Assembly (NCBI RefSeq): GCF_018861145.1
Contig: NZ_JAHKQT010000004.1
Coordinates: 124,001 to 188,000, forward strand
DNA length: 64,000 nucleotides
Source: Poseidonibacter lekithochrous
Lineage (GTDB): Bacteria; Campylobacterota; Campylobacteria; Campylobacterales; Arcobacteraceae
Direction: 5' to 3'
Shown: positions 1-64,000 of the stretch, piece by piece
How positions within the stretch are numbered: position 1 is the first letter of the stretch
Layout: each line of letters begins with the position of its first letter
Notes under the pieces: model-generated
Databases searched by the model: none
What the model was told of the DNA's origin: nothing
Seen by the model: the letters and a program-made list of their open reading frames with translations, nothing else
Translations under genes and position numbers: made by a program

Positions 1-41
1 TGTAATTGATGGATGGCAGTTGATTATTGGAAATCTAGCTC

Positions 42-62
42 AGTCCTTTAAGTGATGGGATT
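42..62. repeat. Short hairpin repeat, copy 1
   Basis: AGTCC, a short loop, then GATGGGATT. It resembles two further copies near 3422 and 5138. The stem here is imperfect and no T-run follows on either strand, so it may be a decayed terminator hairpin. No other feature is visible in bases 1-141 except the ribosome binding site of the next gene. Confidence 0.35.
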
Positions 63-141
63 AGCTGCTTTAAAAATTGTAATCTAATGTTTTTAGAGTA
101 TCCTTGTATAAAAAATTGTATATTTAAATAAGGAGTAATAT

Positions 142-1863
142 ATGGCTGTAGGAAAAGTTTGGTTCCCTAAAGAACTAGAAAATCATCTTAAAGAACTTCT
201 AACTAAAACGGGAGGGCAACCTCCTTTCTTAAATGTCACAGATTCAGATTGTAATATCTCATCTTCTATTCACATTCCAACTCATTATCCTCAACTAACT
301 GTTCCTAGTAAGAAAGATGGTGACTGGAATAAAGTTGCACTACATATAAATCATCTTAATAGAGCACTAGAAGGAATACCAGAGTTACGAGCACAAGGTA
401 CTCAAGAAGAAATGAAGATAGCACAATCATTAAATAACGAAATTGAATGGCTTGCTTCTGTTTCTATGTCTCTAATTAGTGATAAAAAACATAATAAACT
501 TTTACTATCACAAGTTAAGGAATTTATAGAATTAGATCATTCTAACAGTATAGAGGCTTCTCGTATATTTTTTGCATTTAGAATAAACAATAAAAGAGAA
601 CTGGGAATACCTCTATACGATGATGCATTCAAGCTATTCTCAAAGCATTTCAGAAATGAAACTGATAAAGCACTTCTTATAAATAAACGTATTAAGGAAG
701 TAGAAATAAGTACTTTACTAGGTAAAGTTAAAGCTTGTAAGATTCTTATAGAAGAACTCAAGTTGGATAAAAGTAAGTTCTATTTCAAAGAAACAAAATT
801 CGTCAAAGGTATTTCAAACTTAAAAAGTATAGACTACTATGATAGATTAGAGATTCAAAGACATAATACTTTTAACTCTTTTGATGATGCTTTTATTATT
901 ATAGATATTCAATTACCATTTCATATACCAATATCAGCGGGTGCTTATAAACTTAAAGAAGGTACGATCGTTTTAGAAAATAAAACCATTAGTAATATTA
1001 ATGCTTCTTTCGAATCAGAAGGTGAAACAAACATTGAATGTATGATGGATACAAATGGACTCTACAAAAACTCTTTCTTACAAGTTTTTATTAAAGGTAT
1101 ATATACCACAGATTTGAATCTGCCACCTACAAGTGACAAACTATATAAAAACTATAAAATATATCCTTCTTATATTAAAGATAGTGTAATTCTTATTAAC
1201 AAACTTATTGACTACATTCGTAAAGATAATGAACGATGTGATATTCCTGATGTAATACCTTCACATATTAATAAGATAACATTCACACAATACAATGAGA
1301 AAAAAGAAATTATAAAAAGACTTACACAAAGCTTGGAGTTTGTCAAGATTACTACAGGTATTCCAAATTTGGAATCTGAGATATTAAAGAATGAACAAAT
1401 TGTTACAGAACAACCTTTTCATACACAACTTCTAGAATCTGCAAAACTACATTTACTTCAACATAACTTTAGAAGGTCAATACTGGATTTCTGTGGTGCT
1501 TTCGAATCTTTTGTTTCTACTTTTATTGTAATAAAGTTACATTCATCAAAAGAAACTCTAAAAGAAAAGTTTCTTAGAACGTATAAAGACTCTTTAGATT
1601 CTGATGTTGAAGAAATGATAAGTAAGTTAAGTTCCTCTAATGACAATCCTTTTCATTTACCAATCAGAAAGCTAATTAAAAACTATATAAAAGAAAATCA
1701 TAAACCAAGTATTTGTAAAAAAGAAGTAGTAAAGATAACAAAAGTATTTGACTATAGAAATGATGCTGCTCATGGTAGACCTATAACAGGATTAGATTTA
1801 AATGAACTTGAATTGGCAATTGATACATTTGAAGAAATAGAAGAGTTATTTATAAATGAGTAA
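142..1863 (+). CDS. Protein of unknown function with HEPN-like C-terminal domain
   Basis: The function is not known. The last 140 residues or so (about 430-573) look helical and carry R539-N-D-A-A-H544, which fits the Rx4H catalytic motif of HEPN ribonuclease domains, with an acidic E455 on an earlier helix (AFESF). HEPN domains occur in toxins, defence proteins and RNA-processing enzymes. Residues 1-430 match no family I recognise; the stretch around 260-330 looks strand-rich. There is no signal peptide or membrane segment. The ATG start has AAGGAG six bases upstream. It is a single gene beside an integrase stump, so it is probably island cargo. RNase activity is inference from the motif only; a non-catalytic HEPN or Apea-like domain is possible. 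Confidence 0.6.
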   Translation: MAVGKVWFPKELENHLKELLTKTGGQPPFLNVTDSDCNISSSIHIPTHYPQLTVPSKKDGDWNKVALHINHLNRALEGIPELRAQGTQEEMKIAQSLNNEIEWLASVSMSLISDKKHNKLLLSQVKEFIELDHSNSIEASRIFFAFRINNKRELGIPLYDDAFKLFSKHFRNETDKALLINKRIKEVEISTLLGKVKACKILIEELKLDKSKFYFKETKFVKGISNLKSIDYYDRLEIQRHNTFNSFDDAFIIIDIQLPFHIPISAGAYKLKEGTIVLENKTISNINASFESEGETNIECMMDTNGLYKNSFLQVFIKGIYTTDLNLPPTSDKLYKNYKIYPSYIKDSVILINKLIDYIRKDNERCDIPDVIPSHINKITFTQYNEKKEIIKRLTQSLEFVKITTGIPNLESEILKNEQIVTEQPFHTQLLESAKLHLLQHNFRRSILDFCGAFESFVSTFIVIKLHSSKETLKEKFLRTYKDSLDSDVEEMISKLSSSNDNPFHLPIRKLIKNYIKENHKPSICKKEVVKITKVFDYRNDAAHGRPITGLDLNELELAIDTFEEIEELFINE

Positions 1864-1901
1864 TAATTAGTTAATAGAGATACAATAAAAGGAAGATAAC
1901 T

Positions 1902-1976
1902 ATGTTATTCCCTCTTTTATCTAATGATACTTCTAATTTAATCTTAATAGCATATGATGTAAAGTTAATAACGTGA
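1902..1976 (+). CDS. Possible 24-residue peptide
   Basis: A 24-codon frame (MLFPLLSNDTSN...) starts with ATG seven bases after a strong AAGGAAG ribosome binding site and ends in TGA. The middle is hydrophobic. It lies between the HEPN-like gene and the integrase stump. It could be a real small peptide or the start of a gene lost when the island decayed. Nothing beyond the ribosome binding site supports expression. Confidence 0.2.
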   Translation: MLFPLLSNDTSNLILIAYDVKLIT

Positions 1977-2034
1977 TTTTTATACATAAGTTCTTTTACA
2001 TTTCTAAACTCTATTTATATACAAGGAGTTTAAC

Positions 2035-2322
2035 TTGGCTTCAATTTATACATACAGAAATATACTTCATATGAATGTAAGAATAGATGGAAAACAATAC
2101 AGAAAATCAACAGGACTAGTTGATACAAAAGAGAATAAACAAAAAGTACAGTTTGAAATTATGCCAGGTTTTATAACTCAACTAAAAGAACCAACATCAA
2201 ATACTAAGCTAAAGTACTATATTGATAAGTTTCTTGAAGATAAAAAACATCTCTCTAAAGAAATACTTACAATAGGTAATAAACACACCATTGAGAAGTT
2301 GTCTAATAATCAAAGAATGTAA
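2035..2322 (+). pseudogene. Truncated tyrosine recombinase (integrase), N-terminal part only
   Basis: A 95-residue frame starts at TTG with AAGGAG upstream. Residues 1-30 have the pattern of an arm-type DNA-binding domain of phage-like integrases (short strands, then an RIDGKQYRKSTG turn). Residues 60-80 resemble the start of the core-binding domain (YIDKFLEDKK). The catalytic domain with its R-H-R-Y residues is absent, and I could not find it downstream, so the gene is a stump and cannot recombine DNA. It marks the neighbourhood, with the HEPN-like and DUF4214 genes, as a decayed integrative element. The assignment rests on a short region. Confidence 0.6.
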
Positions 2323-2359
2323 ACTTATTAAAAACTTAGAGCTAAGCTAAAAAATATCT

Positions 2360-2387
2360 AAATTAAACCCTTTAAAAGGTTTAATTT
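2360..2387. terminator. Perfect 10-bp hairpin after the integrase stump
   Basis: AAATTAAACC, an 8-base loop and GGTTTAATTT form a perfect inverted repeat. It lies 38 bases after the stump's stop codon. The T-run is weak on both strands, so it may be a terminator left from the former island. The rest of 2323-2578 is AT-rich with no gene visible. Confidence 0.5.
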
Positions 2388-2578
2388 AGTAAATAAGCCA
2401 AACTAGCATGCTCCATGTTCACATAAAAATTTATTATTAAAAAATAACACTACTCATGCTTTAAAGTATAACTGTGTAAGCTAATTTATAAAATAACTTA
2501 GTTTAACATCTAAATAAGTTTATTAATAACTTTAATAATATATAATTATTAAATAATTTATTAATAAAAGGAAGTATC

Positions 2579-3373
2579 ATGGCTTTTTCAGAAAATCAAA
2601 GCTCTATAGCAGAATTATATATAGCAGCTTTAGGAAGATCACCAGAGAAAAGCGGATTAGATTATTGGGTAAGTGAATTAGAAGCTGGTAGAAAAACACT
2701 AATTGAAATTCAAGATAATTTTTTTGACACAAATATTTCTGAAGTTGCTGCAAGATTCCCAGTAGGAACTACTTCAACACAATTTGTTGAAAGTGTTTAT
2801 GTAAATGTATTTGGAAGAGCCTCTGATGAAGGTGGATTAAATTATTGGGCTAATCGATTAGATTTACCTGCAAGTGATGAAAATCATTTATCAACTTCTA
2901 CATTAATGACTACAATGTTATCTATAGCTAAAGATCCTGCTAATTCGATTGATGGTGCTGTTCTTGCTGATAATCTTTCTGATGCTCAAACTTCTTATGA
3001 GAACTCATTAATTTCAGTTGAAAATGGTTTTATTGAAGAATGGATAAATGGTAAAACATTATATGGTGCATTTGATTGGGGTTTAGATGGCTGGACATAC
3101 GCTGAAACAAGTTTTGAAAATGGTATAGTGAGTTTTGCCCAAACAATTGATGGTAATTTTAGTGAAAATTATACATTAACAAGTAATGGAGGAATTTATG
3201 TAACGAATAATGAAGGTAGTTTTATTTGGAGTATAGAAGAAATTACGAATGATTATATTCGGGTAACACCTCAAGCAGCAGAAAAAGATTATTTATTTTT
3301 TGAACCTGAAGGAGCCTATGATTTGGTTGAAAATAATGGTATTCTTGAGTTAGTTGATTCTATAATACTATAG
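2579..3373 (+). CDS. DUF4214 domain protein
   Basis: Residues 5-55 and 65-115 are two copies of a helical unit with the DUF4214 signature: YIAALGRSPEKSGLDYW and YVNVFGRASDEGGLNYW. In this family such units often sit in large secreted or surface proteins, many exported by type I secretion. Here there is no N-terminal signal, and the C-terminal 100 residues (about 165-264) are a strand-rich, acidic, tryptophan-containing domain that I do not recognise. The protein is acidic and has no cysteine, which fits an exported protein. No type I secretion genes lie in the window. The ATG follows AAAGGAAG. It is a single gene in the accessory patch. Export is inference. Confidence 0.75.
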   Translation: MAFSENQSSIAELYIAALGRSPEKSGLDYWVSELEAGRKTLIEIQDNFFDTNISEVAARFPVGTTSTQFVESVYVNVFGRASDEGGLNYWANRLDLPASDENHLSTSTLMTTMLSIAKDPANSIDGAVLADNLSDAQTSYENSLISVENGFIEEWINGKTLYGAFDWGLDGWTYAETSFENGIVSFAQTIDGNFSENYTLTSNGGIYVTNNEGSFIWSIEEITNDYIRVTPQAAEKDYLFFEPEGAYDLVENNGILELVDSIIL

Positions 3374-3421
3374 AGAAATAAAAATAATCTAAACTCCTAT
3401 TCTTAATAAATAAAAAGACAT

Positions 3422-3446
3422 AGTCCAATCCTTCAAATGATGGGCT
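3422..3446. repeat. Short hairpin repeat, copy 2
   Basis: AGTCC-A-ATC pairs with GAT-GGGCT around an 8-base loop, with one bulged A. It sits between the DUF4214 gene and pgm and resembles the copies at 42 and 5138. Like copy 1, it is followed by CTTTAAAAATT within about 12 bases. It may be a terminator relic. Confidence 0.4.
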
Positions 3447-3486
3447 TTAAAAATTAAAAATAATTAAATTAAAAAAAGGACTGAAC

Positions 3487-5127
3487 TTGGTACATGAATT
3501 AGCAGGAAAGAAAGCACCTAAAGAGATACTTGAAAATATAGACGCATTAGTAGAAGCTTATTATACTAATGAACCAGATGTAAAAGAACAAACACAAAAA
3601 GTAAGTTTTGGAACTTCTGGACATAGAGGAAGCTCAATAAAATCTAGTTTCAATGAAAATCATATTTTAGCAATAACTCAAGCACTTTGTGAATATAGAA
3701 AAAAAACTGGAATTATAGGGGTGATGCATATAGGAATAGATACTCATGCCTTATCAATACCTGCTCAAATTACAGCATTGCAAGTATTTCTAGCAAATGA
3801 AGTACCATGTAAAATAGCAGTAAATAAAGAATATACACCTACTCCTATTTTATCTTTTACTATTTTAGAATCAAATAAAAATAGTAATGTTTTAAATGAT
3901 GGTGTTGTTATAACTCCTTCACATAATCCACCATCAGATGGGGGATTTAAATATAATATGCCAAATGGTGGACCAGCAGATACTGATGTAACTTCTCTTA
4001 TTGAAAATAGAGCAAATGAAATACTTTTAAACGATCTAAAAGACGTTAAAGCAATAGATAAAGATAAAATATTTACATCTAAGTTCTTAGAATTATATGA
4101 TTTTATAACACCTTATGTAAAAGCATTAAACACTATAATTGATATGAATAGTATTAAAGAGGCTGATATTAAAATTGGAGTTGATCCCTTAGGTGGTTCG
4201 GGACTAGAAGTTTACAAAAAGATAAAAGATATCTATAAAATTGAGCTTGATATTGTAAATGAGAAAATTGACCCTACTTTCTCTTTTATGTCTTGTGATC
4301 ATGATGGTAAAATAAGAATGGATTGTTCTTCTCCATATGCTATGTCATCACTAATTGCACTATCAGAAAAATACGATATTGCCTTTGCTAATGATCCTGA
4401 TTTTGATAGACATGGGATTGTTACAAAAAGTGTAGGACTTATGAATCCAAATCACTATTTATCAGTTGTTATTTGGTATCTATTTTCAAGTAGAGACTGG
4501 GGAGAAGAAGCAGCTGTTGGTAAAACTTTAGTTTCAAGTTCAATGATTGATAAAGTTGTTAATTCTTTAGAAAAAAAGCTCTTTGAAGTGCCTGTAGGTT
4601 TTAAATGGTTTGTGGAAGGTTTATACAATGGGACTTTAGCTTTTGGTGGAGAAGAAAGTGCTGGAGCATCATTTTTAAGAAAAGATGGAAGTGTATGGTC
4701 TACTGATAAGGATGGAATTATTTTAAATCTTTTAGCAGCTGAAATAACTTCAAAATTGAAAAAAGACCCGGGTGAAATTTATAAGGAGTTTGAAGAAAGA
4801 TTTGGAAAGTCTTATTATAGGAGAGTTGATGCTCCCGCTAGTTTTGAACAAAAAGCAAAATTAAAAAATCTTAGTGTTGAAGATATTACATCTAAAATTT
4901 TAGCAAATGAAAAAATAGAAAATATTTACACAAAAGCAAGTGGAAATAATGCAAGTATTGGTGGACTTAAAGTTACTACTAAAAATGGCTGGTTCGCTGC
5001 ACGTCCTTCAGGAACAGAAGATATATACAAAATATATGCTGAGAGTTTTATAGATGAAAAACATCTAGAACTACTAATTAAAGAAGCCCAAGATTTAGTT
5101 AATAAAAGCATAGAGTCTGGTAATTAG
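3487..5127 (+). CDS. pgm: Phosphoglucomutase (alpha-D-glucose phosphate-specific)
   Basis: Interconverts glucose 1-phosphate and glucose 6-phosphate in the cytoplasm, linking glycolysis to sugar nucleotide and glycogen metabolism. The 546-residue length equals that of the E. coli enzyme. Visible motifs are SFGTSGHRG near residue 40, the phosphoserine loop T-P-S145-H-N-P-P, the Mg-binding loop D303-P-D-F-D-R-H, the sugar-binding GGEESAG stretch, and the phosphate-binding RPSGTED near the C-terminus. The start is TTG, preceded by AAAAAAAGGA. It is the first clear core gene after the accessory patch and has no operon partner. All catalytic residues are present. Confidence 0.95.
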   Translation: MVHELAGKKAPKEILENIDALVEAYYTNEPDVKEQTQKVSFGTSGHRGSSIKSSFNENHILAITQALCEYRKKTGIIGVMHIGIDTHALSIPAQITALQVFLANEVPCKIAVNKEYTPTPILSFTILESNKNSNVLNDGVVITPSHNPPSDGGFKYNMPNGGPADTDVTSLIENRANEILLNDLKDVKAIDKDKIFTSKFLELYDFITPYVKALNTIIDMNSIKEADIKIGVDPLGGSGLEVYKKIKDIYKIELDIVNEKIDPTFSFMSCDHDGKIRMDCSSPYAMSSLIALSEKYDIAFANDPDFDRHGIVTKSVGLMNPNHYLSVVIWYLFSSRDWGEEAAVGKTLVSSSMIDKVVNSLEKKLFEVPVGFKWFVEGLYNGTLAFGGEESAGASFLRKDGSVWSTDKDGIILNLLAAEITSKLKKDPGEIYKEFEERFGKSYYRRVDAPASFEQKAKLKNLSVEDITSKILANEKIENIYTKASGNNASIGGLKVTTKNGWFAARPSGTEDIYKIYAESFIDEKHLELLIKEAQDLVNKSIESGN

Positions 5128-5131
5128 AGAT

Positions 5132-5159
5132 AAAAAAAGTCCATCTTTAGTGATGGGCT
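5132..5159 (-). terminator. Rho-independent terminator (hairpin repeat copy 3)
   Basis: On the minus strand AGCCCATC, a 6-base loop and GATGGACT are followed by seven T. This is a good terminator for minus-strand transcription arriving from the slyD-like pseudogene. It also lies just after the pgm stop codon and may end that transcript less efficiently. Confidence 0.65.
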
Positions 5160-5176
5160 ATATTTAAAATATAAAT

Positions 5177-5460
5177 TTAAAGAAGAAAATCAATTTTCAC
5201 TTTATAATCTAAATCTTTTCCTGTTAAGGGATGATTAAAATCAACAGTTACTTCTTTGTCATTAATTTTTTTATAATAATCTGAGTAAGCTCGCCATCTT
5301 TATCTTCACCTTGAATTTGCATACCAACTTTTAAGTCTTTCATATTTGCAAACTCTTCCATAAGCTTTAGCAGATGGAACTCCTATAGTTGCCCTACTCC
5401 AAATGAGAATTCAAAAGATTTATTACTTCTACTTCCATCAACTAGCTCACCATTAACATA
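5177..5460 (-). pseudogene. Degraded SlyD-type FKBP peptidyl-prolyl isomerase
   Basis: This stretch has no intact frame, but the minus strand spells pieces of a SlyD-type prolyl isomerase in order. First comes NGELVDGSRSNKSFEF then FGVGQL and a stop. After a shift come EEFANMKDLKVGMQIQ and GEDKDGEL. After one more single-base shift come NDKEVTVDFNHPLTGK and DLDYKVKIDFLL and a stop. The NHPLAGK-type motif is diagnostic of SlyD-like FKBPs. The part around the AYG motif and the N-terminal start are missing, and an in-frame stop lies just upstream. The remnant is followed by its own terminator. It fills most of the 509-base gap between pgm and the efflux operon. Confidence 0.85.
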
Positions 5461-5599
5461 TTAATTAGATAAATCTTTATATAAGAAACTTATTTAGATT
5501 TAAAATAAGTAAATTTTATAATATAAATAACAAGTAGATATATAACTTTTTTTAATAATAAACAACTAGGATTTGACTCTATATTTTACTTATTTACTG

Positions 5600-5605
5600 T
5601 ATAAT
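5600..5605 (+). promoter_or_regulatory. Likely -10 box of the RND efflux operon
   Basis: TATAAT directly preceded by TG, 31 bases before the tolC-like start codon. A TTGACT lies 21 bases upstream, which is too far for a standard spacer, so only the -10 is claimed. Confidence 0.5.
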
Positions 5606-5636
5606 CTTACAAAAACATACATAGGAAAAATTCAAT

Positions 5637-7010
5637 ATGCATAAGATATACTTATCATTATTACTTACATCATTTACTTATGCTCAAACAATTAATTTTA
5701 ATGATGCTTTAACCCTTACTTTTAAGAATAATAAAGACTTAAAAAAACAAAAATTAAATATTAATTTAGCAAAAGTAAACATAGAAAATGTAAATGCACT
5801 TTCTTATGGAAAACTTTCATTTGAAGAACAAGTCAATAGAACAAATCATGCAGGCTATGTTTTTAACTCAAAACTTTCCTCAAGAGAGGCTAGTTTTAAT
5901 GATTTTGGTGCAATTGAATATATAGGACCAAACGCAGTAACTGTTCAACCAGAAAATCTAAACAATCCAAAAGATAGAAATAACTTCAATACAAAATTAA
6001 ATTATGATGTGCCATTATTTACAGGGTTCAAACTTTCAAATCAAAAAGAGATATTAAAACTTCAACATAAAGCAAATGAAGTAAAATATAACCTAAACAA
6101 AAGACAAGTATCTTATGAAGTTTTAAAAGCTTATAATAGCGCTGTAGTAGCAAAAGAGTTTATTCAAGCTTCAAAAAAAGCTAAAGAATCAATATCTTTT
6201 ATAGTTAAATCAGCAAATGCCTTTCATAAAGAAGGTTTAATTACAAAAATTGATGTTAAACAGGCCCAAGTTCATAACTTAAATATAAATGCAAAATACC
6301 TAGAAGCACAAAATAAGTTTGAACTTGCTCTTGCTTATCTTAAGTTTCTAACATCAAAAAATGAAATAAACGATGTAGAAAACTTAACATATATAGAAAT
6401 AGAAGATTCAAATTTTGATAACTTATATAAAAAAGCTTTAGAAAATGCAGATGAATTAAAAATGCAAAATATAAATAATAAGGCAAAAAAGAAAAATATA
6501 GAGATTTCAAAAGCTGATTACTATCCTACAATTTATTCGCATTTAGAATATGGTTTTAATGATGATAAATTAACACTAGATAGCCAAAAAGATTATTACA
6601 ATGCAGTAATAGGACTAAAATATACTATCTTTGACAATACTAGAGATATAGAAAAACAAAAGAGTCAAATAGAATATAAAAAATCTCTTTTAGATTATGA
6701 AAAATTACAAGAAGCAATTAAATTAGAATTAAAAAAATCACTTCTTGATTTAAATTCAAAAGAAAAAATTTTGAAAGAAAAGAAAGAAACACTTGTTTTA
6801 GCAAATGATATTTATAAACAATCACAGCTTATGTATAAAAATCACTTAATAGCAATGACAGACTTATTAGCTCAAGAAGCAAGTTTAAGAAATATACAAG
6901 CTGAGCTAATAGTTGCAAAATATGAAAAGTCTTTAGCTCTTGCTAAAATAAATCTCATAAGTGGAAATAGTTTTGTAGAAAATAACACAATTTTAAAGGT
7001 AATAAAATGA
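5637..7010 (+). CDS. TolC-family outer membrane efflux protein
   Basis: Outer membrane channel of a tripartite efflux pump. Residues 1-16 are a signal peptide ending in TYA-QT. The mature part has two long alpha-helical coiled-coil halves, as in the TolC/OEP fold, with the duplicated pattern of helical hairpins (about 145-235 and 335-435) separated by short strand segments. The 457-residue length is normal for the family. The stop overlaps the start of the adaptor gene (ATGA), so the two are translationally coupled. It heads an operon of channel, adaptor and permease. The substrate cannot be read from the sequence. Confidence 0.9.
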   Translation: MHKIYLSLLLTSFTYAQTINFNDALTLTFKNNKDLKKQKLNINLAKVNIENVNALSYGKLSFEEQVNRTNHAGYVFNSKLSSREASFNDFGAIEYIGPNAVTVQPENLNNPKDRNNFNTKLNYDVPLFTGFKLSNQKEILKLQHKANEVKYNLNKRQVSYEVLKAYNSAVVAKEFIQASKKAKESISFIVKSANAFHKEGLITKIDVKQAQVHNLNINAKYLEAQNKFELALAYLKFLTSKNEINDVENLTYIEIEDSNFDNLYKKALENADELKMQNINNKAKKKNIEISKADYYPTIYSHLEYGFNDDKLTLDSQKDYYNAVIGLKYTIFDNTRDIEKQKSQIEYKKSLLDYEKLQEAIKLELKKSLLDLNSKEKILKEKKETLVLANDIYKQSQLMYKNHLIAMTDLLAQEASLRNIQAELIVAKYEKSLALAKINLISGNSFVENNTILKVIK

Positions 7011-7765
7011 TAAAAAGTATATTAATAATTTGTATTTCATCTGTTTTTATTTTTGCAAATAATATTGAGTTATCAGGAACAGTAATTTCTGATAATGAAA
7101 AAGTAATTACAAGTAGAAATATGGGTTTTATAAAAGAAGTATATGTAAGTGAAGGCTCATTTGTAAAAAAAGGTGAGTTACTTTATGAAATTGATTCTTC
7201 AAGTGTTGATTCTTCAAAACAAGAAGCCTTGCTAAATCTTAAAATACAAGAAAATAAACTTAACAATATTCAAGTAAATTACAATAGATATAAAAGATTA
7301 TATGAACAAGATTTAGTTCCTAAATATGACCTTGAGCAATTAGAACTTAATCTTTTAAATATAAAAAATATGATTTTAATTGCAAAAGCAAAACTAAAAG
7401 AAGTAAATTTTCAATATAACTACTTAAAAATAAAAGCACCTAATGATGGATTAATTATAAAAAAATCCATAAAAGCAGGTGAGATGTCTATGCCAAGTGC
7501 CCCTGCACTAATTCTTTCAGATCTTTCAAGTTTAAAAATAAAAACTGATATTTCAGAAAATAACTTAAGTAAAATCAAACTAAAACAAGAAGTAAAAGTT
7601 TATATACCTTCAATATCTTTAGAAACGACTGGTAGTATTGATGCAATAATTCCAAGTATAAATACAGTTACTCACTCTTTTATCTTAAAAATTTCATTTG
7701 ATAAAAAAAAGTCTGTGATTTATCCTGGTATGTATTCTAAACTAATTATTGAACCTTTAAACTAA
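7007..7765 (+). CDS. RND efflux periplasmic adaptor (membrane fusion protein)
   Basis: Bridges the inner-membrane permease and the outer-membrane channel. Residues 1-17 are a hydrophobic export signal. A biotinyl-lipoyl-like half motif (GFIKEVYVSEGSFVKKGELL, about 43-62) is followed by a coiled-coil hairpin (about 70-135), the second lipoyl half (IKAPNDGLIIKK) and a beta-barrel. At 252 residues it is short for an adaptor (usually 350-400) and lacks most of the C-terminal membrane-proximal domain. The short form is compatible with heavy-metal or HAE-type RND systems, but I cannot place it further. The start overlaps the tolC-like stop, and the gene ends 8 bases before the permease. Confidence 0.88.
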   Translation: MIKSILIICISSVFIFANNIELSGTVISDNEKVITSRNMGFIKEVYVSEGSFVKKGELLYEIDSSSVDSSKQEALLNLKIQENKLNNIQVNYNRYKRLYEQDLVPKYDLEQLELNLLNIKNMILIAKAKLKEVNFQYNYLKIKAPNDGLIIKKSIKAGEMSMPSAPALILSDLSSLKIKTDISENNLSKIKLKQEVKVYIPSISLETTGSIDAIIPSINTVTHSFILKISFDKKKSVIYPGMYSKLIIEPLN

Positions 7766-7773
7766 GGCTTTAA

Positions 7774-9342
7774 ATGCAAAAAATTGATAAAAATTTAAAC
7801 ATAGCAGGAAGATTATCTCTTTCTTTTATAAATCATCCATTAACACTAATACTTGGTGTATTTATTTTAGTTCTTGGATATATTTCTTTAGTATTTATGC
7901 CAAGAGAAGAAAACCCGCAAATAAAAGTAAGTGGAGGTGCAGTTATAGTTGCACTTCCAGGTGCAACTCCTAGTGAAATTCAAAAGGTAATAATACAACC
8001 TTTAGAAAAAAAGATAAAAGAGATAAAAGGTGTTGAGCATATTTATTCTTTTGCAAAAGATTCAGTAGGAATCGTACAAGCTCAATACTTTATAGGCCAA
8101 GATAAAGAAGAATCAAATCTTAAACTTTATGACCAAGTTATGAGAAATATGGATTTAATGCCAAGTGGAGCTATGCAGCCTATTATAAAAACTATGGATA
8201 TTGATACAGATATTCCAATTGCAACTATGGCATTTTATTCTATGAAAAAAGATGGAAAAGATTTAATTAGCCAAACACAACTTTATAAAGAAGTAAATAA
8301 AATCACAAGAGATGTAAACAAAATCCAAAATGTTGCACTTGTAGATTTAAAAGGTGAGAAAAAAGAGCAATATAATATTTTAATTGATTCAAATAAAATC
8401 TCAGCTTATAATTTATCTATTGGTCAAGTTATGAAACAAGTACAAGCCTTATCTTATAAAATAGCAGATATCAATGGAAATACAAAAACTGGGGATGTAG
8501 TTGTATTTGGAATAAAACAAGCTATTGAGTCTAAGAAAGATATAGAAAATATAATTATTTCATATCAAAATAGTGTTGCTATTTATTTAAAAGATATAGC
8601 AAGTGTACAAAGGTCTTATGATATTCAAAATAATAAAGAAGCGCAACTATATCAAAAAGATGCACAAGGAAACTTTGAAGAAATAGAACAAGTTACTATG
8701 AGTATATCAAAGCTAAATGGCTCAAACTCTGTTATTATAAATGAAGAGATATTTAAATATATGGATTCAATAAAAGAAGAACTACTTAATAAAAATATTG
8801 CATTTACAATTACAAGAGATGATGGATACACAGCTAATAATGCTGTGAACTCCCTTGTTCAAAACTTATTGATTTCTATTGTAATTATTGCTATTTTACT
8901 TATTTTTACTTTAGGCTTTAAAGAAGCTATGATTGTTTCACTTGCAGTTCCTATGATTTTATCACTTACTTTATTTGCTGGATTTTTATTTGATGAAACA
9001 ATTAATAGAATCACACTTTTTGCTCTTTTAGTATCCCTTGGAATGTTAGTAGATGCTGCTATTATTGTAATTGAAAATATTCATAGACATAGAAAAGAAA
9101 ATCCAAATACAGACATCTCAATAATCTCCATAAATGCAACAAATGAAATTGGAAATGCAACAAATATAGCAACACTAGCTATTGTAATGACTTTTATTCC
9201 TATGTTCTTTGTAGGTGGAATGATGGGTCAATTTATGCACCCTCTTCCTATTTTTATATCTATTTCTCTTGTTATGTCTTTATTTGTAGCTTACGCATTT
9301 ACTCCATACTTAATGAAAAAAATTTATAAGGTTAAAAAATGA
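7774..9342 (+). CDS. RND efflux permease, N-terminal half
   Basis: First half of an inner-membrane, proton-driven RND pump. It has TM1 (about 22-42), a large periplasmic loop (45-360), then TM2-TM6 (about 365-515). A GMLVDAAIIVIENIHRHR stretch in the TM4 region matches the RND signature with its proton-relay acidic residues. The frame stops in the cytoplasmic segment between TM6 and TM7, the midpoint of a normal ~1050-residue permease, and overlaps the next gene by four bases. The stop follows a run of six A (9334-9339). One extra A would join both halves in frame, so this may be a natural split, a recent frameshift or a sequence error. Confidence 0.9.
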   Translation: MQKIDKNLNIAGRLSLSFINHPLTLILGVFILVLGYISLVFMPREENPQIKVSGGAVIVALPGATPSEIQKVIIQPLEKKIKEIKGVEHIYSFAKDSVGIVQAQYFIGQDKEESNLKLYDQVMRNMDLMPSGAMQPIIKTMDIDTDIPIATMAFYSMKKDGKDLISQTQLYKEVNKITRDVNKIQNVALVDLKGEKKEQYNILIDSNKISAYNLSIGQVMKQVQALSYKIADINGNTKTGDVVVFGIKQAIESKKDIENIIISYQNSVAIYLKDIASVQRSYDIQNNKEAQLYQKDAQGNFEEIEQVTMSISKLNGSNSVIINEEIFKYMDSIKEELLNKNIAFTITRDDGYTANNAVNSLVQNLLISIVIIAILLIFTLGFKEAMIVSLAVPMILSLTLFAGFLFDETINRITLFALLVSLGMLVDAAIIVIENIHRHRKENPNTDISIISINATNEIGNATNIATLAIVMTFIPMFFVGGMMGQFMHPLPIFISISLVMSLFVAYAFTPYLMKKIYKVKK

Positions 9343-10994
9343 AATTAGAAAACTTTATATTTAATATTTTAGAAAGTAAAGTTAAATCCTTTCTCGTTTA
9401 CTTTATTGCATTTATTTTATTTGCCTTAAGTATTGCTACTTTTCCAACAGAAATTATAAAAGCAAAAATGCTTCCAAGTAAAGATTCAAATACATTTTCA
9501 ATTTATGTGGATTTAAAAGATGGTTCAAGTAAATTACAAACAAAAGAAGTAACAAGATGTATTTCTTCAAATCTTCAAAAAAACGAACTAGTTACAAATG
9601 TTTCAGTGTTCATTGGGGAAGGTCAGCCTTTAGATTTTGCAGCAATGGTTAAACAAAGTGCTTTAAAAGACAAACAATCTCAAGCTGAAATAATGGTAAA
9701 TATTAAAAAAGTAGAAAATAGAGATATCACAAGTTATAATTTAATAAGCAATTTAAGAGAAAATATTCAAAGAACCTGTTCTTTATATGATGCAAACATA
9801 AAATTTATAGAACTTCCAGCAGGACCACCTGTCCTTGCTTCAATAGTTGCTGAAATCTATGGTGGAAATACTTTCCAATCAAGAAGAGATTTTTCACAAA
9901 AAATAGCATCTATTTTAAAAGAGCAAGCTACTTTAGTAGATATTGATATAATGGCTGATAAGGATTATATTAAATATCAATTAGAACTTGATAATAATAA
10001 AATCATTAAAAGTGGCATTAATTTGGAGCAAATAAAAAATATTCTTTATTTAGCATATGAAGGTATGGAGATTTCTGTTGTTAATGAAGAAAAGGCAGAA
10101 AACCAAATACCTATATTTTTAAGATTAGATGATTCAAGACTTTTAGAAAGCTCAACAAAACAAAGTTTAGAAAGTAAATTACAAACATTAAAAGTAGTAA
10201 ATAAACAAGGTCTTATGATTAGTTTAGCTTCATTTATTACTATTAAAGAAGTAATAAATGAGCCTACATTGACATCAAAAAATTTAAATATGATGATAAA
10301 TGTAATAGCTGAAACAAACAAAGATAGTCAAATCTACCCTCTTTTAGATGCTAGAAATCAAATATTAAATGATTTAAAAGAAGATTATATAATCACTAAA
10401 ACAAATATGTTAAATCTCTTATTTAAAGATAAAATTACAGATGAAGAGTTTGATTTAGTTTTTGATGGTGAATTAAAAGTTACAATTGATACTTTTATAG
10501 ATTTAGGGGGAGCATTTATTATTGCTTTAGTTTTAATCTTTTTCTTAATGGTAATGTATTATAAAAGTTTTGCTCTTTCAGCTGGAATTGTATTAGCTAG
10601 TTTTATATCAATTGTAGGAGTTATTTTTGCCCATGTACTTATGGATATTATTACAGAAGATACATTTTACTTAACAGCCACATCATTGATCGGATTTATT
10701 GGACTAATTGGAATAAACTCAAGAAACTCAACTTTAATTATAGATTTTTCAAAACAATTAGTAGTTGAAAAAGAATTAAGTATAAATCATGCTATTGCAC
10801 AAGCAACGTCAACGCGTTCTAAGCCCATAATCTTAACAGTTCTAACAATGGTATTTGCAAGTTCACTTCTAGCTACTGATGCTGTTTTTGGAGGCTTAGG
10901 AATTGCCTTGATAGGTGGAACATTGATATCATATATTGTATCAATGTTCTTTGTTCCTGTAATTATAAAAAATCAATTATATAAGATCGTTTAA
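9339..10994 (+). CDS. RND efflux permease, C-terminal half
   Basis: Second half of the same pump: TM7 (about 15-35), a second large periplasmic loop (about 40-380) and TM8-TM12 (about 385-545). The LIGFIGLIGINSRNSTLIIDF stretch corresponds to the conserved TM10-TM11 segment of RND permeases, where GIVVNNAILLID is usual. The ATG has its own AAGG seven bases upstream and overlaps the upstream stop as ATGA, so independent coupled translation is plausible. Together the halves make about 1073 residues, a normal full-length permease. Each half alone has the pseudo-twofold repeat of the family, so assembly of a functional pump from two chains is mechanically possible but unproven. Confidence 0.9.
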   Translation: MKLENFIFNILESKVKSFLVYFIAFILFALSIATFPTEIIKAKMLPSKDSNTFSIYVDLKDGSSKLQTKEVTRCISSNLQKNELVTNVSVFIGEGQPLDFAAMVKQSALKDKQSQAEIMVNIKKVENRDITSYNLISNLRENIQRTCSLYDANIKFIELPAGPPVLASIVAEIYGGNTFQSRRDFSQKIASILKEQATLVDIDIMADKDYIKYQLELDNNKIIKSGINLEQIKNILYLAYEGMEISVVNEEKAENQIPIFLRLDDSRLLESSTKQSLESKLQTLKVVNKQGLMISLASFITIKEVINEPTLTSKNLNMMINVIAETNKDSQIYPLLDARNQILNDLKEDYIITKTNMLNLLFKDKITDEEFDLVFDGELKVTIDTFIDLGGAFIIALVLIFFLMVMYYKSFALSAGIVLASFISIVGVIFAHVLMDIITEDTFYLTATSLIGFIGLIGINSRNSTLIIDFSKQLVVEKELSINHAIAQATSTRSKPIILTVLTMVFASSLLATDAVFGGLGIALIGGTLISYIVSMFFVPVIIKNQLYKIV

Positions 10995-11011
10995 ATATGA
11001 TAAAAAAAGTC

Positions 11012-11839
11012 TTAGAAGCCTTGTTCCTCTAAGGCTTTTGCATAAGAACAAGATTTTTTAGACCCAAGTTCACAAGCTTTTTTAAATAATGCCTTTGCAC
11101 TAACTTTAGATTTATTTACACTTCTTCCTTCATAATAAGAAACACCTAAATTCATACAAGCACTTGCTATATTATTTTCACAAGCTCTAAAATAAAGTTT
11201 ATTTGCTATATTATAGTTTTTTTCTACACCATTGCCTTTTGCATATAATAAACCTAAGTTATAACAAGAAATATCAATCCCAGAATTACAAGCTTTTTCA
11301 TATAAATCATGGGCCATTTTATAATCTTGTTTTACACCTAGACCTTGTTTATATAAAACTCCTAAGTTCATACAAGAGTAGTTTACATCATTATCACAAG
11401 CTAGTTTAAAATAAATACTTGCCTTTTTATAATCTTGATACTCTTTTTTTGTATATAAAGAAGCTAAGTTATGACAACTTCTATAAGCACCACCTTCGCA
11501 AGATTTTGTATATAATTTAATAGCTTTAAGTTTGTTTTCTACAACACCTTTTCCTTTGTCATATAATAATCCTAAATTGTAGCAAGCATTAAAAACATCA
11601 CCATTACATGCTTTTTCATAATACTCAGATGCTTTTAAATAATCTCTTTGTTTTGTATGTCCACTTTCATAAGCAAAGCCAAGGTTATAACAAGCTACAT
11701 ATCTATTTTCATTACAAGCATCTTCATAAAACAAATATGCTTTTTTATAATCAGCTTTTAAATAAGCTTCATTTCCCATTGTTAAATTGCTTGAATTCAA
11801 ATTTAAGATAAATAAGAATACAAGTATTATTATTTTCAT
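11012..11839 (-). CDS. Sel1-repeat (TPR-like), cysteine-rich exported protein
   Basis: About seven Sel1-like repeats of 36 residues follow a signal peptide. Each repeat has the pattern A..Y.KAC..G...SC.NLG..Y..G, with a cysteine pair spaced as in the Helicobacter Hcp proteins, where the pairs form disulfides within each repeat. It is therefore probably a periplasmic or secreted helical scaffold; the partner is unknown. A start 33 bases upstream is possible, but the ATG at 11839 has AAGGA at ideal spacing and begins the signal peptide (MKIIILVFLFILNL), so I chose it. The 3' end overlaps the terminator of the convergent efflux operon. Confidence 0.85.
   Translation of the reverse strand: MKIIILVFLFILNLNSSNLTMGNEAYLKADYKKAYLFYEDACNENRYVACYNLGFAYESGHTKQRDYLKASEYYEKACNGDVFNACYNLGLLYDKGKGVVENKLKAIKLYTKSCEGGAYRSCHNLASLYTKKEYQDYKKASIYFKLACDNDVNYSCMNLGVLYKQGLGVKQDYKMAHDLYEKACNSGIDISCYNLGLLYAKGNGVEKNYNIANKLYFRACENNIASACMNLGVSYYEGRSVNKSKVSAKALFKKACELGSKKSCSYAKALEEQGF
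11016..11041 (+). terminator. Terminator of the RND efflux operon
   Basis: AAGCCTT, an 8-base loop, AAGGCTT and TTT. It begins 22 bases after the permease stop and lies inside the last codons of the convergent Sel1 gene. Confidence 0.6.
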
Positions 11840-12054
11840 ATCTATTTCCTTGCAAAAAATTATTAATAGCAATTAGCTATCTTTTCTTATTCTAACAAAT
11901 TATAAATAAGGTTTAAATTTAAAATATATTATTATATTATTAATTTTTATATAAAAAAGTAAGATATTTGTATTAAATAAAAGCATTTAATATTTCTTAT
12001 GTATTTAATACTTTTATCTGGTATATTTTAAGGATATTATTATTTTTTTAAATT

Positions 12055-12109
12055 TGTAAAAAAACTAATAATTCATAGTATTTTAAAGAGAGTATTAGTC
12101 TTTTTTTAT
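12055..12109. terminator. Terminator at the end of the rplI-GNAT operon
   Basis: ACTAATA (12064-12070) pairs with TATTAGT (12093-12099), flanked by A-runs and T-runs on both sides. On the minus strand the hairpin is followed by TTTTTTT, so it fits the end of the long minus-strand operon. It would also work in the other direction. Confidence 0.55.
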
Positions 12110-12567
12110 AAATCTAAGACCATTGCAATTTCATCACATACAGGAAAATGCTTACAACGAATACAGTCAGCCCAGATTTTATGTTCTGGAATTGCTTCTT
12201 TTTCTATTACACGAAATCCAGATTTCTCAAAAAAACTTTGTGCATATGTTAAAGATAATATTTGTTCTAACTTATATTTTCTTCCTTCTTTTATACACTC
12301 TTCTACTAGTTTTTTTCCAAGATTTAAACCTCTAAATTTTTTAGATACCACTAAACTTCTAACTTCAGCAAGTCTTGCAGAATGAATATGTAAAGCTGTA
12401 AATCCAGCCATCACTCCATCTACTTCAACAACAGTATAAGATCTGATTGTATTAGCCATTTCATCTTCAGTTCTTAAAAGAATATTTCCATTTTCAACTT
12501 CTGCTTTCACAAGCTCTTGCATTAAAACAATTGAAGTTACATCAGGCTTATAAAAGTTAACTTCCAA
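12106..12567 (-). CDS. GNAT N-acetyltransferase, probable short-form N-acetylglutamate synthase
   Basis: A single GNAT domain. The acetyl-CoA binding motif A is visible as VVSKKFRGLNLGKKLVEE (about 73-90, with the R/Q-x-x-G-x-G/A-type loop). The protein ends in DCIRCKHFPVCDEIAMV, a three-cysteine tail (C-x2-C-x5-C) that I associate with the stand-alone ArgA-like acetyltransferases of Campylobacterota. These take the place of the kinase-fused ArgA in arginine synthesis. That role is inference; another amine substrate is possible. The start overlaps the engB stop by 11 bases. It is the last gene of the long minus-strand operon. Confidence 0.75.
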   Translation of the reverse strand: MEVNFYKPDVTSIVLMQELVKAEVENGNILLRTEDEMANTIRSYTVVEVDGVMAGFTALHIHSARLAEVRSLVVSKKFRGLNLGKKLVEECIKEGRKYKLEQILSLTYAQSFFEKSGFRVIEKEAIPEHKIWADCIRCKHFPVCDEIAMVLDL

Positions 12568-13159
12568 ATAAATACTCCGTAATTCTATTTTGAAGAGATT
12601 CTACACCTTTTTTCTTTAAATTTGAGATAAATATTCCATCAGGATTTTCTCTTTTTAATTTTTGTAAATCATTTTGTTTTAATTTATCTATTTTAGTGAA
12701 AGCATTGATAATAATTTGATCACCTCTTTTATTAGCCTTTAAAAACTCATCAACATTTTTATCAATAGCTAAATCAGTATGTCTAGAATCAATTAAATGT
12801 ACAAAAATCTGTAAACATTGTCTTTGTTCTAAATATCCTGTTAAGTTTGAATTCCAATCTTTTTTTAAACTTTTTGAAACTTTTGCATAACCAAATCCAG
12901 GTAAATCTACAAATCTAGCATATAAAAAAGGTACTTCTTCTTTATCAGTTTTAAACTTGATATTAAAATAATTAATAAGTTGTGTTTTACCAGGTGTTGA
13001 TGAAGACTTTGCTAAACCTTTTCTATGTGTTAATGTATTTAATAAAGATGATTTTCCTACATTAGATCTACCTAAAAAAGCCACCTCTGCCTTATCTGGA
13101 CTTGGTGAATCATGAATACTTTGTGCTGATTCCATAAAATTTGCTTCGACTATTCTCAT
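12557..13159 (-). CDS. engB: Ribosome biogenesis GTP-binding protein EngB (YsxC/YihA)
   Basis: Small TRAFAC GTPase needed for large ribosomal subunit assembly. G1 is GRSNVGKSS (residues 30-38), G3 is DLPGFGYAK, and G4 is TKIDK near residue 155. The 200-residue length is typical. The proline-glycine run around GFGYAKVSK is diagnostic of this family against Era and Der. It lies 12 bases downstream of lptA and overlaps the following GNAT gene by 11 bases, so it is part of the operon. Confidence 0.96.
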   Translation of the reverse strand: MRIVEANFMESAQSIHDSPSPDKAEVAFLGRSNVGKSSLLNTLTHRKGLAKSSSTPGKTQLINYFNIKFKTDKEEVPFLYARFVDLPGFGYAKVSKSLKKDWNSNLTGYLEQRQCLQIFVHLIDSRHTDLAIDKNVDEFLKANKRGDQIIINAFTKIDKLKQNDLQKLKRENPDGIFISNLKKKGVESLQNRITEYLFGS

Positions 13160-13171
13160 TTAATATTTTCC

Positions 13172-13657
13172 TTACTTTTGCGAGCCACGCTCAATATTTA
13201 TTATAAATCTTACAGGTTTATTATCACTACCACTTACTTTTGCTTCACCGCTTAATTGATTTACATAAATTTTTTCGCCATAAATTTTTCTATCATCATT
13301 TTTTTCTTGTAAAAATCCATTCCCAAGTATTGTATATTCTTGCTTTAAAGGAGAATAAATAACTTTATTTCCTTTCCCTATATAATGCTTTACATCTGTT
13401 ATAATTTCAAAATCTACATTACCTGTTGCTATATATTTTGAAGGAATCTTTCCTGAACTTTCTTTTTTAGTTACAAAATAAATATCAACTTTTTGTGCAT
13501 TTAATTTATCTTTTCCCATTTGTATTTTTACATTTCCAGTGAAAGTTGAAATACCTTTTTTATCATTTGCTTCAAAATTTTGTGCATCAATTACTAATTG
13601 TTGAGTTTGTCCTAATAACAATGTAGAACATACTAATAAACCTGCTAAAAATTTCAT
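13172..13657 (-). CDS. lptA: LPS transport periplasmic protein LptA
   Basis: Periplasmic bridge protein of the Lpt system, carrying LPS from LptC to the outer-membrane LptD. A signal peptide covers about residues 1-16 (MKFLAGLLVCSTLLLG). The body is an OstA/LptA jellyroll-type domain (VIDAQNFEANDKKGISTFTG, then repeated strands). The 161-residue length is normal. It follows lptC by 9 bases and precedes engB, so the operon supplies consecutive components kdsC-lptC-lptA. The transporter LptBFG is not in this window. Confidence 0.92.
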   Translation of the reverse strand: MKFLAGLLVCSTLLLGQTQQLVIDAQNFEANDKKGISTFTGNVKIQMGKDKLNAQKVDIYFVTKKESSGKIPSKYIATGNVDFEIITDVKHYIGKGNKVIYSPLKQEYTILGNGFLQEKNDDRKIYGEKIYVNQLSGEAKVSGSDNKPVRFIINIERGSQK

Positions 13658-13666
13658 TATTTACCT

Positions 13667-14200
13667 TTATTTTTTATTTTTAACTTCTATTTCAAAATGA
13701 ACATTTTTAGATTTCATATAGTTTTTTGTTCCATCTAAATATAAGTCTGTACCTTTAATAGTATTATTATAATAATAACCATCATAAGGTACCTTATTTG
13801 TTGCTAATTTAGTTTTTATATTATAATCCATTGAATTAGTATTTAAATTTATAAAATCATCTCTATTGTATTTTACATCTCTTTGTAAAGTTAAGTCATC
13901 ACCTTTTTTTATAATAACTTGAGCTTCTAAAGTTTCAATTTTATAATCTTTATTTTCTAAATTATTTCTTAAAAGAATATTTGCATCATACATTTCATCT
14001 CTTGTTTTATATTTTATAGCATGACTTCCTTGAACAACTCTTGATACATTTTTATCCGTTACAGTATACATTAATGGTTTTTCAAATACTACTAATGGAA
14101 TATCTTTAATATCACTATTATTTACTCTATTCTCAACAGGAATAAAATATGACCCAATTGCTAAAAATAATAATGAATAATTAAAAAGTTTTATATCCAT
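13667..14200 (-). CDS. lptC: LPS export protein LptC
   Basis: Bitopic inner-membrane protein that receives LPS from LptB2FG and passes it to LptA. A single N-terminal membrane anchor (about 5-20) is followed by a strand-rich periplasmic domain with the LptC pattern (...YDANILLRNNLENKDYKIETL..., about 70-100). The sequence is poorly conserved in this family; its position between kdsC and lptA is strong support. It overlaps kdsC by 10 bases. The 177-residue length fits. Confidence 0.88.
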   Translation of the reverse strand: MDIKLFNYSLLFLAIGSYFIPVENRVNNSDIKDIPLVVFEKPLMYTVTDKNVSRVVQGSHAIKYKTRDEMYDANILLRNNLENKDYKIETLEAQVIIKKGDDLTLQRDVKYNRDDFINLNTNSMDYNIKTKLATNKVPYDGYYYNNTIKGTDLYLDGTKNYMKSKNVHFEIEVKNKK

Positions 14201-14688
14201 GCGTTTAGAAAATCCTCTTCAAGTCCATCTTCTTTACAAATATACTCAATCATTTCTCGAACAGCTCCACTTCCACCTTGATTTTTACAAACTACGTGCA
14301 CAAAATCTTTTAAATATTGTGTACCGTTTAAAGGTGTGAAAGAGAGTCCTGCTTTTTTAAGCATTTTATAGTCATTTAAATCATCCCCAATGGCTGCAAC
14401 TTGATTCCATGAAAGTCCTTCATCATCAAGTATCTTTTGTAGAACTTCATCTTTGTTATGAATACCTTGATGTAAGTGTTCAATTTTTAAATCTTTTGCA
14501 CGTCGTTCAACTATCAAAGAATTTCTTCCTGTTATAATTGCAGCTTTTTTTCCAAGCTTTTTTGTCCAAGTAGCAATTGCTAAACCATCTGCTACATCAA
14601 AGGATTTTAATTCATCACCTGAATTAGTATATGTAATCTGACCATTTGTTAATGTACCATCAACGTCTAAAACAATAAGTTCAATCAT
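14191..14688 (-). CDS. kdsC: 3-deoxy-D-manno-octulosonate 8-phosphate phosphatase KdsC
   Basis: Dephosphorylates Kdo 8-phosphate, the last step before CMP activation in Kdo synthesis for LPS. It is a HAD-family C0-type phosphatase: motif I D8-V-D10-G-T-L-T with nucleophile and acid Asp, motif II in ITGRNS, and motif IV GDDLNDYKML. The 165 residues lack a cap domain, as expected for tetrameric KdsC. It sits between hisB and lptC. The 13-base stretch just before its start is a tandem copy of the hisB end, which keeps an AAGG six bases before the ATG. Confidence 0.93.
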   Translation of the reverse strand: MIELIVLDVDGTLTNGQITYTNSGDELKSFDVADGLAIATWTKKLGKKAAIITGRNSLIVERRAKDLKIEHLHQGIHNKDEVLQKILDDEGLSWNQVAAIGDDLNDYKMLKKAGLSFTPLNGTQYLKDFVHVVCKNQGGSGAVREMIEYICKEDGLEEDFLNAWI

Positions 14689-14711
14689 AGAACACCTTCA
14701 TAGAACACCTT
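14686..14711. repeat. 13-bp tandem duplication at the hisB-kdsC junction
   Basis: CATAGAACACCTT occurs twice in a row (14686-14698 and 14699-14711). On the minus strand the unit carries the hisB stop and the kdsC ATG as an ATGA overlap. The duplication has separated the two signals by one unit length. Confidence 0.9.
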
Positions 14712-15270
14712 TTGTACTAGGAATACCTAATCTTTCATTTTTAAGAAGTGCACGTCTAAGTGCCACAGCAAAAGCTTTAAAACTAGCTTCTAAAATATGG
14801 TGTTTATTTCTTCCTCTTTCTTGAATAATATGAACTGTTAATCCAGCATTTCCAGACACAGCATGAAAGAATTCTTCTGCTAATTCAACATCAAAATCTC
14901 CCACTTTTCCTGAAACATTTACTTCATAAACTAAATAAGGTCTATTTGATAAATCCAAAGCACACGTAACTGCTGCTTCATCCATTACAACAGTTGCATT
15001 TCCATATCTCTCAACTGCTTCAATTGGGAAGATTTCTTGTTTTAAAGCTTTACCCAATACTATCCCACAATCTTCAACTGTATGGTGTGCATCAATATGT
15101 AAATCTCCATCACATGATAAATCAATATCAATTCCACTATGCTTTGAAAAAGCTTCTAACATATGATCAAAAAAACCAACACCCGTATTAATATTAGATT
15201 TACCACTTCCATTAATATCTAATTTACATTTAATATCTGTTTCTTTTGTTTTTCTATTTTGTTCTACCAT
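14698..15270 (-). CDS. hisB: Imidazoleglycerol-phosphate dehydratase HisB
   Basis: Catalyses the sixth step of histidine synthesis, dehydrating imidazole glycerol phosphate with two Mn ions. The family's histidine-rich metal motifs are visible: GFFDHMLEAFSKHSG, DLHIDAHHTVEDCG and, in the second half, FFHAVSGNAGLTVHI and NKHHILEASFKAFAVALR. The 190-residue monofunctional form lacks the histidinol-phosphatase domain of the E. coli protein. No other his pathway enzyme is in this operon (hisS elsewhere in the window is a tRNA synthetase), so its position is separate from a classical his operon. Confidence 0.97.
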   Translation of the reverse strand: MVEQNRKTKETDIKCKLDINGSGKSNINTGVGFFDHMLEAFSKHSGIDIDLSCDGDLHIDAHHTVEDCGIVLGKALKQEIFPIEAVERYGNATVVMDEAAVTCALDLSNRPYLVYEVNVSGKVGDFDVELAEEFFHAVSGNAGLTVHIIQERGRNKHHILEASFKAFAVALRRALLKNERLGIPSTKGVL

Positions 15271-15278
15271 TTTAAACC

Positions 15279-16172
15279 CTATTTTCTAATTATAATTGCA
15301 CTATTTAAACCATTTGAATCTTTAAACATCTGTGCTTGATTTTGTGAGCTAAAACCTCTAATTAATACTTTATGCAAAAATCTATTATTTGAAACCACTT
15401 TTACTACATCAACATTATATTGATTATTTATCATCGTTTCATATTTTCTTTTTGTTTGCATTGCTCCTTCTAATTTACTAAAAGCACCAACTTGAATATT
15501 ATAGTTATCATGAACTATAGTTTTTTCTTCTATTTCCATTGAATCCATAAGAGTGATTGGTTCTACTTTAACTACTTCTTTAGTTACAATAGGTTTTTTA
15601 TATACTTGTTGTACAGGTGCATTATAATTTTGTATTTCGCCATTATATCCTAAAACAGTTATTTTTACCCTTGCTGTTCCATCTTTTACCATATCGATTT
15701 TATGAGCTGCTGTATTTGATAAATCAATAATTCTTCCATCAACAAAAGGACCTCTATCGTTAACTCGGACAACTACACTTTTACCATTTTCAAGATTATC
15801 AACTCTAACTACTGTATTCATAGGTAAGGTTTTATGTGCAGCTGTTAAAGCATACATATTATATGTTTCACCATTTGAAGTTTTTTTAGCATGAAAATTA
15901 GGTCCATACCAAGATGCGATTCCACTGAACTGATCATTTATATTTGGAATAAATGGATAATAATCTTCACCAAAAACGGTATAAGGTCGAAGGGTAGCTC
16001 TATGCATTGCTTTAGAGTTTCTTATTTGGCTATTTGATGTATTTTTATATATTTTATTTATATCTGAAGATTTAACACTTTGTTTTTTTGAAGAACATCC
16101 TGTTATTAAAAGTGCACCAGCTATTAAACTAGTAGTTATTCCATATTTAAAAATTTTATTTATATATTGCAA
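15279..16172 (-). CDS. rlpA: Septal ring lytic transglycosylase RlpA family lipoprotein
   Basis: Cleaves peptidoglycan glycan strands lacking stem peptides, usually at the division septum. A lipoprotein signal ends in LLITGC. A double-psi beta-barrel domain (about 80-190; [19 protein letters not shown] and [18 protein letters not shown], with the catalytic Asp in NDRGPF) is followed by a SPOR domain (about 220-295), which binds denuded glycans. A TTG at 16184 is possible, but the TTG at 16172 has GGAG eight bases upstream and gives the better start. Both overlap the mltD end. It is paired with mltD, so two glycan-cleaving enzymes are made together. Confidence 0.9.
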
Positions 16173-17541
16173 TTTTATCTCCAACTTTTATTTTATTCGA
16201 TTTCAAATTATTATCTCTTTTTATTTTCTTAATATTAAGTTTAAATTTATGTGCAATTGTACTTAAAGAATCACCTTTTTTAACTTTGTATATTATCTTC
16301 TTTGTGCTTTTTCTTGTTTTTTTATTTACTTTATATTTATCAACAGGAATAACAAGTTTTTGTTTTAATGATAATTTATTTGATTTTAAATCATTAAATT
16401 TTTTGATTAAACCATATTTTACTTTATATTTATGAGCAATACCTGATAAAGTATCACCTTTTTTAACTCTATAAATTACAAAAGAATCATTTTTTATTTT
16501 ATTTTTATTTTTATTATAAATACCTAATTTTGAATAAGGAATATTTAAATCATAACGTTTTACATCAAAAGGTACAATTTCTTGTTTAATATGTATATTC
16601 ATTTTTGCTAAAGTATTATGTTTCATATTTAATACTTTTGAAATACTTCTTAAATGTAATCCACCTTTTACTTTTACAGTAGTAATTGTAGCATTTATAT
16701 CTCTATCAAAAATATAACCTTTTTTAAGAAAATTTCTATTAGCAATCATTGCTAAAATTACAATTTTTCTTAAATAACTACGACTTTCACTTGGTAAATA
16801 TTGTCTGTCTACCTTTTCTTGTATTTTTAAAAGATCTCTTGCTGTAATTGGAATATTCCACTGTCTAATATCTTTATATATTCTATTAACTTTATAAAAA
16901 TCTTTTCTCGTACTTAAGTATTCTTTTATTGTATTTCTATACTCTGTAATTCTTTTAGAATTCTTTTTATTCGGATAAAGCTGTATATATTTGTCTATAC
17001 TTGCTCTTGTAATTGCTTCAATTACTCTACCTTCCCCACAATTATAAGCTAAAATTGCTAAATACCATTTATCAAATCTTTTATGATGTGATTTTAAATA
17101 CTTTGAAGCTGCATGTGTTGATTTTATAAAATCTAATCTTTCATCAACATATTCATCATTTCTTAATTTATGAATTCTTGCAGTTGTTGGCATAAATTGC
17201 CATAAGCCAAGAGCATTCGTAGAAGATTTAGCATCTATTCTAAAATTCGATTCAGCCATTGATAAAAATAAAAAGCTTGAAGGTAACCCTTCTTGATTTA
17301 AAACTTCTTTAATTTTTGAAATATAAATAGATGATTCTCTTAAATTTCTTTTATATACATGTATGTGATTTTTATCTGACAATTTATCATATAAATCTTG
17401 AAGATGTTCATCATGAACAAAAGATTTCTCGATATCTAAGTCTTTTAAGACTTGAAGATCTTTTTTTGTGAAGCTTACTGCATTTAAGTTAGTATAAAAA
17501 AATGTAAAAACTAAAAATACAATTAATATTATTTTATTCAA
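16156..17541 (-). CDS. mltD: Membrane-bound-type lytic transglycosylase MltD with two LysM domains
   Basis: Lytic transglycosylase that cuts the MurNAc-GlcNAc bond. A signal peptide covers 1-21. The SLT domain (about 85-190) has catalytic E97 in FLSMAESNF and the [12 protein letters not shown] motif. The C-terminus carries two LysM peptidoglycan-binding repeats (about 350-395 and 415-460; [16 protein letters not shown] and [16 protein letters not shown]). There is no lipobox, unlike E. coli MltD. It overlaps rlpA at its 3' end and lies 37 bases after tatD. The 461-residue length is normal. Confidence 0.92.
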
Positions 17542-17578
17542 GTAAAATCCTATTTTCTTATATAACTAGATATCTTGG

Positions 17579-18436
17579 TTAAGATAAACTAGAAAACTCT
17601 TTAAATAATTTAATAGCATTCTTTGTAGTAAGATTATCAATCTCTTCTCTTGACATTTCTAATAATTCAGCCATTTTATCAGCTACAAAAACTGTATAAT
17701 ATGGCTCATTTCTTTTTCCTCTAAAAGGATGTGGAGTAAGATAAGGAGCGTCTGTTTCTATAATTAATTTATCTTTTGGAATTTTAGTTAAGATTTCTAC
17801 TAGTTTTTTTGCATTTTTAAAAGTTAAGACACCACCAATACCAAAGTAAAAATTATGATCAGAAAGAGGTAATAAATGCTCACTTGCATTAAAACAGTGA
17901 AGAACTCCACCTACTTGTTTGGCATCATAATCTATTAATATTTGTCTTGAATCATTTGAAGCTTCACGAACATGAACAATTAGAGGTTTATTTACTTTTT
18001 TTGCAAACTCTATTTGAGCTATAAAAACTTCTTTTTGTTTTGCAATATTAGCTTTTTTTTCTTCCTCATCTTCAGGAAGTCTAAAATAATCTAAACCACA
18101 CTCTCCAACTGCTATACATTTAGGATGATTTATATATTTCTCTAAAACTTTTTCATCATACATATCTATATCATAAGGATGAATACCTACAGCAAAAAAT
18201 ACTTCATCATATTTTTCTGCTAATTTAATAGCTTGAGGAAGATCATTAAAATCAGCTCCTGGAATTAAAAAGCCTTTTACATTATGCTCTATTGCATTCT
18301 TAATTACGGCATCAATATCTTCATAATATTGTTTGTTGTCTAAATGACAATGAGTATCTATTATTATGTTAAAAACCTTTTTTCTACTAAATTTAGTAAT
18401 CCATTTATTTCGGATAAATCTGAAACTTTTATCCAA
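17579..18436 (-). CDS. tatD: TatD-family hydrolase (metal-dependent DNase)
   Basis: TIM-barrel metallohydrolase, reported as a 3'-5' DNA exonuclease. Motifs are DTHCHLD (residues 27-33), VGECGLDYFR, VHVREAS, LHCFNAS and IETDAPYLTP, which together give the two-metal site. Family members normally begin two or three residues before DTHCHLD. Here no ATG, GTG or TTG lies there. The nearest usual start is the TTG at 18436, adding about 23 residues and overlapping the upstream gene by 73 bases, whereas an AUA triplet (18367-18361) sits 8 bases after AAGG. The true start is therefore unclear. It lies 37 bases before mltD. Confidence 0.93.
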   Translation of the reverse strand: MDKSFRFIRNKWITKFSRKKVFNIIIDTHCHLDNKQYYEDIDAVIKNAIEHNVKGFLIPGADFNDLPQAIKLAEKYDEVFFAVGIHPYDIDMYDEKVLEKYINHPKCIAVGECGLDYFRLPEDEEEKKANIAKQKEVFIAQIEFAKKVNKPLIVHVREASNDSRQILIDYDAKQVGGVLHCFNASEHLLPLSDHNFYFGIGGVLTFKNAKKLVEILTKIPKDKLIIETDAPYLTPHPFRGKRNEPYYTVFVADKMAELLEMSREEIDNLTTKNAIKLFKEFSSLS

Positions 18437-18669
18437 GCATCAATGCCAAAGTTTTTAAATGCATCATAATCTTCTTCATCATCAATAATTGCAACTGAAA
18501 CATATTTTTCATTACATACTTCAGCTTTATTTTCTTCAAATTCAAAAATTGAATCAATATTTATAATGATAATATCAGCTTTTTCACTTATTCCACTATG
18601 AAAATGTTCAACTTTATGTTCACTATCAATCAGTGAATCATCAACTTCACAAAATGTAATTATATTCAT
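18364..18669 (-). CDS. Small conserved-looking protein, possibly a degenerate receiver-like domain
   Basis: A 101-residue acidic soluble protein of unknown function. The alternating pattern (ADIIIINIDS, then VSVAIIDDEED, AFKNFGIDAWIKVSDL) resembles the second half of a response-regulator receiver: a strand ending in an acidic residue, a later strand, a G-I-D-A turn and a lysine at the beta5 position. The N-terminal acidic pair and full length (about 120) are not convincing, so phosphorylation is doubtful. It lies 60 bases after hslU and its stop overlaps the region where tatD should start. The position inside the operon supports it as a real gene. The receiver likeness is inference. Confidence 0.7.
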   Translation of the reverse strand: MNIITFCEVDDSLIDSEHKVEHFHSGISEKADIIIINIDSIFEFEENKAEVCNEKYVSVAIIDDEEDYDAFKNFGIDAWIKVSDLSEINGLLNLVEKRFLT

Positions 18670-18729
18670 ATAAAAACTCCTAAATTTCTTTAATTCTTTA
18701 TTCTATCTAAAAAATTATTAATTTCAAAA

Positions 18730-20058
18730 CTATAGTATATACCTAGCTGTATCTACGTTATCTACAATCTCATCAAGTTTATCTTCAACTAAAGTTTTTG
18801 TTATAATTACTTTCTCGCCTTTTTTCTCATCAGCATCAAAAGAGATATCTTCAATTACTTTTTCTATAACAGTATGTAATCTTCTAGCACCTATATCTTC
18901 TGTCATCTCATTTGCAGTTACAGAATACTTTGCAAAGGCTCTAATAGAACTATCATCAAACTCTAATTCAACTTCTTCAACAGCTAAAAGGGCTTGATAC
19001 TGTTTTAATAAAGAGTTTTTAGTATTTGTTAATATTTTATATAAAGCTTCTTCATCCAAAGATTCTAATTCAACTCTTAATGGGAATCTTCCTTGAAGCT
19101 CTGGTAATAAATCACTTGGTTTTGATACATGGAATGCACCAGCTGCTATAAATAAAATATGGTCAGTTTTAACTTGCCCAAATTTAGTTTGAACAGAACT
19201 ACCTTCAACAATAGGTAATAAATCTCTTTGAACACCTTCTTTACTTGGGTCTTGATTTTGATTAGTTTTACCAGATGCAATTTTATCAATTTCATCTAAA
19301 AATATAATTCCACCATTTTGAGCTCTTTTAACAGCTTCTATTTTAATAGCTTCTTGATCTAATAAAGATTCACTAGCTTCATCTCTTAATAAAACTTTTG
19401 CATCTTTAATACTTACTTCTTTTTTTATTTTGTCTTTATTAAGACCACCTAACATTTTATTTAGGCTTTCTTGCATTGAAGACATATCCATTGGCATATT
19501 TGAGTCTAAAATCTCTACATGAGCTTTTTTAGAAACTTCTATTTCAATTTTTTTATCATCTAATGATCCATCAAGAAGTTTTTTCTCCATAGTATTATAT
19601 GTTTTAATAAATGATTCTTTTGCACTATTGCTTGCAGTATCAGGAAGTGGAGGTACAAGTATTTCAATAATCTTTTTATGAACTTCACCTTCTATTTTAT
19701 CTTTAATTTTATCTTCATATTCTCTTGATACAATATTTATTGATTCATATACTAAATCTCTAATCATTGATTCAACATCACGACCTACAAAACCAACTTC
19801 TGTATATTTACTAGCTTCAACTTTTACAAAAGGTAAAGACATCATTTTTGCTAATCGTCTTGCAATTTCTGTTTTACCAATACCAGTACTACCAATCATA
19901 AGAATATTTTTTGGCATTATTTCTTCTTGTAGTTCTGGTTCTACTTTCATTCTTCGATATCTATTTCTTAAAGCTAATGCAATTGTTTTCTTTGCATTAG
20001 CTTGTCCAATAATATAATCATCTAAGTATGCAACAATTTGCTTAGGTGTTAAATCCAT
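18730..20058 (-). CDS. hslU: ATP-dependent protease ATPase subunit HslU (ClpY)
   Basis: AAA+ unfoldase that feeds substrates into HslV. Walker A is GSTGIGKTEIARRLA (about 55-69), Walker B is GIIFLDEIDKIA, and sensor/arginine-finger motifs lie in LQGRFPLRVEL. The pore loop GYVG-type motif appears as EVGFVGRDVE. The C-terminal tail ends ARYIL, which inserts into HslV. The I-domain (about 110-235) is shorter and divergent, as is usual. It follows hslV by 6 bases. Confidence 0.97.
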   Translation of the reverse strand: MDLTPKQIVAYLDDYIIGQANAKKTIALALRNRYRRMKVEPELQEEIMPKNILMIGSTGIGKTEIARRLAKMMSLPFVKVEASKYTEVGFVGRDVESMIRDLVYESINIVSREYEDKIKDKIEGEVHKKIIEILVPPLPDTASNSAKESFIKTYNTMEKKLLDGSLDDKKIEIEVSKKAHVEILDSNMPMDMSSMQESLNKMLGGLNKDKIKKEVSIKDAKVLLRDEASESLLDQEAIKIEAVKRAQNGGIIFLDEIDKIASGKTNQNQDPSKEGVQRDLLPIVEGSSVQTKFGQVKTDHILFIAAGAFHVSKPSDLLPELQGRFPLRVELESLDEEALYKILTNTKNSLLKQYQALLAVEEVELEFDDSSIRAFAKYSVTANEMTEDIGARRLHTVIEKVIEDISFDADEKKGEKVIITKTLVEDKLDEIVDNVDTARYIL

Positions 20059-20064
20059 ACTTTT

Positions 20065-20601
20065 TTAATCCTCTATTTTCAATAATTTAATATTTTGATT
20101 TGTATAAATACAAAGTTCACCTGCAATCATTAAAGATTCTTTTACAACTTGTTCTTCATCCAAATCTGAGTGTTTTGCTAAAGCCCGTGCTGCAGAAATA
20201 GCAAAGTTCCCACCAGAACCAATTGATGCAATGCATCCATCTTCAGGTTCGACAACATCACCATTTCCACTTAAAATAAAAATATGGTCTTTATTTAAAA
20301 CTATCATCATAGCTTCTAGTCTTCTTAAAACCTTATCTTTTCTCCACTCTTTAGAAAAAGCAATAACAGCTTTTAATAAATCACCTTTCGTACTTTCAAG
20401 ATGAGTTTCAAACATATCATAAAGATTAAAGGCATCAGCAGTACTTCCTGCAAATCCAGAAAGTATCTGATCTTTATAAAGTTTTCTAATTTTTGTAGCA
20501 TTACCTTTTAAAACTGTATTGCCAAAAGTAACTTGTCCATCACCTCCAATTACAGCCTTGTTTTTCCCTTTGTAAGCTAATATCGTTGTAGCATCAAACA
20601 T
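20065..20601 (-). CDS. hslV: ATP-dependent protease peptidase subunit HslV (ClpQ)
   Basis: Threonine protease forming the double-hexamer core of HslUV. The chain begins [12 protein letters not shown], so four residues precede the catalytic threonine, where most bacteria have only the initiator Met. Campylobacter HslV has the same MF-x-A extension, which implies a processing step beyond Met removal. Other motifs are [19 protein letters not shown] and the [14 protein letters not shown] segment. The 178-residue length is normal. It lies between rplI (4-base gap) and hslU. Confidence 0.97.
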
Positions 20602-20605
20602 CTAA

Positions 20606-21052
20606 TTATTCTCCAATGATTATAACTTCTAAAGAGGCATGAACTCCATAACCTAATTTACAATCAACTATAAAAGTACCTTCTGCTTTGATTTTCTTCT
20701 CTAATGATAAGTTCTTTTTATCAATTTCTATAGAGAATTGAGTATTTAATTCTTCTGAAATTTCTTTATTTGTAACAGAACCAATTAAATGACCATTTGC
20801 ACCAATTTTATGTTTAATAGTAAGTTTTGTAGCATTTAATTTTTCTGCTAATTCTTTTGCATCTGCTAATTCTTCAGCTTCTTTAGCTTCTCTTCTTTTT
20901 TCATCCGCTTTATATTTTGCTAGTACTGCATTTGTTGCATGTAAAGCTAGGCCTTTTCCAATTAGAAAGTTTTTTCCATATCCATCTTTAACTTCTTTAA
21001 CTTCACCTGCTTTTCCTGTACCTTGAACATCTTTAATTAATAAAACTTTCAT
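20606..21052 (-). CDS. rplI: 50S ribosomal protein L9
   Basis: Large-subunit protein at the base of the L1 stalk. The N-terminal rRNA-binding domain (MKVLLIKDVQGTGKAGEVKEVKDGYGKNFLI), the long connecting helix rich in Lys and Glu (about 45-80) and the C-terminal domain (about 85-148) are all visible. The 148-residue length is standard. GGAG lies seven bases before ATG. It is the first gene of the long minus-strand operon, so its promoter (TATAGT-like on the minus strand near 21090) probably drives hslVU and the envelope genes too. Confidence 0.98.
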   Translation of the reverse strand: MKVLLIKDVQGTGKAGEVKEVKDGYGKNFLIGKGLALHATNAVLAKYKADEKRREAKEAEELADAKELAEKLNATKLTIKHKIGANGHLIGSVTNKEISEELNTQFSIEIDKKNLSLEKKIKAEGTFIVDCKLGYGVHASLEVIIIGE

Positions 21053-21148
21053 ATTTACTCCGTATATCTAAAATTGGCAGTATTTTACTATAACTTATAT
21101 GAAGTAAGAATAAATTTGAATTTATTTAAAAATTAAGAACTTGATATT

Positions 21149-21169
21149 AGTTTGTTAACGAACTATAAT
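21149..21169 (+). promoter_or_regulatory. Palindrome overlapping a -10 box in the rplI-recombinase gap
   Basis: AGTTTGTTAACGAACT (21149-21164) is a near-perfect palindrome and runs into TATAAT (21164-21169) on the plus strand. The layout is that of an operator over a promoter. Downstream are AAAGGATT and only two mini-frames (6 codons at 21200, 16 codons at 21222-21272, MSEISELINKVIIEVL), so the transcript may be a relic or a small RNA. The gap 21053-21297 holds nothing else I can name. Confidence 0.3.
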
Positions 21170-21297
21170 TCCACCCAAAAAGGATTAAGAAAAACTTTAT
21201 GCGAATAAAGATGGCTTAACTATGAGTGAGATATCAGAATTAATAAATAAAGTGATAATAGAAGTACTTTAACTCTTGATAATATAGATATATTCTC

Positions 21298-21939
21298 TTA
21301 ACTTGCAATATCAAGAGTATTTGGCAAATTTTGTCTAATATTCCTTTTTTTAACATAATTATTTAAACCTATATGATTGTTGTATCCTAAAAGTTTTGCA
21401 ATTTTTCTAACAGATAAACCAACAGATAATAATTCTTCAATTTTATCTCTTTGCTTATCAAATTTAGATTTTTGAATAGTTCCAACAGGTTTTCCTAAAG
21501 CAACACCTGATAATTTTTTTGCACTTAATGCCTCTTTTGTTCTTAAACTCATTAAATCTTTTTCTAATCCAATAGTCATAGAAATCATTCCTAAAATCAT
21601 TTGAGTTAACATATCTTTATCATCAACTAAATCAAGGTTTTGTTTAACTACTAGTATTCTTATTTTATTAGATAAAAGAAATTTAACAATTTCTAAAATT
21701 GTTTCAATTGTTCTTCCAAAGACATTTAAATCATAAACAATAAGTGTTGTATTTTTTTCACAATTTTTTAGTAATTCTAAAATATTTTTTTCATCACTTG
21801 GAGTACTAATATCTATCTCTATATTTTTATAAATATCAATATTATGTTTTTTTACATAATTATTTAAAATATCTTTTTGTTCTTCTGTATATTTTTCATT
21901 ATTCTTATTTATCCTCGTGTACGTGAAAATATTTGACAT
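21298..21939 (-). CDS. Serine recombinase-family protein lacking the catalytic serine
   Basis: It aligns by eye with Mpi/Hin-type DNA invertases: YxR start (Y7-T-R9), LIVYDLNVFGR76, LGMISMTIGLEKDLMSLRTKEAL, then the SGVALGKPVGT hinge and a helix-turn-helix (about 165-200, LSVRKIAKLLGYNN). In active enzymes YxRVST carries the nucleophilic Ser; here it reads Y-T-R-I-N11-K. The first arginine of the RLGR motif is V73. Two key catalytic residues are thus gone while DNA-binding and dimer regions remain. It is probably a DNA-binding protein or a dead relic. The frame is intact over 213 residues, which argues for selection. It is a single gene, divergent from ubiX. Confidence 0.85.
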   Translation of the reverse strand: MSNIFTYTRINKNNEKYTEEQKDILNNYVKKHNIDIYKNIEIDISTPSDEKNILELLKNCEKNTTLIVYDLNVFGRTIETILEIVKFLLSNKIRILVVKQNLDLVDDKDMLTQMILGMISMTIGLEKDLMSLRTKEALSAKKLSGVALGKPVGTIQKSKFDKQRDKIEELLSVGLSVRKIAKLLGYNNHIGLNNYVKKRNIRQNLPNTLDIAS

Positions 21940-22182
21940 GATTTAATCCTTAACATTAAGTATATTTTTAATATATAAATTTACAATATGTTTTATTTTT
22001 ACATATAAAGTTTATACATTATGTTAACAATTTTATTATTAACATAACCTTAAAAATTATCTAAATGAGACTATTTTTCGTATTTGTAGGAATATGTCTT
22101 TACACATATAATTATACAGTTTGAATTAAAAGCCTTTTTTAGATATTATCTTTTTAAATATATGTAAATAGAAAGGTATCTT

Positions 22183-22737
22183 TTGAAAATTACTGTAGGA
22201 ATCTCAGGAGCAAGTGGAGCTAATTTAGGTCTTACTTTTGTTAAAAAACTTCCTAAAAATATTGAAGTTTTTTTAGTACTTTCAAAGAGTGCAAAAATTG
22301 CATTAAAACTTGAAAATGGAATTTCTGTAAAAAAAACTTTTGAACAATATCCAAATGTCAAAATATTTTTAGATACAAATATTGCTGCACCAATTGCATC
22401 TGGTTCGTTTAAAGTAGATAAAATGATTATCCTTCCATGCTCCATGAATACACTTGCAAAATGTACCGTAGGAATTTCTGATTCATTGATTACAAGGGCT
22501 TTTACAGTGATGTTAAAAGAAAAAAGAGATATAGTTTTAGCACCTAGAGAAATGCCCTTTAATTCAATTGCTTTAGAAAATATGTTAAAATTATCTAACT
22601 TGGGAGTGATAATTGCTCCTCCTGTTCTTGGATATTATTCAAGTCAACAAACATTAGAAGAAATGGAAAATTTCTTAATTGGTAAATGGTTTGATTTACT
22701 AAAAATTGACAATAACTTATATGAAAGATGGAAATAA
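22183..22737 (+). CDS. ubiX: Flavin prenyltransferase UbiX
   Basis: Makes prenylated FMN, the cofactor of UbiD-type decarboxylases in quinone synthesis. The Rossmann-like flavodoxin fold starts with VGISGASGANLGL (residues 5-17). The conserved later motifs ILPCSMNTLAKC (about 84-95), ADSLITRA-like SDSLITRA, and LAPREMPFN are present. The start is TTG with AAAGG upstream. The 184-residue length is normal. It heads the plus-strand operon and overlaps the coaD region at its 3' end. Confidence 0.95.
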   Translation: MKITVGISGASGANLGLTFVKKLPKNIEVFLVLSKSAKIALKLENGISVKKTFEQYPNVKIFLDTNIAAPIASGSFKVDKMIILPCSMNTLAKCTVGISDSLITRAFTVMLKEKRDIVLAPREMPFNSIALENMLKLSNLGVIIAPPVLGYYSSQQTLEEMENFLIGKWFDLLKIDNNLYERWK

Positions 22738-22739
22738 AA

Positions 22740-23231
22740 ATGCCTAAAGAATTAAATACAAGAGAGTCAAATAGAAAAGCTATATATAGCGGTACTTTTG
22801 ACCCAATTACAAATGGTCATTTAGATATTATAAGTCGTGCTGCGAATATATTTGATGAAGTAATAATTGCAGTTGCTAAAAGTGAAAGAAAAAAGCCTAT
22901 GTTTTCTCAAGAAGAGAGAGTAAAGTTTTCAATAGCAGCAACACAACATTTACCAAATGTAAGGGTTGAAGGATTTGATACACTATTAGTTGACCTTGCA
23001 ACACAATTAAATGTAAATACTATTATTAGGGGTCTTCGAGCTGTTTCTGACTTTGAATTTGAATTACAAATGGGTTATGCTAATGCATCAATTAATAATA
23101 AAATTGAAACACTTTACTTGATGCCTACATTAGAAAATGCTTTTGTCTCTTCAACAATAGTCCGAGAAATCATAAGATTTGAAGGGAAATTCCAGCATCT
23201 AGTTCCTAAAGAAGTTTTGAAATGTATGTAG
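22740..23231 (+). CDS. coaD: Phosphopantetheine adenylyltransferase CoaD
   Basis: Fourth step of coenzyme A synthesis: joins ATP and 4'-phosphopantetheine. The nucleotidyltransferase motif GTFDPITNGHLDII (with T/H-x-G-H) and the C-terminal VSSTIVREI motif are present. An ATG at 22728 is also in frame, but the one at 22740 has GGA seven bases upstream and avoids a longer overlap with ubiX. The MPKELNTRESNR leader before the fold is slightly long. It overlaps tmk by 10 bases, so the two are coupled. Confidence 0.96.
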   Translation: MPKELNTRESNRKAIYSGTFDPITNGHLDIISRAANIFDEVIIAVAKSERKKPMFSQEERVKFSIAATQHLPNVRVEGFDTLLVDLATQLNVNTIIRGLRAVSDFEFELQMGYANASINNKIETLYLMPTLENAFVSSTIVREIIRFEGKFQHLVPKEVLKCM

Positions 23232-23788
23232 TTGTTGAAGGAATTGATACAGCTGGAAAATCAACACAATTAGATTTATTACAAAAAAAATACGAAAATG
23301 CTGTTTTTACAAAAGAGCCTGGGGGAACTGATATTGGTCGTAAATTACGAACTATGGCATTAAATGGTGAAGCTAAATCGCCAATTGCCGAAATGTTTCT
23401 ATTTTTAGCAGATCGTGCAGAACATATTGAAGAAGTAATTCTTACTAATAAACAAAACATAATAATTTCAGATAGATCAATGATTTCAGGAATTGCTTAT
23501 GCTTCTACATTTCCATTAGAAAAAATGATTGAACTTAATTTATTAGCTACAAATAATGTATTACCAAGTCATGTAATTTTATTAGAACTATCTGCTTCAG
23601 AGCTTGAATATAGGCTTTCTCAAAAAGAAAATGATGCAATTGAATTACGAGGAATTGAGTATTTAATAAATATTCAAAATAGAATGAAAGAAACAATAAT
23701 TAAGCTTGGATTAAATCATTTGTTTATTGATGCAAGTTTAAAAATAGAAGAAATAGAAAAACAAATAGAGGATTTTTTAAATGAGTAA
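23222..23788 (+). CDS. tmk: Thymidylate kinase
   Basis: Phosphorylates dTMP to dTDP. The P-loop is GIDTAGKST (residues 7-15), where most bacteria have GxDGxGKST; the Ala is a mild variation. The EPGGTDIGRKLR substrate loop and DRSMISGIAYA, with the DR(Y/S) motif, are present. At 188 residues it is slightly short but complete. The start overlaps coaD by 10 bases and the stop overlaps hisS by 8 bases. Confidence 0.95.
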   Translation: MYVVVEGIDTAGKSTQLDLLQKKYENAVFTKEPGGTDIGRKLRTMALNGEAKSPIAEMFLFLADRAEHIEEVILTNKQNIIISDRSMISGIAYASTFPLEKMIELNLLATNNVLPSHVILLELSASELEYRLSQKENDAIELRGIEYLINIQNRMKETIIKLGLNHLFIDASLKIEEIEKQIEDFLNE

Positions 23789-25016
23789 AGTTGAAAAAAA
23801 AGCGATAATACAGAGTCTTAGAGGTATGAAAGATATTGTAAATGATGAAAGTGCATTATTTACATATTTTGTAGATAATGCATCTTCAATTGCTAAAAGA
23901 TATGGATTTTCATATATGGAAACACCGATTTTAGAAGAGACCGCTTTATTTAAAAGATCAGTAGGTGAGAGTTCAGATATTGTAAATAAAGAGATGTATA
24001 ACTTTACAGATAAAGGTGAACATGAAGTTTGCTTAAGACCAGAAGGAACAGCTGGTGTTGTTAGACATTTTGTACAAAAGAAACTAGATCGTGCGGGTGG
24101 AACACAAAGATGGTATTATTATGGGCCTATGTTCAGATATGAAAGACCACAAAAAGGAAGATTAAGAGAATTTCATCAATTTGGTTGTGAAGTATTTGGA
24201 GTAGCTTCTGTAATTGAAGATGCGAATATAATCATGATGATAAAAGAGATTTTAGACTTCTTTGAAATTGGGTTTAAACTACAGTTAAATTCGCTTGGAG
24301 ATGAAAATTGTATGCCTCAATATAAAGAAAATCTTGTAAAACATTTATCTTCTTTTAGAGAAAAATTGTGTGCAGACTGTCAGGTAAGAATTGATAAAAA
24401 TCCGATTAGAGTTCTAGATTGTAAAAATGAAAACTGTCAATTACAGTTATCCAATGCACCCAAAATCACTGATAACCTATGTAATGCATGTAATACTGAC
24501 TTTGAAAAACTAAAAGAAATTCTAGACTTTAATGGTGTTGAATATGAAATTGATACAAATTTAGTTCGTGGTTTAGACTATTATTCAAAAACAGCATTTG
24601 AGTTTGTTTCAGATGAGATTGGTGCTCAAAGTGCAATTGCTGGAGGGGGAAGATACGATAAGTTAGTAGAATACCTAGGTGGTCGTCCAACTCCTGGTAT
24701 TGGCTTTGCTATTGGTATTGAAAGATTACTTGAACTTATTAAAATGAAAGAATCAAAAGAAGATATTGTTTATATTGGTGCTTTAGATGAAACTTCCATT
24801 AATACAGTATTAAAAACTGCAAATATTAAAAGAAAAACAACAAAAACACTTGTAGAGTACACACCAAGAGCTTTTGGAAAACACTTTAAACTTGCAGAAA
24901 AAGTAAATGCTAATATTCTTGCATTAATTGGAGAAAAAGAGCTAAATGAAGGAACTATCTATATTAAAAATTTAGATACTAAAGAGGAAAAAACTATAAA
25001 GATAGAGGACTTTTAA
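23781..25016 (+). CDS. hisS: Histidine-tRNA ligase
   Basis: Class II aminoacyl-tRNA synthetase charging tRNA-His. Motif 2 region is WYYYGPMFRYERPQKGRLREFHQ, the histidine signature is LVRGLDYYSKTAFE, and motif 3 is GGRYDKLVEYLGG ... GIGFAIGIERL. The C-terminal anticodon-binding domain spans about 325-411. The 411-residue length is typical of bacteria. It is not part of histidine synthesis and lies far from hisB. It overlaps tmk by 8 bases and is followed by speA after 2 bases. Confidence 0.98.
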   Translation: MSKVEKKAIIQSLRGMKDIVNDESALFTYFVDNASSIAKRYGFSYMETPILEETALFKRSVGESSDIVNKEMYNFTDKGEHEVCLRPEGTAGVVRHFVQKKLDRAGGTQRWYYYGPMFRYERPQKGRLREFHQFGCEVFGVASVIEDANIIMMIKEILDFFEIGFKLQLNSLGDENCMPQYKENLVKHLSSFREKLCADCQVRIDKNPIRVLDCKNENCQLQLSNAPKITDNLCNACNTDFEKLKEILDFNGVEYEIDTNLVRGLDYYSKTAFEFVSDEIGAQSAIAGGGRYDKLVEYLGGRPTPGIGFAIGIERLLELIKMKESKEDIVYIGALDETSINTVLKTANIKRKTTKTLVEYTPRAFGKHFKLAEKVNANILALIGEKELNEGTIYIKNLDTKEEKTIKIEDF

Positions 25017-25018
25017 TT

Positions 25019-26824
25019 TTGAATGATTATGGAATTGATATATGGAGTGATGATAACTTTATAGTAGAAAATGGATATGCAAAAGTAAACCATAAGAGTA
25101 AGCCATCTTTAATCTCTATTGTAAAAGAAGTTCGAGAGCAAGACTTTAAAGGACCCTTACTTTTAAGATTTCCTCATATAACAAAAAAACAAATAAATAC
25201 ACTTTATGATACATTTAACACAAGTATTGATGAGTATAAATACCAAGGAACATTTAATGCTGTCTTTCCTTTAAAGGTAAATCAACTACCAACTTTTATT
25301 CATCCACTTATACAAAGTGGTAAAGAGTTTAATTATGGTTTAGAAGCAGGAAGTAAAGCAGAACTTGTTATTGCAATGACATATAATAATCTTAATTCCC
25401 CTATAACAGTTAACGGGTTTAAAGACAAAGAAATGATTCATTTAGCTTTTATTGCAAGAAGTAAAGGCCATAATATAACACTTATAATTGAAGGCATCAA
25501 CGAATTGGAAACAATTATAGGTATTCAAAAGGAAACAAGTCTTCCCTGTCCAAATATCGGATTAAGAGTTAGACTTCATAGTGGAGGAAGTGGTATTTGG
25601 GCAAAAAGTGGTGGAATTAATTCTAAGTTTGGATTAACATCAACAGAAATACTTCAAGCTTATGAAATGATAAAAGCAAATGAAATGATAGAGTATCTTA
25701 CTATGATTCATTTTCATATTGGTTCTGCTATGAATTCAATAAAACCTTTAAAAAAAGCATTAAAAGAGTCTGGACATATTTATGCTGAACTTAAGAACTT
25801 GGGAGCTATTAATTTAAATGCAATTAATATTGGTGGTGGATTAGCTGTTGAATATAGTGCATATGAAAGAAATAGATTTTATTCATTAAGAGAATTTGCA
25901 AGTGATGTAATATTTACATTAAAAGATATTGCTAAACAAAAAGGTGTTGAAGAGCCTAATATTTTCACAGAATCTGGACGATTTATTTCAGCTGCATCAA
26001 CAGTATTAGTAACACCTGTTTTAGAACTTTTTTCATCTGAATATGATTTATGCAACTTAAAATTAAAAGAAATAAACCCTCCTTTAATTGAAGAATTAAA
26101 TTTACTTTTTAAAGATATGATTAAAAAGACATCTTATGAATATATGCATGATGCAATTGATTATATGGAGTCCTTATTGACACTGTTTGATTTAGGATAT
26201 ATTGACTTACAAGATAGATCTAATGCTGAAATATTAACTCATCAAATTATAAAGAAAGCAATTTCTCAGCTTGAAGTTGAAGATTATGAAGAGTTAAAAA
26301 GATTAGATGAAAATATACAAGAAAAATATTTATTAAATTTCTCTATGTTTCAGTCTCTTCCTGATTATTGGGGGATAGACCAAGAATTTCCAATCATGCC
26401 TTTAACACATCTTGATAAAAAACCAACAAGATCTGCTTCATTATGGGATATTACATGTGATAGTGATGGAGAGTTACCTTTTGATTCAAAAAAAGCTTTA
26501 TATTTACATGATATTGATTTAAATAAAGAAGAGTATTTTTTAGGCTTCTTTAATGTTGGAGCATATCAAGATACTTTAGGGATGAAACATAATCTATTTT
26601 CACATCCAACGGAAGTAAATGTAGTATTTAAAGAAGGAAAAGTAGCTCTTGAAAAAATTATTGAATCTCAAACTATTATAGATATTCTTGAAGATATTGA
26701 TTATGACACTTCTGATATTAAGAATAAACTTAAAGAAAATTTGGATATAAACACTTATAAAATATTAGAAAAATATTTAAATGAAAACAATTATTTAAAA
26801 ACAATTTGGAGCTATAATGACTAA
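25019..26824 (+). CDS. speA: Biosynthetic arginine decarboxylase
   Basis: PLP enzyme converting arginine to agmatine in polyamine synthesis. The PLP lysine is K86 in AVFPLKVNQ. GLEAGSKAEL, HFHIGS, NIGGGLAVEYSA and the C-terminal WDITCDSDG, with the cysteine/aspartate substrate motif, are all visible. At 601 residues it is shorter than E. coli SpeA (658) but close to other Campylobacterota forms. The start is TTG with AGGA upstream. It overlaps cysE by 8 bases. Confidence 0.95.
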   Translation: MNDYGIDIWSDDNFIVENGYAKVNHKSKPSLISIVKEVREQDFKGPLLLRFPHITKKQINTLYDTFNTSIDEYKYQGTFNAVFPLKVNQLPTFIHPLIQSGKEFNYGLEAGSKAELVIAMTYNNLNSPITVNGFKDKEMIHLAFIARSKGHNITLIIEGINELETIIGIQKETSLPCPNIGLRVRLHSGGSGIWAKSGGINSKFGLTSTEILQAYEMIKANEMIEYLTMIHFHIGSAMNSIKPLKKALKESGHIYAELKNLGAINLNAINIGGGLAVEYSAYERNRFYSLREFASDVIFTLKDIAKQKGVEEPNIFTESGRFISAASTVLVTPVLELFSSEYDLCNLKLKEINPPLIEELNLLFKDMIKKTSYEYMHDAIDYMESLLTLFDLGYIDLQDRSNAEILTHQIIKKAISQLEVEDYEELKRLDENIQEKYLLNFSMFQSLPDYWGIDQEFPIMPLTHLDKKPTRSASLWDITCDSDGELPFDSKKALYLHDIDLNKEEYFLGFFNVGAYQDTLGMKHNLFSHPTEVNVVFKEGKVALEKIIESQTIIDILEDIDYDTSDIKNKLKENLDINTYKILEKYLNENNYLKTIWSYND

Positions 26825-27575
26825 AGAAAATGAGGAAGAAGAAAAAAAAGAAAATAGTATTTCTTTTTGGGCTCAAATAAAAGAGGACTTTGTTGTTCCT
26901 AAACTAAATGACCCAGCACTTGATTCTAGTGTAGAACTGTTTTTTAATTACCCAGGTGTTTGGGCTATTATTAACCATAGGATTACAAATAAATTATATA
27001 TAAATGGTTGGAGAAGAACAGCAAGAGTATTAGGAGGAATATCCTCTTTATTCACAAAGACAGATATTCACCCAGCTGCAACGATAGGTAGACGAGTATT
27101 TATTGATCATGCAATTGGTGTTGTAATTGGTGCAACTACTATTATTGAAGATGATGTACTAATATATCAAGGTGTAACTCTTGGTGGTGTTAGTTTAGAT
27201 AAGGGTAAAAGACATCCAACTGTAAAATCAAATGCTGTTATTGGAAGTGGTGCGAAAGTACTTGGAAATATTACAATTGGAAAAAATTCTAAAGTTGGAG
27301 CTAATTCAGTTGTAGTTTGCGATGTTCCAAAAAACTCTACAGCTGTTGGGGTTCCTGCAAAAATTCTTAAAAGAGATAATAAAGACTGTAAATTTACACA
27401 TGATGATTTACCAGATATCAATAAAGAAATGTTTAAATATTTAATTGAAAGAATTCACGTTTTAGAAACTGCTGTTAAAGAAGAAGATGGAATTGATGTA
27501 AGTAAAAAAGATAAAAAACTTGAAGATGATTATAATAAGTTCATTAATGCAATGAACTCAATAAAAAAGAAATAA
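26817..27575 (+). CDS. cysE: Serine O-acetyltransferase
   Basis: Makes O-acetylserine from serine and acetyl-CoA, the committed step of cysteine synthesis. An N-terminal helical part (about 15-75) is followed by a left-handed beta-helix of hexapeptide repeats (about 80-185; ATIGRRVFIDHAIGVVIGA, TLGGVSLDKGKRHPTV, NSVVVCDVPKNSTAVGVPAK). An acidic and lysine-rich tail (185-252) is longer than in E. coli CysE. It lies between speA (overlap) and a TSUP carrier, and the pairing with a sulfur-type exporter fits sulfur metabolism. Confidence 0.95.
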   Translation: MTKENEEEEKKENSISFWAQIKEDFVVPKLNDPALDSSVELFFNYPGVWAIINHRITNKLYINGWRRTARVLGGISSLFTKTDIHPAATIGRRVFIDHAIGVVIGATTIIEDDVLIYQGVTLGGVSLDKGKRHPTVKSNAVIGSGAKVLGNITIGKNSKVGANSVVVCDVPKNSTAVGVPAKILKRDNKDCKFTHDDLPDINKEMFKYLIERIHVLETAVKEEDGIDVSKKDKKLEDDYNKFINAMNSIKKK

Positions 27576-27580
27576 TGTAA

Positions 27581-28312
27581 ATGTATGATTTAGCTGCTTT
27601 TGGAATTATAACTGGTTTTATATCAGGCTTTTTTGGAGTTGGTGGAGGTATGATTTTAGTACCAATGCTTTTACTCTCTGGCTTTGTAATGAAAGAAGCA
27701 GTTGCTATTTCTATTATGCAAATGGTATTTTCATCAATATATGGTTCATTTCTAAACTCAAAAAAAGCTACTAATGTTATAAAAGACGGAATTATGCTTG
27801 GTATTGGTGGTTTTGTAGGAGGTCTACAAAGTGGATATATTGTAACAAATGTATCTAATGAATTCTTACAATATCTATTTATATTAATTTTATTTTATTC
27901 AATTATAAAAATATTTATAACACCTGCGGAACATGATTGTGATCAAAGATCAAAAAATAAACTTACTTTATTTATTATAGGTTTTTTTACAGGACTTATA
28001 GCTATGAGTATTGGAGTTGGTGGTTCAGTAATATTAATACCTATTTTAATAGGATTTTTAAAGTATGACTTAAAAGCAGCCACTGCTCTTAGTCTATTTT
28101 TTGTAATTTTTTCATCAATTGCAGGATTTACTTCTTTATCCTTAAGTGGTCATATGCTTTATACAGAAGGTACTATTATTGGCGTTTTTTCTTTAATTGG
28201 TGTTTATTTTGGAATTATTGTTAAACATAAAGTTCATTCGAACTCTTATAAAAAATATATATTAGTTTTAAATGCTATTATTTTAGTAACTATGATTTAT
28301 AAAACATTTTAA
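27581..28312 (+). CDS. TSUP-family (TauE/SafE) membrane transporter
   Basis: A membrane protein of about eight segments with the two-fold repeat of the TauE/SafE family: ITGFISGFFGVGGGMILVPML in the first half and FTGLIAMSIGVGGSVILIPIL in the second. Members export or import sulfite, sulfoacetate and other organic anions. Lying 5 bases after cysE suggests a sulfur compound, but the substrate is inference. The 243-residue length is normal. A strong terminator follows 64 bases later, ending the operon. Confidence 0.9.
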   Translation: MYDLAAFGIITGFISGFFGVGGGMILVPMLLLSGFVMKEAVAISIMQMVFSSIYGSFLNSKKATNVIKDGIMLGIGGFVGGLQSGYIVTNVSNEFLQYLFILILFYSIIKIFITPAEHDCDQRSKNKLTLFIIGFFTGLIAMSIGVGGSVILIPILIGFLKYDLKAATALSLFFVIFSSIAGFTSLSLSGHMLYTEGTIIGVFSLIGVYFGIIVKHKVHSNSYKKYILVLNAIILVTMIYKTF

Positions 28313-28376
28313 TTAATTTTGTAACCATTTTGTAATTAAAACTTCTTATACTTTCATTACAGACATTAATTTAAAT

Positions 28377-28404
28377 AAAAAAGATTACGCGAACAATCTT
28401 TTTT
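28377..28404. terminator. Bidirectional terminator between the TSUP gene and the aconitase-like gene
   Basis: AAAAAAGATT, an 8-base loop and AATCTTTTTT form a perfect 10-bp stem with a T-run on both strands. It serves two convergent units. Confidence 0.9.
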
Positions 28405-28435
28405 ATCTTCTTTTTAAATACAACTGCAATTGTAT

Positions 28436-30880
28436 TTAATTTAAATTATCTTTTAGTAAATACTCTAAAAGTCCACCGTTTTTATAATACTCTATTTCTA
28501 TATTTGTGTCTAATCTAGATTGTAGGGTAAGTACCCTACTTTGATTGTTTTTAAAAATTTCTATATCTATTTTATCATTTATTTTTAATCTATTAGTTTT
28601 TATATTTATAAGCTCGTCACCTTTTAATTTTAAAGATTCAATATCATCATCAATAAATTCTAAAGGTAAAATTCCAACTCTTAAAAGATCTTTTTTATAC
28701 TCTTTAGAAAAAGATTTAGCAATAATTACTTCAATACCTAAAAGTTTTAATCCTTTTACCGCCCAATCATTAATCTCACCTATTCCAAATCTACTTCCAG
28801 CAAAAATCACTAAAGGAGTTTTATTCTCTTTTATCTTTAATGAAAAGTCATATATTGACATAATTTCACTACTTTGGAAATCCTTTGTATATCCACCCTC
28901 TTTTGGACTTACTATCTTATTTTTTAGTTTATTATTTGATAAGATTGATTTTATAATTACAAATGAACTAGCATATCTATTTTCAAAAGTATCAAACTCA
29001 TCAGGTCTTAAACCTTTTGATTGAAGAAATAAAGCAGTTGGAGAGTAAGAAGGTATTTTACCTTTTGGTGAGATATCTTCACTTGTAATATTATCACCTA
29101 AAAGTGCTAATATTCTTGCATTTTTAATATCAATATCATCTCTATTCTTTTTATTAAAAATATCTGTTTTACAAATATATGTAGAGGTTTCATCCCAAGT
29201 GTAGTTTTCATCTTTTTCATATGCTAAATCTTGCCAATAACTATTTCCTACAAAAATATTTTTATATAAATCTTTATAAACTGAATAATCAAGCTTTTCT
29301 AAGTATTCATTTACTTCAATCATACTTGGCCAAATATCACTTAAGTAAATATCTTGAATAATACTCTCTTTTGTAATATCAAAATCTAAATTACCTTTTA
29401 AACAATAAGCAATTAATAATGCAGGTGAAAATATCCACTTAGATTTTGTAAATCTATTTTTTTTGATTTTCTCAATATCATTTGAATAAGAAATACATGA
29501 TACATTTAGATTAAATTTCTCAATATCTAAAGAAACACTTTCACTTAAAGACATATCTTTTTTTTCTCTTAAAATAAAACCTAATTGTTCTAAATACTTA
29601 TATAAATCTAGTTTTTCTAAAAACTGCTTTTGTACTTGCGAATCAAAAGTTATAAACCTAGAAATATTTTTATTTATACTAATTCCTAAATCACATGCAT
29701 TTTTTGCAACTAAGGAAGCTTGTATTAGTAAAGAAGGATTTGTTGTATTTGAACAAATTTCAATAAAAGCTAAAACAATATCATTATCTTTAACAAAATT
29801 TCCTTTTTTAAAAGTTTTTAATTTACTAGTAATTTCTTTTACTAAGAAATCTTCTTCAAGTGTTTTTAAAGCGATTCCCATAGGCTTAACTTTTGATAAG
29901 TCTAACTCTAAATTTTCTTCATATTGAGCATGATCATCTAATAAATATAATGCTTGTTTTTCATAATAGTTTTTTATAAGTGAAGCATCAACACCTCTTG
30001 TTTGTTCAATAAAGAAGATTGTATTAGCATCAATGGGAAAATATCCACAAACTCCCTTATACTGTGAAACAAGTTTTGATAATATTGTTCTATCTTCTAA
30101 TGATATATTTTTTAAACCTTCTCCATAAAATTCAATAATCTTTCCGTTTATAGTATTCTCTTTAAATATGTTTTTTAAACTTAAATGAACATCATTAAAG
30201 CTTGTACCTTGTCCTAGCGAGCCTTTAACTTTTATACCAATAACTTTAGGAAGATCAAAAGTAATCGAAGAATTTAACATAACAGATTGTATTTCAAGTC
30301 TTCCAACGTTTAAAGAAAGAACACCTAAAGAATTAAGCATTGAACTATGTAAATCTGTGCCAATTATTGCTTCTGGAAGAACTACAACCTTATCATTTTT
30401 CATTTTCATTGAAAGCATAGTTGATAGGTATTCTAAATTTACTTGATTTAAGAGATTACTATTTGGAGGAATTATAGATATATTTTCAAAAGTATTTCCT
30501 ACATATTTTAAAAAAGTATATCTTTCTTTATTTTTTTGTTCATTTTCATCAATATTATCAACTACAATATCAACCATCATTTTAGGATTTACATTTTTAC
30601 TTGCAGAAATAAAATCAACTAAAGTAGGGACGGCATTGAATTCATTCATAATGATTCTATTTGCAAAAAACTTTATTTGCTTTAAATGATTTCTATTAAC
30701 AAAAATGTTTATAATCTCTTCAACATCATTTTCATCAGCATTTCTAATATTTGTTTCTAATAATATCTTTAGTGAATATGGAAGTTTTTTTAGTTTCGAA
30801 GAATATTCAAAAACTTTTTTTAAGTCACAATAATAATATTTTTTTTCATTAAATTCAAAACTATTTAAAAATCTATTCAA
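28436..30880 (-). CDS. Aconitase-family protein with degenerate active site
   Basis: The whole chain follows the AcnA/IRP1 layout: IIPPNSNLLNQVNLEYLS, GTDLHSSMLNSLGVLSLNVG, IIEFYGEGLKNISLEDRT, CGYFPID, C376-S-N-T-T-N-P, LGDNITSEDISPKG, EGGYTKDF and GSRFGIGEINDWAVKG. Yet the catalytic parts are changed. Of the three cluster cysteines only C376 remains; the GYGCxTCIGNSG motif reads G434-F-I-L437-R-E-K440-K. The GSSRDW substrate motif reads G701-E-I-N-D-W. Homologs have about 890 residues against 814 here. It cannot be an ordinary aconitase. A structural, RNA-binding (IRP-like) or other role is possible but unproven. The frame is intact. It is a single gene, convergent with the TSUP gene. Confidence 0.85.
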   Translation of the reverse strand: MNRFLNSFEFNEKKYYYCDLKKVFEYSSKLKKLPYSLKILLETNIRNADENDVEEIINIFVNRNHLKQIKFFANRIIMNEFNAVPTLVDFISASKNVNPKMMVDIVVDNIDENEQKNKERYTFLKYVGNTFENISIIPPNSNLLNQVNLEYLSTMLSMKMKNDKVVVLPEAIIGTDLHSSMLNSLGVLSLNVGRLEIQSVMLNSSITFDLPKVIGIKVKGSLGQGTSFNDVHLSLKNIFKENTINGKIIEFYGEGLKNISLEDRTILSKLVSQYKGVCGYFPIDANTIFFIEQTRGVDASLIKNYYEKQALYLLDDHAQYEENLELDLSKVKPMGIALKTLEEDFLVKEITSKLKTFKKGNFVKDNDIVLAFIEICSNTTNPSLLIQASLVAKNACDLGISINKNISRFITFDSQVQKQFLEKLDLYKYLEQLGFILREKKDMSLSESVSLDIEKFNLNVSCISYSNDIEKIKKNRFTKSKWIFSPALLIAYCLKGNLDFDITKESIIQDIYLSDIWPSMIEVNEYLEKLDYSVYKDLYKNIFVGNSYWQDLAYEKDENYTWDETSTYICKTDIFNKKNRDDIDIKNARILALLGDNITSEDISPKGKIPSYSPTALFLQSKGLRPDEFDTFENRYASSFVIIKSILSNNKLKNKIVSPKEGGYTKDFQSSEIMSIYDFSLKIKENKTPLVIFAGSRFGIGEINDWAVKGLKLLGIEVIIAKSFSKEYKKDLLRVGILPLEFIDDDIESLKLKGDELINIKTNRLKINDKIDIEIFKNNQSRVLTLQSRLDTNIEIEYYKNGGLLEYLLKDNLN

Positions 30881-31027
30881 AGCTCTTTACTCCGTTATTT
30901 TTATTAATTAAAAAGTATCTAAATTTCCTTTAATAATTAATTATAAATAATTAAAATTCTTCGATTAAAACTTAAGTTTATAATTTATATAAAAGCATAA
31001 GAGATTTAATCCATAATTATCTAAGAG

Positions 31028-31033
31028 TATAAT
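31028..31033 (+). promoter_or_regulatory. Likely -10 box of uvrA
   Basis: TATAAT 38 bases before the uvrA ATG, in a region (30881-31071) between divergent genes. AAAGG follows near the start codon. Confidence 0.45.
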
Positions 31034-31071
31034 ATAATATTAGCTTCAAAAATTTAAAGGCTAATATAATT

Positions 31072-33882
31072 ATGACTGATACTATAAAGATTTTTAACGC
31101 TAAAGAGAACAACTTAAAAAATATTAATTTAGAAATACCAAAAAATAAACTAATCGTATTTACAGGACTATCAGGTTCTGGGAAATCTACTCTTGCATTT
31201 GATACACTTTATGCAGAAGGACAAAGAAGATATATTGAATCTTTATCTGCTTATGCTAGACAATTCTTAGATAAAGTAGGAAAACCTGATGTTGAAAGAA
31301 TTGAAGGATTAACACCTGCAATTGCAATTGACCAAAAAACAACTTCAAAAAATCCACGTTCAACTGTTGGAACAATTACTGAAGTTTATGACTACTTAAG
31401 ACTTTTATATGCAAGAATTGGAAAACAACACTGTCACAAATGTGGTAAGCCAATTTCTCAAATGAGTGCATCTGATGTAATTTCACAAGTTTTAACACTT
31501 CCAGAAAACTCAAAAATTGTAATCCTTGCCCCACTAATTAATAGAAAAAAAGGTACTTTTGCTGATTTACTTGAATCTTTAAGAGGTAAAGGTTATGTAA
31601 GAGCTATGATTGATGGAGTTATGATAAGACTTGATGAAGAAATAGAACTTGGTAAATCAAAAATGCATACAATAAAAGTAGTAATTGATAGAGTTGTAGT
31701 AAAAGAAGAAAATAAAGAAAGAATTGCACAAGATGTTGAAAAAGGTTTAAAAGAGAGTTTTGGGGAACTTGAGATTGAAGTATTAAATCACGAAGACGTC
31801 GGAGTTGAAAAGCATATTCATTATTCTGAGCATATGGCATGTTTTGATTGTAAAATCTCATTTGAACCTTTAGAACCTTTATCTTTTTCTTTTAACTCAC
31901 CAAAAGGTGCTTGTAGTTCTTGTGATGGTTTAGGTATTAGATATGCGCTTGATATGAAAAAAGTGATAAACGAAGAACTTCCAATTGAAGAAGGTGCTGT
32001 AAGAGTAATCTATGGTTTTAACAAAGGATTTTATTTTAAAATGCTTACTGCTTTTTGTGAAGCAGCTAATATTGATATGACCATTCCATTTAAAGAGTTA
32101 GAAGAATACCAAAGAAAAGCAATTTTACATGGTGGTATTGAAGAAGCAAAATTTGTATGGAAAAAACATACTCTTAAGAGAAAATGGGAAGGTGTTGTAA
32201 AAATTGCTTATGACATGGTAAAAGATGAAAAAGAGATGGCTGAATACATGACTGAAAAAGCCTGTGATGATTGTAATGGAAATAGATTAAAACCTTCATC
32301 TCAAAATGTTTATGTTGCAGGTAAAACAATAGGAGATATTTTAAATATTCCAATTGAAGATTCTCATAAATTTTTTCAAGATGATGAAAACTTTAAATAT
32401 TTATCAGAGCAAAGTAAATTAATTGCAAAACCTATATTAAAAGAAGTTCAAGAAAGAGTCTATTTTTTATATGATGTAGGACTTGGATATATTACATTAG
32501 GTCGAGATGCGAGAACAATTTCTGGAGGTGAGGCTCAAAGAATTAGAGTTGCCTCACAAATTGGTTCTGGACTTACTGGTGTTATGTATGTTTTAGATGA
32601 ACCTTCAATTGGCTTACATGAAAGAGATACTAACAAGCTTATTAAAACACTTCGTGCCTTACAAGAAAAAGGAAATACTGTAATTGTAGTTGAGCACGAT
32701 AAAGAAACTATTGAAGCCGCTGATTATATTGTAGATATTGGTCCCTTTGCAGGAAAATTTGGTGGAGAGATTGTATTTGATGGAACATTAAAACAAATGT
32801 TAAAAGCTAAAACTTTAACTGCAAAATACCTAACTGGTGAAAAACAAATTTCTTATATTCACAATAGACCTCAAGAAGATTTTATAAAAATCAAAAATGT
32901 AACTATTAATAATATAAAAGATTTAAGTCTTCAAATACCTCTTAAAAATTTATGTGCAATAACCGGTGTTTCAGGAAGTGGTAAATCATCACTTATTTTA
33001 CAAACACTATTACCTGTTGCAAAAGAGTTGTTAAACCATGCAAGAAAAGTTAAAAAAGTTGATGGTGTTGAAATAGAAGGTTTAGAAAAATTAGATAAAG
33101 TAATTTATCTTGATCAAAGTCCAATAGGAAGAACTCCACGTTCAAACCCAGCAACATACACAGGTTTAATGGATGAATTAAGGCTATTATTCTCTAAAAC
33201 AAAAGAAGCAGAAATTAGAGGTTATAAAATTGGACGTTTTTCTTTTAATGTAAAAGGTGGAAGATGTGAAAAATGTCAAGGTGAAGGTGAAATTAAAATA
33301 GAAATGCACTTCTTGCCAGATATTATGGTTAAATGTGATGATTGTCTAGGTCAAAGATATAATGCACAAACTTTAGAAATTTTATACAAAGGGAAAAGTA
33401 TCTCTGATGTTTTAAATATGAGTGTAGATGAAGCTGTTGAATTCTTTGTAAAAATTCCAAAGATTCATGCAAAACTTCAAACATTAAGTGATGTTGGTCT
33501 TGGATATATTACTTTAGGACAAAATGCTGTTACTCTTTCAGGTGGTGAAGCACAAAGAATCAAACTAAGTAAAGAATTAAGTAAAAAAGATACAGGAAAC
33601 ACTTTATATATTTTAGATGAACCAACAACTGGACTTCATTTTGCTGATGTTGATAGACTTACAAAAGTATTACACCATCTTGTTGATTTAGGGAATTCTG
33701 TTATTGTTATTGAACATAATTTAGATGTTGTTAAAAACTCTGACTGGGTAATAGATATGGGTCCAGAAGGTGGAAATAAAGGTGGTTTATTAGTTGATGA
33801 AGGAACACCTGAACAAGTTGCTGCAAATCATAAAAAATCTGGTTCACATACTGGATATTATTTAGCAAAAGAAATAAAATAA
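31072..33882 (+). CDS. uvrA: Excinuclease ABC subunit UvrA
   Basis: Damage-recognition ATPase of nucleotide excision repair. Two ABC modules: Walker A GLSGSGKSTLAFDTL (about 32-46) and GVSGSGKSSLILQTL (about 635-649), and signatures TISGGEAQRIRVA and TLSGGEAQRIKLS. Zinc fingers are visible as CHKCGKP with the CFDC and CSSC pairs, and CEKCQGEGEI with CDDCLGQRY. The 936-residue length is normal. It stands under its own promoter and is directly followed by a DUF309 gene (TAA-ATG with no gap). Confidence 0.98.
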   Translation: MTDTIKIFNAKENNLKNINLEIPKNKLIVFTGLSGSGKSTLAFDTLYAEGQRRYIESLSAYARQFLDKVGKPDVERIEGLTPAIAIDQKTTSKNPRSTVGTITEVYDYLRLLYARIGKQHCHKCGKPISQMSASDVISQVLTLPENSKIVILAPLINRKKGTFADLLESLRGKGYVRAMIDGVMIRLDEEIELGKSKMHTIKVVIDRVVVKEENKERIAQDVEKGLKESFGELEIEVLNHEDVGVEKHIHYSEHMACFDCKISFEPLEPLSFSFNSPKGACSSCDGLGIRYALDMKKVINEELPIEEGAVRVIYGFNKGFYFKMLTAFCEAANIDMTIPFKELEEYQRKAILHGGIEEAKFVWKKHTLKRKWEGVVKIAYDMVKDEKEMAEYMTEKACDDCNGNRLKPSSQNVYVAGKTIGDILNIPIEDSHKFFQDDENFKYLSEQSKLIAKPILKEVQERVYFLYDVGLGYITLGRDARTISGGEAQRIRVASQIGSGLTGVMYVLDEPSIGLHERDTNKLIKTLRALQEKGNTVIVVEHDKETIEAADYIVDIGPFAGKFGGEIVFDGTLKQMLKAKTLTAKYLTGEKQISYIHNRPQEDFIKIKNVTINNIKDLSLQIPLKNLCAITGVSGSGKSSLILQTLLPVAKELLNHARKVKKVDGVEIEGLEKLDKVIYLDQSPIGRTPRSNPATYTGLMDELRLLFSKTKEAEIRGYKIGRFSFNVKGGRCEKCQGEGEIKIEMHFLPDIMVKCDDCLGQRYNAQTLEILYKGKSISDVLNMSVDEAVEFFVKIPKIHAKLQTLSDVGLGYITLGQNAVTLSGGEAQRIKLSKELSKKDTGNTLYILDEPTTGLHFADVDRLTKVLHHLVDLGNSVIVIEHNLDVVKNSDWVIDMGPEGGNKGGLLVDEGTPEQVAANHKKSGSHTGYYLAKEIK

Positions 33883-34227
33883 ATGTATGATAAAACAAAA
33901 TTTACACAATTACTTGCTATTGATAGGTTTATTTATGCAGTTGAGAATAATTTTTTTGTTGAAGCACATGAATTATTAGAAGATGACTGGAATATGTATA
34001 AGAAACTTGGAGAAAAAGATAAAGCCCTAGTTTTAAAAGGTTTAATAAATGGTGCAACTGCATTAGCATTATATTTTGAGAAGAATAGACCTTCTGGATA
34101 TCAAAAAGTCTGGCCCGTTTTTAATAAATATATGCCATTATTAGATAAAGTTTCATTGGAAAATAAAAATAGATTTTATGATGCAAAAAAATTATTAATT
34201 ATGAAAAATGCTTCAGTTAAAATCTAA
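33883..34227 (+). CDS. DUF309 domain protein
   Basis: A 114-residue helical protein with the DUF309 pattern: an E-A-H-E-x-L-E-D-x-W motif (FVEAHELLEDDWNMY, about 26-40) and a second helix with KGLINGATALALYF. The conserved His and acidic residues suggest a metal or acid/base site. The function of the family is not known. The ATG comes immediately after the uvrA stop, so it is cotranscribed; a repair role would be guesswork. Confidence 0.85.
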   Translation: MYDKTKFTQLLAIDRFIYAVENNFFVEAHELLEDDWNMYKKLGEKDKALVLKGLINGATALALYFEKNRPSGYQKVWPVFNKYMPLLDKVSLENKNRFYDAKKLLIMKNASVKI

Positions 34228-34241
34228 ATTTATTTTAAATA

Positions 34242-34250
34242 TGCTATAAT
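34242..34250 (+). promoter_or_regulatory. Extended -10 promoter (TGCTATAAT)
   Basis: TGCTATAAT 28 bases before the start of the sensor diguanylate cyclase. It matches the extended -10 form common in Campylobacterota. Confidence 0.6.
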
Positions 34251-34277
34251 CAAAGATTAACTCAAAGGTTCAATTAT

Positions 34278-35654
34278 ATGAATAGAATAAAGATTTTATT
34301 ATTATTTTTAATATTATCAAACTCATTACTAGCAGATGAAACAATAGATTATGTAAAGCTTACACCTAAAGAAGAAGCTTTTTTACGAAATACAAAAGTA
34401 AAAGTTATCACATCAAATACATGGGCACCAATTAATATGTATAATGATAAAGATCAACTAGCTGGAATTGCTATTGATTTTTGGAATATAATAAAAGAAC
34501 GCGCTAATATTAATTCTGAAATTATTACAGCAAGAAATTGGAATCATGTATTAGCTTCTATAAAAAACAAAGAAGCTGATATTACAATTGGTACATCTTA
34601 TGATAGAAATAAATTAGAATATGCTAATTTTACTAGTGCATATATCTCTTTTCCTATTGCATTTGCAACACTATATGATAAAAGATTTATTCCTAATGCT
34701 TCTTTTTTAGAAGGTAAAAGAGTTGCTGTTGGAGAAAATTACAGTTCTCACAACATATTAAAAGAACATTTTCCAAAAATAGATTTTGTGTTAGTTAAAA
34801 ATACTAAAGAAGCATTAGAACTTTTAAGTGCTGGAAAAGTTGAAGCAGCTGTAGATATTCTACCAACAATTGCACATTTAATTTCAGTAAATGGTTACTA
34901 TAATCTTAAAATTTCAGGAACTAGTGAACATAAAGTACAAGTATCATTTATGATTAGAAAAGATTACAAAGAGTTACAATCCATTATGAATAAGCATATT
35001 GCTATGTTAAGCCCTGAAGATAAAAATAACATTATTAGAGAATGGCTTATTGTAAAGTTTGATAAGACTTTTGTAGGATATGAATATTTAATTCAAATAT
35101 TAGTTTTAGTTTTACTTGCAATTTTATTTTATTCATTTAAACAAAAAGATTTAAGAAAATATAATAAAAAGCTAAAAAAACTTTCAATTACTGATTCATT
35201 AACAGATCTTCACAATAGAAGAAGGTTAGATGAGCTTTTAAATGATTCAAAAAACCAAAAGTATTCATTAATTCTTTTAGATATTGATCACTTTAAAGAA
35301 GTAAATGATATTCATGGACATTTAGAAGGAGATAAAGTTTTAATTGAACTTTCAAAACTATTAAAAAATAGTCTTAATAAAAATGATGAAATTGGTAGAT
35401 GGGGTGGAGAAGAATTCTTAATCATTTGTAAAAATACTACGGAGAAAGATGCTTATTTAATTGCTTTAAGACTTAAAAAACTTATTGAAGGATATGATTT
35501 TAAAATAAGAAAAATCACAGCCTCATTTGGAGTTTCTGAAGCACAAAAAAATTTAACCTTAAAAGAAATTTTAGCAAATACAGATAATGCACTATATAAA
35601 GCAAAACAACAAGGTAGAAATCAAGTTGTTTTAGCTTCTAGTTTAAAAACTTAA
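34278..35654 (+). CDS. Sensor diguanylate cyclase with periplasmic solute-binding domain
   Basis: Probably makes cyclic di-GMP in response to a periplasmic ligand. A signal peptide (1-19) is followed by a periplasmic type-3 solute-binding domain (about 35-255; amino-acid-type, LAGIAIDFWNIIKERA), one membrane segment (about 270-287) and a GGDEF domain (about 300-455). The active-site loop is G376-G-E-E-F380, a functional variant. SLTDLHNRRRLDELL and the DIDHFKEVND motif are intact. I see no clear RxxD inhibitory site. It has its own extended -10 promoter. It is one of three diguanylate cyclases in the window. Confidence 0.9.
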   Translation: MNRIKILLLFLILSNSLLADETIDYVKLTPKEEAFLRNTKVKVITSNTWAPINMYNDKDQLAGIAIDFWNIIKERANINSEIITARNWNHVLASIKNKEADITIGTSYDRNKLEYANFTSAYISFPIAFATLYDKRFIPNASFLEGKRVAVGENYSSHNILKEHFPKIDFVLVKNTKEALELLSAGKVEAAVDILPTIAHLISVNGYYNLKISGTSEHKVQVSFMIRKDYKELQSIMNKHIAMLSPEDKNNIIREWLIVKFDKTFVGYEYLIQILVLVLLAILFYSFKQKDLRKYNKKLKKLSITDSLTDLHNRRRLDELLNDSKNQKYSLILLDIDHFKEVNDIHGHLEGDKVLIELSKLLKNSLNKNDEIGRWGGEEFLIICKNTTEKDAYLIALRLKKLIEGYDFKIRKITASFGVSEAQKNLTLKEILANTDNALYKAKQQGRNQVVLASSLKT

Positions 35655-35659
35655 TTGGA

Positions 35660-36004
35660 TTAATTTAATCCCATTAAGTAAGTTTTTAATCGCATCATAT
35701 CTTCAGTAGGATATTGATTCTCACTATTTCCTCTAACTGCTTTTACAAAAAAATCTTTTGAAGAATCATTAAAACCAAAATTTGTATTTGTTAAAACTAT
35801 TTCATGATGTTCTTTTGTCGCTTCACTTGTTGTTTTCTCTACATTTGAAAGTGAACTAGTATTTAAAAAAACTTCTTTTTCTACTTCTTCTAATTTAGAT
35901 TGTTGGTCAAGTTTAGAACTCGTATTAATTGATTGAATTTGTTGTGCTTGTAAAAGTTTATTGTCACTAAACTGATCAATATTAGATATTAATCCATACT
36001 CCAT
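35660..36004 (-). CDS. Conserved-looking small soluble protein of unknown function
   Basis: A 114-residue polar protein with a Gln/Ser/Glu-rich, probably disordered N-terminal half and an ordered C-terminal end (NFGFNDSSKDFFVKAVRG, then ENQYPTEDMMRLKTYLM). The C-terminal pattern looks like a docking or flagellar-linked motif of Campylobacterota hypothetical proteins, but I cannot name it. There is no signal or membrane segment. It is convergent with the sensor cyclase and ends 5 bases from it. GGAG lies before the ATG. Confidence 0.7.
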   Translation of the reverse strand: MEYGLISNIDQFSDNKLLQAQQIQSINTSSKLDQQSKLEEVEKEVFLNTSSLSNVEKTTSEATKEHHEIVLTNTNFGFNDSSKDFFVKAVRGNSENQYPTEDMMRLKTYLMGLN

Positions 36005-36189
36005 AATAAGCTCCTATCTTTAAAAGAATTTAACTCTTAATATAATTATACATCATTTTCAAATATTTTGTCAAAAAAAATATTTATTAAGCTTATTTTG
36101 ATATTATTAGCTATTAATTTTCGGATAACAAAGGAGTTTTTATTGGAAGATAGTTCCCAGAGGTGTGATTTTATCATAAGTGAGAAAAA

Positions 36190-37236
36190 ATGGATATTTT
36201 AATCTTTCTATTTGTTGCTGTTGTAGGAGTGTCTTTTTTATGTTCTATTTTAGAATCAATTCTACTTTCTACAAATCCAGCATATGTTTCTGTTCTTGAA
36301 AAAAAGAATAAGGTTGCAGGACAATTACTAAAAAAACTAAAAACTGACATAGATGTTTCAATTGCTTCAATTCTTATACTAAACACCATTGCAAATACTT
36401 TAGGTGCAACTGCAATTGGAGTTCAAGCACAAAATGTTTTTGAAGGTGATAAAACACTTGTAATGGTTGTTTCAATTGTTTTAACATTTATGATTTTATT
36501 TTTTGCAGAAATAATACCTAAAACAATTGGAGCAGTTTATTGGAAACAATTAGCACCATATGCAGCAAGAATTATTAATATATTTATATTTATTACATAT
36601 CCAATTATTTTAATTACACAATTTGTAACAAAAAAAATTGGTTCAAACATCACAGATACAATATCAAGAGAAGAGTTAATTCACTCTACATTGTTAAGTG
36701 AAGAAGAAGGTATAATTGGTGATTTAGAATCTGATATTATTGAAAATACACTTACTTTAAATAATATGAAAGTAAGAGAAATTTTAACACCTAGATCTGT
36801 AATGTATGCAATAGATAAAAATACACCAATTAAGGATATTATTGAAGATAAAAGAACTTTTAAATTTTCGAGAGTTCCTGTTTATGCAGATACTATTGAT
36901 AATATCATTGGTATTGTATTAACAAAGAAATTGTTTAAACAAGCTCTTATAGACAAAGATGTTTTGGTTGAATCTATAATGAAACCAGTTATTCCAATTA
37001 ATGAGAATATACCAGTATCAAAAGCTTTAAACATGTTCATTCATAAAAAAGAACATATGTTTGTTGTTTACGACTCATATGATCAAACGGAAGGAATTGT
37101 TACTCTAGAAGACTGTATTGAGACATTATTAGGTTTAGAAATTATGGATGAATCAGATACAACTGCAGATATGAGAATCCTTGCTTTAAATAAAATGAAA
37201 GCAAAAAGAAAAGAAAAAGAAAAGGAACATAAATGA
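36190..37236 (+). CDS. CNNM-domain, CBS-domain membrane protein (CorC/HlyC family)
   Basis: Divalent-cation (probably Mg2+/Co2+) transporter-type protein. A DUF21/CNNM transmembrane domain has about four segments (5-25, 60-80, 92-112, 125-145), with the AEIIPKTIG motif typical of the fold. Two CBS domains follow (about 190-315; VREILTPRSVMYAID and SIMKPVIPINENIP). The C-terminal CorC_HlyC domain is missing; the chain ends in a basic KKMKAKRKEKEKEHK-like tail. The stop overlaps the carbonic anhydrase start (ATGA). The substrate is inferred from the family. Confidence 0.85.
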   Translation: MDILIFLFVAVVGVSFLCSILESILLSTNPAYVSVLEKKNKVAGQLLKKLKTDIDVSIASILILNTIANTLGATAIGVQAQNVFEGDKTLVMVVSIVLTFMILFFAEIIPKTIGAVYWKQLAPYAARIINIFIFITYPIILITQFVTKKIGSNITDTISREELIHSTLLSEEEGIIGDLESDIIENTLTLNNMKVREILTPRSVMYAIDKNTPIKDIIEDKRTFKFSRVPVYADTIDNIIGIVLTKKLFKQALIDKDVLVESIMKPVIPINENIPVSKALNMFIHKKEHMFVVYDSYDQTEGIVTLEDCIETLLGLEIMDESDTTADMRILALNKMKAKRKEKEKEHK

Positions 37237-37985
37237 GCTTAAAGAACACTATAATTAGTATTTTTATTGTAGTTATAATTGCCCTTATGGTAAGTGGTGA
37301 TAAACATGAAGAAAAAGGTGCACATTGGGAATATGCTGAAGATTTAGGACCAAAAGAATGGGCAAATCTTGATGAAAAATATAGAATGTGTGAAGATGGA
37401 TTAAACCAATCACCAATCAATATTACTAATGCCATAGATGCACAATTAAATCCATTATCATTTGAAGGTACTGCAAAAGCTACATCATTCGCTAATAATG
37501 GGCATTCTGTACAGGTAAACTTTACTAGTGCAAACTCTTTAACTATAGATAATCAAAAATACTATTTAAAACAAATTCATTTTCATACACCTAGTGAAAA
37601 TCAAATTAATGGAGTTTCATATCCAATGGAAGCACACTTAGTTCATGCAAATAGTGCGGGAAATTTGGCTGTTGTTGGTGTTATGTTTGAATTAGGTGAA
37701 GACAATATTGTTTTAAATAAATTATTAAGAAACATGCCAGAAAATGTAGGTGACAATAATAAACTTAAATCTGAAGTTTTAGGATATGATATTTTACCAT
37801 CAAATCAAGACTACTATAGATTCAATGGTTCATTAACAACTCCTCCATGTTCAGAAGGTGTTAAATGGTTTGTATTAAAAACACCAGTATCAATTTCAAA
37901 AAGTCAATTAGCTGATTTTGATGCTGCGATGCCTACTAATAATAGACCTATCCAAAATATTAATTCTAGAATTATTCTAGACTAA
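37233..37985 (+). CDS. Alpha-type carbonic anhydrase, exported
   Basis: Interconverts CO2 and bicarbonate, probably in the periplasm. A hydrophobic N-terminal segment (about 5-20) acts as signal or anchor. The zinc ligands are H116 and H118 (QIHFHTPSE) and H135 (EAHLVH). QSPINI, the YRFNGSLTTPPCSEGVKW motif and two cysteines (C53 and the one in PPC), which form the usual bacterial disulfide, are present. The 250-residue length is normal. It is translationally coupled to the CNNM/CBS gene by an ATGA overlap. A hairpin terminator follows. Confidence 0.95.
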   Translation: MSLKNTIISIFIVVIIALMVSGDKHEEKGAHWEYAEDLGPKEWANLDEKYRMCEDGLNQSPINITNAIDAQLNPLSFEGTAKATSFANNGHSVQVNFTSANSLTIDNQKYYLKQIHFHTPSENQINGVSYPMEAHLVHANSAGNLAVVGVMFELGEDNIVLNKLLRNMPENVGDNNKLKSEVLGYDILPSNQDYYRFNGSLTTPPCSEGVKWFVLKTPVSISKSQLADFDAAMPTNNRPIQNINSRIILD

Positions 37986-37993
37986 TCACTTCT

Positions 37994-38023
37994 AATATAT
38001 ACAGATTAATTTCTGTATATATT
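37994..38023 (+). terminator. Hairpin after the carbonic anhydrase gene
   Basis: AATATATACAG, an 8-base loop and CTGTATATATT form a perfect 11-bp stem starting 8 bases after the stop codon. The following ATCTTTA is only weakly T-rich. Confidence 0.6.
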
Positions 38024-38066
38024 ATCTTTATAAAACACTTAATACACAATTATCATACTATTATTA

Positions 38067-38075
38067 TGTTATAAT
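38067..38075 (+). promoter_or_regulatory. Extended -10 promoter (TGTTATAAT)
   Basis: TGTTATAAT 37 bases before the kbp-like start codon, with AGGAG just before that ATG. Confidence 0.6.
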
Positions 38076-38111
38076 ATTTTTAATTATAAATTTAAAAATT
38101 AGGAGAATATA

Positions 38112-38528
38112 ATGAGTTTACTTTCTTTCGCACTAGATGCTGGGAAAAAATTACTAGGTCTTGGTAATGATGAAGAGAATATCAAAAAAGAGATAGAAGA
38201 AAATAGTTCAACAATGCCAATTGAAGGTCTTGATGTAAAAATTGATGGTGATACAATTGTATTATCAGGAGATGCAGATGCTAATACAAAAGCAAAAGCT
38301 GCTTTAATTGCTGGAAATATTAAAGGAATAAAAGAAGTTACATTTGAAGGTGCAAATCCTGAAGATCAATATTATGAAATTAAATCAGGTGATAATTTAT
38401 CAAAAGTTTCTAAAAAATTCTATGGTAGTTCAAATCATTATAATGCAATATTTGAAGCAAATAGAGAAGTTATTAAAGATATGAATTTAATATATCCTGG
38501 TCAAATGATCAGAATACCAAAAATATAA
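38112..38528 (+). CDS. kbp: BON-LysM protein, Kbp (YgaU)-like potassium-binding protein
   Basis: Close by eye to E. coli Kbp over its whole length: a short helical start (MSLLSFALDAGKKLLG), a BON domain (about 25-85) and a C-terminal LysM domain (about 88-137; YYEIKSGDNLSKVSKKFYG, YPGQMIRIP). E. coli Kbp is a cytoplasmic K+ sensor under osmotic stress. The 138-residue length matches (149 in E. coli). There is no signal peptide, so the LysM is probably cytoplasmic. It is followed after 11 bases by a DUF937 gene and then a YegP-like gene, three proteins of stress-linked families. Confidence 0.9.
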   Translation: MSLLSFALDAGKKLLGLGNDEENIKKEIEENSSTMPIEGLDVKIDGDTIVLSGDADANTKAKAALIAGNIKGIKEVTFEGANPEDQYYEIKSGDNLSKVSKKFYGSSNHYNAIFEANREVIKDMNLIYPGQMIRIPKI

Positions 38529-38539
38529 AAAGGTATCTT

Positions 38540-39070
38540 ATGAATATTTTAGAAACAATTTTAAAAAATGGTTTAGATGAAAATATATTAGGTACTATTT
38601 CTGCAAAGACTGGAATTGATACAAATTCAATTCAAGATATAGTATCTCAAGTAGCTCCACAATTAGTTGATGGTGCAAAGCAAAATTTAGCTAGTGAAAA
38701 TGATTCTGGAAATTTAATTGATATGATTTCTAAAACAGATTTAGATTCATTAAAAAACAACCCTGAAGCAATTGATAATTCAGATAACTCAAACATGTTA
38801 GGTGAATTATTCTCATCATTAAATACAAATGAAAGTGATGTTGCAAATGAATTAAGTGCAAAAAGTGGAATAGATTCTTCATCAATAGCATCTTTACTAC
38901 CTATGTTAGCACCTCTTGTAATGGGTGCGTTAAATCAAAAAACAAATTTAGGTGCTACAGATACATCTAATACAAATGATATTACATCAATGTTAACAAA
39001 CTTTATTGATCAAGATAATGATGGTTCTGTTGTTGATGATTTAATGGGAATGGCTAAGAAGTTCTTTTAA
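38540..39070 (+). CDS. DUF937 domain protein
   Basis: A 176-residue acidic protein with the DUF937 pattern: repeated helical units around GIDTNSIQDIVSQVAPQLV and GIDSSSIASLLPMLAPLVM, and the C-terminal DQDNDGSVVDDLMGMAKK, which resembles a calcium-binding loop (D-x-D-x-D-G). The internal repeat has a period of about 85 residues. The biological role of the family is not known. There is no signal peptide. It lies 11 bases after kbp and 69 before the YegP-like gene. Confidence 0.85.
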   Translation: MNILETILKNGLDENILGTISAKTGIDTNSIQDIVSQVAPQLVDGAKQNLASENDSGNLIDMISKTDLDSLKNNPEAIDNSDNSNMLGELFSSLNTNESDVANELSAKSGIDSSSIASLLPMLAPLVMGALNQKTNLGATDTSNTNDITSMLTNFIDQDNDGSVVDDLMGMAKKFF

Positions 39071-39139
39071 ATAAGAAATTTTTAAATTATTTTTAACTAG
39101 AATAAATATATACAATATAAAAAAACTAAGGAATATAAT

Positions 39140-39466
39140 ATGACTATTAACTTAAGAAAAAGTGATGCAAAAGAACCATTCTCATTTATTTTTGTAAATG
39201 CAGAAGGTAAAACAATTGTTAAGAGTGAAAACTACGCTCAAAAACCAAGTGCTAAAAATGGTATTGAATCTGTTAGAAAAAACTGTCAAGATGATGCTAG
39301 ATATGAATTTAAAGAATCTACAAATGGAAAATTTTTCTTTAATATTAAAGCAACAAATGGTCAAATTGTAGGAACTAGTGCTTTATTTGTAAATGAGCAA
39401 GAAAGAACAGCAGCAATTGCTGAGCTTAAAGCAGATGCTGCTGATGCGGAAGTTACTGAAGCATAA
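39140..39466 (+). CDS. yegP: YegP family protein (DUF1508)
   Basis: Two tandem DUF1508 units of about 50 residues (FSFIFVNAEGKTIVKSENYAQK...GIESVRKN and KFFFNIKATNGQIVGTSALF...). The 108-residue length and order match E. coli YegP (110). The family is small, cytoplasmic and linked to general stress, with an unknown molecular role. The ATG has AAGGA upstream. A strong terminator follows at 39492, so it ends the kbp-DUF937-yegP group. Confidence 0.92.
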   Translation: MTINLRKSDAKEPFSFIFVNAEGKTIVKSENYAQKPSAKNGIESVRKNCQDDARYEFKESTNGKFFFNIKATNGQIVGTSALFVNEQERTAAIAELKADAADAEVTEA

Positions 39467-39491
39467 AAGAATTCTAAATTAACTGTATAAT

Positions 39492-39530
39492 AAAAGTGGA
39501 TGTCTAGACTTTAGGCATTCACTTTTTTTT
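39492..39530 (+). terminator. Rho-independent terminator after yegP
   Basis: AAAAGTGGATGTC and GGCATTCACTTTT pair with two G-T wobbles, followed by a run of T. It starts 26 bases after the stop. Confidence 0.85.
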
Positions 39531-39539
39531 TGCTATAAT
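39531..39539 (+). promoter_or_regulatory. Extended -10 promoter (TGCTATAAT)
   Basis: TGCTATAAT directly after the yegP terminator and 39 bases before the HerA-like gene. Confidence 0.6.
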
Positions 39540-39577
39540 ATCAAAAAATTACACTAAAAACTTATAAAAGGTCTATT

Positions 39578-41959
39578 ATGAATAGCACTATTGATTATGA
39601 AAAACTAAAACTTTTTTATATTGGAAAAGAAAAAATTGATGAGCAAACAACTGTTCCTTTAATTTATAAAAATAAAGATTTAAGAACACATGCTGCAATT
39701 ATTGGAATGACAGGAAGTGGTAAAACTGGTCTTGGAATTTCATTATTAGAAGAAGCTGCTATTGATAATATACCTTCAATTATTATAGATCCCAAAGGTG
39801 ATATGGGAAATTTACTTTTAACCTTTCCTAACTTACAAGCAAAGGATTTTAAGCCATGGATTGAAGAACAAGATGCAATTAATAATGGTATTAGCCTTGA
39901 TGAACAAGCAGAAAAAACTGCTAGACTTTGGGAAAATGGAATAAAAGGAGACTTTCAAAATAAAGAAAGAATTCAAAAGTTAAAAGATTCTGCTGATTTT
40001 ACTATTTATACACCTGGAAGTACTGCTGGCGTTCCTATTTCTATTTTATCTTCATTTAAAGCGCCAGGAAAAGAAGTATTAGAAGATCATGATATTTTAA
40101 GTTCACTTATTACTTCAACTGTTTCTTCTTTATTATCACTTGTTGATATTAAAAATGATGCATCATCAAAAGAGAGTATTTTATTATCTTCCATTTTTAT
40201 GAATGCATATTCTCAAAGTAAAGACTTAACACTAGAAGAGTTAATTTCTTTGATTGTAACACCTCCTTTTTCAAAAGTTGGAATTTTTGATTTAGAAACA
40301 TTTTTTGCACAAGATGATAGATTAAAATTAGCATTAAAACTAAATACAATTATTGCAAACCCTTCTTTTAAAAATTGGATAGAAGGAGAAGCTTTAAATA
40401 TTTCAAATTTATTATATGATGAAAATGGAAAAGCAAAAGTTTCAATCTTTTCAATTGCACACTTAAATGATTCTCAAAGAATGTTTTTTGTATCACTGCT
40501 ATTAAATCAAATGGTTTCATGGATGAGAAGACAAGAAGGAACATCTTCTCTTAAAGCCCTACTTTATATGGATGAAATATTTGGATATTTTCCACCATCA
40601 AAAAATCCACCATCTAAACAACCAATGCTTACACTTTTAAAACAAGCTAGGTCATTTGGTGTAGGAGTTATTCTTTCAACACAAAACCCTGTTGATATTG
40701 ATTATAAAGGTTTATCAAATATTGGAACATGGTTCATTGGACGACTTCAAACAAAACAAGATATAGAAAAAGTAATTGATGGATTAAGTGGAGCTAGTGA
40801 TGGAGTAATTGATAAAAAAGAGTTAGAAAGAACTATTTTAAATCTTGAAAAAAGAACATTTATTATGAAAAATATAAATGAGGAAAATATAAAGATATTT
40901 AAAACTAGATGGGTTTTATCTTATTTAAAAGGTCCAATTTCTAAAGATGATATTAAAAAATTAATGAAAGATAAAATTGAAAAACTAAAAACAGCTAAAA
41001 AAAAGAAAACAATAGCTGTAAAAGAAAGTAAACATACAAAAACTAATACATCATCAAAAGATTTTACAAAGCCAATTTTACCAAAAATTATAGAAGAAAA
41101 ATATTTATTTAATTCACAAAGTAATGAGTATTCACTTCAACCTTATTTACTATGTTCATGTAGTATTAACTTTGTAAATACAAGTAAAAATATAGATAAA
41201 AATGAAGAATTAAGTTATAAAATATATTTAGATGAAAGAATAAGTGAAATATCTTTTGAAGAAATAGAAGATACGAAAGGTTTGGTTTTTGATACAAAAA
41301 GTAGAATCAATTGTACATATTATGAAGTTCCAAGCTTTTTACAAAATGAAAGAGAAATCAAAAAAGTACAAAAAGATTTCTCTGACTATGTTTATAGAAA
41401 TAATAAACTTATTTTATTTAAAAATACAACACTAAAACTTACTTCAAAACAAGATGAATCTATAAAAGATTTTAAATTAAGAGTGCAAGATAGATTAAAT
41501 GAAAAAATGGATGAAGAAGTGGAGAAACTTCAAACAAAATTTGAAAAAGCAGAAAACTCTTTAGAGAAAAAACTTGAGAAACTATTAGTAAAACTTGAGA
41601 AAGAGAAGAATCAAGCAAGTGCAAAAACAACAAACACACTTATTTCAATTGGAACATCTATTCTTGGTGCGTTCTTTGGAAAATCAATATTAAGTAAAAC
41701 AAATATTGGAAAAGTAGCAAGTAGTGCAAGAGGGGCTTCAAGTATTTTAAAAGAGAGAGCTGATATTAAATTTGTTGAAGAAGATATTGAAGTTTTATCA
41801 AATGAAATGGAAGAGTTAAAAGAAAAATTAGAAGTTCAAATAGCAGAAATAAATGAAGAGTATTCAATAAATAATTTTGAAATTGAAGAATTTAGTTTAA
41901 ATCTAAGACGAAAAGATATATATAATACAAAAATAGAGATTTTATGGGAAGAAATATAA
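39578..41959 (+). CDS. HerA/FtsK-like P-loop ATPase (DUF87/DUF853 type) with coiled-coil tail
   Basis: A large ATPase of the HerA-FtsK superfamily, whose members pump DNA or protein. Walker A is G43-M-T-G-S-G-K-T50, followed by IIIDPKGDMGNLL (about 68-80); Walker B is YMDEIFGYFPP (about 330), and a sensor-like VGVILSTQNPVD follows. The C-terminal half (about 480-793) has a strand-rich region, long coiled coils (about 640-690 and 740-770) and a small hydrophobic stretch (TLISIGTSILGAFFG, about 688-702) that could touch the membrane. The family's natural substrate is not known to me. The stop overlaps the next start (TAATG). Confidence 0.85.
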   Translation: MNSTIDYEKLKLFYIGKEKIDEQTTVPLIYKNKDLRTHAAIIGMTGSGKTGLGISLLEEAAIDNIPSIIIDPKGDMGNLLLTFPNLQAKDFKPWIEEQDAINNGISLDEQAEKTARLWENGIKGDFQNKERIQKLKDSADFTIYTPGSTAGVPISILSSFKAPGKEVLEDHDILSSLITSTVSSLLSLVDIKNDASSKESILLSSIFMNAYSQSKDLTLEELISLIVTPPFSKVGIFDLETFFAQDDRLKLALKLNTIIANPSFKNWIEGEALNISNLLYDENGKAKVSIFSIAHLNDSQRMFFVSLLLNQMVSWMRRQEGTSSLKALLYMDEIFGYFPPSKNPPSKQPMLTLLKQARSFGVGVILSTQNPVDIDYKGLSNIGTWFIGRLQTKQDIEKVIDGLSGASDGVIDKKELERTILNLEKRTFIMKNINEENIKIFKTRWVLSYLKGPISKDDIKKLMKDKIEKLKTAKKKKTIAVKESKHTKTNTSSKDFTKPILPKIIEEKYLFNSQSNEYSLQPYLLCSCSINFVNTSKNIDKNEELSYKIYLDERISEISFEEIEDTKGLVFDTKSRINCTYYEVPSFLQNEREIKKVQKDFSDYVYRNNKLILFKNTTLKLTSKQDESIKDFKLRVQDRLNEKMDEEVEKLQTKFEKAENSLEKKLEKLLVKLEKEKNQASAKTTNTLISIGTSILGAFFGKSILSKTNIGKVASSARGASSILKERADIKFVEEDIEVLSNEMEELKEKLEVQIAEINEEYSINNFEIEEFSLNLRRKDIYNTKIEILWEEI

Positions 41960-42465
41960 TGGCAAAAAACTTAAACGAATTTTTAGAAAATATACAAAGT
42001 CTAACAATAAGCTCACTAGATGAGAAAGGTAATCCTTTTTCATCTTATGCTCCTTTTGTTAAATATAATCATAAATACTACACATACCTTTCACTAATGG
42101 CAAAACACTCTACAAACTTAAGAGAAAATAGTACTTCATCTATTTTCTTCTGTGAAGATGAAAAAGATTGTTCTAATATCTTTGCTAAAAAAAGAGTATC
42201 AATTCAATGTGAAACATTAATGTTAGAACAAGATACAAAAAAAGAAGAAGAAATTTTAAATGAATTTCAAGCCAAGTTTGGTGATGATATGGTAAATATG
42301 TTGAAAAATATGGGTGATTTCTATCTTTTTGAATTTACACCATTTTATGGTGAAGCAGTTTTTGGATTTGGAAAAGCTTATAATCTTGGTGGAGAAAACT
42401 TTGAAGAGTTTGTAACCAGAGTTAGTTCAACTTCTTCAGGCCATGGGCATGGAAGCAAAAAGTAA
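41959..42465 (+). CDS. Pyridoxamine 5'-phosphate oxidase-fold protein, HugZ-like
   Basis: A split-barrel flavin/haem-binding fold: LTISSLDEKGNPFSSYAPF (about 11-29), YYTYLSLMAKHSTNLREN, ... VSIQCETLML. The C-terminus GHGHGSKK resembles the His-rich tail of Helicobacter and Campylobacter HugZ haem oxygenases, where a C-terminal His binds haem. At 168 residues it is shorter than HugZ (about 250) and lacks its N-terminal part, so haem degradation is only possible. An upstream ATG (41944) exists, but the ATG at 41959 has GGAAG upstream and couples to the ATPase stop. Confidence 0.78.
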   Translation: MAKNLNEFLENIQSLTISSLDEKGNPFSSYAPFVKYNHKYYTYLSLMAKHSTNLRENSTSSIFFCEDEKDCSNIFAKKRVSIQCETLMLEQDTKKEEEILNEFQAKFGDDMVNMLKNMGDFYLFEFTPFYGEAVFGFGKAYNLGGENFEEFVTRVSSTSSGHGHGSKK

Positions 42466-42488
42466 AAGTACTTAATCCTAGGCAAGAA

Positions 42489-42836
42489 ATGAAAATATCT
42501 TATCATAGAAGAAAAAAAATAAAAACAAGAAGAATAGCTCTAAAAGAGTTAATTCAAAATGGAATAGAAGACCCAAAAGAATTAGCTCTTCTTCTAAAAG
42601 TTACACCTCCTACAATAAAAAAAGATATTCAAGCACTAAAAACAATGACTAAAGAAGATCTAACTTTTAAAACAAAAGCTACGTCTGAAGATATTTTAGA
42701 AAAAAAAGATTTGATTTTAAAAATGCTTGATGATGAAAACTATTATAATGAAACTGGAGAGATAAAGATAAAAGAGATATGCTTAGAGCTTAAAACTAGT
42801 AGATCAACTGTTTTAAGCGTCTTAAATGGAGAATAA
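42489..42836 (+). CDS. Small helix-turn-helix protein
   Basis: 115 residues, basic N-terminus. Two helix-turn-helix-like segments are visible: DPKELALLLKVTPPTIKKDIQAL (about 27-49) and IKIKEICLELKTSRSTVLSVL (about 91-111). The twin HTH layout with a charged linker resembles small DNA-binding regulators, but I cannot name a family. It follows the HugZ-like gene by 23 bases and is convergent with the AI-2E-type gene. A role in regulating the ATPase/HugZ unit would be inference from position. Confidence 0.7.
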   Translation: MKISYHRRKKIKTRRIALKELIQNGIEDPKELALLLKVTPPTIKKDIQALKTMTKEDLTFKTKATSEDILEKKDLILKMLDDENYYNETGEIKIKEICLELKTSRSTVLSVLNGE

Positions 42837-42845
42837 ACTATGGTT

Positions 42846-43946
42846 TTAGGTATTTGAATATATTTTTCCATCTCCTGAGATTAAAATAGCCATTCCTTTT
42901 GTATTTTCAAATTGAGAAAGTATAATTAAAAGAATCATCATCAGGGGAACTGATAAAAACATTCCTACAGTCCCCCACATAGCTCCCCACATTACAAGTG
43001 ATAAAATTACAACAAATTGAGATATATTTAATTTATTTCCCATTAGTTTTGGATAAATTACATTTCCAATAATAAACTGTATAGCTGTTAAAGATATAAG
43101 AAAAAATATAACTTCAGAAAGTTCTGCAAATTGAATAAGTGCAAACATAGTAGGAATTATAACTGCAATTATACTTCCAATTGAAGGAATAAAGTTTAAA
43201 ATAAAAGCTAAAAATCCCCAAAGAACTGCACCTTGTAAAGAAAAAAATTCACAAATTAAATATGTTAAAAAACCTGTACTTAAACTAATGATGGTAGTAA
43301 TTGAGATATACATTCTAATAGTCTTTGAAACACTAGATAAAACTTCCTTAGCTTTTGCCCTATTCTCATAATTAGGAAAAAGTGCATTTATTTTTGCATT
43401 AAAAAACCTTTGATCTAAAAGTAAAAATAAAACATATAATAAAATTTGCATAATATTACTAACAATTGAACTAAACGCTGCAATTACTTTATTTATTAAA
43501 GAGGCAATACTAAACTGCTCAAATAACTTCTCAAATTTATCTGATAAATCAAAACCAGTTGACACTGAGAGTTTTTCAATTATTGCATAGAATTTATCAT
43601 CTAGTTGGGCAATAGTAGAACTTAATTCAACCATGCTAGTAGCAATAAAACTTCCAATTTGGAGCATAGAAACTACTATTATTATCAAAGATAAGGGTAT
43701 GGAGATAAATTCACCAAAATTTGAAGTCATAAAAGGAAGTCGTTTTATTTGATTTGCAAGTGCATTAATTAAAAACCAAATTAGAATTGCAATTGCAATG
43801 GGTGTTAAAATATTACTTAAACTTGAAAAAGCAAAAACAATTAATGAAAGAAAAGCAAAGAAATAAAATGCTGATGCAAAATTTGTATTATATATCTTTG
43901 AAGAAGGATTATTTTTAGTTACTATATTTTTGTTTAAATGGTCCAA
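42846..43946 (-). CDS. AI-2E transporter family (UPF0118) membrane protein
   Basis: About eight membrane segments in the PerM/YdiK/TqsA layout: three near the N-terminus (about 25-95), a soluble loop (about 95-145), then segments from 150 on. The family motifs AVLWGFLAFILNFIPSIGSIIA and GNVIYPKLMGNKLNISQFVVILSLVMWG are clear. Members export AI-2 or act as Na+/H+ antiporters, so the substrate is uncertain. The 366-residue length is normal. It is transcribed alone, convergent with the HTH gene. Confidence 0.9.
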   Translation of the reverse strand: MDHLNKNIVTKNNPSSKIYNTNFASAFYFFAFLSLIVFAFSSLSNILTPIAIAILIWFLINALANQIKRLPFMTSNFGEFISIPLSLIIIVVSMLQIGSFIATSMVELSSTIAQLDDKFYAIIEKLSVSTGFDLSDKFEKLFEQFSIASLINKVIAAFSSIVSNIMQILLYVLFLLLDQRFFNAKINALFPNYENRAKAKEVLSSVSKTIRMYISITTIISLSTGFLTYLICEFFSLQGAVLWGFLAFILNFIPSIGSIIAVIIPTMFALIQFAELSEVIFFLISLTAIQFIIGNVIYPKLMGNKLNISQFVVILSLVMWGAMWGTVGMFLSVPLMMILLIILSQFENTKGMAILISGDGKIYSNT

Positions 43947-43990
43947 ATTCTACCTTTTTAATTTATTGTATATAATAACTAATAGTTTAT

Positions 43991-44641
43991 TTAAACTTCT
44001 TTCTCTAAAGCTTTTTCTGAATCAGTTTTTAATAATTCTGCAATTTTAGCATCAATTACTTCTAAACTTTTTTCTTGTGTTTTAACAGAAATATCAGGAA
44101 GTTCTCCACCGAAGAGTTTTTTAGCTTCTTCAAAACCTTGAACTAAACCTTTTCTGCTTTCTTGAAGTGCTTCTAAATTATCTCCAGTCATATTTAAGAC
44201 AAAAGAAGTAACTCTTGCAGATGTTTCATCTATTCCAAAAAAACCACCTTTAGAAACTAAAGCTTTTGCTTCACCTTGTGTAAGTTCACTTAAAGCTTTA
44301 CCTTCATATCCAATTGATTCTAAAGATAATCCACTTTCAGTCGTTTTTCCATTAAAAAAATTTATATAATCATCGTTTCCATTAACTAAGTTTGTTAAAA
44401 TTTGCTGTGCATTTGTATTACCCTGGATAGATTCTGCACTTTTAACTTTTAGATAATTCATAATACTATGCGTTGAAATTGAAACATTAACGGCTGCATG
44501 ATGAAGTTTAGTATCATTTTTATTCTCAACTATATCGGTATATCCTTCTTTAGAACTAGCTATTTGCTCAGAAGCTTTCGCCATATTTTCATTGAATGCA
44601 TTCAAATATTGATTAGTTTGACTCGGATTTATAGTATTCAT
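43991..44641 (-). CDS. Soluble protein of unknown function, DUF5610-like end
   Basis: 216 residues. The N-terminus is polar and helical (NPSQTNQYLNAFNENMAKAS). The central GLSLESIGYEGKALSELTQGEAKALVSKGGFFG and C-terminal ARVTSFVLNMTGDNLEALQESRKGLVQGFEEAKK and LPDISVKTQ resemble a motif set I know from DUF5610-type proteins and from sequences mis-called hydrogenase-4 component G; the match is by eye. No catalytic residues are recognisable. No signal peptide. It is transcribed alone (TTATCC leader), between the AI-2E family gene and a membrane protein. Confidence 0.65.
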   Translation of the reverse strand: MNTINPSQTNQYLNAFNENMAKASEQIASSKEGYTDIVENKNDTKLHHAAVNVSISTHSIMNYLKVKSAESIQGNTNAQQILTNLVNGNDDYINFFNGKTTESGLSLESIGYEGKALSELTQGEAKALVSKGGFFGIDETSARVTSFVLNMTGDNLEALQESRKGLVQGFEEAKKLFGGELPDISVKTQEKSLEVIDAKIAELLKTDSEKALEKEV

Positions 44642-44757
44642 TATTTATCCTTTATAATCATTATTATACTTATACAATTCTTAATTTTATCTTAAAAATA
44701 ATATATGAGATTATATACATATATTTGCTCTTTATTAAAGGATAAAATACAATATAA

Positions 44758-45348
44758 TTATAGTTTTTTATATTTATCAAGAAGTATATTAATTTCACTT
44801 CTCATCGTATTGTAATAACCTTTTGAACTTGTGTATATAAAAAATACTGATTGAACCATAAAAAAGTAATATGTATTTGTATAACCTATATATACAAAAA
44901 TAATATCAGCTACAAAAAAACAAATAAAAGCGTAAGATCGAATTATATGATTTGGACTTGAAAGTAAAAAACTTCCAACTATGGCAATTAAAGAAGCTAT
45001 TAAATCTATAATTAAAATATTAAAATCAATATTTTCAATTTTTGGTAAAATTGTGGAAATTAAAATTAGACTATAAATAATAAGAATTATACTGATAATA
45101 GAGACATCTCTTCTTTTGTTTTTTGTTAGTTTATAAATTCCTAAAATTGCAGTTATAAAAAATAAAATCATTTGTATTATTACAGGAACTTTCCCATTTA
45201 AAACAAAAAAAGTTAATAATGCAAGATTAGAAATAAAAAAACTAATAAATCCAAAATATAAAGGTCTTGTATTTTCTTTAGAACTTAAAGACATTAAATA
45301 TGCACCTGCTATAGAAAAAATTGCACCAGTTGCTTCTAGAATTATCAT
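44758..45348 (-). CDS. Small integral membrane protein with internal duplication
   Basis: 196 residues with six membrane segments arranged as two similar units of three: residues 5-67 (GAIFSIAGAYLMSLSS..., FGFISFFISNLALLTFFVL, MILFFITAILGIYK) and 110-178 (SLIAIVGSFLLSS..., AFICFFVADIIFVYIG, QSVFFIYTSSKGYYN). Both units have the S-x-x-G-S/A-x-L-S opening. The pattern recalls small PnuC- or YgjV-like carriers, but the signature residues are not clear and the substrate is unknown. The gene stands alone, divergent from the DTW gene. Confidence 0.75.
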   Translation of the reverse strand: MIILEATGAIFSIAGAYLMSLSSKENTRPLYFGFISFFISNLALLTFFVLNGKVPVIIQMILFFITAILGIYKLTKNKRRDVSIISIILIIYSLILISTILPKIENIDFNILIIDLIASLIAIVGSFLLSSPNHIIRSYAFICFFVADIIFVYIGYTNTYYFFMVQSVFFIYTSSKGYYNTMRSEINILLDKYKKL

Positions 45349-45424
45349 TGGTTCTCACTTTTTTAAATTTATGCAATTATATTCATATAATCCAAAATAC
45401 TTATAAATATAATAAATATTTGAC

Positions 45425-45430
45425 TATAAT
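45425..45430 (+). promoter_or_regulatory. Likely -10 box of the DTW-domain gene
   Basis: TATAAT preceded by TGAC, 26 bases before the TTG start. Confidence 0.4.
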
Positions 45431-45456
45431 TTCATAAATTAATTAGAAAGTTCAAT

Positions 45457-46116
45457 TTGCAAGATTTTAAAAATAGAGAAAAATGTTATAAATGTTATAG
45501 ACCCAAAAGTTCGTGTATGTGCGAACATATAATAAAACCTTTAAAAACAAATACAAAATTTGTAATTCTTATGCATCCAAAAGAGTTTAAAAAAACAAAA
45601 AATGGAACAGGACATTTAACAAATAATTCAATAGAAAATTGTGAACTTCATGTAGGAATTGACTTTACAAATAATGAGAGAATAAATACACTAATAAATA
45701 GTAATGAATATGAACCTTTTGTTTTATACCCTAGTAAAAATTCTATTAAACTAAATGATGAAAAAATAGGTTCAAAAAAAAATGCATTGATTTTTATAAT
45801 CGATTCTACTTGGCCTTGTTCTAAAAAAATGCTAAGACTTAGCAAAAACCTTGCCTCTTTAAAGAAAGTTAGCTTTACTCACGACAAATCTTCAATTTTT
45901 ACTATTAAAACTCAACCAAATGAACACTGTTTATCAACTATTGAATCAACTCTTTGTGTATTGGAACAATTAAATAAACATGATATTGAAAATATTAAAA
46001 ACATATATCTTGAAGAGTTCTTGAACCCTTTTAAAAAGATGGTTGCCTTTCAAATTTCTTGCACAGATGAAGATAAAAAATATATAAGATTTAAAACAAA
46101 TTCTTCTTATAAATAA
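45457..46116 (+). CDS. DTW-domain protein, tRNA-uridine aminocarboxypropyltransferase family
   Basis: The DTW family (TapT/TuaA) adds the 3-amino-3-carboxypropyl group to uridine in tRNA (acp3U47). An N-terminal zinc-ribbon-like cysteine cluster (C10, C13, then CMC at about 20-22) is followed by ILMHPKEFKKTKNGTGHL and the DTW motif, here DSTWPCSKKML (about 116-126), then SFTHDKSSIFTIKTQP and the CLSTIESTLCVLE helix. The DS instead of DG before TW is a mild variation. The start is TTG, at the promoter spacing given. The 219-residue length is normal. Confidence 0.88.
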   Translation: MQDFKNREKCYKCYRPKSSCMCEHIIKPLKTNTKFVILMHPKEFKKTKNGTGHLTNNSIENCELHVGIDFTNNERINTLINSNEYEPFVLYPSKNSIKLNDEKIGSKKNALIFIIDSTWPCSKKMLRLSKNLASLKKVSFTHDKSSIFTIKTQPNEHCLSTIESTLCVLEQLNKHDIENIKNIYLEEFLNPFKKMVAFQISCTDEDKKYIRFKTNSSYK

Positions 46117-46118
46117 AT

Positions 46119-47384
46119 TTAATCCATATAATTATAAGTAAGAATAGCTTTTCTTTCAAGTTTATTAAATAACCAAATTTTTTGCACAAACTTATCTATT
46201 AAAACAATAACAATATCATCTCCATGTGGAACAAGATAAAGTTGAGGAAGAGGAGAAGTCTTTTTATAATGATAGTTAAATCCTAGTAACTTATCATCTA
46301 AATTATATTCTGTGTTAAAATTACCTTTTTGATCAAAAACAAAAATTCCATTTTTTTTCCAATTTGAAGATAAAAAAGTATTACTTAAATTATCATAAGA
46401 TAGAGAATTAATAGAAAAGTCATCAATATATTTTCTAATTGATTTCCAAGATTCATCTAAAGCATCAAAAATATAAAATTCTCCATTTCTATTTGCAATA
46501 TAAACCATATCAGATAAGTTATCATAGGCAATTCCTTTGGGTTTAGTAATTCTTCCAAGAATAGGCATAAGTTTTATCACTTCTTTTTTTGTTGCTGTAT
46601 TTATTATTTTTAAGCCATTTTTTATTATTTCATAAATTTTTGTTTTATCAGGTGAACTTGTTACATTATTTTTAATTTCAGTTAATATATTTTTATTATT
46701 CATAGGTCCTTGTAAAGTAAAGGGGATAAAATCATAATTATTTGAGATTAAATTAAATGTGAAATTAACCTTTGGTTCTTTTGAATTTAAATAATTTAAT
46801 GAAAATTTTGAATTAGAATCAATATTATCTATTTGTATTTTAGAATCTATTATTTCACTACCATAAAAATAATCGATATTATCTTTTTGACTTATTTTTC
46901 CTATATATTTTAGTAATTCTACAAATTCAATATTTTCTACATTTAAATCTAATTTTAATTCTTTTTTATATTTATAAATTACTTCCTTTGAAACTACTGT
47001 ATTTTGATTATTATAAACGATAAGCTTTATATTTGTAGTATCACTAGGAATTATGTTCCATTTAGTTTGATCCTTTGAACTTAATATTAAAATAACATCT
47101 TTATGAGGTCTATTAATATTAATAGTTACTACTTTTTCATCTTTTTCATCACTTATAGTTTCATTTCCACTTATAACAAAAACTTCATTATCTTTTTTTA
47201 AAGAAAATTCAATAATATCATCTTTATCTTCTACATTTTTTGCAGAATAAATTATATTTTTCTCATTTTGAGAAAGATTAATTAGTCCATTAATAGCTAT
47301 AGTTTTTTCTAAATTCAAATTTATATAATAAAAAGTGAACAGCACCAAAACAAATAAACTAATACATCCAAAAAATAACTTCAT
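46119..47384 (-). CDS. Uncharacterised exported or membrane-anchored protein, possible propeller end
   Basis: 421 residues with one N-terminal membrane segment (about 3-22) and a large probably periplasmic body. The last 150 residues (ITKPKGIAYDNLSDMVYIANRNGEFYIFDA..., INSLSYDNLSNTFLSSN...GIFVFDQKGNF) have the repeat rhythm of NHL/SMP-30-like beta-propeller blades; about three blades are visible. The first part is strand-rich and rich in Asn, Ile and Lys with no recognisable motif. It ends 3 bases from the DTW gene on the other strand. Function unknown. Confidence 0.6.
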   Translation of the reverse strand: MKLFFGCISLFVLVLFTFYYINLNLEKTIAINGLINLSQNEKNIIYSAKNVEDKDDIIEFSLKKDNEVFVISGNETISDEKDEKVVTININRPHKDVILILSSKDQTKWNIIPSDTTNIKLIVYNNQNTVVSKEVIYKYKKELKLDLNVENIEFVELLKYIGKISQKDNIDYFYGSEIIDSKIQIDNIDSNSKFSLNYLNSKEPKVNFTFNLISNNYDFIPFTLQGPMNNKNILTEIKNNVTSSPDKTKIYEIIKNGLKIINTATKKEVIKLMPILGRITKPKGIAYDNLSDMVYIANRNGEFYIFDALDESWKSIRKYIDDFSINSLSYDNLSNTFLSSNWKKNGIFVFDQKGNFNTEYNLDDKLLGFNYHYKKTSPLPQLYLVPHGDDIVIVLIDKFVQKIWLFNKLERKAILTYNYMD

Positions 47385-47625
47385 ATAACTCCTAATTTTT
47401 TATTATTTTATATTATAACTTCTTTTTATAAAATTATTATTACTAAAAAGTATTTTTTGTATTTTTATTAATAATTGTAATAAATTTATAATATTTTTTT
47501 ATAAAAATACTCATTTACTCTCAAAAAATAAAAAATATTATTAGCAATAAGATAAGATATCTAATTATTTATATTTTTACTAAAATATATCATAATCATT
47601 AAAGCTATTTTAGTTGTTTTTTCAC

Positions 47626-47631
47626 TATAAT
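47626..47631 (+). promoter_or_regulatory. Likely -10 box of the L,D-transpeptidase gene
   Basis: TATAAT after TTTTTTCAC, 36 bases before the ATG. The preceding gap (47385-47652) is strongly AT-rich, with no gene visible. Confidence 0.45.
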
Positions 47632-47667
47632 AGGCAAAAATTATAAATTTATTTGGAGATAAACCCT

Positions 47668-49593
47668 ATGTACAATTCTAAGTTTGTATTTACTACTTTA
47701 TTTCTTTGTACTTCACTATTTGCTGCAACAGATATTAAACCATCTCAAATAGAAAAAGTAGTACAAATTGAGAAATATAAAAAAGTAGAAAATATATTAC
47801 CAAGTGAAGAAGAAGTCTTCGTCAGTAATAGTACTAAAACTGTGAAAGAACTACTGTCTTATAAAAAAATACCCAACTCATTCTTATCTAAAACATCAAT
47901 TAGAAATTACTATAAAAATTTTGATAATCAATTAATCTGGAGTGATATAAATGGCATAAAAGATATTTCACTTTCTTTACTAGAAACAATTAAAAAAGAC
48001 CCTGTATTAAAGCCAAATGTAAAAAAAGCATTTAATCTTGACAGAATATTAAAAGAACTGAAAAGTCTAGAAAAAACTAATGATTCATACATGGAAAGTA
48101 TGGCAAAAATAGATTTTATGCTAACTAGTATTTATGATAAATACATGAGCTATTTATCAAAGGGATATATTAATTGGAAAGGTTTTAAAAGAGAACTTAG
48201 AAAATTAGACCAAAAAGAAGAAATTCTTGCTGATTGGGAAAAGTTTAATGTAAATAAAAATTCTGCAAAACTTTTAAAAACAGCAATACTAGAGAATGAT
48301 CTATCAGTTGCTTTTAATGAAGTAAATTATACTTATCCCAAAGCAAAAGAGTTAGCTAATACTATATTAGAGTTTGAAAAGTTAGCAAGTGAAGGTGGAT
48401 ATATAAAACTTCCAAAATTTAAAGTACTTAAAGTTGGAGATAGTTCAAGTATTGTTAAAATTTTAAGAGAAAGATTATTACAAAGTAAAGATTTAAAAGT
48501 AAATACATGTGATATGCAAACTACTATTACACCGGATACAATTTCACAAGTTAAAAGAGATGTACAATTAGATGAAGGAATTATCCCTTATCAAATGGAA
48601 ACTTCTTTAGTTGATAATTGTGAAATATATGATGAAGACTTAAAAGAAGCTGTTATCTCATTTCAAAAAAGTCATGGACTACTAGCTGATGGAATTATTG
48701 GTTCTACAACTAGAAAATATTTAAATATCTCAGTTGAAAGTAAAATTCTTAAAATGAGACTTAATTTAGAAAGAATGAGATGGCTACCAAGAGCATTGGG
48801 TGAGAAATATTTATTAGTTAATATCCCTGATTTTAGGCTAAAAATGTATGAAAACAATGAAGTAAAATTAGATATGAAAACTGTAGTTGGAACTAGAAAA
48901 AATCCTACTCCAATTTTTTCAAATAAAATGTCTTATATTGTTTTAAATCCATATTGGAGAATACCTCCTAGAATTGTAAAAAGAGAGATAATTCCTAAAC
49001 TAATAAAAAATCCTTCTTACTTACATGGTAAAGATATTAAACTATTTGAAAGCTGGGACCATACTTCAACTGAATTTGATTTAGATTCAATTGATTGGAG
49101 TCTATATGATGAAAATAGAGTTGCTACTACAAACCTAACAACTACAATGATTGATGGAGAAGAAGTACAAATTGAAGAAGTTATTGAACCACAAAAAGGT
49201 CCTACAATGAGATTTATACAAATGCCAAGTGATAGAAACCCATTAGGAAGAATGAAATTTATGTTCCCTAATAAATATGCCGTCTATTTACATGATACTC
49301 CTGCAAAAAGATATTTTAACTATACAAAAAGAGCTCTTTCTCATGGTTGTATAAGACTGGAAAGCCCAAAAGAGTTATTAAAAGTAATTGCTTCTGAAGA
49401 TAATAATTTTGACTTTACAAAAGCTTCTAGTATTTTAGAAGATGTTGAGAAAACACAAATTGGACTAAAGAAAAAAATACCTGTACATATGGTATATTTA
49501 ACATCTTGGGTTGATGAAAATAACAATATACAATTTAGAGATGATATTTACAGATATGACAGAATTCAAAAAAGGTTAATGTATAAATTGTAA
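47668..49593 (+). CDS. L,D-transpeptidase, YcbB/LdtD-like
   Basis: Forms 3-3 peptidoglycan cross-links in the periplasm. A signal peptide (about 1-19) precedes an N-terminal scaffold (about 60-240), a PG-binding domain (about 260-350; AVISFQKSHGLLADGIIG) and a YkuD catalytic domain (about 365-590) with the S-H-G-C561-I-R-L motif and an upstream conserved His. The 641 residues match the YcbB size. A TTG at 47653 is also in frame, but the ATG at 47668 has GGAG at good spacing and begins the signal peptide, so I chose it. It is single, with a terminator after it. Confidence 0.93.
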   Translation: MYNSKFVFTTLFLCTSLFAATDIKPSQIEKVVQIEKYKKVENILPSEEEVFVSNSTKTVKELLSYKKIPNSFLSKTSIRNYYKNFDNQLIWSDINGIKDISLSLLETIKKDPVLKPNVKKAFNLDRILKELKSLEKTNDSYMESMAKIDFMLTSIYDKYMSYLSKGYINWKGFKRELRKLDQKEEILADWEKFNVNKNSAKLLKTAILENDLSVAFNEVNYTYPKAKELANTILEFEKLASEGGYIKLPKFKVLKVGDSSSIVKILRERLLQSKDLKVNTCDMQTTITPDTISQVKRDVQLDEGIIPYQMETSLVDNCEIYDEDLKEAVISFQKSHGLLADGIIGSTTRKYLNISVESKILKMRLNLERMRWLPRALGEKYLLVNIPDFRLKMYENNEVKLDMKTVVGTRKNPTPIFSNKMSYIVLNPYWRIPPRIVKREIIPKLIKNPSYLHGKDIKLFESWDHTSTEFDLDSIDWSLYDENRVATTNLTTTMIDGEEVQIEEVIEPQKGPTMRFIQMPSDRNPLGRMKFMFPNKYAVYLHDTPAKRYFNYTKRALSHGCIRLESPKELLKVIASEDNNFDFTKASSILEDVEKTQIGLKKKIPVHMVYLTSWVDENNNIQFRDDIYRYDRIQKRLMYKL

Positions 49594-49600
49594 AGTGGGC

Positions 49601-49635
49601 ATAAAATAAAAAGAGTTTAACTCTTTTTATTTTAT
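49601..49635. terminator. Bidirectional terminator with 15-bp stem
   Basis: ATAAAATAAAAAGAG, a 5-base loop and the exact reverse complement. It lies between the L,D-transpeptidase gene and the convergent 402-residue gene, and the stop of the latter lies in its right arm. Confidence 0.9.
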
Positions 49636-50835
49636 TAATTGTAAATTATCTTTTATATGATTTATATTTGATACATCTAATATATGTTCGGGTTTTAAAA
49701 CTTTCATAAAGAACCTAACTTCAGCATTTGTAAAGCCATCTAACTCTTTATCTTTAATAGAAACTTCATCTTCTTGAAGTCTAATTCGTTTTAACTTACC
49801 ATTTTCTTCTTTAGCATAATATACTAAATCAAGTTCAGATTGATTAACTTTTTCTATAGTTACAATAATCCTATTTGTTCTAACTTTAAGATTAAACTCT
49901 GGATATAAAATCAAAAAGTCATCTTTTAAAATATAACCTATATAAAGTTTTGTATAAATATCAAAAAACAATCCAAGTTTAGCAGAAGAGAAAAACTTTA
50001 AATCAACAGTAAATTTAGGATGAGATCTTGATTTATTTAAAATCCATTCTAATGTTGGAAAATATTGAAATTTTTGATATTTTACTCTATATGTTTCAAT
50101 ATATTTTTTATGTTTTTGAGCTATTAATGTTGTATTGTTCTTCTTAGTTTTTTTAGCAAAGATAATTCTTTTAATTAAATCATCATCATCTAAATCTTTA
50201 GTAACCCAAACAGTTGCATAATCAGGAAAATTCCGTAAACCTACAGATCCTTTTGTAACTATGATAAGTGCTCTAATTATTAAAGTAGGAAATATCATCT
50301 TTAAAAGTGCGTACTTTTTTACAAGCCGTTTATTTAAACTAGCTGTTTTTTTTGATGTACTCATTTCCACAAAGTAAACTGAATCCTTAGTAAAGAATAA
50401 AGCATCAAACTCACTAATATCTTTGTAAGCCGATTTATATACTATTTGAGCACTTCTATCTATTAAAAGTCCACTTTTTATAAAAGCATTCTCTTTATCT
50501 TGATATGGACCTTTTAGTACAAATCTAGTAATCAGCTCTTCACTATAAGCATATTGAAGTAAGAGTTCATAAACTACGTTTTCATAAACCTCACCTCTAA
50601 AACTGCTATATGAAGATATATAAGCTGGATTATCTTCAGAAATATTATTTCTGAATAATGATTTTAAACTTTTACTATCGTATGGATAATGAAATAGATT
50701 TTCTTCTAAGTCATGTATATCTAAATTTTTTATTTTTTCTGTAATATTAAATTGTTGCAAAATTATTAAAGTAAATAAATACTTTTTTCCTTTATTTATA
50801 AGTAAAAGGATTATATCTAAATAAAGATTAATCAA
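49627..50835 (-). CDS. Uncharacterised protein with PD-(D/E)XK-like features
   Basis: 402 residues with no clear family. Residues 80-160 have the layout of a PD-(D/E)XK nuclease core: a helix with G81-E-x-Y-E85 and then a strand pair with F-D144-A-L-F-F and Y-F-V-E157-M-S159. In active enzymes the last position is usually Lys (ExK); here it is Ser, with K162/K163 just after, so the site is either shifted or dead. The C-terminal 150 residues are mixed strand/helix with many charged residues. The first 25 residues are hydrophobic (LYLDIILLLINKGKKYLF) and may be over-called start sequence. Single gene. Confidence 0.5.
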   Translation of the reverse strand: MINLYLDIILLLINKGKKYLFTLIILQQFNITEKIKNLDIHDLEENLFHYPYDSKSLKSLFRNNISEDNPAYISSYSSFRGEVYENVVYELLLQYAYSEELITRFVLKGPYQDKENAFIKSGLLIDRSAQIVYKSAYKDISEFDALFFTKDSVYFVEMSTSKKTASLNKRLVKKYALLKMIFPTLIIRALIIVTKGSVGLRNFPDYATVWVTKDLDDDDLIKRIIFAKKTKKNNTTLIAQKHKKYIETYRVKYQKFQYFPTLEWILNKSRSHPKFTVDLKFFSSAKLGLFFDIYTKLYIGYILKDDFLILYPEFNLKVRTNRIIVTIEKVNQSELDLVYYAKEENGKLKRIRLQEDEVSIKDKELDGFTNAEVRFFMKVLKPEHILDVSNINHIKDNLQLIK

Positions 50836-50848
50836 GTTTAATTTAGTA

Positions 50849-50854
50849 TATAAT
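50849..50854 (+). promoter_or_regulatory. Likely -10 box of the SDR gene
   Basis: TATAAT 39 bases before the ATG, between divergent genes; AAAAGGA lies near the start codon. Confidence 0.45.
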
Positions 50855-50893
50855 ATAAATAATTAATAATTTATTCTAAAAGGAAATAATCCA

Positions 50894-51583
50894 ATGTCAA
50901 AAAATATTCTAATAACAGGTTGTAGTTCAGGATTAGGACTAGCTCTTACAAACTACTATTTAGAAAAAAACTATAAAGTTTTTGGAATTGGTAGAAATAA
51001 ACCGGATATCAAAAATCAAAACTTTTCATTTTATTCTTTTGATTTATCAAATACCTCTTTAATTAAAAAAGAATTAAACGATTTTATAATTTCAATAGGA
51101 AATATTGATACTGTATATTTAAATGCTGGCAGACTAGGAGAAATTAAAGAATTAAATAAATTAGCTATAGAAGAGATACAAAAAGTTTATGTATTAAATG
51201 TATATGCAAATAAGGAATTACTAGATATTTTAGCGAACACTAATACAAAAAATATTATAGCTTTATCCTCAGGAGCTTCAAAAAATGGCTCTAAAGGATG
51301 GGCTTCATACTCTTTATCAAAAGCTGGTTTAAATATGCTTGTTAATCTTTATTCAAAAGAGTTAATAAATACAAAAATTTTAGCAGTTGCCCCAGGTGTT
51401 ATTCAAACACCTATGACAGATTACATTCGACATGAAATAGATGATAATATCTTTACATCAGCAAAAGTTTTAAAAGCAGGAGTTATACAAAAACCAAGTG
51501 AAGCTGCTCAAAGATTAGATAATTTTCTTACTAGAATAGATGACTTTGAATCTGGTTCATTTATTGATGTAAGGCAAATATAA
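50894..51583 (+). CDS. SDR-family oxidoreductase
   Basis: Short-chain dehydrogenase/reductase with a Rossmann fold. The cofactor motif is T8-G-C-S-S-G-L-G, N77-A-G is intact, and the catalytic residues are S125/S126, Y139 and K143 (SYSLSKAG). The APGVIQTPM stretch is conserved. At 229 residues the chain is typical of the classical type. The substrate cannot be told from sequence. It is a single gene under its own promoter, convergent with the membrane diguanylate cyclase. Confidence 0.9.
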   Translation: MSKNILITGCSSGLGLALTNYYLEKNYKVFGIGRNKPDIKNQNFSFYSFDLSNTSLIKKELNDFIISIGNIDTVYLNAGRLGEIKELNKLAIEEIQKVYVLNVYANKELLDILANTNTKNIIALSSGASKNGSKGWASYSLSKAGLNMLVNLYSKELINTKILAVAPGVIQTPMTDYIRHEIDDNIFTSAKVLKAGVIQKPSEAAQRLDNFLTRIDDFESGSFIDVRQI

Positions 51584-51599
51584 ATATAGAAATTAGATA

Positions 51600-52685
51600 T
51601 TATTCAGAAAGAAACATTGAACTTGAAGTGTTTCTTCCTTTTTCTTTTGATTCATACATTGCGATATCTGCTCTATCTATAAATTTTTCAATAGTATCAT
51701 TTTTATAATAAACTGTAACACCAATACTAATAGTAAATTTTATATTTTCCTTATTATTATATTTTATTTCAATATTTTCTATTAACTTTCTTATTTTCTC
51801 AGAAAAAAGAAGTAATTGTTCTTTAGAAATATTAGGTAAAAGAATAATAAACTCTTCTCCACCAAACCTTGCAAAACAATCTGTATCTCGAATAGAAGAT
51901 GATACTTCTTTTGATATTTTTTGTAATACAATATCTCCAATATTATGCCCATATTTATCATTAATCTTTTTAAAATAATCAATATCAAATATAAGTAATC
52001 CTAAGTCATTTCCATAACGATCTGATAGTTTTGTCATTTCATCAGCCTTTTTATAAAAAGCCCTTCTATTTAAGATATCAGTTAAAAAATCTGTTTTTGA
52101 TAAGTGCTCTAACTTTTCTTCTTTTTGTTCAATTTCTTCTAAAAATGCATTAAATAAAATAATAAATACAAAAAAAAGTATTATTAAAGTAAGTACATAT
52201 AGTGTATTCAATATACTTTTTTCTAACTCTAATATATAATAGTTTTCTCCAAAGAAATGAGTAATAATTAATAAAAGTAATGCTAATAAAGATAAAGAAA
52301 GTCTAAGCTCTTTTTCTTTACTAAAAACTAAATATGCTAAAGGAGGAACTAATAAAAGATAGTATTGAATACCACTTTTACTAGATACAAAGAATATTAC
52401 AATTGAAGATATTTGAATAAATATTGTCAAGAAAAAAGAAAGTCTTGCTTTAAATATTTCCATTTTTGATAAAAAGTAAAAATATCCTAAATAAAAAATT
52501 GCAAAAACTAAAGTTAGAAAAAAAGCTGCAAAAGAATTAATGTAAAATAAATAAAGAAAACTATATAAAATAGATACACCAAAACCTAACACAGCAAGTA
52601 AATTACCAATTCTAATTCGAACTATTTCATTCTCATCAAAATCATTGATTTTATAATTATAAATTCTTTTTAAAATTCCAATCAA
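51600..52685 (-). CDS. Membrane-bound diguanylate cyclase (GGDEF)
   Basis: Makes cyclic di-GMP. An N-terminal membrane domain of about six segments (approximately 25-190) is followed by a GGDEF domain (about 195-360) with SKTDFLTDILNRRAF, FDIDYFKKINDKYGHN and the active loop GGEEF. A longer frame starts 33 bases upstream, but the TTG at 52685 has AAGGAG six bases before it and is the better start. The membrane part does not match a sensory domain that I can name. It follows the truncated haemoglobin gene by 46 bases, so an oxygen-linked signal is possible but unproven. Confidence 0.9.
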   Translation of the reverse strand: MIGILKRIYNYKINDFDENEIVRIRIGNLLAVLGFGVSILYSFLYLFYINSFAAFFLTLVFAIFYLGYFYFLSKMEIFKARLSFFLTIFIQISSIVIFFVSSKSGIQYYLLLVPPLAYLVFSKEKELRLSLSLLALLLLIITHFFGENYYILELEKSILNTLYVLTLIILFFVFIILFNAFLEEIEQKEEKLEHLSKTDFLTDILNRRAFYKKADEMTKLSDRYGNDLGLLIFDIDYFKKINDKYGHNIGDIVLQKISKEVSSSIRDTDCFARFGGEEFIILLPNISKEQLLLFSEKIRKLIENIEIKYNNKENIKFTISIGVTVYYKNDTIEKFIDRADIAMYESKEKGRNTSSSMFLSE

Positions 52686-52731
52686 GATAATCTCCTTTCC
52701 TATTAGAAAGTGTAGCATATTAATAAGAAAT

Positions 52732-53109
52732 TTAAATACCTAAGTTCCTCATAAAATTTCCTGCAATTATTGAACTTCTTTCTTTAAATTTATTTGCAAT
52801 ATTTTCAGTAAAGATTTTATCAACTGAAGCAAAGAAAAGTCTTAACCAAGTAGCAAAAGCTTCTTTATGTAAGCCTTGAATCTGCATATGAGGAGCAAAT
52901 GGAGAACCATTATATTCTCCATATCCATGTGATATTGTATACCAAAAGTTTGTAAGAAGAGTAATATGTTTCTGCCAAATATCTGATTTCATATCATCTC
53001 CTAACTTTTCTATAAAAAAAGGAGATATTGTTTCATCTTTTAAAACTCTCGTATAAAAAGTAACTACTAATTTATTTAAATTCTCTTTTGTTATTTCATT
53101 TTCTAACAT
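52732..53109 (-). CDS. Group III truncated haemoglobin
   Basis: A 125-residue 2-on-2 globin. The proximal haem ligand is H81 (QGLHKEAFATWLRLFF). Y19 is the B10 residue that hydrogen-bonds bound ligand, and WYTISHGYGEYNGSPFAPHM is the group III E-F region. Campylobacter Ctb, the best-studied member, acts under microaerobic conditions and in response to nitrosative stress; the same role here is inference. It lies 11 bases downstream of an MFS carrier gene, with which it is probably cotranscribed. Confidence 0.93.
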   Translation of the reverse strand: MLENEITKENLNKLVVTFYTRVLKDETISPFFIEKLGDDMKSDIWQKHITLLTNFWYTISHGYGEYNGSPFAPHMQIQGLHKEAFATWLRLFFASVDKIFTENIANKFKERSSIIAGNFMRNLGI

Positions 53110-53119
53110 AGATATCCTT

Positions 53120-54361
53120 TTATTTTTGTTTTTTCTTTTCTATTGATTTGATATTTACTAGCATTAAAATTGAAATTATAAGTGCTACTATAAAAAAACC
53201 TGCAAATACATATAATGTTTGAGAATATGAACCTGTTGAATCTTTTACCATTGATATGATTAAGGGACCAACTAATCCTGCTGCTGCCCATGCTGTTAAA
53301 ATATAACCATGAATTGCACCAAGTTCTTTTGTTCCAAAGATATCTCCAATGTAAGCTGGAATTGATGCAAAACCACCACCATAACAAGACATGATAAAAA
53401 ATAATAAAAATTGGAATACAACTATTTCAGTAACAGTTGGTAATATATAAAAAGCAATTGCTTGTGTTGCAAAGAAAATTATATAAACAACTGGACGTGT
53501 TAAATAATCAGATAATGAAGCCCAGAAAATTCTTCCAGCTCCGTTAAATATTCCCATTAAACCAACAGCTGCTGCTGCTGCAATTGCTGATAATCCAATT
53601 ACTTCTTGAAGTAATGGTGATGCTACACCAATGATTGCAATTCCACAAGTTACATTTATAAATAACATTAACCAAAGACCATAAAATCTTGGTGTTTTAA
53701 CTGCTTCATTTAAACCTAAAAGTGCTAAATCTTCTTTTAGTTTTTTCTTACCTTCTTTAATCTTCTTCTCAAATTTCTTAGGTAAATACCCCTCTTCTGG
53801 CTTTTCTAAATACAAAGCAGATACAAACATAACTACAAAATAAACAGCACCTAAGATAAAGAATGTTCCAGAGATTCCTACAGCTTCAATTAAAATTTTA
53901 ATTGTTGGACCCCAAATTGCAGAGGCAAAACCAAATCCCATAATAGCTAAACCTGTAGCCATTCCTCTTTTATCAGGAAACCATTTTACAAGTGTAGAAA
54001 CAGGTGAAATATATCCAATTCCCAAACCACAACCACCTAATACTCCATAAAAAAAGTATAAAAGCATTTTTGATTCCATCATAATAGCAAGGCCAGAACC
54101 CATTGTTCCTAAACCAAATAAAGATGCAGCAATAATAGCAGATACTCTAGGACCATTTTTTTCAACAAATTTTCCCATTAATGCAGCACTTAATCCTAAA
54201 AAGAATATTGCGATACTAAAAGCAATTGTTACATCAGTTAAAGTCCAATCCATTTGTTCTTGGATTGGTTTTACATAAACACTCCATGCATATGCAGAAC
54301 CAATACAAATATGAACACCAACAGCGCTTAAAGCCATTAGCCATCTGTTTTTTTTAATCAA
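53120..54361 (-). CDS. MFS transporter, OFA (oxalate/formate antiporter) family
   Basis: Twelve-segment major facilitator with OFA features: GSAYAWSVYVKPIQEQMDW near the N-terminus, GCGLGIGYISPVSTLVKWFPDKRG (about 107-130) and FSIPAYIGDIFG-like SIPAYIGDIFGTKELGAIHG. Relatives exchange oxalate/formate or carry lactate, pyruvate or other monocarboxylates; the substrate here is open. The ATG at 54376 is in frame, but the TTG at 54361 has GGGGAG seven bases upstream. The 413-residue length is normal. It lies upstream of the truncated haemoglobin. Confidence 0.9.
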   Translation of the reverse strand: MIKKNRWLMALSAVGVHICIGSAYAWSVYVKPIQEQMDWTLTDVTIAFSIAIFFLGLSAALMGKFVEKNGPRVSAIIAASLFGLGTMGSGLAIMMESKMLLYFFYGVLGGCGLGIGYISPVSTLVKWFPDKRGMATGLAIMGFGFASAIWGPTIKILIEAVGISGTFFILGAVYFVVMFVSALYLEKPEEGYLPKKFEKKIKEGKKKLKEDLALLGLNEAVKTPRFYGLWLMLFINVTCGIAIIGVASPLLQEVIGLSAIAAAAAVGLMGIFNGAGRIFWASLSDYLTRPVVYIIFFATQAIAFYILPTVTEIVVFQFLLFFIMSCYGGGFASIPAYIGDIFGTKELGAIHGYILTAWAAAGLVGPLIISMVKDSTGSYSQTLYVFAGFFIVALIISILMLVNIKSIEKKKQK

Positions 54362-54421
54362 AATAATTCTCCCCAATTTTCTTAAATTAGACGAATTGTA
54401 TCAAAAACTATTTAGATTTGA

Positions 54422-54637
54422 TTAAAAAGAGTGCTTACTTTTAAAGGAACTTGGACTTTTTATAAACTCTTGCACACAAGATTTACATATACAAGATTTG
54501 TTTTTTTCTAAAGTTGGAACTAAAAGCTTTAGTTCCTCAGGAATTTTTGTCTTCATACACCAGCATGAAGAAGAAGTTAAAACTTCACAATTGTTATCTT
54601 TTTTACAAAAAGGGCAAAGTTTAGCTTTAAAAGTCAT
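54422..54637 (-). CDS. Cysteine-rich CWC family protein
   Basis: 71 residues with eight cysteines: CPFCKKDNNC (8-17), CWCM (25-28) and CICKSC (49-54). The spacing and the CWC motif are those of the small cysteine-rich CWC family, which probably binds zinc. The role is unknown. The start overlaps nothing; it follows the sstT stop by 1 base and is cotranscribed with it. The MFS gene follows 60 bases later. Confidence 0.85.
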   Translation of the reverse strand: MTFKAKLCPFCKKDNNCEVLTSSSCWCMKTKIPEELKLLVPTLEKNKSCICKSCVQEFIKSPSSFKSKHSF

Positions 54638-54638
54638 C

Positions 54639-55847
54639 TTAATCTTCTTTATGACAAGCTGCTGTAAAGATTACATCTGTTGAAGAATTAAGTGCTGTTT
54701 CCATTGAGTCTTGAACAACACCAATTATAAATCCAATTGCAACAACTTGAAGAGCTATATCATTTGAAATACCAAATAATGAACAAGCAAGTGGTATTAA
54801 AAGTAAAGACCCACCAGCAACTCCTGATGCTCCGCAAGCAGCAAGGGCTGAAACAAATGATAGTAATAATGCAGTTCCTAAATCAATACTCATACCAAGT
54901 GTATGAACAGTTGCAAGTGTTAATATAGTAATAGTTACTGCTGCTCCTGCCATATTTGTTGTTGCTCCTAAAGGAATAGAAATAGAATAAGTATCTTCTC
55001 TTAAACCTAATTTTTTACATAAATTTAAATTAACGGGAATATTTGCAGCTGAACTTCTTGTAAAAAAAGCTGTTATTCCACTCTCTTTTAAACATGTAAA
55101 AACAAGAGGGAAAGGATTTTTCTTAGTTTTAATAAATACAATTATAGGATTAATAATTAAAGCAATAAAAAGCATAGTTCCAACAAGTACAAGTAAAAGT
55201 TTTGAATAACTTAAAAGTGCTTCAAAACCTGTTTGAGCAAAAGTATTCGCAACTAAACCAAAAATACCAAAAGGTGCAAGTTTGATTATAAATTTAACAA
55301 TTTTTGTAATACCAGTTGATACATCAAAAAATACTTTTTTAGTCTCAGGTGAACTATAGTGCATAGCAAAACCAATAGCAATAGCCCAAACTAAAATACC
55401 AATAAAGTTACCAGTTAAAAGTGCATTCACTGGATTATCAACCATATTATTTAATACAGTTTTTAATACATCAATAACACTATCAGGCGGTGTTAAAACT
55501 TTATCTGCTGCATTAATAAGTATAAGTTCAACAGGAAAAATAAAACTTGCAATTACCGCAACTAAGGCTGCTAAAAAAGTACCAATTAAATATAAAAATA
55601 TAATTGGCTTCATTCCCGTATCAACACCAACTTCTTTTGTTGCAATTGCTGTTGCTACTAAAACAAAAACTAAAATAGGAGCTATTGCTTTTAAAGCACC
55701 TACAAAAAGTGTTCCCAAAATAGAAAAAGACATGGCTAATTCCTTTGAAATCATAGCCACAACAACACCTAGTATAATACCCACTAATATTTGTATTACT
55801 AAATTACCATCTGCATATTTAGTAACAATACTTTTCCTATTTTCCAT
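54639..55847 (-). CDS. sstT: Serine/threonine:Na+ symporter SstT
   Basis: Imports serine and threonine with Na+. A DAACS-family carrier with about eight segments and two re-entrant loops; the motifs [21 protein letters not shown] and [21 protein letters not shown] are typical of SstT, as are the opening [16 protein letters not shown] and [16 protein letters not shown]. The 402-residue length is normal. An extended -10 promoter lies 34 bases upstream. The CWC gene follows. Confidence 0.94.
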
Positions 55848-55880
55848 TTAATAATCCTAAAATTAATATCAAAACGCGAA

Positions 55881-55889
55881 ATTATATCA
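55881..55889 (-). promoter_or_regulatory. Extended -10 promoter of sstT (TGATATAAT)
   Basis: On the minus strand TGATATAAT lies 34 bases before the sstT ATG. Fourth exact match to TGnTATAAT in the window. Confidence 0.6.
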
Positions 55890-55938
55890 AAGAAAGTTTT
55901 CAAGATAGGTTATGTCTTAATTGCTTTTTAATTTCAAA

Positions 55939-56862
55939 TTAATTACTTTGTTTAAAAATTAAATTTTTTAAAGATTTTTCTTCATTATTTGAGGGAAAAG
56001 TTTCTAAGTTATCTAACCTTTCTACAAATTTAAAAGAAGGTGCAAACTCTTTAAATATATTTTTTATAAAATCACTATCAAGTTCAGGAGCATTAAGTGC
56101 TGAAAATACAATACATTCTTCGCTTGCTAGTTGATCAAGTTTTTTGATTATCTTTTCATAATCCTTACTTGCTGCAAAACTTCCTTTTTGAAATGAAGGT
56201 GGATCAATAATTATAATATCATAAGGACCTTGTTTTTTAATTCTATTCCATGATTTTAAAATATTATAAGGCATAAAATGAATATTTGAAGTATTTAAAC
56301 CATTTAAGTGATGATTTACTCGGCCAGTTGTTAAAGCACTCTTTGACATATCTACATTAACTACTTTAAAAGCCCCTGCTTTAGCTGCACTTAGTGAAAA
56401 AGCACAAGTATAAGAAAATAGATTTAATACATTTTTATCTTTAGCTATTTTAGATATATACTCATGCCCTATTTTCATATCAGGGAAAAAACCAATATTC
56501 TTATTTGTAAAACTAATTTTATATTTTATTGAATTTTCAATTGCAATATTTTCTTCTTCTAAAGTTCCAATTAATACTTCGCAAGGAGATTTATCTAAGT
56601 ATCTTCTTTGTAGTACTAATGTTTCATATTTTAATGTACTAAAAACTTCTTTAATCATTTTTAATACTTGATTTTCTAGTTCTATTTCAATCTGCTCAAA
56701 TAAAACAATAAATAAAATTCTATCAATAGAGTCAATTGTTAAATAATTATAATCCTCGTAGAAATTTCCTCTTCCATGAAAAACTCTTTTAAACTCTTCT
56801 TTTTCATCTTTAATATCTTCCATATTTTTTACTATTAAATCTTTTAGTTCTTCAATTTTCAC
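55939..56862 (-). CDS. Class I SAM-dependent methyltransferase, RlmI/RlmK-like
   Basis: A probable rRNA methyltransferase. The SAM site is visible in LNLFSYTCAFSLSAAKAGA (about 140-158), the acidic VVNVDMSKSAL follows, and the DPPSFQKGS motif (about 218-226) is typical of the RlmI/RlmKL m5C/m7G group. The 307 residues lack the N-terminal PUA domain of RlmI, and no zinc cluster is present. The start overlaps the greB stop (ATGA), so the pair is translationally coupled. The target base is inference. Confidence 0.85.
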   Translation of the reverse strand: MKIEELKDLIVKNMEDIKDEKEEFKRVFHGRGNFYEDYNYLTIDSIDRILFIVLFEQIEIELENQVLKMIKEVFSTLKYETLVLQRRYLDKSPCEVLIGTLEEENIAIENSIKYKISFTNKNIGFFPDMKIGHEYISKIAKDKNVLNLFSYTCAFSLSAAKAGAFKVVNVDMSKSALTTGRVNHHLNGLNTSNIHFMPYNILKSWNRIKKQGPYDIIIIDPPSFQKGSFAASKDYEKIIKKLDQLASEECIVFSALNAPELDSDFIKNIFKEFAPSFKFVERLDNLETFPSNNEEKSLKNLIFKQSN

Positions 56863-57347
56863 TGCTTGTCCATTTTATATTGTTCTATTTTTAACACTTC
56901 AAATTCTTTTATATTTTCATTTATTCTAAATTCAAACTCCTCATTTAACTCTTTTCCTAATAAAGCCTTTCCTAAAGGAGATTTATTTGATATTTTATTT
57001 TCATTAGGGTTTGTTTCATGAGTTCCAAGTATTATAAATACTTTTTCTTTGTTTTCATTAAAATCAAAAAGTGTAACTTGTGAACCAAAATTTACTTTTT
57101 TATGAGGAATTTTACTAATATCAATAACTTCACTATTATTTATAATCTTATTTAAAAAACGAAGTCTTTTATCTAAGTTTCTTATTTCTGCTTTAGCTGT
57201 TATATACTCAGCATTTTCACTTCTATCACCATGTTCAGCAGCTATTTTCTTTTCTTTCACCCAATAAGGTTTTTCAATTTCGAGTAGCTGTTTAAACTCT
57301 TTTACAATATTCTCAAATCCAAAACTTGTGATTAATTCTTTTGCCAT
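56859..57347 (-). CDS. greB: Transcription elongation factor GreB-type (GreA/GreB family)
   Basis: Rescues backtracked RNA polymerase by stimulating transcript cleavage. The N-terminal coiled coil carries the acidic tip motif HGDRSENAEYITAK (about 39-52) with the two catalytic acids, and the C-terminal FKBP-like domain ends in the PLGKALLGKE motif (about 123-132). The RSEN variant (rather than LSEN) and the basic coiled coil point to GreB rather than GreA. The 162-residue length fits. It is coupled to the methyltransferase by a 4-base overlap. Confidence 0.9.
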   Translation of the reverse strand: MAKELITSFGFENIVKEFKQLLEIEKPYWVKEKKIAAEHGDRSENAEYITAKAEIRNLDKRLRFLNKIINNSEVIDISKIPHKKVNFGSQVTLFDFNENKEKVFIILGTHETNPNENKISNKSPLGKALLGKELNEEFEFRINENIKEFEVLKIEQYKMDKQ

Positions 57348-57404
57348 TTGATATTAAAGCACAAAAAGCCTATTAGTTTTATTATTTATCTTTTTAAAAT
57401 ATAT

Positions 57405-57412
57405 TGTATAAT
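57405..57412 (+). promoter_or_regulatory. Likely -10 box of the RluA-type gene
   Basis: TG directly followed by TATAAT, 28 bases before the TTG start, in the gap between divergent genes. Confidence 0.45.
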
Positions 57413-57439
57413 CACAAGAATTAATTATTAGGAATAAAT

Positions 57440-58321
57440 TTGCCATATGTACTAAAGAAATTTGATGTTAAAGAAAAAAAACTAATTGATGATTTTTTAG
57501 TTGAAGATGCCAAACTATCTTTAAAACTATCCCAAAGTTTATTAACAAAAGGAAAAGTTTTAGATCATAAAAATAAAAGATTACAAAAAAAACAAACAGT
57601 AAAATCAGGATTTATTCAAATAAATATCTATGAGCCAATAACTAAAGGTTTAAAACCACTCTTTCAAACAGATCACTTTGCAATTTTTGATAAACCATCA
57701 GGATTATTAGTTCATCCTACAACTATAAATGATGAATATACACTATTAGATGAAATTAAATATCACTTTAATGATGATGCCTCTTTAGTTCATAGAATTG
57801 ATAAAGAAACTTCAGGACTAGTATTAGTAGCAAAAAATAGATTTTCGCAGATGATTCTAAATGAAAAGTTTGAAAACAGAGAATTTAAAAAAACCTATAA
57901 AGCAATAGTTCAAGGTCAAATTAAAAACGATCTAGAAATAAATACTCCAATTACAAATGATACAGGTCTTATCAAAATAAAAATGAAAACACATACAGAT
58001 GGAAAAGAATCAACAACTTTTATAAAACCTATTTCTTTTGATAAAAATAAAAATCAAACTTTAGTAAAAGTTAGCCCAATAACAGGAAGACAACATCAAA
58101 TAAGAGTACATTTAAATTCAATAAATCATCGAATTATTGGTGATCCTATATATGGATTAGATGAGAAAATAGCAGATAAAATTTTAGGTAAAAAAGTAAA
58201 TCAAGAAGAAAGAATCTCTTTATCAGGAGATAAAAGACTTCTTCTTCATGCTTACTCTTTAGAGTTTGAATATTTAGATACTAAATATATGTTTTGTTCA
58301 AAACAAAACTTTAGTTTATAA
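57440..58321 (+). CDS. RluA-family pseudouridine synthase
   Basis: Converts specific uridines in rRNA or tRNA to pseudouridine. The catalytic Asp is D121 in LVHRIDKETSGLVLVAKN (the usual motif is HRLD; Ile here is conservative). An S4-like N-terminal part (about 1-65) and the C-terminal SPITGRQHQIRVHL motif are present. The start is TTG. The 293-residue length is typical. The target site cannot be told. It ends in an 11-base overlap with the convergent GltS-like gene. Confidence 0.92.
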   Translation: MPYVLKKFDVKEKKLIDDFLVEDAKLSLKLSQSLLTKGKVLDHKNKRLQKKQTVKSGFIQINIYEPITKGLKPLFQTDHFAIFDKPSGLLVHPTTINDEYTLLDEIKYHFNDDASLVHRIDKETSGLVLVAKNRFSQMILNEKFENREFKKTYKAIVQGQIKNDLEINTPITNDTGLIKIKMKTHTDGKESTTFIKPISFDKNKNQTLVKVSPITGRQHQIRVHLNSINHRIIGDPIYGLDEKIADKILGKKVNQEERISLSGDKRLLLHAYSLEFEYLDTKYMFCSKQNFSL

Positions 58322-59870
58322 ATCTTTTAAAATCTTTTGGATAAGGAGGTTTTAGAAGATCTCCAGTTCTTAAAGGTCTATATAATTCATCATATCTTTT
58401 ATATTTAGTCTCATCTAATCTATAAAACACATGTTTTCTTGTTAATTTTTCAAAATCATCTAAACCAGAAGAAGCCAATAATTCTACAAAACTTTCAATA
58501 GTTCCTTGATGATAATTTGCAACTCTTTGTTTCTTATCTTCAACTATCAAAGCGCTTGATAATCTTTTATTTTGAGTAGCAACTCCTGTTGGACAAGTAT
58601 TTTTATGACAATCTAAAGCTTGAATACAACCAAGAGAGAACATCATACCTCTTGCACTTGCACACAAATCAGCTCCTAGAGATAATTTCTTTAAAATATC
58701 CATTCCATTTAATATTTTTCCAGAAGCGATAACTTTAATATCTTTTTTTAAATCAAAACCTATTAAAGCATCAATTACAAATACTAAAGCTTCTCGTAAA
58801 GGCATTCCTACAGAATTTGTATATTCTAATGGAGCAGCTCCAGTTCCACCTTCACCACCATCAACTGTAATAAAATCAGGTTTTAATCCAGTTTCATGCA
58901 TAACTTTACAAAGGTTTATAAACTCTTCTTTTCTACCAATACAAAGCTTAATACCAATTGGTTTACCACCTGATAATTCTCGTAAAGTTGTAACAAATTC
59001 CATCATTCCTTTAGCATCATTAAAAGCTGAATGAATAGGAGGTGAATCAACCTGAGTATGAGGTTTAACACCTCTACCTTCAGCAATCTCCGGAGTGTTT
59101 TTATTTGCAGGTAAAATTCCACCATGTCCAGGTTTTGCACCTTGAGATAGTTTTACTTCAACCATTTTTACATTTTCATTTTTTGATTTTTGCTCAAATA
59201 AATCTGCATTAAAAGTACCATCTTCATTTCTACAACCAAAATAACCAGTTCCAACTTGCCATATTAAATCACAGTTTGCTTCGAGATGATATTTACTTAT
59301 TCCACCTTCACCAGTATTTAGTGCAAAGCCACCAATTTTAGCACCATAACCTAAAGAACGCACAGCTGCAGAACTAAGTGCTCCAAAACTCATAGCAGAT
59401 ACATTAAAAATACTTGCACTATATGGTTTTGAACATAAAGTTTTACCAATTAAAACTCTAGGATTATGATTTAAATCTTTTGCTTTTAAAGCACTTAAAG
59501 AGTGTCCAATCCACTCATATCCTGCTTTATAAACATCCATTTTTGTTCCAAAGGGAATTGTACTTACTAATTTTTTAGAACGTCTGTATACTAAACTTCT
59601 TTGCTGTCTATTAAAAGGAACACCATCAATATCTGATTCCATAAAATATTGTCTCATAGGTGGTCTTAAATCTTCTAAAAGCCATCTTAATCGTCCAACA
59701 ATAGGAAAGTTTCTCCACAAGGAATGCTTAATTTGATTTGAATCGTAAATTGCTAAAGCAATAAGACTTGTAACAATTATAGTTACCCATAAAAATGAAA
59801 TTTTTATAATTAACCATATTCCAATTAATATGCACAAGGATATTAAGATAATTTTTGCATTTTTTTTCAT
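58311..59870 (-). CDS. FMN-binding glutamate synthase family protein, membrane-anchored
   Basis: The FMN/Fe-S synthase domain of GltB without the glutaminase part. Two N-terminal membrane segments (about 5-40) are followed by the alpha/beta barrel (about 120-500) with LNTGEGGISKYH, AKPGHGGILPANK, DGGEGGTGAAPLEY and the 3Fe-4S cysteine motif C-x5-C-x4-C (CIQALDCHKNTCPTG). The 519-residue length is normal for this family, whose members are often wrongly called glutamate synthase. No ammonia-channel partner is nearby, so glutamate synthesis is doubtful. Single gene. Confidence 0.9.
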   Translation of the reverse strand: MKKNAKIILISLCILIGIWLIIKISFLWVTIIVTSLIALAIYDSNQIKHSLWRNFPIVGRLRWLLEDLRPPMRQYFMESDIDGVPFNRQQRSLVYRRSKKLVSTIPFGTKMDVYKAGYEWIGHSLSALKAKDLNHNPRVLIGKTLCSKPYSASIFNVSAMSFGALSSAAVRSLGYGAKIGGFALNTGEGGISKYHLEANCDLIWQVGTGYFGCRNEDGTFNADLFEQKSKNENVKMVEVKLSQGAKPGHGGILPANKNTPEIAEGRGVKPHTQVDSPPIHSAFNDAKGMMEFVTTLRELSGGKPIGIKLCIGRKEEFINLCKVMHETGLKPDFITVDGGEGGTGAAPLEYTNSVGMPLREALVFVIDALIGFDLKKDIKVIASGKILNGMDILKKLSLGADLCASARGMMFSLGCIQALDCHKNTCPTGVATQNKRLSSALIVEDKKQRVANYHQGTIESFVELLASSGLDDFEKLTRKHVFYRLDETKYKRYDELYRPLRTGDLLKPPYPKDFKRFIN

Positions 59871-59985
59871 GTTCTCTCTTTTTTATTTATATTTTTATTA
59901 TTATATTCAAATGAGTTTAAAAAGAGTAAACAAATAGTAAATAAATTTTATTTATAATACAATGAATAAAAGAAAAAGGAATATT

Positions 59986-61359
59986 ATGAAAAATTTTGAT
60001 TTAATTATAATAGGAGCTGGACGAGCAAGTAATCTTGCAGCAAAAGCTGGAAAAATGGGAAAAAAAGTTGCCATAATAGAAAAATCTAAATTAGGTGGAA
60101 CTTGTCCAAATAGAGGATGTGTTCCTTCAAAACTTCTTATTGGTTATGCTCATGTAGCAAGGGCAATTAAAGAATCAGACAGACACTTCATAGATTCAAG
60201 TATAAATAGTATTAATGTTGAAAAAATATTTGAAGAAACAAATAACTATGTTTCTAAAATAGACCCCGTATACAAAAAGAAATTTAATGAAAATGTAGAA
60301 GTAATTTATGGAACAGGAAAGTTTGTATCTAATAATATAATTAGTGTAAATGGTGAACAACTTACAGCACCTAAAATAGTAATAGCAACGGGAACAAAAG
60401 CTATTGAAGCACCACATCCAAAAGCATGGACTAGTGATAATATTTTTCCTTTAAAAGGTACTATTCCAAAATCAATTACAATTGTAGGTTCTGGATTTAT
60501 TGCTTGTGAGTTAGCTAACTTTTTTGCAGCCGTTGGAATCCAAACAAAACTTCTTGTACGAAGTCAAAGGATTTTAGGAAATGAAGATAGTGATATTTCT
60601 GCAATTTTTAAAGAAGAATTTGTAAAAAATGTAGATATTTTATTTGATACAAGTATTGATAAAATAGAATATAAAGATAAACAATTTAATCTTGAACTAC
60701 TAAACAAAGATAATCAAAAAACACATCATACTTCACAAGCCCTACTTTATGCAACAGGAAGAGAATCAAATACAAATAGCCTAGATTTACAAAATACAGA
60801 TATTGAAGTAAATGACAGAGGATATATTAAAAGAGACAAATTCTTTGAAACAAAAGCAAAAGGTGTTTACGTTGTTGGAGATGCAAGTGGTGAACATATG
60901 CTTCAACATGCAGCAGCACAAGAAGTAAATCACTTAGGAAAGATTTTATTAGAAGATGAAAAAGAACCTTTAAAATTTAAGTATATGCCTCATGGTGTAT
61001 TTACAGAACCGGAAATAGCAAGTGTTGGGATAACTGAACAAAAAGCAAAAGAACAAGGTATATCTTATGTTACAAGTATTACTCCATGGCTTGCAAGTGC
61101 AAAAGCTATGTCAACAAGACTAAAATATCCACGTACAAAACTTATAATAAATCCAAATACTTATGAAATTTTAGGATGTCATATGATAGGTCCAGAAAGT
61201 ACAACTATGATGCATCAAGTACTTGCTGTTATGCATTTAGATAATGATATTAGACACTTAAAAGAGATGTTATATATCCATCCAGCTTTAAGTGAAGCCC
61301 TTCTTCCAGCTGCTGTTGAATCTGTAAAAGCGGTAGAAGATTACAATAAAGATAAATAG
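59986..61359 (+). CDS. FAD-dependent pyridine nucleotide-disulfide oxidoreductase
   Basis: Class I flavoprotein of the lipoamide dehydrogenase/mercuric reductase type. FAD motif IIIGAGRASNLAAKAG (about 7-22), redox-active cysteines C40 and C45 (GGTCPNRGCVPSK), NAD motif VGSGFIACELANFFAAVG, and the C-terminal catalytic YIHPALSEALLPA. CPNRGC differs from the CLNxGC of lipoamide dehydrogenase and is nearer to mycothione/mercuric-type enzymes, but no HMA domain or thiol pathway is nearby; the substrate is open. An ATG at 59962 is in frame; 59986 has AAGGA and is the better start. Confidence 0.88.
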   Translation: MKNFDLIIIGAGRASNLAAKAGKMGKKVAIIEKSKLGGTCPNRGCVPSKLLIGYAHVARAIKESDRHFIDSSINSINVEKIFEETNNYVSKIDPVYKKKFNENVEVIYGTGKFVSNNIISVNGEQLTAPKIVIATGTKAIEAPHPKAWTSDNIFPLKGTIPKSITIVGSGFIACELANFFAAVGIQTKLLVRSQRILGNEDSDISAIFKEEFVKNVDILFDTSIDKIEYKDKQFNLELLNKDNQKTHHTSQALLYATGRESNTNSLDLQNTDIEVNDRGYIKRDKFFETKAKGVYVVGDASGEHMLQHAAAQEVNHLGKILLEDEKEPLKFKYMPHGVFTEPEIASVGITEQKAKEQGISYVTSITPWLASAKAMSTRLKYPRTKLIINPNTYEILGCHMIGPESTTMMHQVLAVMHLDNDIRHLKEMLYIHPALSEALLPAAVESVKAVEDYNKDK

Positions 61360-61377
61360 GAAAATCATTTCGAACAG

Positions 61378-61406
61378 TCAGTGAAGAAGAATTAACTTCT
61401 CACTGA
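61378..61406. terminator. Hairpin between convergent genes
   Basis: TCAGTGAAGAAG pairs with CTTCTCACTGA around a 6-base loop, with one bulged A. It lies 19 bases after the reductase stop. No T-run follows on either strand, so a terminator role is only likely. Confidence 0.45.
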
Positions 61407-61442
61407 GAATTATTAAATTTAACTATTAAAATATTATATTTA

Positions 61443-62855
61443 TTAATAATATGTAATTCTAACTTGATTACGACCATTTTCTTTAACCTCATAAAGTGCA
61501 TCATCAGCTTTTTTTATCAAACTATCTATATCATCACCTTTATTATATACGGATATACCAAAACTAGCAGTGATATTTGTAACTGTAGGAAATATATGTT
61601 TCTCAATTATAATTCGCAATTTTTCTGCCAATATTTGTTTACTTTTAGTATCTCCTTGTGGTACAATAATCAAGAATTCTTCTCCACCCCATCTTCCTAA
61701 CGTATCAGAAACTCTAATATTTTTTTTAAGAAGCATAGCTAACTCTTGAAGTATATTATCTCCAATATTATGTCCATAAGTATCGTTAATTAACTTAAAA
61801 TTATCAATATCTAATATAATTACTCCAAATGAGTAGTTAATTCTTTCTGCACGATAGAATTCATTTTGTAATACTTCATGCAGCTTGTGACGATTATATA
61901 ACTTAGTTAATTGATCAGTTACAGATAATTTTTCAAGCTCACTTTTTTGCTTTAAAATACGTGTATAATGCTTCAAAATTATCCAAGCCATTATCCATAC
62001 TAAAAGTGTAATCAATATCGAAATATACAGTTCTTTATACCAACTATTTAACCAATCTCGATGTGCTTCACCAACAACAACAATAAAAGGTAAGTTATCA
62101 ACTTTTTGGACACTATACAATCTATTTTCATTATCTATAGGTGAAATATTCGAATAAGAATATTGTTTTTTATTTAAACTTATAAAGTTTCTAACTATCG
62201 AAGAATTAACTTCTTTTCCTAAAGCTAGAGGCAGTGATGGTTGACGAGATAGAAGTTTTAAATTATTATCAGCAATAGCAATTACACCATATTTTCCTAT
62301 ATTAACTTTTTTAAGCCATTGAGAAAAAAAAGATAAATTTACTCCAATTCCTGCTAATCCTTTATTATTAGGAAATTTTCGTACTTGAATAACCATCATT
62401 TGATTAATATTACTAATAAACATATTTGAAACATAAGTTTCCATTTTAGGGTTATGCATAGGTTCATAACACCATTCACGTTTACTGGCATTAAAACCAA
62501 CAATAGAAGGAGAATGAGTAATAATACAATTTTCATCATTTAACCCTACACCATTTGAATGAGCTAAAGTATTACGTTTTTTATCAATAAGTTTAGATAT
62601 TTTATCATGTTCAAGAAGATCAGTTGCAGGATACTTTAAAGCTGAAGTGGGGACACGATCAATAATATCGCGCAATACATAATCAGATGCATTAAATGCG
62701 CCTTTTATCCATTCACTTACTAGAAGACTTGTCAATTTAGTATGTTCAAGTACAAGAGATTTTTTTTGATTATATGAAATATATAAATAGATACAGAAAA
62801 AAGAAGCAACAAGAATATTGAATAGAATATAATATGTTACAAATCTTTTTTTCAT
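61443..62855 (-). CDS. Membrane sensor diguanylate cyclase with Cache-type periplasmic domain
   Basis: Probable cyclic di-GMP synthase. TM1 (about 7-25) and TM2 (about 277-297) flank a large periplasmic domain with a PDC/dCache-like course (about 30-270; ...WCYEPMHNPKMETYVSNMF..., KYGVIAIADNNLKLL). The cytoplasmic GGDEF domain (about 310-468) has SVTDQLTKLYNRHKL, DIDNFKLINDTYGHN and the loop GGEEF. The ligand is unknown. The gene is divergent from the Na/Pi transporter, separated by a 262-base gap with no other gene. It is the third diguanylate cyclase in the window. Confidence 0.9.
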   Translation of the reverse strand: MKKRFVTYYILFNILVASFFCIYLYISYNQKKSLVLEHTKLTSLLVSEWIKGAFNASDYVLRDIIDRVPTSALKYPATDLLEHDKISKLIDKKRNTLAHSNGVGLNDENCIITHSPSIVGFNASKREWCYEPMHNPKMETYVSNMFISNINQMMVIQVRKFPNNKGLAGIGVNLSFFSQWLKKVNIGKYGVIAIADNNLKLLSRQPSLPLALGKEVNSSIVRNFISLNKKQYSYSNISPIDNENRLYSVQKVDNLPFIVVVGEAHRDWLNSWYKELYISILITLLVWIMAWIILKHYTRILKQKSELEKLSVTDQLTKLYNRHKLHEVLQNEFYRAERINYSFGVIILDIDNFKLINDTYGHNIGDNILQELAMLLKKNIRVSDTLGRWGGEEFLIIVPQGDTKSKQILAEKLRIIIEKHIFPTVTNITASFGISVYNKGDDIDSLIKKADDALYEVKENGRNQVRITYY

Positions 62856-63117
62856 AATCTTCCTATGTTAATATTTTACTAAGTATACTCAATTATTTTT
62901 ATATAAAAGCTATTCTATCTATGATGAACCATGTATATACAAGTACTTAATTCCATACACATCTCGTTGATAAAATATAATTATATGCAATATAACCTGA
63001 AAAACCAGCAGATAACAGATACAAGAATATTCTTTAATAATTTTATTTCCTTATTTTTGTTATTAAAATGTAACTTTTAAATATTATCATTCAGAAAATA
63101 TAATTAAGGGGAATATA

Positions 63118-64000
63118 TTGGAAGCCGTATTAGAAAAAGAAAATATTAATGTTGAATCACAGAATTGGTTTAAATGGATTTTAATAGCATTATTAGTTTA
63201 TGGATTATTAGTTGCAGTTAGTATGATTGGGAGTGGATTTAAAATAGCAGCAGGAGATCATGCAAAAGAACTTTTTTCATTTGCAAGTAATCCTATTACT
63301 GCTTTAGTTATAGGTATTGTTGCAACTGCATTAATCCAATCATCAAGTACAGTTACTTCAATTATTGTTGGTTTAGTTGCAGGTGGGTTACCTATTTCCA
63401 TTGCTATTCCTATGGTTATGGGTGCAAATATTGGTACTACTATTACAAATACTATTGTTAGTTTAGGTCACGTAAAAGCAGGAGCAGAGTTCAAAAGAGC
63501 ATTTGCCGCAGCTACTATTCATGATTTTTTCAATTTAATTAGTGTAATCATTTTTTTACCCCTAGAAATAGCATTTGGGTTCTTAGATAAAGTAGGAGCA
63601 TATTTAGCCAATTTTTTAGTTGGTGGAGTTCCTATGAGTGTGGGTGGATTTAATTTTATTAAGCCTATAGTAAAACCAGTTGTAGGAACGTTAAAAGATA
63701 TTTTCATTAGTATTGGCATGCAAGATATATTCCTTGGAGTATTTATGATTGTATTTGGTATTAGTCTGATTTTTGTAGTTATTACATATATAGGGAAAAT
63801 ACTGAAAGTTCTTATGGTTGGTAAAGCTAAAGATGTACTACATAAAGCAGTTGGGAAAGGACCTATTTCAGGTATTGCCTCAGGTACTTTAATCACTGTT
63901 TTAGTTCAATCTTCATCTACAACTACAAGTTTAATTGTTCCCTTAGCAGGAAGTGGAGTATTTACTTTAAGACAAATTTATCCATTTACATTAGGTGCTA
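63118..64000 (+). CDS. Na+/phosphate cotransporter family protein (partial, cut by window end)
   Basis: The first 294 residues are visible. The start is TTG with AAGGGGA six bases upstream (MEAVLEKENINVESQNWFKW). The PNaS/NptA family repeat is clear: GIVATALIQSSSTVTSIIVGLVAGG (about 60-84) and SGTLITVLVQSSSTTTSLIVPLAG (about 258-281), each with the QSSS motif of the substrate/Na+ site, and GANIGTTITNT. The C-terminal part lies beyond the window. A TATAAT at 63099 is too near the start to be its promoter with confidence. Confidence 0.9.
   Translation, partial: MEAVLEKENINVESQNWFKWILIALLVYGLLVAVSMIGSGFKIAAGDHAKELFSFASNPITALVIGIVATALIQSSSTVTSIIVGLVAGGLPISIAIPMVMGANIGTTITNTIVSLGHVKAGAEFKRAFAAATIHDFFNLISVIIFLPLEIAFGFLDKVGAYLANFLVGGVPMSVGGFNFIKPIVKPVVGTLKDIFISIGMQDIFLGVFMIVFGISLIFVVITYIGKILKVLMVGKAKDVLHKAVGKGPISGIASGTLITVLVQSSSTTTSLIVPLAGSGVFTLRQIYPFTLGA

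Follow-up and report, generated by a model that had tools for sequence, protein, structure and literature searches.

In a window of 64,000 nucleotides (the whole stretch of DNA analysed here) from the 3.0 Mb genome of Poseidonibacter lekithochrous, we found a gene of the serine recombinase superfamily that is very probably catalytically dead and nevertheless conserved (21298..21939, minus strand). Comparison of sequences suggests that it encodes a domesticated resolvase which probably acts as an autoregulated DNA-binding protein. The conservation of the gene across the family Arcobacteraceae, the changes of its key residues, the selection acting on it, its synteny and the conservation of the palindromes in its promoter can all be read directly from the genomes compared.

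The gene and its altered active site

The frame is intact, as the initial annotation had stated, and encodes 213 aa from an ATG start. By sequence the product belongs to the serine recombinase superfamily, since it matches the Pfam Resolvase domain (PF00239) with an E value of 8.4e-18 and 65.3 bits against a cut-off of 23.3; the C-terminal HTH_38 match is weak (22.4 bits, under the cut-off of 27). The best NCBIfam model was the Mpi model NF009949, which matched over the full length with 95.1 bits and thus below the cut-off of 272 for an Mpi-family invertase equivalog. Five scanned paralogs likewise remained under this cut-off (113-157 bits); the protein studied here differs from the Mpi-family invertases in having no catalytic Ser. 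An AlphaFold2 model, built from 32 window and locus proteins, has a mean pLDDT of 86.2 and a pTM of 0.59, which makes its arrangement of domains untrustworthy. Its best fold matches are solved Tn3/gamma-delta resolvases (E 1.3e-8). The Sin and Tn3 resolvase complexes (PDB 2r0q and 5cy1) match with E values of 1.7e-7 and 1.3e-8, respectively, at TM-scores of 0.4-0.5 and with a large rmsd that stems from a different placement of the domains.

A phmmer alignment with Tn3 resolvase pairs N11 with S10, N72-V73 with D67-R68, R76 with R71 and K127 with R125 (the numbering and role of the Tn3 residues S10, D67, R68, R71 and R125 are assumed here). The codon at the nucleophile position, S10 of Tn3/gamma-delta resolvase, lies at 21907..21909 and that at the position of R68, the first Arg of RLGR, at 21721..21723, both on the minus strand. 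Both replacements, which had initially been placed by eye, are therefore confirmed, and the equivalents of the catalytic Ser and Arg68, required of a serine recombinase or TnpR, are absent from the protein.

The initial annotation had also raised the question whether N and V persist in the orthologs, and in most of them they do. Position 11 was counted over 96 orthologs, since two of the 98 end at contig edges; it is N in 86, S in seven and I in three, and S in all 19 paralogs. At position 73 the 98 orthologs carry V (94), S (3) or A (1) and never Arg, and the paralogs carry R (18) or K (1). Not one of the 98 orthologs combines Ser 11 with Arg 73. The seven orthologs with Ser 11 come from three g10 genomes (G072, G073 and G084), where it stands with V73, and from four g7 genomes, where it stands with K9 and with V or S at position 73; a Ser aligned at this position apparently fails to restore the active site. 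Two relatives from outside the family in the same order (G055 and G043) keep both Ser and Arg.

Two other positions are weaker, non-decisive signs of lost catalysis. Position 127 is K in all 98 orthologs (R in 17 and K in two paralogs), and position 72 is N in 90 of the 98. At the latter the paralogs show S in 15 cases and D in four, so that Asp cannot serve as a sign of activity in this group. At position 51, equated with R45 by our own alignment, 18 of 19 paralogs have R and the orthologs mostly K (65 of 98). R9 is kept in 92 of the 98 orthologs (K in four, two cut by contig ends), Q21 is kept as well, and R76 is present in 98 of 98.

Conservation and relatives of the gene

The family search gave matches at 1e-20 in 99 of 104 Arcobacteraceae genomes; the match in G076 is a paralog only, and a true ortholog is present in 98 of the 104. 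It was not found in G028, G029, G076, G077, G096 and G117, and the genomes G077 and G117 are merely 76% and 61% complete. The divergent neighbour in the window (22183..22737, plus strand), named ubiX-like by us from its sequence, serves as a synteny marker: ubiX adjoins the ortholog in the same order in 86 of the 98 loci, 10 loci have no marker neighbour, and two, cut by a contig end, show the rplI side alone. The downstream neighbour (20606..21052, minus strand), presumably an rplI-like gene for ribosomal protein L9, was seen in 55 of the 98 loci, where flanks are often short. No transposase was seen by eye among the ORFs of positions 16000-28000, part of which were covered by family scans. 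In the same region a 101-aa frame (18364-18669, minus strand), lacking any Pfam match at E values up to 1, overlaps the start of a gene that we take to be tatD-like.

A search across the order covered 398 genomes and scored at most seven candidates in each; all matches better than 1e-40 fell within Arcobacteraceae, and the best match outside the family had an E value of 3.8e-31. The named relatives from the protein search were also mostly Arcobacteraceae, the closest one with a species name being Poseidonibacter ostreae (96%). Assemblies titled Helicobacter pylori, Desulfosporosinus and Sulfurospirillum (L180, L182 and L190) hold this gene, which was otherwise met in Arcobacteraceae alone; their titles look wrong or their bins mixed.

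The dN/dS values over the gene range from 0.013 to 0.145 in 14 of 15 close pairs, one pair having no replacement, and dN of the DNA-binding domain is zero in 10 of the 15. In the recognition helix region N188-R199 (NHIGLNNYVKKR; 21343..21378, minus strand), residues 188-193 (NHIGLN), 195, 198 and 199 are identical in all 98 orthologs, as are residues 156-161 (QKSKFD); the AlphaFold2 model places the helix at 189-198. The catalytic half is more variable among the orthologs than the DNA-binding domain. Stronger constraint on the DNA-binding half would be expected if selection keeps the contact with DNA and not the chemistry. A recent pseudogene is ruled out by the conserved orthologs and the low dN/dS. 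Stops were flagged within nine listed matches of the family search (three each among the g10 orthologs, the g7 orthologs and the paralogs); all six of these orthologs nonetheless have open frames of 209-229 aa, and for two of the g7 orthologs the frame was read from its own ATG and is open. The g7 genomes (L038, L039, L108 and L109) are small, 1.3-1.5 Mb, and retain the gene, the location of which differs between L038 and L039.

Relatives outside the family were sought by tblastn of plasmids, and six resolvases were first read: one each from Moellerella, Ca. Megaera, Cardinium and Persicobacter, and two from Legionella. Their identity to the protein is 40-44%, as against 31-36% for five aligned paralogs, the two ranges coming from different programs. 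Ser and Arg are intact in all six, and a recognition helix of the form N/S-H-I-G/S-L-N-T-Y is common to five of them. Four (L352, L353, L354 and L357) are divergent beside a Tn3-family transposase gene, with a DUF4158 frame between transposase and resolvase in L353, and the more distant L359 likewise adjoins a Tn3-family transposase. These Tn3-type plasmid resolvases, for example L354 from Moellerella wisconsensis pW65-a and L352 from Legionella fallonii, have the same domain order as the dead protein and a near-identical arm (GKPKGTIQKSKFD-like); they differ from it in keeping Ser and Arg and in lying mostly beside a Tn3-family transposase. The dead gene has no Tn3 transposase neighbour and adjoins ubiX as its fixed chromosomal neighbour. 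The comparison with Mpi/Hin invertases made in the initial annotation is refined here, the nearest outside relatives read being Tn3-type resolvases. One plasmid record at 60-80% identity lies outside the eight rows listed. Seven phage records had a match, the best among the matches listed at 32%, and among 397 genomes of the class there are four with a closer relative of L354 (49-55%).

In two trees, with 39 of the 98 orthologs in the first and 25 in the second, the dead clade lies on one side of a branch (100/99) that separates it from the 19 paralogs; the tool warned of long branches meeting. In the second tree seven of eight Tn3-type rows stand beside the paralogs and the eighth among them, apart from the dead clade, so descent from a Tn3-type resolvase rests on identity and the helix. 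The earlier suggestion of a repurposed DNA-binding protein gains support from the orthologs, the purifying selection, the tree branch and the conserved DNA-binding domain, which together point to a conserved exaptation.

Around the 19 paralogs themselves, a search for inverted repeats gave one convincing pair. In L043, which belongs to a different family of the order, an active-type recombinase gene (4055-4708) is flanked by a perfect 27-bp inverted repeat (3962-3988 and 5507-5533), and the segment between the repeats is possibly invertible.

Palindromes in the promoter and elsewhere

The 5' flank of the gene carries up to three palindromes TWWACAwwwTGTWWA, built around ACAwwwTGT, in its own promoter. 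Candidate operator site A (TTAACATAATGTATAA; 22011..22029, centre 22020) is the best profile match in the 64-kb window and overlaps an extended-minus-10-like TGTATAA. Candidate site B (core ACATATTGT; 21978..21996, centre 21987) follows 33 bp from A, and candidate site C (core ACTTAATGT; 21950..21964, centre 21957) lies next to the ribosome-binding site at a distance of 30 bp from B; all three are given on the minus strand. Sites A and B are the sole profile matches above 11.5 bits in the window, site C falling below this threshold, and as 2.4 such matches are expected in shuffles the count of two proves nothing alone.

The comparison of promoters is more informative. A self-trained profile found 234 sites in 91 usable promoters, with at least three in 53, two in 19 and one in 19, counts that are optimistic owing to the training. 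A fairer profile was trained on ten promoters of the own genus, its seed consensus being picked with all promoters in view, and was tested at 8 bits on 81 promoters of other genera: at least one site was present in 75 of them (6.85 in shuffles), at least two in 41 (0.3) and at least three in 21 (0). The pair pattern gave two matches in the own genome, both at the own promoter, against one in the control; over 41 genomes, 13 of 35 rows were upstream of the recombinase and the remaining 22 were about at the control level of 21. With a promoter model at least 42 rows fell below E 0.005, and they came from 41 of 61 genomes. Of these rows, 40 are at the recombinase gene; the remaining two (G123 and G124) lie on a different contig from the gene itself, which in both genomes is truncated upstream by a contig end. 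In the other 20 of the 61, nothing among the matches listed was below E 0.005. The dyad positions showed no compensatory change beyond shuffles, and the conservation of site A could stem from the -10-like element alone. Taken with the position of the sites, these counts make autoregulation through sites A-C likely.

A similar motif was met beside active-type enzymes. In L354, the interval that separates the transposase from the resolvase carries TTAACATTATGTATA together with an exact inverted copy at a distance of 12 bases; these palindromes score 16.0 and 12.8 bits with the Arcobacteraceae profile, and none of 2000 shuffles scored as high. The sites of L356 score 9.8 and 9.4 bits (P 0.046 for the best; for the second, 0 of 2000 shuffles). 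Eight Tn3-type relatives were scored, with P values per relative; no motif scored upstream of the other six, and L354 and L356 are 82% alike. A shared motif and helix in an active-type enzyme of another phylum would tie the motif to the protein better than position alone, the tie resting on one pair of related elements. L352-L356 also share, farther from the resolvase gene, a palindrome AACGnnCGTT, read in the printed sequences and taken for a crossover site. It does not occur in the upstream stretches of the dead gene, which comprised 91-320 bases in 95 of the 98 loci and 0-22 in three. That the operator descended from res is a tentative suggestion, which we regard as possible and somewhat doubtful.

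The palindromes might instead belong to another regulator, with the dead recombinase binding elsewhere. The operator array is absent from the g7 loci (L038, L039, L108 and L109), where nothing scores and the helix is almost unchanged; similar palindromes occur at flagellin promoters, and six of the eight Tn3-type relatives have no such motif. However, the same palindrome stands beside an active-type resolvase with a near-identical helix in another phylum, and the promoter model ranks the recombinase promoter far ahead in 41 of the 61 genomes, so we consider a separate regulator unlikely.

A large regulon was not supported: TWWACAWWWTGTWWA occurs in 45 places in six genomes against 45 in the control, which is no enrichment. 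Of the 43 contexts examined among these 45, nine are intergenic (one at the recombinase gene, three at flagellin, two at a TonB receptor and three others). With the stricter TAACATWWTGTWWAA, 10 genomes yielded 16 rows, against 20 in the control; seven of the 16 are the recombinase promoter. The TonB receptor was rejected as a target, as two of eight orthologous upstream regions (L314 and L318) scored above 12 and the changed site of G000 scored 8.7.

For flagellin, eight of 30 upstream regions in a first set scored at least 11.5, against eight of 526 background upstream regions (about 1%), of which at least three are the recombinase gene itself and one its divergent ubiX side; the lead had been noticed post hoc in G002, G020 and G103 (another flagellin), and the first set includes two of these. 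A second set, in which two rows have no usable start and several are other flagellins, gave 10 of 30. Orthologous flagellin upstream regions, where usable, scored in 7/7 for g1, 5/6 for g12, 2/4 for g15 and 3/10 for g19, and none scored in g10; in three g7 genomes searched, flagellin gave no match at 1e-10. In g1, in most g12 members and in some of those from g15 and g19, the palindrome is located at -32 to -41; it overlaps a -10-like TATACAAT. The flagellin promoter may be a second target, missing in many genera, although we consider this rather improbable.

Several other observations were made during these searches. Genomes G009 and G011 have 15 and 12 flagellin matches, many of them in tandem. 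In G020 an operator-like pair of palindromes 27 bp apart (L149/L229, around 1501-1539) lies upstream of a gene that we take to be rhodanese-like. In L128 and L151 a pair of TAACATTATGTTAG-like palindromes, which could be attI or an operator, precedes a presumably integron-integrase-like gene.

The dead protein could also have an architectural role, bridging sites as resolvase tetramers do, with the operator only setting its own level. The long helix 110-143 of the model holds many invariant residues, and the equal numbers of motif places in genomes and control leave no large regulon visible. Against this, the strongest repeated sites found lie in the own promoter and none of the analyses gave a sign of bridging; we regard such a role as less probable still than a separate regulator.

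Proposed role and comparison with known systems

Active resolvases repress their own transcription from res, and Tn3 and Sin resolvases bind several sites beside their own gene and cut at the crossover site. For an autoregulated, catalytically dead resolvase we propose the following course. A Tn3-type resolvase or a close relative would have been captured once, in an ancestor of Arcobacteraceae, next to ubiX. The catalytic Ser and the equivalent of Arg68 would then have disappeared, while the protein was retained as a dimeric DNA-binding protein, the dimer binding the palindromes TWWACAwwwTGTWWA. Cooperative binding of dimers to A, B and C on one face of the helix would block the own promoter; the spacing of about 30-34 bp (about three helical turns) and the overlap with the -10 element and the ribosome-binding site fit repression. 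In this proposal the lack of catalysis, the binding of DNA, the repression and the transposon descent of both protein and operator are what we infer from the comparisons above. A more extended version, in which resolvase and res were domesticated together, accessory subsites became the operator and the regulator also represses flagellin in several genera, is improbable as a whole.

Continued recombinase activity by way of a non-canonical residue is highly improbable, as none of the 98 orthologs retains Arg at the position of Arg68, none has both Ser 11 and Arg 73 and the crossover-like palindrome is missing from the usable upstream stretches, even though R9 and R76 are kept, two of 19 paralogs have K127 and seven of 96 orthologs align a Ser at position 11. 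Because Asp67 is unconserved in the paralogs, K127 occurs in two of them and the dead clade and the Tn3 rows are not united in the tree, we slightly lowered our confidence in the dead state, in the proposed role, in its extended version with flagellin and in the descent of the operator, and slightly raised it for a still active enzyme.

Default annotation would, we expect, label this gene an invertase or recombinase. If our reading is true, the comparison of 98 genomes offers a clear case in which a site-specific recombinase has become a DNA-binding protein with a family-wide distribution, the enzyme and its control region being possibly both traceable to a transposon. Should the flagellin promoter indeed be a target, a dead relative of Hin-type enzymes would regulate flagellin by repression and not by inversion. 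The protein is conserved and probably autoregulated, its recognition helix is invariant, and it is a direct target for experiments.

Judged by title and the start of the abstract, no literature on a dead serine recombinase of Arcobacteraceae was found. The inverted-repeat motif GTTAC-GTAAC of Bacteroides, as given in the excerpt of PMC12118408, was a weak lead and was not used.

The predicted A-C array follows the same idea as the multi-site binding of Sin and Tn3 resolvases beside their own genes; these systems cut at a crossover site, whereas the dead protein has lost the Ser and Arg68 and the usable stretches upstream of its gene showed no crossover-like palindrome. Host recruitment of a mobile-element recombinase likewise links our case to the mobile-element proteins recruited by hosts in PMC8987985, the available part of which covers active invertases and other systems and describes no dead serine recombinase. 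A mobile-element protein turned host regulator is already a known kind, and the dead serine recombinase described here would be a variant of it.

Follow-up and report, generated by a model that had tools for sequence, protein, structure and literature searches.

A probable AcnA-derived pseudo-aconitase of the Arcobacteraceae and its retention under purifying selection

The gene considered here, referred to as gene X, lies in a window of 64,000 nucleotides from Poseidonibacter lekithochrous (the window being the whole stretch of DNA that was analysed) and is best read as an ancient AcnA-derived pseudoenzyme of Arcobacteraceae. Its full-length frame has been under purifying selection after its catalytic residues were lost, and it is very likely that the gene is both non-catalytic and retained by selection. 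As to the role for which it is kept, the overall reading preferred here, to which we would give a probability of roughly 0.5, is that gene X is an ancient pseudo-aconitase serving a non-catalytic function, namely that of a regulator which stays permanently apo and binds macromolecules. Animals are already known to have a dead AcnA paralogue that binds RNA (IRP2); what is new is the bacterial X clade. A search of the literature, with most subscription papers falling outside its scope, found no paper that names this paralogue; that a family already described might name it was an outcome that the sequence-only reading of this DNA had considered.

Family assignment

The reading frame opens with TTG, contains zero internal stops and encodes 814 aa (Table 1); chance or sequencing error can be excluded as its origin because 31 other orthologues also have open frames. 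Both Pfam aconitase domains are present above their gathering scores and in the order seen in AcnA, namely Aconitase (PF00330; 1.9e-61, 208.9 bits against a cut-off of 28.7) and Aconitase_C (PF00694; 2.1e-19, 70.6 bits against 22.8), which places protein X in the aconitase superfamily and, together with an end-to-end alignment to the AcnA models, bears out its initial description as a full-length aconitase homologue. Yet it scores under every curated AcnA cut-off (595 bits against 945 for TIGR01341, 608 against 686 for NF006757 and 564 against 905 for NF009520). Nor is it an AcnD, reaching 333 bits on a model (TIGR02333) whose cut-off is 1420. Escherichia coli YbhJ and aconitase X are, like gene X, divergent members of the superfamily, but protein X scores 53.4 bits against the YbhJ cut-off of 641 (NF008503) and gives no aconitase X match. 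The closest sequences having a solved structure are IRP1 and IRP2. Judged by these comparisons of sequence, protein X is AcnA-derived.

Table 1 Features of gene X and its surroundings in the window (residue numbers are those of the window protein).
Feature	Position	Strand	Basis or remarks
Gene X (probable pseudo-aconitase)	28436..30880	(-)	AcnA-type protein of 814 aa with four aconitase domains that has lost catalytic and Fe-S residues
Promoter-like element TTAATTATTAAAGGAAATTTAGATACTTTTTAATTAA	30904..30940	(-)	24-60 nt upstream of X; similar element at similar distance in many orthologues
C376 (CSNTTNP), sole cluster cysteine left	29753..29755	(-)	Alignment; equivalent to mitochondrial aconitase C358
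Site of deleted YGCTTCIGNSG loop (residues 437-443)	29552..29572	(-)	Alignment; in canonical AcnA this loop bears the second and third cluster cysteines
GEINDW (701-706)	28763..28780	(-)	Alignment; replaces GSSRDW substrate and catalytic-serine motif
Region equivalent to aconitase domain 3, the Fe-S cluster domain (residues 335-540)	29261..29878	(-)	Deleted in frame in the G065 and G067 orthologues
KEGGYTKDF (660-668), domain-4 motif whose conservation is new to the clade	28877..28903	(-)	K660 and D667 invariant; motif not conserved in canonical AcnA
uvrA, right-hand anchor, divergent from X	31072..33882	(+)	Similarity
TauE/SafE-like exporter, left-hand anchor, convergent with X	27581..28312	(+)	Similarity

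Loss of active-site and cluster residues

An alignment to canonical AcnA and AcnD shows that the window protein retains 7 of 23 active-site residues, a loss that not only agrees with but exceeds the earlier impression of many replaced catalytic positions. The further positions replaced are Q72, H101, H147, S166, N258, E262, R447, R452, D568, H569, R580, S642, S643 and R644, of which R580 is a weak marker of loss, since K occupies this position in AcnD and in Bacillus AcnA too. An AcnA equivalog requires S642, which we take to be the catalytic base, and the substrate arginines R447, R452 and R644; in the window protein these are replaced by E702, D468, K473 and N704, respectively. It likewise requires three [4Fe-4S] cysteines, of which one is left. 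The survival of C376 alone and the presence of GEINDW in place of GSSRDW had both been read correctly from the sequence, while the assignment of the lost cysteine pair to L437 and K440 is not upheld: the YGCTTCIGNSG loop has lost about 7 residues, and the cysteine positions align to D442 and to a gap. An alternative alignment that would recover the canonical cysteines was rejected on these same grounds, since the loop is deleted and C376 alone aligns.

Other aconitases in the genome

Three further aconitase-family loci occur in the genome, encoding an AcnD, an AcnB-type protein (857 aa, identified by sequence) and a LeuC-sized protein; this genome has no canonical AcnA. Its closest named relative within the genus is Poseidonibacter ostreae. 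These findings answer the question, left by the sequence-only reading, of whether a second acnA or acnB exists, and the idea that X itself might be the TCA aconitase was rejected in view of AcnB and AcnD being present elsewhere. The AcnD scores 1483 bits, over the TIGR02333 cut-off of 1420, and adjoins genes that, going by their sequences, are presumably PrpF-, PrpC- and PrpB-like. This Fe/S-dependent 2-methylisocitrate dehydratase belongs to the same superfamily as X (28-31% identity) but differs in having all three cysteines, in lying among prp-type genes and in forming a separate clade.

Canonical AcnA was found only once in the family and phylum samples (104 and 298 genomes), in genome G033 (locus L043, contig C5, 1227-10053). 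That protein has 882 aa, scores over the AcnA cut-offs and carries all three cysteines, and its gene immediately follows nifH and two genes for nitrogenase component 1 and precedes TOBE-domain and molybdate-binding-type genes.

Distribution and locus

Among 104 Arcobacteraceae genomes, essentially full-length members of the X clade number 32, that of the window included (783-862 aa), and are spread over 8 of 20 genera; about two thirds of the genomes lack the gene. In a maximum-likelihood tree a single branch with support 100/100 sets all 32 off from both AcnA and AcnD. The search for orthologues in Campylobacterota that had been proposed thus found them in Arcobacteraceae only, given that a scan of 298 genomes of the phylum, made using the canonical AcnA of G033 as query, gave X matches confined to this family (and AcnD-like proteins in one other). 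Candidate relatives on plasmids and phages were rejected, as they were ordinary AcnA/AcnD-level matches of about 31%.

In all genomes whose context was examined, X is placed between a hisS-speA-cysE-tauE block (hisS, speA and cysE standing in that order to the left of the tauE anchor) and uvrA, with variable insertions in some; in the window the two anchors are genes that we take, from similarity, to encode a TauE/SafE-like exporter and UvrA. In two genomes without X (G058 and G097) tauE and uvrA are directly adjacent, and in a third (G017) another gene lies between them. No fused partner of X, and no conserved neighbour beyond the flanking anchors, was found in the examined loci, and the proposal of a partner gene was rejected, the genes between tauE and uvrA varying by genome (a catalase with an ankyrin protein, helicases, sensor proteins).

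The tauE-uvrA interval itself looks like an insertion hotspot: in loci L113-L120 the genes that it holds vary between genomes (a DEAD-box-like helicase, sensor proteins, a transposase-like gene, a catalase). A pair consisting of a catalase and an ankyrin-repeat gene stands beside X in two relatives (L119, 5216-7128, and L118, 8533-10450; Pfam check in L119 only).

Piecemeal loss and new conservation across the clade

Retention of active-site residues among the 32 members runs from 18/23 (G061) down to 4/23, with a median of 8/23. As S642 is kept in 1/32, H569 in 2/32 and R452 in 4/32, catalysis was probably lost early. The cluster cysteines, to judge from Dollo counts of their losses on the tree (8 for C358, 6 for C421 and 4 for C424), seem to have been lost after catalysis, and repeatedly, at least 4-8 times each; the cysteine equivalent to C376 is gone in 12/32 members. 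Residues invariant in canonical aconitases are retained in the clade at a rate of 0.44 in active-site columns versus 0.61 elsewhere (p=0.006), and there are new clade invariants, namely N44, F60, E170, E262, K660, D667 and E672.

It is conceivable that the aconitase pocket has been turned, without an Fe-S cluster, to use as a new enzyme or a small-molecule sensor, as might be suggested by the equivalents of D100, D165 and S571, which are mostly retained (28/32, 26/32 and 25/32), and by R635, which is invariant. However, the clade has no shared replacement active site, the substitutions at most active-site positions differing from member to member, and conservation is lower in the pocket columns than elsewhere, so that a pocket-based function of this kind appears very improbable.

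Selection versus decay

Measured against its three nearest relatives, all of which are without the same cluster cysteines and S642, the window gene has dN/dS values of 0.164 (bootstrap 0.127-0.209), 0.188 and 0.217, with upper limits of 0.21-0.27. Other close X pairs give 0.055-0.18, and the clade overall about 0.05-0.22. Values for neighbouring genes are 0.03-0.095, X being about four times higher but far under 1, and those for AcnD pairs are 0.105-0.149, X lying not far from these. In a neutral simulation run at half the observed synonymous divergence the frame stayed open in 0 of 2000 runs. Given a dN/dS far below 1 and the failure of any open frame to survive in the simulation, X must be regarded as under constraint, some fourfold weaker than that on its neighbours. 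The marks of a pseudogene (a dN/dS near 1 and a broken frame) are absent from the window gene and are seen in two copies elsewhere: that of G098, with a frameshift and C-terminal truncation, and that of G090, a remnant comprising residues 535-809 only. (A further copy, in G089, runs into a contig end.) In G065 and G067 the frames are open but are without residues ~335-540, domain 3, and their mutual dN/dS is about 0.5, i.e. these copies are in decay or under strong relaxation. The open X frames L044 4347-6215 and L046 3859-5874, from two Arcobacteraceae, are without domain 3, which was cut out at closely matching boundaries.

The sequence-only reading had offered selection for another job and slow decay of a paralogue as alternatives. 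In its fuller form decay would mean that AcnB (with AcnD) took over from a redundant acnA, whose catalytic site then drifted and which was lost lineage by lineage, and this would accommodate the patchy presence of X across the family, the broken copies, the in-frame losses of domain 3 with the higher dN/dS that accompanies them, and the excess of dN/dS over that of the neighbours. It is hard to reconcile with 32 open frames in 8 genera at deep divergence, with a dN/dS far under 1 between members none of which is catalytically competent, with invariant residues new to the clade, or with the fact that a neutrally evolving frame would not remain open. Decay, though a serious rival, is therefore unlikely as a general account: on its own it is refuted for most lineages, while being visible in G098 and G090 and, as relaxation, in G065 and G067. 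The proposed dN/dS test accordingly came out in favour of purifying selection (0.16-0.22 for the window gene), broken copies being found in G098 and G090, and selection for another job gains support from the single clade, the conserved locus, the dN/dS of 0.05-0.22 after loss of the catalytic residues, and the canonical AcnB and AcnD encoded at other loci.

Predicted conformation

An AlphaFold model of the window protein (pLDDT 87, pTM 0.87) superposes better on the open, IRE-bound form of IRP1 (3snp/3sn2; TM 0.81) than on closed c-aconitase (2b3x; TM 0.68), whereas a control model of the canonical AcnA of G033 (pLDDT 82) behaves in the opposite way (TM 0.90 closed, 0.65 open). The X model is a single prediction made from 32 sequences and the control alignment is dominated by canonical proteins, both alignments being shallow, so that an open, apo-IRP1-like conformation, which is what the structure prediction proposed earlier has yielded, is to be treated as a lead.

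Possible function

If the preferred reading is correct, X, lacking a cluster (a few relatives would have a dispensable one), would adopt the open conformation that IRP1 takes only on losing its cluster, with domain 4 swung out, and would then act as a permanently 'apo' macromolecule-binding regulator whose most likely partner is RNA, bound through a contact surface of its own and not the IRP1-IRE surface. X fits the permanently apo half of the IRP1 switch, and IRP1 itself binds RNA constitutively once any one of its cluster cysteines is mutated (PMC7181819). Action through RNA is the likeliest single mechanism, albeit with rather less than an even chance of being right. A fuller version, in which an AcnA lineage gave up catalysis and later, several times in parallel, its Fe-S cluster, to become a permanently apo RNA-binding regulator and so a bacterial counterpart of IRP2, is put forward a little more tentatively still.

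The comparison with known RNA-binding aconitases cuts both ways. To the IRE-contact positions used for it we added R699 and R712, which we take to belong with the others. Most of the resulting set (R269, S371, K379, T438, N439, R536, R541, S681, P682, R699, R712, R713, R780, D781 and W782) comes from published work (PMC4184891, PMC7181819). In the window protein 6/15 of these positions match E. coli AcnA, which does not place it among the IRPs; the equivalents of S371, K379, R536, R541, R713 and R780 are lost. A basic-charge signature of nucleic-acid binding was looked for in protein X and not found (pI 5.9, versus 5.2 for the AcnD of the same genome), and domain 3, which provides part of the RNA contacts of IRP1, is absent from the G065 and G067 orthologues. 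An IRP1-like mode of RNA binding is disfavoured because most IRE contacts are lost, the charge is unshifted and domain 3 is missing in these two genomes. The earlier suggestion of an RNA-binding or regulatory role is thus helped by the predicted open form and weakened by the contacts, the charge and the domain-3 losses, and keeps its conjectural standing.

Scaffolding or protein binding is a common fate of pseudoenzymes, and X might, without RNA, bind and modulate AcnB, AcnD or some other metabolic enzyme. The newly conserved residues of the clade, the non-basic character of the protein and the tolerance of domain-3 loss would all suit such a role, but there is neither a conserved neighbour besides the flanking anchors nor a fused partner, and we consider it, though a serious rival, improbable.

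Bacterial AcnA (TIGR01341/PRK09277) shares with X the four-domain architecture, the fold and the end-to-end alignment, and its apo form binds mRNA in several bacteria; that of M. tuberculosis, for instance, binds an IRE-like element in cwlM mRNA and down-regulates cwlM (PMC7527780). X differs in lacking the cluster ligands and the catalytic serine and arginines, in scoring below the AcnA cut-offs, and in that, should it bind no cluster, a holo-apo switch is not open to it. The lack of a cluster switch also separates it from IRP1. Mammalian IRP2 is likewise an AcnA-type paralogue without aconitase activity (PMC4056636; for X the lack of activity is predicted), kept beside functional aconitases, but IRP2 binds IREs whereas X has lost most of the IRE-contact residues; X is bacterial and presumably of independent origin.

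The regulatory role of bacterial aconitases is difficult to disentangle from their work as a central enzyme, as has been noted for the essential AcnA of M. tuberculosis (PMC7527780). X would represent an evolutionary split of regulator from enzyme, being a catalytically dead and dispensable AcnA that coexists with AcnB and AcnD, and the graded series within the clade (18/23 to 4/23 active-site residues, and two copies without domain 3) offers a set of natural mutants for mapping function. Should the RNA-regulator reading be true, the moonlighting function of AcnA would here be separated from the enzyme.

Upstream element and expression

The element upstream of X is partly conserved: a motif model built from one half of the clade gives p<0.05 in 7/15 of the other half. 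No second copy occurs in this genome at one mismatch, and a regulon sharing the motif was rejected on these two counts, the same observations indicating that the element is probably just the promoter of X. A TTG start is found in 25/32 members, which suggests that expression of X may be low.
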